Shown one piece after another: positions 1 through 23,595 of a DNA stretch of 23,595 nt. The stretch comes from a virus. The translations under genes and the position numbers were made by a program. The stretch covers positions 1-23,595 of IMG/VR virus record IMGVR_UViG_3300030102_002189; one strand, 5' to 3'. Position 1 is the first letter of the stretch. The number at the start of each line of letters is the position of its first letter. The notes under the pieces are model-generated. The model ran no database searches, was not told the origin of the DNA, and worked only from the letters and a program-made list of their open reading frames with translations.

Positions 1-3000
1 AAACCACTGTTTTTACCGTCCAACCTGTTTCTACCAGTTTGCATACGGGTGATAATATTATCTAAAGCAGAAACGTAACTTTGACCAAACTGCGCTCTTA
101 GTTTATTCTTGTTTTTTTCATTAAAAATAAAGTCGACGTTTTGGTTCCACTCTTCAAGATATTTTTTTCTGCTGTTCTTTTTCAAAGAGTCAATTATATC
201 ACCAATAATACCATTACCAGTCCAGTTTTCACTAGGTTCAACGTGACCGTGAAGATCTGTAATCTTCATTATCTCAATGGCTGCTTCTCTGGCTAAACCG
301 TTTTTAACCACGAAAGATTTAGCTTGTTTAATATCAGCTTCACTTACACCTGGTATATCATATCCTTTTCTAGACCATATATAAACTCTTATGGCGTTTT
401 CAATAGACATACCTGGAAAAGCCTCTTGCTTAAAATTCTTAAACAATGGTTTAAATGTGGTCTTGACATCTCTGTACTGCCTGATCATCCTAACTCTTTC
501 AGCTGAATAGTTGTTTACGCCTTCGTAATATGGCTCGTACAAGTATTCTTCAAAAAAAGATCTGTGTTTTTGAGATTGCTCTTTTCCTTTACCTACTAAA
601 TAATTTTCTATTAGACCTTTAAAATCGTCATGAGAAGGTGGCACGAAGAAAATTGCTTCGTTTTTACCCCTGCCAATATGTTGAGATGCGACTTTAGAGT
701 ATTCTGTATCAGCATCAACACCTGTAACTTCTTCTAGTATATCATTAAACTGCTTGTCGATATCAGCCGCTAGATCGTTTAGTCTTTGTTGTTCTTCTAT
801 TTCAGCTAGCTTAATAGCATCTTCGCCGACAGTACCTGATTGTTGAATCTCGTCAAGTATGTTTTGCAAATTATCTTCTAGCTCTTTTATTTTCTTTTTC
901 TTTCTAATAGCATCACCGTCTTCATCTAGCTGTTTAGAAAACTTATCATTGTTACCCATTAAATTTTGGATATTCTGAGCTGTTTTACCGTTGTAATCTA
1001 AGGATACTAAAGCTGAGTGATCTATTAAACCTAAAACAGATTGATCCGCTGTTTGCTCTAGTGAAGGTATGCTGTCATCAAAAACAATATCTCCATTAGC
1101 ATCGATGTTCATAGCGTCGTGCAGCGCGTTGTTTTTTAACACTTCAAACATCTTACTCGTGCCTTCGGAGCCAACAGTAACTCTAGATATTCTGGATAAG
1201 AAGTTTGGAGCAATATCATTTCTAAAATGAGGCATGCCTTTGCCTTGTTTACGTACAATTTTGTCAATATACTTTTTGGTAGCTTGAACAACCATAAGGT
1301 CACCGATCACAAGCATGTCTTCAGCCTTTTTTCTAGGGTTTACAGCTATGTTGGCTAGATAACCAGACAAATAAGGTATAGGTATAGAGAACATGTTCTG
1401 CATGTTGTTTGCTTTAATGCCAACCATCCTTAAACCTACAGGAGCAGCGTATTTAATCAATGCTTTTTTAGATCCTTGATCAGTAAAAACTTTATCAAAT
1501 ATCAAACCTACTTCATCTCTAGTTATATGTCCATTGGCATACAAACGCTTAATCTTCATTAAACCTTCAGCTATGTCATATTGTAAGTCAGCCGCTTTGA
1601 AGTCCTCATTTAACAACGAAGTTTCTTCGTTCATTAACCAAGGCATAATTTTTCTGCTAGCTCTCGGTGAGTTAAATACTTTTTCAAGAACTTGTCTTGT
1701 TAACGAAGGTGGTATAGACTTGGTATCTTGGCCCAAAACAGCTCTGTGCCCCTGGTTTAACACGTTGTTTTCAGCGATAGTAAATAGTCTATCAGATAAA
1801 GCGTTTATAAACTCAGCTTCAGCTTGTTCGTGTACTTGCATTTTAACAATATCTATTCTTCTAGCTATCGCAGCAAAGTCGGAGGCTAGTTGATTAGATA
1901 TAACCCTAGCGCTATTTTCGTTCAACCAAGGGTAGTTTGATCTAAATGCGTTCACTAACGTGTTCGCCATGGCTATTTTAAGCTGACCAGACGTGTTATC
2001 TCTTTTAAAAGGTACCATTAGTCGGTACGGAGCAATAGTGTCTCTAAAAGCCTTTAAAATCGGCTCTGGATTAGCCATTATAAGCTCTGACATGCGCTCT
2101 CCAGCCATACCAGCATCTAAAGCAGCCTTGCTGAACTTAACTGTAGGATCTCTATCAAGAATAAATGCTACTCTACCTATGATTTGGTTTTCTTCTACTA
2201 CGTCTGCATTGTTTTCTACAATACGCTCGTACATGTTAATCTCTCTACCTTCAATAGGCATGCCGTCAAGATCGTATAGTTGTTGGTTTGGATTCTGCAT
2301 TGTTTCCAACGTAGCATCCATACCTAGCTCTATAGATACGGCTTCTGCTAAAACTCTTTTGTGCTCATGAGGCATGTTTCTGCTTCTACCTATTCTTGTG
2401 GGATCTAAGTAATCAGCCCACTCTTTATCTGTAGGAAATTTTCTTACGATCTTTTTAACACCAGAGTAAGGATCTTTAATACCAAGTTTTACGGACTCTT
2501 CTGTAGAGTATCTCATCACCTTGCCATTAGCATCTTTTTGAAATTCATACAAAACACCATTTAAAGCAGGGAACTTTCTTAGTGTATTTAAACTTATTTC
2601 TCTTTCTATCCAGCTTTTATTTGTTTTAGCCCATAACTGAAAATCTTTAGATCTTGTAGGGAATTTTTCAAGTACAGTTTTGTATATCTGCGTTTTGTAA
2701 GCCTCGTTGAGGAAAGTTCTAAACAAGCTAGGTTTCCATTTTTTAGTAGATACAAGATCTGGAGACAAGCTAAGCGTTCTAGTAACAATGGCTCTAACTA
2801 TGTTCATCTCTTTAGGATCTAAACCTAGCTTTCTTCTTATTACACTAAACTCAGGTGCCGCGTCTTTTTCTTTTAAACGTTGATCAATACTAGCTATCAT
2901 AGATTCTTCTTCGGAAATAGCTGGACCACCGCCTTTTAAGTCATCTATGTTTTTATCAAATGTTTCGCTAATATATTTGTCTTTAATGTTGCTAGCCCTT

Positions 3001-6000
3001 AATGCAAAGTATTTGTTGATGTACGCTGCTAGCGGAACACCTGTTTCTGGTTTATAAGTCATAACTATACCAACAAGACCAGTAGTGTCGTACAAGGCTT
3101 CGTCTTCTATTTCTAACCTCATGTTTTCCCATCCTGGAAGAGTATCCCAGTTACCACGTGTTACAATTTTTCTAAACATGGGTCTGTATAATTCAGCTAT
3201 ATCATAAGCTGATTCAGGACCTTTCTCATCGTAAAGCGCTTGTACTTTATTTGACATTTCTTTTTGCGCGGGTGAAGGATCGGGTTTAGAAAATAAGTCC
3301 TGCGCAGATTCCATATCCTGTGCAGCTTTGTAACCCACTGAGTTTTTATCAATGTCAACTAATTTACCTCTACCTCCGTATTGAGCAAATTTTCTTTGAG
3401 CAGCGGTTGACTTACGTTTGATAACAGAGTTATTATAATCTCTTACAAAGTTAAAAACGTCTCTACTATCGTTAAACTGTATCTCTTTTAAACCTATAGA
3501 CTGTAATAATCTTCTAATAAAATCACCTATTGACTCAAACAAGCTTGCGTTATATGTAATCTCACCTTTTAATAAACCATCAGACAAAAGCGTCATGATT
3601 TCTTCTACATTTTTTGGATCGATTTGAACACTTGTAGACTCGTTTATCATTTGCATAAGATCAACACCATCTTTAACAGACTTTGTAGCAAGTTCTTGTC
3701 CCGTGTACTTTTTACCCTTATAAGTAAAGGTTTGATAAGCACCTATTCTGTATCTAAGATTATCTAAACCTTTTATTTTACCTTTTGACTCAAGCTCAAT
3801 TAAGTGGCTATTTAAAGCAGACATCACATTAGAAAGTGACTCTTGATTTACTACTTGTTTGCCGTCTTTTACTGATCTAAAGGTATTAGCTAGTATAGCG
3901 TGTAACACTTCGTGACTACCAGATGTAGCTTGATTTTTAGCTATAGATGATTCAGCGTTGATAATTATTTTACCACCACTCGTAAAAACACCACCTGTAG
4001 ATCTATATTCTCTAGCTTTATTTTCAACTAGTTCTTGCGTAGGGTTTTTAATACCTTGTGATTCTAGGTATTTTTTAGCAAATTCCTCGTTTGTCTCAGC
4101 AACAACAACATTTGTACCTACGATATCTAACTCTGCAAAAGCAGCTAACGTTGAATTTAAGTTCTCGTTAAAGTCCACGTTGTTAGCTAGATCAGTTACT
4201 TTTTGACCGTAGTTAAAAGCAAGAGTGTTGTATTCTTTAAATAAACTATTAGAATTGTACTTAGTGTTTATAATACGTTTTTGCTCTTTAGCTTTATCTT
4301 CTGTTATGACACCTTCTTTTAATTCTGTATCTACAACACTGAGCTCCTCTCTTTTCATCTTAGAGAGCTCTTTGTATTTTTCACCTTTTTCAGAGTTTCT
4401 AAATCTCATCAACTTGTCTTCAGCATCTGCTTTAGCAAACTGAGATTCCATCAAGCTTGATTTTCTAGCATCGCTCATGCCTCTATCAAAGGTCTGGCTA
4501 GACTGCATGAAGTCTTCCAATTGCTGCTTTTTCTTGCTATACACCTCTTCAGTAATCTCGCCGCTTTTTTTCTGATTATCTAAAACAGACAAGTTGTAAG
4601 CGTGAAACTCTCTCATGCCCTTTATATCGAGTTTACCATGAGCAAGAGCGTAAGCATTGGAAACCTCTCTAGCTGTAGTTGAAGCTATGTTACCAGAAAA
4701 AGGCAACAAAAATCCCATAAGAAAACCAGCACCAACACCCTGAACGTAACCTTCGTAATCAAAATTGTTTACACTTATATCACTAACGAGTTGCTGCGTA
4801 GCTTCTGTAATAGCTTCATCAAAACCACTAGATGCGTATGTTCTACCGTTTCTTAACTGTTGCCTTAAAAAGTTTTTGTATTGACCTTTAACAAGTGAAG
4901 CAGCGGTTTCTTTAATCTGTTTTCTAGTAATACTAGATATCTTACCTATGCTAGATGAAGTAGCTCTAAACACAGAGGTAGCACCCATGTATTCAGCTGC
5001 GCCTGATGCTAAACCTACACGAGAAGCACTTTCAAACATACTGTCATCAACGTCGTCTTCTACGGTTTTAATTAATTGCTCTATTGTAGGCTGATCAGTA
5101 TCGTACTTTAACTTAGCTTCTTTTTCGACTTGGCGCATGTAATTATCACCCATCATCTGAGCAGCCGGTATAGTACCAAAAGAAACAAGTGCTGATACCA
5201 TTTGCGGTATTTGTTCTGATGCAATTCCTCTAATATTCTCGTAAGACGTGCCAGCTTTAAAAACATCTCTAATATCATGCTGACCAAACGCTGATTCTAC
5301 GCCTTGTCTCTCAAATATTGTCTGAAGCAAAAACGCTTGTTCTTCTTGTCCGTTTTTAATAATGTCTTTAGCCTTATCCTTAGCTTCCTTCCAAGTTCCT
5401 AGTTGTGTATAACCAGATGCCTGCGGAGCCATACCTCCTTCAGAAGGAACAATAAAAGCACCGTCTTTGTTAAAGTAACCTACAGTGTTTTCATCCCAAT
5501 TTTCGCGTTCAGCTCTTTCTAAATTTCTCTCGTGTTGTCTTTCTACTTTTAAGTACGGTGAAGTAGCCAAGCCTCCCATTTTAATAGAAGTACCTATGCC
5601 ATGCGTGCCTTTAAAAGCACCTTTGTAAACATTTGGAAACCTGTTGTATAGGGCTTCCATGGTGTAAATAGGAAGTATACTACCTTCTTTTTTACCTCTT
5701 TCTATGTGATCTGTAATAGTAAAATCCGCGATATAATCGCTGTTTTCTGCATTGTGTACGCCTTGTAACGCTTTTTTATAAGCATCTATTTCCTTTGAAA
5801 TTTTACGATCACTACCTATAATACCATTGATAAGCTTTGAGTAACCTTTGTTAAGCTTATCATAGTCTTCAGAAGTAAAATCTTTTGGATCAACACCTTC
5901 GTATTGAGACATCAGGTTTTCCATACCTGATTTTATGTAGTCTTTTTTTTCGTCTAGCCTAGACTCTATTAGAGCCTGTATAGTTTCATCGCTTTTTATA

Positions 6001-6506
6001 GCGTTGCTTAGAGTATTCGCGTTGAAGTCTAAAATGTTATTCTCATCGGAATAATCAAGGACTGGTCCACTAGGTGTTTTTACTGTTTTACTAGATGCCT
6101 TGTTGCCTTCAAACTGTCTTTTAACATTACCCGCTATGTAGTTTTGTCTCTCTAGAGCTTTATCTGACATTTCTTTGGCTTCACGTATGTCATCTTGTAC
6201 CTGAAGGCCATCTTTAGGAACACCCATGTAAGACTCTTGTTCTTGAACAATAGGCCCTAATGAAGATGGATCAAATGTCTTTATATCTTGTGAAGCCGAA
6301 GAATACGCTTCCGAAAACGAAGCCATATCTTCTTGAAGCGCCTTGGGCGGTTCCACTGGGCTTGGTGTGACTTCGCCCTGTGCCACGCCCTCTTGCTTTG
6401 CTTCTAATCCGAACTCTTTAATGTATTCTTCTACTGACATACCGTTTTGTTCAGCAGCTTGTTGAACCTCTTGCTCAGAGTATTCGTGTCCTCCGTACTC
6501 GTACAT
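1..6506 (-). CDS. Giant virion protein with zincin (HEVLH) motif; probable ejected polyvalent protein, 3' end outside window
   Basis: Reading the minus strand from the ATG at 6506 gives one uninterrupted frame to base 1: 2168 codons with no stop, so the protein is longer still. The ATG is the first after the in-frame stop at 6525-6527 and lies 11 bases after the preceding gene. Residues 1-35 are a short acidic helical segment (SVEEYIKEFGLE). Residues 39-57 form a Pro/Val/Gly linker. Residues 436-452 and 590-605 are hydrophobic, the latter GVGAGFLMGFLLPFSG. Residues 865-869 read HEVLH, the HExxH zinc-metallopeptidase signature, within SGSHEVLHAIL; Glu968/969 (VEEIMTLLSD) could be the third zinc ligand. 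Residues 2140-2161 (FGQSYVSALDNI...TGRNR) look like a conserved block. Size, place after two Gln/Ala-rich proteins and mosaic character fit an ejected internal virion protein (T7 gp16-like role) or a phage 'large polyvalent protein'. Functions of the other regions are unknown to me. Confidence 0.9.
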   Translation of the reverse strand, partial: MYEYGGHEYSEQEVQQAAEQNGMSVEEYIKEFGLEAKQEGVAQGEVTPSPVEPPKALQEDMASFSEAYSSASQDIKTFDPSSLGPIVQEQESYMGVPKDGLQVQDDIREAKEMSDKALERQNYIAGNVKRQFEGNKASSKTVKTPSGPVLDYSDENNILDFNANTLSNAIKSDETIQALIESRLDEKKDYIKSGMENLMSQYEGVDPKDFTSEDYDKLNKGYSKLINGIIGSDRKISKEIDAYKKALQGVHNAENSDYIADFTITDHIERGKKEGSILPIYTMEALYNRFPNVYKGAFKGTHGIGTSIKMGGLATSPYLKVERQHERNLERAERENWDENTVGYFNKDGAFIVPSEGGMAPQASGYTQLGTWKEAKDKAKDIIKNGQEEQAFLLQTIFERQGVESAFGQHDIRDVFKAGTSYENIRGIASEQIPQMVSALVSFGTIPAAQMMGDNYMRQVEKEAKLKYDTDQPTIEQLIKTVEDDVDDSMFESASRVGLASGAAEYMGATSVFRATSSSIGKISSITRKQIKETAASLVKGQYKNFLRQQLRNGRTYASSGFDEAITEATQQLVSDISVNNFDYEGYVQGVGAGFLMGFLLPFSGNIASTTAREVSNAYALAHGKLDIKGMREFHAYNLSVLDNQKKSGEITEEVYSKKKQQLEDFMQSSQTFDRGMSDARKSSLMESQFAKADAEDKLMRFRNSEKGEKYKELSKMKREELSVVDTELKEGVITEDKAKEQKRIINTKYNSNSLFKEYNTLAFNYGQKVTDLANNVDFNENLNSTLAAFAELDIVGTNVVVAETNEEFAKKYLESQGIKNPTQELVENKAREYRSTGGVFTSGGKIIINAESSIAKNQATSGSHEVLHAILANTFRSVKDGKQVVNQESLSNVMSALNSHLIELESKGKIKGLDNLRYRIGAYQTFTYKGKKYTGQELATKSVKDGVDLMQMINESTSVQIDPKNVEEIMTLLSDGLLKGEITYNASLFESIGDFIRRLLQSIGLKEIQFNDSRDVFNFVRDYNNSVIKRKSTAAQRKFAQYGGRGKLVDIDKNSVGYKAAQDMESAQDLFSKPDPSPAQKEMSNKVQALYDEKGPESAYDIAELYRPMFRKIVTRGNWDTLPGWENMRLEIEDEALYDTTGLVGIVMTYKPETGVPLAAYINKYFALRASNIKDKYISETFDKNIDDLKGGGPAISEEESMIASIDQRLKEKDAAPEFSVIRRKLGLDPKEMNIVRAIVTRTLSLSPDLVSTKKWKPSLFRTFLNEAYKTQIYKTVLEKFPTRSKDFQLWAKTNKSWIEREISLNTLRKFPALNGVLYEFQKDANGKVMRYSTEESVKLGIKDPYSGVKKIVRKFPTDKEWADYLDPTRIGRSRNMPHEHKRVLAEAVSIELGMDATLETMQNPNQQLYDLDGMPIEGREINMYERIVENNADVVEENQIIGRVAFILDRDPTVKFSKAALDAGMAGERMSELIMANPEPILKAFRDTIAPYRLMVPFKRDNTSGQLKIAMANTLVNAFRSNYPWLNENSARVISNQLASDFAAIARRIDIVKMQVHEQAEAEFINALSDRLFTIAENNVLNQGHRAVLGQDTKSIPPSLTRQVLEKVFNSPRASRKIMPWLMNEETSLLNEDFKAADLQYDIAEGLMKIKRLYANGHITRDEVGLIFDKVFTDQGSKKALIKYAAPVGLRMVGIKANNMQNMFSIPIPYLSGYLANIAVNPRKKAEDMLVIGDLMVVQATKKYIDKIVRKQGKGMPHFRNDIAPNFLSRISRVTVGSEGTSKMFEVLKNNALHDAMNIDANGDIVFDDSIPSLEQTADQSVLGLIDHSALVSLDYNGKTAQNIQNLMGNNDKFSKQLDEDGDAIRKKKKIKELEDNLQNILDEIQQSGTVGEDAIKLAEIEEQQRLNDLAADIDKQFNDILEEVTGVDADTEYSKVASQHIGRGKNEAIFFVPPSHDDFKGLIENYLVGKGKEQSQKHRSFFEEYLYEPYYEGVNNYSAERVRMIRQYRDVKTTFKPLFKNFKQEAFPGMSIENAIRVYIWSRKGYDIPGVSEADIKQAKSFVVKNGLAREAAIEIMKITDLHGHVEPSENWTGNGIIGDIIDSLKKNSRKKYLEEWNQNVDFIFNEKNKNKLRAQFGQSYVSALDNIITRMQTGRNRLDGKNSG
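3594..3914 (-). other. Zinc-metallopeptidase (zincin) core inside the giant protein
   Basis: The HEVLH motif is encoded at 3900-3914, where the two His and the Glu would bind zinc and activate water. It follows a beta-like stretch (GGKIIINAES) and a Ser/Gly turn, as in many zincins where the active helix follows an edge strand. About 100 residues later VEEIMTLLSD, encoded around 3594-3605, supplies a Glu in a helix, a common third-ligand position in gluzincin-like enzymes. The motif is directly visible; the third ligand and activity are inference. HExxH can occur by chance in a 2168-residue protein, but the hydrophobic helix context (VLHAIL) argues against that. Confidence 0.6.
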
Positions 6507-6517
6507 TTCAGATATTT

Positions 6518-7966
6518 TTAATCGTTAACAGCACCCATAAACGAAAGCTCGCCTTCATCAGGTGTTGGTCCTGTTACGTTTGGTAAAACAGGTTTATTAC
6601 TAGTTTCTAGCTGAATAATAGCAGCGTCTGTCGTAGCGTCTGCTCCAAACTTACTTTCAATAATTGCCGATTGCAATGATTTGCTAATTGTAGGATCAAA
6701 AGGATCAACAACAAAATAATCTTTATCGGTAATTATAATCATTTCACCAGGAGCTGCATTTAGATTTCTTTGATCAGATTTAGTATATCCATATTCAGCC
6801 ATTAGAGATCTAGCGTCTTGACCATCACGGCCAACGAAACCAGCAGCTACAACATTTTGGTTAGCATACTTTGAACCTATTAAAGGCTTAGTATCACCAC
6901 TCAAAACTAATTTCATATAGTTATTACTAACCTCAACCCTGTCTTGAGCATCGATACCTCTTCGCTGTTGTTCTGTTAGTCTTTGAGAAGTTGGGGTTGT
7001 AATACCTAACTCTTGCTTTTTATTTGCTAGGTTTATAGATCTTTGTAAATTACGAGCGTCAGTTCTATTCTCTTTAGCTAACAAAGCGTTGTAACCAGAC
7101 TGGGCAGACTGTCTCATAACGTTTACATACTGATCGATGACCACTTCTTTTAACTCTTGTGGATTATATTGACTTGGATCAATACCTAGACCACCTGGAA
7201 CGATATAATCGTCTGTGGCTAGAGAAATAGCAGCCTGTGGGCCGCCCTGGTCTAACATTGTTCTAAGCTGCATCCTAACAATTTGCTCTCTACCTTTATC
7301 TAAAGGTGCACCGCTATCGTACAACGTACTGTGTAAACCTAAAACCTGACTAGCGACACCATAGTCTTTGTAGTGCATTTTAGGTAGATTATCCATTGTC
7401 ATACCTTCACCTAACAATAGTCTACCGTTGCTACGGTCTATGTCTAGATCGATCTCATCTGTGGTTAACCTAGTCATAAAGTCTTTAGCTTCAGCTGACG
7501 TACCGTTTGATATGCTACCAATCTCAAAGTCCTCTAGTGTCTGTATTTTTTTATCGTAAAGCTTAGTTAAGTCGTTGTTTAGGTTTTGGTACTGCTGCAT
7601 GATAGAGTTCATGCCTTGAATAGCTTCAGCGTATTGTGGGCTTCTTGGGCCTGCGTTAGCGGCTAATTGAGCAAGTCTAAAATACTCATCTTTAGTATCT
7701 GTTAAAAACGGTGTGATTATCGGCTGTAGTTGCTCTGGCACTTTAGCAATATCAACGTTGGCAGGCATGTTATCCATAAAAGCTGCCATGCGCTGGTCGG
7801 CTTGTAGAGACATAGCTTGTCTTTGCTTTCTTAATTCGTCTGATCTATCACCAGCGAAAACATTTTGTCCAACATCCTGGACATAACCCTGCGCGGCAAA
7901 GCGAGCACCTCTTATAAGATTAGCATCTCCACCCATTGGTGGTATGTATGATTGTTGTTTAGCCAT
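6518..7966 (-). CDS. Putative internal virion / ejection protein, 482 aa
   Basis: I do not recognise a family. The protein starts MAKQQSYIPPMGGDANLIRG, has a Gln/Ala/Met-rich helical N-terminal third (residues 1-160, e.g. DELRKQRQAMSLQADQRMAA and MNSIMQQYQNLNNDLTKLYDKK), and a more mixed C-terminal half with beta-like stretches (EMIIITDKDYFVVDPFDP). No signal peptide or membrane segment is evident. It sits between the small Gln/Ala-rich protein (8-base gap) and the giant protein (11-base gap), the slot held by gp15 in the T7 gp14-gp15-gp16 ejection set, though gp15 is longer (about 750 residues). The leader ATATAATAATAATC has no Shine-Dalgarno sequence. Assignment as an ejected internal protein rests on position and composition only; a tail-associated structural protein is the alternative. 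Confidence 0.55.
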   Translation of the reverse strand: MAKQQSYIPPMGGDANLIRGARFAAQGYVQDVGQNVFAGDRSDELRKQRQAMSLQADQRMAAFMDNMPANVDIAKVPEQLQPIITPFLTDTKDEYFRLAQLAANAGPRSPQYAEAIQGMNSIMQQYQNLNNDLTKLYDKKIQTLEDFEIGSISNGTSAEAKDFMTRLTTDEIDLDIDRSNGRLLLGEGMTMDNLPKMHYKDYGVASQVLGLHSTLYDSGAPLDKGREQIVRMQLRTMLDQGGPQAAISLATDDYIVPGGLGIDPSQYNPQELKEVVIDQYVNVMRQSAQSGYNALLAKENRTDARNLQRSINLANKKQELGITTPTSQRLTEQQRRGIDAQDRVEVSNNYMKLVLSGDTKPLIGSKYANQNVVAAGFVGRDGQDARSLMAEYGYTKSDQRNLNAAPGEMIIITDKDYFVVDPFDPTISKSLQSAIIESKFGADATTDAAIIQLETSNKPVLPNVTGPTPDEGELSFMGAVND

Positions 7967-7974
7967 GATTATTA

Positions 7975-8661
7975 TTATATTGTTCCACCGCCTGTTTTAG
8001 GAAGACTACCACCTAATAAGCCAATAATGCCTGTGCCTAAACCGAAGTCTTGACCGGTAGCCGCATTTACGTTTTGCATATATCCTAAACCTGCACCGGC
8101 TATATTTCCAAAAGCATTAAACGATTGGTTTATAGCGGCCTCTCTCTCAGCTCTAGCTTGGCCAAACTCCTGTTGCGCCATACCAAGTTCTGTAGCAAAC
8201 TGGTTACGCTTAAGACCTCTAGAGTACATTTCGCCTTGACGCTCCATGTTTTGTATGTTCATAGCGCCTTGAGCGGCTAATGCTTGGTTTCTAGCTTCCT
8301 GTTGACCAATACTTGCGCTGGCTTGTATAGCGTTTTGCGATTGTTGGTTCGCCATTGCTTGAGCAAGACCTGCGATACCTGAACTACCAGCAGCTTGACC
8401 CATGGTGTTCATTGTGTTAGCTAAAGCTTGATTTTGTTGATCTGCTATAAATTGAGATTGTTGCTGGTTAACAGTAAGATCTTCATAAGCATTTTCCATG
8501 TTAAGCATTGGATTACTTAAATCTTGGTTCATATATTGCGCTCTAGCTCTATTGAAATCAGCTTCAGCATTTTGAAACCTTTCTCTTCTAGCTGGACCGG
8601 TGTATATGTTGTGCGCAAGATTTAAACCCGCTGCTGCTAATAAATAAGCTGGTGCTGCCAT
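7975..8661 (-). CDS. Small Gln/Ala-rich internal virion protein (T7 gp14-like role), 228 aa
   Basis: The protein opens with a short apolar stretch (MAAPAYLLAAAGLNLAHN), continues as a long Gln/Ala/Asn-rich helical region (residues 60-185, e.g. NQQQSQFIADQQNQALANTM and AMANQQSQNAIQASASIGQQ), and ends in a Gly-rich apolar segment (LGTGIIGLLGG). Length, Ala/Gln bias and apolar ends match T7 internal core protein gp14 (about 196 residues), which forms a channel in the host outer membrane during DNA ejection. It follows the tail stabilisation gene by 34 bases and precedes the other two ejection candidates, as gp14 does in T7. I see no sequence motif that proves homology; the role is inferred from composition, size and order. 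Start chosen at the only sensible ATG, with AT-rich leader. Confidence 0.6.
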   Translation of the reverse strand: MAAPAYLLAAAGLNLAHNIYTGPARRERFQNAEADFNRARAQYMNQDLSNPMLNMENAYEDLTVNQQQSQFIADQQNQALANTMNTMGQAAGSSGIAGLAQAMANQQSQNAIQASASIGQQEARNQALAAQGAMNIQNMERQGEMYSRGLKRNQFATELGMAQQEFGQARAEREAAINQSFNAFGNIAGAGLGYMQNVNAATGQDFGLGTGIIGLLGGSLPKTGGGTI

Positions 8662-8695
8662 AGTTAATTATTCTTAAATTTATTATTGCATAGTA

Positions 8696-11600
8696 TCAAC
8701 TACTGATAAATATTTCAGAGTTTACTGCAAATAGTTCTTTATTTGTTCCTCCTGTGTTAGTCATCTTTACAGATGCGTAGTAACCAATAATACCCGATGT
8801 GTTTACCTGTGTATTTTTAGCGAAGAATATAAAATCTCCAGCGGCAGGCACCGCGGTAGTATCTTTACTTACCTGTATTTCTTTACCGGTTATACCTATA
8901 CATGTTCCTATAAGATAAACTTTATCGCTATCGCTAGCGTCTACAAAGTAAACTTTGTCATCACCTTCTTCAGAGCCGTCTACCCAGCCTTGTAAAGAAA
9001 CATTTATATCATAAGTGAATCTAATAGTCCAAATAGTTTGATCACCGTTAAGCGTGGCTGTAAGCGCGTTATCAATACCTTGAACATTAAATTCACTGGT
9101 GTCTAATGTACCACTTTGTGACGAACTATCCCATGTGCTGTCTAAACCTCTTATATAGTTGTAGTATATACCTTCTTTGTTTTTCCAAGTAGCAACCTCG
9201 CCATCTTGCTGATCAGTATTTACAGTGGCAGTCCAGCTATCATCACCTTCGTACGAAAGTGTTTTAAAGTTTTTAATTCTTGAAGGCTGGTCGTTGTGTA
9301 ACAAAGTCACAGTTGTGTCATACTGAGTACCGTAGAAGTTGGATCTAGTAGTATTGTCATGTATATATATCTCACCGTTTTTAAACGTGTAGTATTCATT
9401 ATTCAACGATATACCAAACTCAGGCTCGTAAGATAGTCTAGTTGGCCAACCATCTACGTTTTCTTTAAACGATAATACTTCTCCATTTAACCTTATATTG
9501 TAAGCGCCAGCATCTTCATCGTAAGACCCATATATCTGATTTATGTTGTGTGCTTTGTATGCGTCCAGAATATAATCACTCATACCCTTGCTAGATATTT
9601 CAGTGATACCATCTCTAGATAATCTGATTACAGAGCCTCTTGCTTTGTCTGTAAAGTAAGCTCTGAAACCGTACGACGCAAACGATTCGGGGTTTTTGGA
9701 TATACCGTATTCACCGATGTACGGCGTAGCTTGCCCAAGCACACGGTTAGTAGAAGTGAGGTTGGCGTTTCCATCAGCGTTGAATAATGCGTCTTTATTA
9801 GCTAGTATTCTAAATATTTTGTCCTCAAGCAATACGATAAGGTCTGTATCCCTAGCATGCATTTTCTGTATAGTACCGTATATAGGGTTGAGGTCTTTAG
9901 TTATTTTTTCTGCAGCAATAAACTGATTTAATTGATTAAAACCAGTAGTGCTGTTAAATATACCACTGTATATCATGCCAGCTCCTTTTCGATCTTGAGA
10001 ATAAGGTTCGTCTAGTGTAGAAGACGCTTTTACACCCTTACCTATAGTAGGTGCGTTAAAGTCATCTCTAATTCTATCTGATTCAACACCATTACCAAAA
10101 CTAAAGCAGTTTGTGTATGTCAATGTCTGCTCTGTGGCGATGTTAGCTATGGCTATAGCATCACTAGCCTCGTAGTATATATCTAAATCAGCTGACTCTC
10201 TTGGTTCAGTTTCCCAAACAGCTGGATTAAAAGAGCTTAAAACAACGGAATTTTCATCAAATTCAGCAAGTAGTAGTCTTCTTCTTTTTACAATTTTAAC
10301 TTTAGTTATATCAAATGATGCAAAATCAAAATCTATATCACCTCTAAACTGCTCTTTGAGTGTAACGTTCCAGTAAAAACCAGTTTCATCATCAGTGTTA
10401 TTGACGTCTGGATTTTGTCTGTCGTAGCTACCTTTTACTACAGAATCTACTTCGTATATATCACTGTACCTATTAGAAGTGGCATCAAAAAACTGAACTA
10501 TACCACCATCGATATTGTCGTTGAACGCTTTGGCTGAAGTTTCTGTATCGAGTGTGCCATCAAAAGGCGCAAAGTAAAAACCAAATAACTTACTACCCGT
10601 AGTAGGTTTACCATGTGCAGATACATTAGGGTCTGCGTTAGAGTTCTCAGCCCAACCAAAGCTGTCTGAAACCACTAGATTATCATCAGGGTTGTCTACA
10701 ACGTCATTTGCTACCGCAAGCTCAGTGTTAGCTATTAGTTCATAATCAGCAGGATCATTAGTAAAGTTGTATATAATGTTTTCTTCAAATACAACATCCC
10801 TGTTTATTTTAACAAAAAATCTTCCTTGAAACTCAGGTAGATTAAGCGTTATCTTCTCATGAACCTCACAGGTAAAAGTACCAGAGGTAATGCTGTCAAT
10901 GAAGTTGTCGACAGATTTTATTTTTTCTTTTAGCGTAACAGTATAAGTGTTACTGCTAGCAGTACTATAACCACCTGTTTCAACCTCATAAAAATCACTT
11001 ACATCACTACCGTTTTTAAATCTTAGATATATAGATTCTTTAAATGATTGAAAAAATCTTTCATTACTAGTTTGGCTAGGACCAATAAAAGTAAAGGTTT
11101 TTAGACCAGATGCTATCTTATTAGTTGCACTGCCTCTTGATATCGAAGATATGGCTATATTTTGTCTTCTTGTTTTTACAAAATCAGGTACTTCGTTTTT
11201 AATATCTAAAACTTTATATCTAGCGTTGCCTTCTACAGATTCGTCAGAGTTGTGTTTTTTCTTTATTTCAATGTATTGGCCTTCCTCGATCTTGTTTCTT
11301 TCAGCGCTAGGTATACTTAACCACACATTACCGTCTTCTGACGCGTAGTATCTATCTAAAACAAAGTTGTGGTATGGTGTAGAGGTTTCTTTTACAAAGT
11401 ATTTAAAATGAGTAGCCCAGCTAGGTGCCGCGTTATTACTGTTGTCAAAATCAACCTTTAACTTATTTACCTTGTGTGATACGTTTTTATCAACTCTAAT
11501 AGACGCTGTATCGTTTGTAAATACAGGTGTTTCTCTACCGTTTTCATCAAGATAAACAATACCTACCTGGTATGTTCTCAAAGACTTTAACGAGGCTTCT

Positions 11601-13036
11601 GGTGTTTTTAAAGACGTAATATCACTAGAGTCTATAGCTAAAGATATTTTAGTCTCAGTATCTACATCGTAGTTTTGAACGTAATTGCCGTATACAAGCC
11701 TATTGCCAATGAGCTCTTGAGCTTTAGCTTTTATAGGTACGTTATCGTAGGGCCTTAATATCTGGTTAGATTGTATAACATGGTATATAAGCTCTGATGT
11801 TATAGAATAACTTGTTTCAGTCGCTGCGATCTCATCTACCTTGTATATATTGTTAGAAGAAGAGTCTTTATACAAAATCTCTATTTCATCTACGTCTTTT
11901 GGCGGTGTTTCAAAACCATTGATAGTCAACTTTCTCAAGTTGTTCACCATACCTACGTTGTGAGATTCTAAAGACACATACTCAAAATCACCCGGAACAA
12001 AAACAGGTTTTGTAAATGGTGAAAAAGCCGAGTACTCGTTGTTTTTATATTTCCATCTATACGCAAACCTAGGAAACTCAAACTCAAACATTGGTTTCTC
12101 TTCTTCAAGTACACACGTCCAGACGTAAGGGAAAGCTCTCAAGTTGGAAGATATAGACTGTATTGTACCTACCACAGTAGTGTTATTAACACTAGTTACT
12201 TTTATTCTTACCTGGTACTCGTTGTAGTTGTTATTGTCGTTTAGTTCACTGGCGTTTAGTATAACTATATCGTTAGCCAACCAGTTAGTATTAGCTGAAG
12301 TTGTAAAAGTTACAGAAGAACCAACTTCTAAAGGAACGTCTTCGGTTGTAATAGCGGGATCTGTGAAATCTTTCTCAACAGTTACAGTGTTAAGACCAGA
12401 ACCTACACCAGTTCTAGTTGAGGATAAAGCTGTAAAGGTAGGCGCTGTTTTGGGTTTCTGCTTTATAACGGTTATATCACTGGCTAAAAAAGATCTACCA
12501 TACACGCTAGTTGTTACACTAGATAAAGTTTTTCCACTGCCAATAGTTGTAGTTGTAGCAGTTTTAAAAGTAGATACATTTATTATTCTAGGTTCGTTTC
12601 TGTCATCAGTCCAAGCTAGTAGACCTTCAAAAACGTTAACACCAGTTATCAAGTTGTCTTTACTAAAGTTTAGTATACTTCCAGAATCTACTAAAATAGG
12701 TGCTATAAAAGTTGTTGACTCATCATACTCTAGTATAGCGTCACAAGAATCTGATGAAATGAACCAATAAATCTTGTTGTTCAAGGTATCTCTAGCTACA
12801 CCTATACATGTAGGATTAGTAAGACCAAAATTAGCCTGCCATAAATCGCCAGACGCATTACTTTTCTTATTTTTCTTTGTATTACCTAGTACACTTTCGA
12901 TAGCACCAACATCAGAACCTTCAGAGTCGCTCACTTGTATGTTCTGAGCATCTCTGTATTGACCATTAGGTACTAGTCTCTCATCGAGGTCCTTGTTCAT
13001 TTTACCCGATGTGAAAAGACGCTTTAATTCTGGCAT
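8696..13036 (-). CDS. Tail stabilisation / tail tubular B-like nozzle protein, 1446 aa
   Basis: This very large beta-rich protein begins with the characteristic block FTSGKMNKDLDERLVPNGQY (residues 9-28), followed by YRDAQNIQV and EGSDVGAIESVLGN (to residue 52). From memory that block recurs in large structural proteins of marine podoviruses and in crAss-like 'stabilisation' proteins. A second conserved-looking block near residues 1068-1095 reads LLEDKIFRILANKDALFNAD, then GQATPYIGEYGISKNPESFA. Alternating Thr/Ser/Val strands suggest beta-propeller or jelly-roll domains, as in the T7 gp12 nozzle. It starts three bases after the adaptor gene, and the tail-tube adaptors lie just upstream, fitting a short-tail nozzle. 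Its length is about 1.8 times T7 gp12 and close to crAss-like stabilisation proteins (about 1400). No enzyme motif was seen. A head-neck whisker or fibre protein is less likely. Confidence 0.7.
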   Translation of the reverse strand: MPELKRLFTSGKMNKDLDERLVPNGQYRDAQNIQVSDSEGSDVGAIESVLGNTKKNKKSNASGDLWQANFGLTNPTCIGVARDTLNNKIYWFISSDSCDAILEYDESTTFIAPILVDSGSILNFSKDNLITGVNVFEGLLAWTDDRNEPRIINVSTFKTATTTTIGSGKTLSSVTTSVYGRSFLASDITVIKQKPKTAPTFTALSSTRTGVGSGLNTVTVEKDFTDPAITTEDVPLEVGSSVTFTTSANTNWLANDIVILNASELNDNNNYNEYQVRIKVTSVNNTTVVGTIQSISSNLRAFPYVWTCVLEEEKPMFEFEFPRFAYRWKYKNNEYSAFSPFTKPVFVPGDFEYVSLESHNVGMVNNLRKLTINGFETPPKDVDEIEILYKDSSSNNIYKVDEIAATETSYSITSELIYHVIQSNQILRPYDNVPIKAKAQELIGNRLVYGNYVQNYDVDTETKISLAIDSSDITSLKTPEASLKSLRTYQVGIVYLDENGRETPVFTNDTASIRVDKNVSHKVNKLKVDFDNSNNAAPSWATHFKYFVKETSTPYHNFVLDRYYASEDGNVWLSIPSAERNKIEEGQYIEIKKKHNSDESVEGNARYKVLDIKNEVPDFVKTRRQNIAISSISRGSATNKIASGLKTFTFIGPSQTSNERFFQSFKESIYLRFKNGSDVSDFYEVETGGYSTASSNTYTVTLKEKIKSVDNFIDSITSGTFTCEVHEKITLNLPEFQGRFFVKINRDVVFEENIIYNFTNDPADYELIANTELAVANDVVDNPDDNLVVSDSFGWAENSNADPNVSAHGKPTTGSKLFGFYFAPFDGTLDTETSAKAFNDNIDGGIVQFFDATSNRYSDIYEVDSVVKGSYDRQNPDVNNTDDETGFYWNVTLKEQFRGDIDFDFASFDITKVKIVKRRRLLLAEFDENSVVLSSFNPAVWETEPRESADLDIYYEASDAIAIANIATEQTLTYTNCFSFGNGVESDRIRDDFNAPTIGKGVKASSTLDEPYSQDRKGAGMIYSGIFNSTTGFNQLNQFIAAEKITKDLNPIYGTIQKMHARDTDLIVLLEDKIFRILANKDALFNADGNANLTSTNRVLGQATPYIGEYGISKNPESFASYGFRAYFTDKARGSVIRLSRDGITEISSKGMSDYILDAYKAHNINQIYGSYDEDAGAYNIRLNGEVLSFKENVDGWPTRLSYEPEFGISLNNEYYTFKNGEIYIHDNTTRSNFYGTQYDTTVTLLHNDQPSRIKNFKTLSYEGDDSWTATVNTDQQDGEVATWKNKEGIYYNYIRGLDSTWDSSSQSGTLDTSEFNVQGIDNALTATLNGDQTIWTIRFTYDINVSLQGWVDGSEEGDDKVYFVDASDSDKVYLIGTCIGITGKEIQVSKDTTAVPAAGDFIFFAKNTQVNTSGIIGYYASVKMTNTGGTNKELFAVNSEIFISS

Positions 13037-13039
13037 TTG

Positions 13040-13906
13040 TTAGTGTTTTATTTGTTTAGACTTGCCGCGTAATATCTGCGTCAACTCTTCTAGCTTGATG
13101 TTAGACAAACGTAGCTTAGCGTTTCTCTTGGCAGCAAACTTTTCTTTTTTAAATCTAGCAACAAGGTACTCGGGTATATTTGCTCTTGTAGCTAGAATAC
13201 CATGTGCGATATGCTTATAAACAGCTTCTTCAACAAACTTATGTACTTTCATCTCTGCATCTGTAGCAACAGAGTCGCTGATGTACTTAAGCGTAACTAT
13301 ACGGCCTGTCATTTCAGATCCGAAGTGAATCTTAGATTTTATATCATCGATGTAGAAGGTGCCGTTAGCTTGCGAGTGTTGTGGGTCCATACCGAACCTA
13401 GCACCGAACGTTGCGTCAAACTCAGGCGCGTCGTGCTCTTCAGTGTTATCAGCTGTACCAGCCTTAAACCTTGTCCACGTTTCAGAATCAACAATGTTTA
13501 AATCTCCGTTTGAGTCAAACGTATAATTGTACGTTCCGTCTTCCTGTACAATAGCAGAAGGGTTTGACGTTTTAATGGCTGGGTAAATAATTCTTTCAAT
13601 ACCAGCATCATCTACCCAACTCATCTTTACGTAGTTAACGTAGTCGTGAGGTAGCACAATCGTTAACGAAGGCGGAACCTCTATTTCGTAAGCTTTGTAC
13701 GATCTTGTAGTATCGTAGCTTAATTCTTGTAAAGCTCTATGCGCATGAAACGCAACATCTGTTCTTTTGATCTTAGAGATAACCTTGTCTTCACCGACGT
13801 AAGCTATAATAAAGTTATTAATAAGATCATCTATAGAGACAAACTGGTATCCTCCAAAATCAGATCCAGTGTAGTAATCTTGTTGTGTTCCTGAAAATAA
13901 TCCCAT
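13040..13906 (-). CDS. Tail tubular A-like / head-tail adaptor protein, 288 aa
   Basis: The N-terminus GGYQFVSIDDLINNFIIAYV (residues 18-37) leads into a helical bundle with RTDVAFHAHRALQELSYDT (residues 48-66), then EIEVPPSLTIVLPHDYVNYV (residues 74-93) and a beta region containing GIERIIYPA. Helical ends with a central beta insertion resemble gp11/gp4-type adaptors of T7 and P22, and this pattern recurs in crAss-like and other Bacteroidota podovirus genomes from memory. A helical, strongly basic C-terminus (RFKKEKFAAKRNAKLRLSN) could contact DNA or the portal. It begins right after a double stop (TAATAA) ending the upstream gene, and the stabilisation protein starts three bases after it, so the two are probably co-translated. 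Adaptor or tail-tube ring role: likely. Exact position in the neck: unknown. Confidence 0.65.
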   Translation of the reverse strand: MGLFSGTQQDYYTGSDFGGYQFVSIDDLINNFIIAYVGEDKVISKIKRTDVAFHAHRALQELSYDTTRSYKAYEIEVPPSLTIVLPHDYVNYVKMSWVDDAGIERIIYPAIKTSNPSAIVQEDGTYNYTFDSNGDLNIVDSETWTRFKAGTADNTEEHDAPEFDATFGARFGMDPQHSQANGTFYIDDIKSKIHFGSEMTGRIVTLKYISDSVATDAEMKVHKFVEEAVYKHIAHGILATRANIPEYLVARFKKEKFAAKRNAKLRLSNIKLEELTQILRGKSKQIKH

Positions 13907-13909
13907 TTA

Positions 13910-14602
13910 TTATTGCTTTTCTTCTTGTGTATCTCTAATTTCTTCTTGCGTGGCTAACTGATAGATGCTTAAGTCTCTAACCTCAACACCACACATACCT
14001 AATATCTTAATTACTAGATCTACTTCTTCAGAAGGCTCCAGCTCAAAATCAACAGAACCTGTAGCCTTGTGCTGCGCGTTACCGAGAACTGTCTTGTAAT
14101 TCCAAATTACCTTTGATGGCTTCTTAATGTAATTGATGCTTACTGTTTTTGAGTTGTTGAACTCAGCAGCACCATATACTTTAAAACCACTTGTGTCTTT
14201 AGTGTATATAGGTCTTTTGTCCGTAGGTTTTGCTAGCGGCGCTGAGACTATATACAAGTATTCGTTTTTGTTTACTCTCTCAACTTCCTTGTTGTTATAA
14301 ATAAGAGTACCCACCCTGTATAAATCACTTGGTAATTGAAAGTGATTATTAGAGTAGGTTAAGTTAGCTGTCTTTTCAAAGTAGCTAATTTTTTCGTTTA
14401 AGTTATCAAGCATGTCAGAGTACTCGGTATCGTTGCCGTGTAATCTTCCGAACTGATTGATATCGTAGAAGTATTGCTCAAAAATATCTAATTGAGCTTG
14501 GTTGGCAAAAAGGTTAAACTCCTCGGGTGTTACATAACCTCTTTGTTCTTTATTGAGTATGGCTAATACCCTCTGATATACGGTGTCTACACTTACTGCC
14601 AT
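13910..14602 (-). CDS. Head-completion or tail-adaptor protein, 230 aa
   Basis: The N-terminal helical part has YVTPEEFNLFANQAQLDIFE (residues 23-42) and ends with a helical pair around NLNEKISYFEKT. A beta-rich middle follows (FQLPSDLYRVGTLIYNNKEV, residues 88-107; residues 140-165). The C-terminus (VDLVIKILGMCGVEVRDLSI and Glu/Gln-rich tail) is helical. This helix-strand-helix layout is common to connector and adaptor proteins of short-tailed phages. It sits between the second hairpin and the 288-residue adaptor, and its stop is the tandem TAATAA placed directly before the next ATG, which suggests tight translational coupling. I do not know a precise family name. Capsid-neck plug, head-completion protein and tail adaptor are all possible. 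Confidence 0.55.
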   Translation of the reverse strand: MAVSVDTVYQRVLAILNKEQRGYVTPEEFNLFANQAQLDIFEQYFYDINQFGRLHGNDTEYSDMLDNLNEKISYFEKTANLTYSNNHFQLPSDLYRVGTLIYNNKEVERVNKNEYLYIVSAPLAKPTDKRPIYTKDTSGFKVYGAAEFNNSKTVSINYIKKPSKVIWNYKTVLGNAQHKATGSVDFELEPSEEVDLVIKILGMCGVEVRDLSIYQLATQEEIRDTQEEKQ

Positions 14603-14657
14603 TTTATATTTTGTTTGTTGAAGGGGTGACTATTTTATTTAATCACCCCTCAACTGT
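14603..14657 (-). other. Intergenic hairpin between the 254-aa and 230-aa genes
   Basis: An inverted repeat at 14617-14654 pairs GTTGA-(A)-GGGGTGA with TCACCCC-TCAAC, twelve base pairs with one bulged A and a 13-base AT-rich loop. In the direction of transcription (minus) the stem is followed by AAACAAAATATAAA, not a U tract, so it is not a standard intrinsic terminator on that strand. On the plus strand a T-rich stretch follows. It may be an RNA-processing or stability element that sets the ratio of upstream to downstream mRNA, or a terminator for antisense transcription. The A-rich leader for the next gene follows directly. Confidence 0.6.
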
Positions 14658-15422
14658 TTATTTCAACCTTTTTTCGATGTTTTGATAAACCTCAATACCT
14701 TCGTCAGTCTTGAAATAAGCTGCTAACGCAGAGTAAGGATTTTCATCAAAAGGCACCGTCATGACCTTACGGCCGTTGCTTGCCCAAGTAAATGTGCGTT
14801 GGTCGTTTGCTAGCTTCAAGATGCCAGCTTCAACAGCTTTAACGCCCGTACTTCTTAGTTCAACGTTCTCGTCATTTGCGAGTTCTAGCATTAAACTAGG
14901 ATTTCTCTTAGCAAACAGTATGATATCTCGTTTGATCTCCTTAGAGGTCATCTCAGACACCTTAGAACCATATTCTACTCTCATAATAGCTTCTGCTTGG
15001 TCGATATCCATAGCTGCGGCTAAATTTAGAGCTTCTAGTTCGAACTGGATGTATTCCAAATCATCAACAGCTTCTTTAACAGCGTCAAATTCTTCGTACA
15101 TTCTGTTTCTTAAAGGATGATAAAGAGAAAGTAGTTTCTGCAGCGCTTGATTTTCTCTAGGCACGTACAGTGAGCCATCTCTAAACATCACGTGTGCTAA
15201 CGTTACCGGTCCTTCTTGCTCGTCTGCAAAAACACTAGGTTGATTAGTAGCGTAACGTAATTCTCTTTGATATCCTTTTTCTTCATCAAAGTAAAGTAAT
15301 GATCTTTTCTCGCTGTGCTTGCTAGGAAGTGTCATTACTAATGGTTTCTTATTACCTTTTAGGTAATAAACTCGATCTTTAATCTCCCACTCAACAGCAG
15401 GGGCTTTTTTTACTTTTGCCAT
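14658..15422 (-). CDS. Conserved-looking virion-associated protein, 254 aa
   Basis: I do not recognise a named family. The N-terminal half is beta-rich (VEWEIKDRVYYLKGNKKPLV, then LPSKHSEKRSLLYFDEEKGY; residues 10-58) with a compact domain around LRYATNQPSVFADEQEG. The second half is helical and acidic (residues 105-185), followed by a helix-turn region with LANDENVELRSTGVKAVEAG. The C-terminus has VPFDENPYSALAAYFKTDEG and ends in a basic helix. There is no signal peptide or membrane segment. It lies alone between two hairpins, directly after the major capsid gene, a place often held by head-decoration, head-fibre or minor head proteins. Its start follows TATATAATTATATT with no ribosome-binding site. 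Minor head protein is my best guess; an assembly factor absent from virions is also possible. Confidence 0.5.
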   Translation of the reverse strand: MAKVKKAPAVEWEIKDRVYYLKGNKKPLVMTLPSKHSEKRSLLYFDEEKGYQRELRYATNQPSVFADEQEGPVTLAHVMFRDGSLYVPRENQALQKLLSLYHPLRNRMYEEFDAVKEAVDDLEYIQFELEALNLAAAMDIDQAEAIMRVEYGSKVSEMTSKEIKRDIILFAKRNPSLMLELANDENVELRSTGVKAVEAGILKLANDQRTFTWASNGRKVMTVPFDENPYSALAAYFKTDEGIEVYQNIEKRLK

Positions 15423-15498
15423 AATATAATTATATAATAAAGGTTAAGAATTACCCCCGACACGAGGCCGGGGGCTATTCTAAAAATCACTAACTTAA
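15423..15498 (-). terminator. GC-rich hairpin after the major capsid gene, likely attenuating terminator
   Basis: An inverted repeat at 15454-15474 pairs CCCCCG with CGGGGG around a nine-base loop. It is the strongest GC block in this AT-rich region. On the transcribed strand it is followed by TAATTCTTAACCTTT, a weak rather than ideal U tract. Position between the capsid gene and the lower-expressed tail genes parallels the partial terminator after T7 gene 10, which keeps capsid mRNA more abundant than tail mRNA. The stem is directly visible; partial read-through and an attenuating role are inference. Confidence 0.6.
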
Positions 15499-16947
15499 TT
15501 AGTCAGCACCACCAGCTGAACTTGTATCAGTAAACAATACAAAGTTGTTGGCTCCTTGAACACACAAACATCTTTCAGAAAGCATGTGTACGTTCATTTC
15601 GTCGATGTCGCTAGTGTAGTTACCACCAACAGAACCAGTAATCCAAGACTTCATACGACGATCGTCTGCTTCAGAAGCACGGTAACGAACGTGTAAGAAA
15701 GGACGTTGAATGTTTTTACCCAAAGTTTGGTCATATACTGTAGATACACCTGCAGGTACAAGTACACCGTCGATGTCATCAGTAAGACCACGAGTAGCAG
15801 CATCATTCAAGTATTTCCAGTCAGTCTTATAGAAGTCGTAAGAACCACGACGGAAACCAGAGAAACCTAGGTTCAATGCCATTTCTTCGCTGTTGTCGAA
15901 TACTCCGTAAGAAGTACCGCCAGTACCGTAAGAGTTAGCACGAGCCAACATGTTGTCAATGTGAAGCGCAGTACCACGTTGCAAGAAAAGCATGTTTTCT
16001 TCGATAGCACCTTGCTTATCAAGCTCTTTCAAGATAACATCGAAATCAGCAAGACCAGTTAGACCTGTTGCATTGTTGAAGTCGTGATCTTGGAATACCA
16101 AACCTCTGCTCTCGATAGCCGCGAACAAACCTTCAGTACCTCTTACATCGTGACCAGTGTCAGTAGAACCGTCTGTGTCAAGGATGTTGATACTTTGAGT
16201 AGCTTTTTCAGCTTCTACCATCGTCATTTCCAAGTAGTCTTCGAAACGAACGCGAGTTTCGTGCTCAGACTTCAAGTACCAAAGGTAACCTGATGTACCT
16301 AGCTCAGAAGTAACTTCAACCCAACCGATTTGTGCAGTGTCAGAACCGTTGATTTGGTATCTGTCTTTCATGATGATTGGAGAGTTAGTGAACTTCTGGA
16401 AACCAGCGTCGATAGACCCTTGCATACCAGCTGAACCTTTAGCAAACTCAGAACCGTAAACGAATACTTTCAAATCTGGGTTTGATGAAGCTACGAAGCT
16501 AGCAGGCCAGTCAGCTTGAGTAAGTGGATAAGCCTCGATGCTATTAGTAGCAACAGACTGAACGAAAGCCTTAACAGTATCGTATCCTTTAGAAACGATG
16601 ATAGTCTGTCCTTGACGGATAGCGTGACCAGTGATGTTAAGCGTATGGTCAGTAGCTGTGTTAGCTGTAGCAACCTTAGCGTTATCGTATGCAATGTGTA
16701 GACGACCTTGTTCTGTCCACACAACTTCATCAGAAGCCATTGGCATTTCAGCACCTACCATTCTCAAGAAAGATGAGATTGATCTGTTACCGTAGCGCTC
16801 TACTTCTTTTTCGTAAACTTCTGGCAAGAATTGCTTGGCGAAGTTAAAGTCATTATCTGCGATGTTCAGATAGTTTTTATCGAACAGCGTCTTAGTTGGG
16901 GCAGGGGTTAAACCCGCAGGGAAAGCCCCACCTGTTGAAAAACTCAT
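15499..16947 (-). CDS. Major capsid protein, 482 aa
   Basis: This is the main shell subunit, very likely an HK97-type fold (fold inferred, not visible from motifs alone). It has the N-terminal block EKEVERYGNRSISSFLRMVG followed by AEMPMASDEVVWTEQGRLHI, which from memory recurs in major capsid proteins of marine podoviruses. Later it shows MVEAEKATQSINILDTDGST and a C-terminal RYRASEADDRRMKSWITGSV. Length (482) is close to crAss-like capsid proteins (about 490). It follows an acidic scaffold-like gene by 18 bases and precedes a strong hairpin. Arginine is mostly encoded by CGT here, whereas neighbouring genes prefer AGA, as expected for the most highly translated gene of the module. The leader AAAAAAAATAAATC is A-rich with no Shine-Dalgarno sequence. 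Confidence 0.8.
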   Translation of the reverse strand: MSFSTGGAFPAGLTPAPTKTLFDKNYLNIADNDFNFAKQFLPEVYEKEVERYGNRSISSFLRMVGAEMPMASDEVVWTEQGRLHIAYDNAKVATANTATDHTLNITGHAIRQGQTIIVSKGYDTVKAFVQSVATNSIEAYPLTQADWPASFVASSNPDLKVFVYGSEFAKGSAGMQGSIDAGFQKFTNSPIIMKDRYQINGSDTAQIGWVEVTSELGTSGYLWYLKSEHETRVRFEDYLEMTMVEAEKATQSINILDTDGSTDTGHDVRGTEGLFAAIESRGLVFQDHDFNNATGLTGLADFDVILKELDKQGAIEENMLFLQRGTALHIDNMLARANSYGTGGTSYGVFDNSEEMALNLGFSGFRRGSYDFYKTDWKYLNDAATRGLTDDIDGVLVPAGVSTVYDQTLGKNIQRPFLHVRYRASEADDRRMKSWITGSVGGNYTSDIDEMNVHMLSERCLCVQGANNFVLFTDTSSAGGAD

Positions 16948-16965
16948 GATTTATTTTTTTTAGAG
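16948..16965 (-). promoter_or_regulatory. Shine-Dalgarno-free A-rich leader of the major capsid gene
   Basis: The 18 bases between the scaffold stop and the capsid ATG read TCTAAAAAAAATAAATC at their 3' part on the coding strand, with eight A in a row and no GGAG. For a gene that must be translated at a very high level this is unusual outside Bacteroidota, where A residues upstream of the start and lack of mRNA structure, rather than anti-SD pairing, drive initiation. Confidence 0.55.
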
Positions 16966-18252
16966 TTATTTACCTATTTTAATACGCAGTCTTCCAGAAT
17001 CATCTCCACTTACAGCTCTTACCTTCATACCGCCGACTTGAGTAGTCTGTTCATGTTGTCCACGTGGATCCATGTTTACATTTTTCGCACGTGCAGAACT
17101 TTCTTTCATCGCATCGGCTTTACCTTGTTGGTAAAAGTGTTCAGCTACAGCATCTGCGTTCATTGCTGTAAATAAAGCTTTATGATAACCCTTAGCGTCA
17201 CCTATAGTCATGTCTTTATCGAGAAACCTTCCCGTAAAATTACTTAGGTCACTTTGAGTTTGTTTTACTTTACTAACATCCTTAACATTGAATCGATACC
17301 TTTTTTCCCCGACACTATATTCAAAACCTTTGAACTTATCGTTGAAAAGAGCATCAGTCTTCTTGACGAATACATTCGCCTGTCTTTCAGCTAGCTGAGA
17401 TGACTCTTTATTTTCTTTTTCGTAGCGGTTGAAAAAATCAACTGCTTTTTGCTGATCAGGTGTTAACCTACTACCAGTTTTTATCTCATCGTAATACTTA
17501 CTTTTTCTATCGTTCAAATACTTTTTAGCTTTTTGAACTTCTTCTTTGTAAAGTAGTTTTTTACGTTTAATATCTCTATCGTCGTCTTCTTCTTCGTTAA
17601 AAGAATAACTATCTTCGATTAAGAAATTAATTTCATCGTTGTTAAGATGAGGTTTAGTTGATTTATAGTATTCTACAACCAACTGATCTTGATCTAAAGC
17701 ATCGATGTCTTTGTTTAACTCTACGTAGTCCTCTAAGCTACCTCCAGTTTCGTTCATGAACTCAACTAGCTTCTCGATGTTTTCAGGTAATTCTAAATTT
17801 ACCTTTTCATCTTCTACCTCAGCGGGCTCGGGATCTTCTTCTACGTTTTTAGAAACAGTTTCCTCAGAATCTTCTTCGTCTACTACTTCTTCGAGCACCC
17901 GTACTTCGCCAGCGGGCTCTCCATCATCTTGTAAGGACTTTTCATCATCTTGTTGGGGCTCTTCATCATCTTCTGAGGACTTTTGACCATCTTCTGAGGA
18001 CTTTTCATCATCTTGTAAGGGCTTTTCTTCATTTTCATCGGAGTTTTTGCTTTTTGATTGATCGGTTGTGGCATCATCGATGGACCCAGGCACGTCCCCA
18101 CTGGGCACCCGCACTCCGGTCTCTTCATTATTTTCGCTTTGTACGCCATTTTCTTCTTGCTTAAAATTTCTTAAATCTACTTTAACGACACCGTCGTCTT
18201 GAGCTTTTTCTTGAACCAATTGTTCTTGGCTCACTTTGTTTTCTTCTTCCAT
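16966..18252 (-). CDS. Acidic scaffold-like head-assembly protein, 428 aa
   Basis: This protein is probably the internal scaffold around which capsid protein assembles, since it lies between portal and capsid genes and has scaffold-like composition. Residues 1-165 are extremely acidic and predicted disordered (NNEETGVRVPSGDVPGS, then five heptads of the type KSLQDDE at 77-111). Residues 215-330 are charged and helical (EEEDDDRDIKRKKLLYKEEV, AKKYLNDRKSKYYDEIKTGS). The C-terminus is basic (GGMKVRAVSGDDSGRLRIKI), similar to the coat-binding basic ends of P22- and T7-type scaffolds. No protease motif is present. Length is above the usual 300-residue scaffold because of the acidic extension. Alternative: a minor head protein packaged with DNA. 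Two short blocks (residues 46-50 and 116-120) use rare CGG and GC-rich codons. Confidence 0.65.
   Translation of the reverse strand: MEEENKVSQEQLVQEKAQDDGVVKVDLRNFKQEENGVQSENNEETGVRVPSGDVPGSIDDATTDQSKSKNSDENEEKPLQDDEKSSEDGQKSSEDDEEPQQDDEKSLQDDGEPAGEVRVLEEVVDEEDSEETVSKNVEEDPEPAEVEDEKVNLELPENIEKLVEFMNETGGSLEDYVELNKDIDALDQDQLVVEYYKSTKPHLNNDEINFLIEDSYSFNEEEDDDRDIKRKKLLYKEEVQKAKKYLNDRKSKYYDEIKTGSRLTPDQQKAVDFFNRYEKENKESSQLAERQANVFVKKTDALFNDKFKGFEYSVGEKRYRFNVKDVSKVKQTQSDLSNFTGRFLDKDMTIGDAKGYHKALFTAMNADAVAEHFYQQGKADAMKESSARAKNVNMDPRGQHEQTTQVGGMKVRAVSGDDSGRLRIKIGK
17920..18024 (-). repeat. Five 21-bp tandem repeats in the scaffold gene
   Basis: Five direct copies of a 21-base unit, each encoding one heptad: KPLQDDE, KSSEDGQ, KSSEDDE, EPQQDDE, KSLQDDG (residues 77-111). 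Copies share CATCATCTT or CCATCTT cores and differ mainly in positions encoding residues 2-4. The unit length is an exact multiple of three, so gain or loss of a copy keeps the frame. This makes the acidic arm a likely length-variable region. Confidence 0.85.
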
Positions 18253-18289
18253 GAATAAATAAAATATTAAAAGATACTACTAATTTATA

Positions 18290-20713
18290 TTACCTAGGTT
18301 CAAAATAACCTAATCCCATACCTCCAGTAAGAGTATCATTACCAGAGGATTCAAAATCTTTAGGTGGTTTATTGTTTTTTCTTTGGTCAATTAACTCACT
18401 TTGTTGAGAGGCTTGAATTTTAGTTCTGTCGTCTTTTCTATCCTCTTTGTACTTTTCGTTTTCTTTTCTAGCGTCTGCATCAACACCTCTAATCTGCATG
18501 TTGTACTCAAACTCCTTAGCCATAAGTTCTTTCTTGATATCAGCTTCTCTCTGTAGTTTCTGTATATCTAATTGAGACTGCAGTTGAGCTAGCTGTGCCT
18601 TGCCTTGAGAAATAACCTGTTGTTTTTGTGCCTCTGCTTGTGCTGCAACTTGTTGTGTCTGAGCGTTAGCCTGTGCTTGTGCTTGTATGTTTTGCTGAGC
18701 CATTTGTTGATCAAGCTCTCTTTTCTTACGTCTTCTGAGTTTTAATAGCTGATTAGCTAACTTAACGTTTTTAATCTCTCTAATGTCAATAGCGTCTTCA
18801 AGGTCGATGCTTTGCTGGGCGAGCGCTTGTTGTATATTGTTTTCCAACAACTGTTTTTCTTCTTCGTCAGGTGCTAGTTCTATAAAAATACCAAAGTCGT
18901 GAAGGTGAATATCGTGAAGTTCACTAATAATAGCCGTATTGTGAGCACCGATCTTATTAATCAAAGACTCTCTAGTTGGAGAAAACTCGATTACATCTGA
19001 GATACGTAGAGATAAACACTCCGATAGCTCAGCTGTAAGAAACAAGCTAGACTGTAATATATGTCTAGTAGCTGTGTTTGAATTAGCAGCCGCTAACTTC
19101 TGTACACCCACAAGAGCGTTTTTATCAGGCATAGAACCGTCACGAGCTTCGTTCAGACCCGTGACATCACGTATCATCTGCAGGTAATAGTTGTATGTGT
19201 TTATAAGCGCTCCGATCTTTTGACCACCAGCACCTGATGTAACTTCTTGAATAGGTACTTTACCCGGATTCATATCACCTTCTGACGTAAATGACCTACC
19301 AATAATACTACCCGTTTGGAAGAACATGTTGAGTGCTTCTTGCGGGTTATAGTTAGTACCATTACCTAGATCAATCTCAGCTAGACCATCAGCATCTATG
19401 TAGATACCGTCTGGCACCATTCGTGTTAACACTTGTTGTAGCTTCAAGTGAGTAAGCTGAATCATATCAGCAAAACTAGTAATTCTTGATACTAGCGACT
19501 CTATACGACCTTGGTATATACGTGGCGCTACCATGCTGTAGTTCATTTTAACTTTAGCATCATCGCTCTTAGGTCTCATCATATTTTTAGAGAGTTCCCA
19601 TTGCAACAGTATGTCAGTACCTAGGATTAAAGCTCCTTCGTAAACAACCTCTAACGATCTAGAAATTTTACCAAACTTACCTTCTAGATCAGCAGGCGGA
19701 TTAAACTGGTCGTCTTTCAATATAACCTTGCTAGCACCGCTACCCGTTTCTTTAAGCTTGTAAACCTCGTTCATGTACGTCTTGTAGTTAAAGTACAAAA
19801 CCTGAGCCGTGTTAACGTCTACAGTGTGGTTATTTCTAGGAGAGTTGCTGTAATGTCCTCTGTCGTGAATACTTTTCTTAAGTATCTCGTCAAGCTGATC
19901 ATCATCTAGTTCTGGAAACTGCTTTTTAAGCTCGTTAACAGGTACGTTCTTTACTTCACCTACGTAATATATGTCATCAAAGTACGGTGATTCTGAAAAA
20001 GAATAAACAAGCGCAGCAGGGTCAACGTACTCTACCTTAATTCCTTCAGATGTGTTGAAGCTATTTTTAACGCAAGCCATACCAAGAACGGTAAGGTCGT
20101 AGTTAAGTCTTTTTCTAATGTTCTCGTATTTGTTATCCTCGAGTAGAGTGCTAATAGCTTGCTCCTCAGCGATCTCAATAGACTGCTTGTACGAGAGCTG
20201 CATGTGTAGCTCGAGCTCTTCAGTTGTCTCAGGTAATGATTGCTTTGGATTTTCATACATTGAGATACCAAACGCTTGTTCAGCAAAGTCGTTTAATTGT
20301 TTGGTTTGCATATCCCTCAATATCGACTCCATGTAGTTAGTACGCTTTTCAATACCAAAAGGATCTTGAGCAAATGCTTTTACATCGTATGTTCTCTCTG
20401 AAATACCATTAACAACGATATCTACAAATTTAGGTATAATCGGAACTGGCTTCCAGTCTAGGTTTAGATATGATAGATCGCCATTAATAGAAAGCTCATC
20501 TTTATACTTTTGTATGGACTGCTCCCCTCTTGCGTATTGTCTACGCGTATGAAATGTTTCTTGATTACTGTGGAACCTGTAAACCCCACCGTCTCTTTTA
20601 AACCACTCGTCTTCAATAGCCTTTGCTACTTTTAAACCATATTCAGGGCTTATTTTTTCTTGATCACTAGCAACTTGACTAGGAAAATAACTTTTTACAA
20701 CTGACTCAGCCAT
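18290..20713 (-). CDS. Portal protein, 807 aa
   Basis: The portal forms the dodecameric ring at one capsid vertex through which DNA enters and leaves. The N-terminal region has RRQYARGEQSIQKYKDEL (residues 57-74) and LNLDWKPVPIIPKFVDIVVN (residues 83-102), typical of portals in large podoviruses from memory. The core (residues 150-570) includes RIESLVSRITSFADMIQLTH and MIRDVTGLNEARDGSMPD (residues 513-530), a Gly-rich turn often seen near the portal wing/stem. Residues 655-775 are a long, Gln/Ala/Lys-rich predicted coiled coil (QQMAQQNIQAQAQANAQTQQ), consistent with an extended barrel pointing into the capsid, as in P22. At 807 residues it is longer than T7-type portals (about 540) but near crAss-like ones (about 800). 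It starts four bases after the terminase stop. Confidence 0.75.
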   Translation of the reverse strand: MAESVVKSYFPSQVASDQEKISPEYGLKVAKAIEDEWFKRDGGVYRFHSNQETFHTRRQYARGEQSIQKYKDELSINGDLSYLNLDWKPVPIIPKFVDIVVNGISERTYDVKAFAQDPFGIEKRTNYMESILRDMQTKQLNDFAEQAFGISMYENPKQSLPETTEELELHMQLSYKQSIEIAEEQAISTLLEDNKYENIRKRLNYDLTVLGMACVKNSFNTSEGIKVEYVDPAALVYSFSESPYFDDIYYVGEVKNVPVNELKKQFPELDDDQLDEILKKSIHDRGHYSNSPRNNHTVDVNTAQVLYFNYKTYMNEVYKLKETGSGASKVILKDDQFNPPADLEGKFGKISRSLEVVYEGALILGTDILLQWELSKNMMRPKSDDAKVKMNYSMVAPRIYQGRIESLVSRITSFADMIQLTHLKLQQVLTRMVPDGIYIDADGLAEIDLGNGTNYNPQEALNMFFQTGSIIGRSFTSEGDMNPGKVPIQEVTSGAGGQKIGALINTYNYYLQMIRDVTGLNEARDGSMPDKNALVGVQKLAAANSNTATRHILQSSLFLTAELSECLSLRISDVIEFSPTRESLINKIGAHNTAIISELHDIHLHDFGIFIELAPDEEEKQLLENNIQQALAQQSIDLEDAIDIREIKNVKLANQLLKLRRRKKRELDQQMAQQNIQAQAQANAQTQQVAAQAEAQKQQVISQGKAQLAQLQSQLDIQKLQREADIKKELMAKEFEYNMQIRGVDADARKENEKYKEDRKDDRTKIQASQQSELIDQRKNNKPPKDFESSGNDTLTGGMGLGYFEPR

Positions 20714-20717
20714 AATC

Positions 20718-22922
20718 TTATATTATCTGCGATCTACTACCGCTATTTTTATATTTAGAAAAACCAAAATCTATAGTGGTTTTTGTTCTATCTCCTACTG
20801 GCCTGTATAAATGCCTGTTACAAGCCATAATTGCTAAGCCCGAGCTAATGGATGCATCGAACTTAGTTCTTTTGTTTATGTCGAACCTTGCCCAGTCGTT
20901 CAAGGTTCTATTCATATACATAGCTCCATAATCACCATCAGCTATTTGACCTACATTGTTTTCTATGTAAGTTTCTATAGCAGCAGCGTGAGCTTGCTTA
21001 ATATCTTCACTAGTGTTTGGAATACCTCCTATCTCTTTTTCTGTAGTAGAAAGCTTGTTCCAAACTTTATCCGGCCTGTTCATAGAAAAACCTCTATAAC
21101 CTCTTTGTTTTAAAAAATACAAAAACCTAGGTTTGTTGTTTTCTGCTAAAACAGGCATGCCATAAAAAACTAAAGCTTTGAGTATGTCCTCAAAGAATAT
21201 TTCAGCTGTTTTTGGCCTAGCAACGTATTCAAGAAAAAATAAGTTTGGTGGCGCGTTTTCCATTGAGAACTTGGTTAAACCGTGTAGAGCACCGTTAGAA
21301 CCCTTACCATCAACTGTACCGCTAATATCGTAAGAGTCACATCCAAACGCACCTACGTGTTCATTACCAGGATATTTCACCCCATTTTTTATTATCACTC
21401 GATTTTGGAGTTGTTTATCTGGTACCCAAGAAATTATAAATCTACCATTAGGATCTGGTGAGAAAAAAACATTAGTATCTTTTACACCGTTTTCCCAGTG
21501 AAAACTACCTATTGTAACTAAACCATCTCTTGATATACCTTCGTTAAAATCTATCTGATCGTATATTCTAGATAAATTAAACAGACTATTTTTAGTTTCA
21601 TCTCTAAATGCATGCTCTTCGGTGCGGGGAAACTGGCGGTAAAATTCATTTAACGCATCTTGATCACCTCTTAGTCCGTCTGCTTCGTTTTCCCAGTTCT
21701 CGACGACGCCGATGTCAATTTCATCTCCGTGTGGCCCGAGCACCGCTTGTGCGGGTGTGTCAAATACGGGGTTGCCATACTCGTCGATAAAGCCTTCATA
21801 GTTCCACTCCATCGGAATGAACAGGCTATACAGACCTGATTTCGTTTGTCCATTTTTGTTCCTTTGAGTGACGTCAGAGTCGTAATACAACTTTTTAAAG
21901 TTTTCACCACCCTTGTCAAGTGCATTTGATGTTGAACCCATCATACACTTACCAATAATACGAGAACCAAGTCTTAGACATGTTTTTGTAACACGCCAGT
22001 TATTTAATATGTTATCAGGCTTTTCCCACTTACCACTTTCATCGTGAACAAGCAACCTAAGCTTTTCACCGTCATACGAGTTATCGCCAGTATTTTTCCA
22101 GTCAATTGTAGTATCTAGTCCCTCAAGTATCTCTTCGTCTTTTTTCTTAATTGATTTTCTTGTTAGTTTAGAAGCAGGTACCCTATAAGCTAGTTCAGAC
22201 TTAGGTCTGTCCATACCGTCCTGTATAGGCTTGAAAAAGAACGGATAGTTAACTGAAATAGGAACTACTTTATCTGTAAACATCTTTTTCGCATCAGCAC
22301 CTGATTTAGATAGTATACCAAATCTAGCATCCGACGTTATGGTTGCTTGGTTAACAGTTTCAGAACTAGACATAAAGCTGAAACCACTACGTCTGTTTTT
22401 AAGATAACACATGCCATAAGATCTTGAATCTGCTTTGCATGCTTCCCAAAATATATAGAATAATCTGTTTGCCTCACGAAAGTCGGGTCTACCAACGTCA
22501 ATCTTTGACCACTGTAAGTACATGTAATGAGTGCCGGTAATATAAGTATCCACGCCATTGTTTTTAAACCAGAATCCTTCTTCTCTTCTGTTAAACTCCT
22601 CGTCAATGTATTGTTCCCATTTTTCTTTGAACTCTTCTGGATAATCCTTCCAATCAAAAACACTTTTAATTCTTGCGAGCTCTTTGGGATAATTGAATGG
22701 TGTCCACTTTTTTTCTTCAAAAGTGTGGACTTTAGTTTGTTTAGGTAAAGCTATTTTTAGGTTCTGTATTTCGTAGATATCACCAATTTGCCCTGACTTA
22801 CTAATCACAATAAAATCAAACTCTTTATTATAACCGTACTTCCATTTTTTAGCTTTATTATACCTTTTTACGGTACTCTGCTTTATCGGCTCTACTATGG
22901 TATACAATGCTTTATCGTACAT
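20718..22922 (-). CDS. terL: Terminase large subunit, 734 aa
   Basis: This is the DNA-packaging motor ATPase with a resolving nuclease. N-terminal ATPase: deviant Walker A KNRRSGFS (residues 175-182), Walker B LLVHDE (residues 290-295, with Asp294/Glu295), and coupling motif MGSTSN (residues 328-333). C-terminal RNase H-like nuclease: Asp529 in FGCDSYDISG, Glu594 in PVLAENNK, and Asp689 in TKFDASISSGLAIMA. All major catalytic acids of the family appear to be present. An N-terminal extension (residues 1-140) contains GFWFKNNGVDTYITGTHYMY, a signature I recall from terminases of large Bacteroidota podoviruses. The ATG overlaps the stop of the 92-residue gene by one base (TAATG), so translation is probably coupled, and the portal gene follows four bases after the stop. 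Residues 383-409 are encoded by a GC-rich patch. Confidence 0.9.
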   Translation of the reverse strand: MYDKALYTIVEPIKQSTVKRYNKAKKWKYGYNKEFDFIVISKSGQIGDIYEIQNLKIALPKQTKVHTFEEKKWTPFNYPKELARIKSVFDWKDYPEEFKEKWEQYIDEEFNRREEGFWFKNNGVDTYITGTHYMYLQWSKIDVGRPDFREANRLFYIFWEACKADSRSYGMCYLKNRRSGFSFMSSSETVNQATITSDARFGILSKSGADAKKMFTDKVVPISVNYPFFFKPIQDGMDRPKSELAYRVPASKLTRKSIKKKDEEILEGLDTTIDWKNTGDNSYDGEKLRLLVHDESGKWEKPDNILNNWRVTKTCLRLGSRIIGKCMMGSTSNALDKGGENFKKLYYDSDVTQRNKNGQTKSGLYSLFIPMEWNYEGFIDEYGNPVFDTPAQAVLGPHGDEIDIGVVENWENEADGLRGDQDALNEFYRQFPRTEEHAFRDETKNSLFNLSRIYDQIDFNEGISRDGLVTIGSFHWENGVKDTNVFFSPDPNGRFIISWVPDKQLQNRVIIKNGVKYPGNEHVGAFGCDSYDISGTVDGKGSNGALHGLTKFSMENAPPNLFFLEYVARPKTAEIFFEDILKALVFYGMPVLAENNKPRFLYFLKQRGYRGFSMNRPDKVWNKLSTTEKEIGGIPNTSEDIKQAHAAAIETYIENNVGQIADGDYGAMYMNRTLNDWARFDINKRTKFDASISSGLAIMACNRHLYRPVGDRTKTTIDFGFSKYKNSGSRSQII

Positions 22923-23200
22923 TACCTAGATCTTCTTTCAGCAAAACCAGAAAAAGACTTGTTATCTTCCTTCTCTACAGGCTTGTTATCTAGCATAGCC
23001 TCTTCTTCATTGATGCGGTTGAGTATTTCAAAAGCATCGAATATAGCTAGCTTTTTCGTGGCAGCGGCGTTTTTAAGTCTGTCAGCAGACACATCATCTT
23101 CAGAGTGCGTAATAATTTTTTCTTCGGCAACCTTAATAAGTTCTTCAACTGCCTTGTGCCCAGCTTGGATTATACTCTTTTTCGTATCCTTTATGTCCAT
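22922..23200 (-). CDS. Small helical protein, candidate terminase small subunit, 92 aa
   Basis: This short protein is almost entirely helical, with VEELIKVAEEKIITH (residues 18-32), then DVSADRLKNAAATKKLAIFD (residues 36-55) and a charged tail ending ERRSR. Its location immediately before the large terminase, sharing one base of its stop with the next start, is the classical place for the small subunit. At 92 residues it is shorter than typical small terminases (about 120-180), and I see no clear helix-turn-helix, so the assignment is tentative. An alternative is a virion-assembly helper or coupling peptide. Its start overlaps the end of the upstream GroES-like gene by 56 bases in another frame; the ATG at 23200 is the first in the frame. 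Confidence 0.5.
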   Translation of the reverse strand: MDIKDTKKSIIQAGHKAVEELIKVAEEKIITHSEDDVSADRLKNAAATKKLAIFDAFEILNRINEEEAMLDNKPVEKEDNKSFSGFAERRSR

Positions 23201-23595
23201 AATCTAAAGTAATCTCAGATGAGTGCACTCTGTACAGTCTCTCGTTTTCTATTACAAACTCGTATTCGCTGCGTGGCCTAAAACGAACTACGCTTCCAAC
23301 TTCTAAACCTTGGTTCTTTAAATCATCTCCTATGATCTTAAGAACACCTACGCAGTTTTTCTCTGTGGCCATAGACCATATATTATCAGACTCCACTGGT
23401 TTTACAAAGCAAAAGCCTTCTAAAGTGTTCCATTTACCATGTCTATTATACATATAGACTTGATCTGGTGCACAGAAATACGTATTCTCATCGAAGTAGC
23501 TTCTACTGTTCTTTTCGTTGCCTCTAACGTCATAAAACCTACGAAATACATTGTGATGTACTATCACGTCGTCACCAGGTTGAACACCACCACAT
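23145..23595 (-). CDS. GroES-like co-chaperonin, probably tandem domains, 5' end outside window
   Basis: Visible are 149 residues open to the right edge; an internal GTG at 23565-23567 is possible but the frame is open upstream, so I take the gene as truncated. The C-terminal part has the GroES order: EGFCFVKPVES, then CVGVLKIIGDDL, then LEVGSVVRFRPRSEYEFVIE and ERLYRVHSSEI, matching the beta-barrel pattern ending in 'VGDIVIF...EVLIMSESDI' of GroES. A second, earlier copy of the last GroES strands is visible at the window edge (GVQPGDDVIVHHNVFRRFYD), followed by a Cys/Tyr-rich loop (NTYFCAPDQVYMYN). The canonical mobile loop that binds GroEL is not obvious. T4 gp31 and RB49 CocO show that phages encode such co-chaperonins to help GroEL fold capsid protein; the position near the head genes fits. 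It could also be a structural use of the fold. Confidence 0.55.
   Translation of the reverse strand, partial: CGGVQPGDDVIVHHNVFRRFYDVRGNEKNSRSYFDENTYFCAPDQVYMYNRHGKWNTLEGFCFVKPVESDNIWSMATEKNCVGVLKIIGDDLKNQGLEVGSVVRFRPRSEYEFVIENERLYRVHSSEITLDYGHKGYEKEYNPSWAQGS

Follow-up and report, generated by a model that had tools for sequence, protein, structure and literature searches.

Zincin-like MPTases are the commonest domain of the polyvalent proteins of phages and plasmids according to Iyer et al. (2017; PMC5512222), who distinguished 12 clades of them and proposed that they process their own polypeptide, whether ahead of packaging or once delivered, or else attack host proteins, and who also described the HExxHxxD variant of the motif for the phage-type representatives. 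The MPTase-bearing DdrB of phage P1 is reported to undergo proteolytic processing, and the vRNAP of phage N4, which has a similar domain, enters the virion uncut and requires the domain-bearing region for its encapsidation (PMC5512222). With regard to gene partners, gp73 and gp72 of the N4-like phage DEV act as ejection proteins in concert with the giant gp71 (PMC10925440), and in crAss001, a phage with a muzzle-type tail, the large cargo proteins C1 and C2 as well as RNAP subunits are packed in the capsid for ejection (PMC10172136).

The DNA studied here, referred to as the window, is a stretch of 23,595 nucleotides beginning at base 1 of a 26,825-base record of a marine podovirus that shows kinship to Flavobacteriia phages. 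Its giant protein is, as seen from the conserved site, the zincin fold, the gene order and the homology to annotated virion proteins, most probably a virion cargo protein of the polyvalent type that includes a zincin module, a class known from Iyer et al. (2017). In common with the polyvalent MPTases (PMC5512222), its zincin has a core of three strands, an N-terminal helix, the HExxH helix and a Glu helix, located in a giant multidomain protein, adjoining virion genes and combined with unrelated enzymes in relatives; unlike them, the window protein has no match to the Pfam family PF18818 and no recognised ArdC-N, MuF or RNAP domain. The resemblance to N4 (Schitoviridae) concerns both the gene order—portal-...-gp52-gp51-gp50, with the giant gp50 being the last—and the HELVH domain of gp50, where a strand precedes the motif, an amphipathic helix follows it and a Glu is found further on in NEFMAW. 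The window giant differs from gp50 in lacking a recognised RNAP domain, the whole protein having no RNAP match in Pfam, PHROG or NCBIfam; the hhalign comparison with the gp50 domain gave a probability of 13-22% over 18-20 columns around the HExxH helix only. The likeness to crAss001—the muzzle-type tail and the large packaged cargo—is one by description, and the papers on that phage consulted here, PMC10172136 among them, make no mention of a peptidase.

The giant protein and its virion gene neighbourhood

The features of the locus are as follows:

3..6506, minus strand: giant ORF for a multidomain, virion cargo-type protein bearing the zincin (2168 codons from ATG)
9..782, minus strand: strongly conserved C-terminal domain covering residues 1909-2166, with a mean column identity of 48% in alignment A2
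3417..4115, minus strand: zincin metallopeptidase domain, residues ~798-1030 (from alignments, the AlphaFold2 model and structural neighbours)
3600..3602, minus strand: Glu969, which begins a downstream helix and is presumed to be the third zinc ligand (identical in 68/68 domains)
3900..3914, minus strand: HEVLH, residues 865-869, with two presumed zinc-ligand His and the presumed catalytic Glu866
4587..5459, minus strand: residues 350-640, part of the conserved N-terminal half common to annotated virion giants of cultured phages
6518..7966, minus strand: 482-aa protein directly upstream, second of the ejection-type triad (position conserved)
7975..8661, minus strand: 228-aa Ala/Gln-rich protein, first of the ejection-type triad (homologues in 73/91 loci)
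8696..13036, minus strand: muzzle-like tail protein (PF25729 crAss_MUZ_C, 1.1e-11; phrog_14478, virion structural, 3.5e-156)

The giant frame contains no stop before the window edge and, since base 1 of the window is also base 1 of the virus record, the C-terminus of the protein is missing. The gene is situated among virion genes, directly after those for the muzzle and the ejection-type proteins; further upstream, past the muzzle, follow the genes for a pair of virion structural proteins, for a protein of 254 aa, for the presumed major head protein, for an acidic protein and then for the portal and TerL. The order of the triad, [~230 aa]-[~480 aa]-[giant], is conserved and ends the structural module: homologues of the 228-aa protein, which shows 29% to Gundel gp72 (annotated as virion structural), lie two genes before the giant in 72 of the 73 loci possessing them, and those of the 482-aa protein, detectable in 29 of 91 loci, are immediately upstream of the giant in 28. 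The remaining structural genes of the window gave no recognisable peptidase. It may be added that a short run of N is present at the window end, within a small ORF upstream of TerL (L082 ~3596-3607; record ~23595-23606), and that beyond the window the same record encodes a likely tail spike or fibre (L082:5554-6825; record ~25553-26824) with a C-terminal part resembling, by eye, the chaperone of endosialidase, SDERLKEDIKPL.

With regard to kinship, the muzzle-like protein, judged by its sequence matches, shows a relationship to crAss-like phages. Membership in the order Crassvirales is, nevertheless, not claimed, because the nearest named portals are those of an unclassified podovirus (52%), Maribacter phage Panino (45%) and Elemovirus (42%), as well as of Cellulophaga and Tenacibaculum phages, Pervagoviridae and Pachyviridae being included among the named portal relatives.

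The N-terminal half of the giant has profile matches to phi38:1 gp101 (1e-38), Gundel gp74 (7e-46), Elemovirus (elemoF) gp18 (4e-20) and phi13:2 gp127 (3e-13), all four being proteins of cultured flavobacterial phages and 'structural' by the annotation of their records. The first three are, moreover, placed after two smaller structural genes, as is the window giant; unlike it, none of the three possesses the C-terminal domain of the window's clade. The homology together with the gene order supports the term 'ejection-type protein' used in a preliminary description of this DNA. The most hydrophobic segment by hydropathy, in this half, covers residues 586-612. The C-terminal domain (PPSAEDFkGLlYnFlGKGKqG...), found in 120 giant frames, has no match in Pfam or PHROG. 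A HAD-type motif (DFDDT...FVDD) precedes this domain in 89 of 113 giants, as counted by motif I, and in one relative (L128:8732-9931, giant residues ~2600-3000) the HAD-type region is interrupted by a P-loop kinase that matches AAA_33 (7e-12), Zeta_toxin (6e-9) and a polynucleotide kinase PHROG (1.7e-8), so that a single polypeptide combines the zincin, the HAD motif and the kinase, domains of unrelated biochemical type. Both the HAD motif and the P-loop kinase are absent from the window protein, the zincin being its only recognised domain. The position of the zincin is constant, between the shared N-terminal half and the variable stretch that in relatives bears the HAD motif and, in some of them, a P-loop kinase. 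As a separate observation, the helical stretch at 2862-3254 on the minus strand (residues 1085-1215), with the conserved 'YkPesGvPLaAYINk..', looks by eye like sigma-70 region 2; the identification of residues 1130-1180 with that region was dropped, Sigma70_r2 being matched by one of 20 members at E 0.1.

Conservation and fold of the zincin domain

The preliminary description had pointed to HEVLH at residues 865-869 of a long uninterrupted frame, with a candidate third-ligand Glu about 100 residues later, and both were found as described, the frame of 2168 codons being open at the edge. Glu969 and its neighbour, which is also a Glu (E968), are located 100 and 99 residues past H869, respectively. 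Of the span 3594-3914 assigned to the feature, the upper bound is that of the HEVLH codons, and the lower one lies two codons past E969. HEVLH is the sole HExxH of the giant ORF, one such motif being expected in a shuffled protein of equal length and composition with P = 0.02; by itself, the motif is weak evidence.

Single-sequence searches of IMG/VR and GenBank phages with either the domain or the whole protein revealed no relative, and the broad alignments offered no stretch sufficiently conserved for scanning; relatives were reached via TerL first and the C-terminal domain next. The TerL search led to 80 related contigs, with the giant present in 16 of 32 and HExxH in 15 of those 16; one homologue (G001) is 56% identical to the window giant along residues 1-2164. 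The unbiased set consists of 80 loci fetched by the C-terminal domain alone, i.e. without selection on HExxH. Among its 78 giant frames longer than 1200 residues, 73 contain the motif, against 1.3 expected from composition, and 71 contain it exactly once; in three of the five lacking it, the 5' end is truncated. A chance origin of HExxH is therefore excluded by its conservation across giants picked independently of the motif.

The 68 aligned zincin domains share 16-51%, mostly only 16-30%, identity with the window domain. G839, H865, E866, H869, E969 and F1020 are invariant in all of them; it should be pointed out that these domains were chosen for HExxH, so that the independent invariants are G839, E969 and F1020. 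The distance between the positions of H869 and E969 varies from 43 to 99 residues. In the full-length profile alignment, H-E-H-E is kept in 106 of 114 giants, and six of the remaining eight have an HExxH at some other point of the frame, apparently through a slip in the alignment. Two otherwise long giants have QExxH (L120; QEAGH, codon CAA) and HDxxH (L189; HDGLH); from their sequences, both sites look catalytically damaged, representing either natural inactive variants or read errors. The dN/dS ratio of the zincin domain in seven pairs is 0.07-0.32. Ten giants (L204, L207, L113, L193, L190, L143, L199, L147, L146 and L205) exhibit HExxHxxD, not the window type. In the 3859-aa giant of an unclassified podovirus (L106; MW202828), HEFGH occurs twice, at residues 1615 and 2500, and neither site matches the window zincin profile.

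As far as the cultured phages are concerned, Elemovirus gp18 has a homologous zincin too (HEIFH, iE 1.4e-12), and HExxH is absent from phi38:1 gp101, phi13:2 gp127 and the Panino giant. The zincin is thus an accessory part of a more widely shared virion giant, and one that has become fixed in the clade of the window.

The domain was recognised by none of Pfam, PHROG and NCBIfam; the weak matches, i.e. Zincin_1, M78, SprT, DUF3267, M4, M1 and Tox-MPTase4, are scattered and differ by member, the best one (4e-5) belonging to one member. The MPTase-PolyVal family PF18818 of Pfam was matched by none of eight related virus records at E <= 1 and does not occur among the matches listed for the members of alignments A1 or A6, and a PDB sequence search with the 68-sequence profile gave no match, M34 included, at E <= 10.

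The AlphaFold2 model of the window domain, based on 68 sequences, reached a pLDDT of 91.5 and a pTM of 0.86. Foldseek with this domain alone returned unrelated helical matches only, its core being probably hidden by the long N-terminal helix and an insert of 100 residues, and for this reason a compact homologue (L176) was modelled as well (50 sequences, pLDDT 91.1, pTM 0.87); against the PDB, Foldseek gave a best E of 0.1 for the two together, weak evidence if taken alone. In each model, strands are followed by the HExxH helix, and a helix further on holds the conserved Glu. In the compact homologue, the strands cover positions 18-23, 47-51 and 57-62, with HExxH at 73-77 in the helix 70-84; the three-strand sheet and the HExxH helix are similarly arranged in the window model, where E969 is on the helix 225-241 (residues 964-980).

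In the VIA comparison, 14 of the 19 rows for the window domain are zincin matches (Z 2.2-6.0), namely lethal factor, neprilysins and a relative, lugdulysin and M32 carboxypeptidase, and for the compact homologue every one of the 38 rows is a protein with a zincin or zincin-like fold; the neighbours are labelled here as zincin-type on the established knowledge of their families. The closest solved fold is that of anthrax lethal factor (M34), with Z 5.7-6.0 for the window model; the identity, however, is 9-15%, and this is a likeness of fold alone that implies no common function. The compact homologue superimposes on the zinc-bound lethal factor catalytic domain (4pkq) with Z 6.2 over 139 residues at an rmsd of 4.0 A, on the non-catalytic N-terminal domain of lethal factor with Z up to 7.0, and on Spartan SprT and PprI with Z 4.9 and 4.8, respectively. 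Its further neighbours are certhrax, the N-terminal domain of edema factor, CapP, YbeY and MATCAP, and also collagenases, ACE, M32 and minigluzincins. The Z values of 5-7 are modest; the models nevertheless support a zincin fold for the giant's domain.

Taken from motif and model, the zincin would be of the gluzincin type. The middle of the giant is almost certainly a true zincin domain with an intact site, and it would be expected to bind zinc and to be catalytically active. The zincin identity given in the preliminary description has thus been upheld both by the homologues, in which HExxH and the Glu are retained, and by the predicted fold.

Possible roles of the zincin

Packaging and delivery of the giant are quite probable. 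Together with the two smaller proteins encoded before it, it would be carried inside the capsid and ejected either before the DNA or along with it. The zincin may then cut its own giant polypeptide, either during maturation or after delivery, and the cut would separate the N-terminal half, serving as a channel or for envelope passage, from downstream modules acting in the cytoplasm. That such cutting in cis is the main role of the zincin is given an even chance here. It is favoured, albeit unproven, because of the fixed place of the zincin between the N-terminal half and the variable enzyme-bearing stretch, and it is supported by the processing of P1 DdrB, also an MPTase-bearing protein (PMC5512222); by analogy, the N4 vRNAP, which stays uncut with a comparable domain (PMC5512222), would argue against it. 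The activity is, moreover, dispensable for such giants, since phi38:1, phi13:2 and Panino lack HExxH and the sites of L120 and L189 look damaged. Self-processing seems at least as likely as the delivered effector or the processing of virion proteins that the preliminary description had put forward.

An injected effector, cleaving host proteins of transcription, defence or the envelope within minutes of the onset of infection, is possible, if rather unlikely. It is among the roles listed by Iyer et al. (2017; PMC5512222) and would be in line with the accessory distribution of the module, near-universal in one clade and absent from related giants; site variants, such as HExxHxxD in ten giants, fit a changing target, and a cell-delivered protease ranks, by its catalytic domain, among the best structural neighbours, as a likeness of fold only. 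The strict conservation and the fixed position in the giant, however, fit a housekeeping role equally well. A maturation protease for other virion proteins, i.e. scaffold, head or ejection partners in the procapsid, could be thought of because the zincin is encoded in the structural module, where no second peptidase was recognised; such a role is improbable, given that the cultured phi38:1, phi13:2 and Panino, with related portal and structural genes, have no HExxH in the giant and that the site is damaged in two clade members. Still less probable is a zincin fold retained for packaging or structure, without peptidase activity: the region of the uncut N4 vRNAP required for encapsidation (PMC5512222) offers a precedent and the damaged sites of L120 and L189 do exist, but the four site residues, including the catalytic Glu that a structural role does not need, are invariant in 68/68 diverged domains.

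Zincin-bearing giants in the phage lineage

The class of such proteins is already known; neither the presence of the zincin throughout this phage lineage nor its domain family is named in the libraries searched. An unannotated 'structural protein' thus becomes an enzyme that can be put to the test, and the phage lineage to which it belongs is abundant, though seen for the most part in metagenomes. That this large, marine, mostly uncultured podovirus lineage delivers a zinc protease against host proteins at entry, along with the kinase and HAD phosphatase modules of the relatives, is a doubtful picture at present. Cultured models exist both with the homologous domain—Elemovirus gp18, the elemo phage being in culture with Flavobacterium sp. 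BAL314—and without HExxH in a related giant—phi38:1 gp101—and the question of whether the zincins of phage giants target the giant itself or the host is therefore directly testable.
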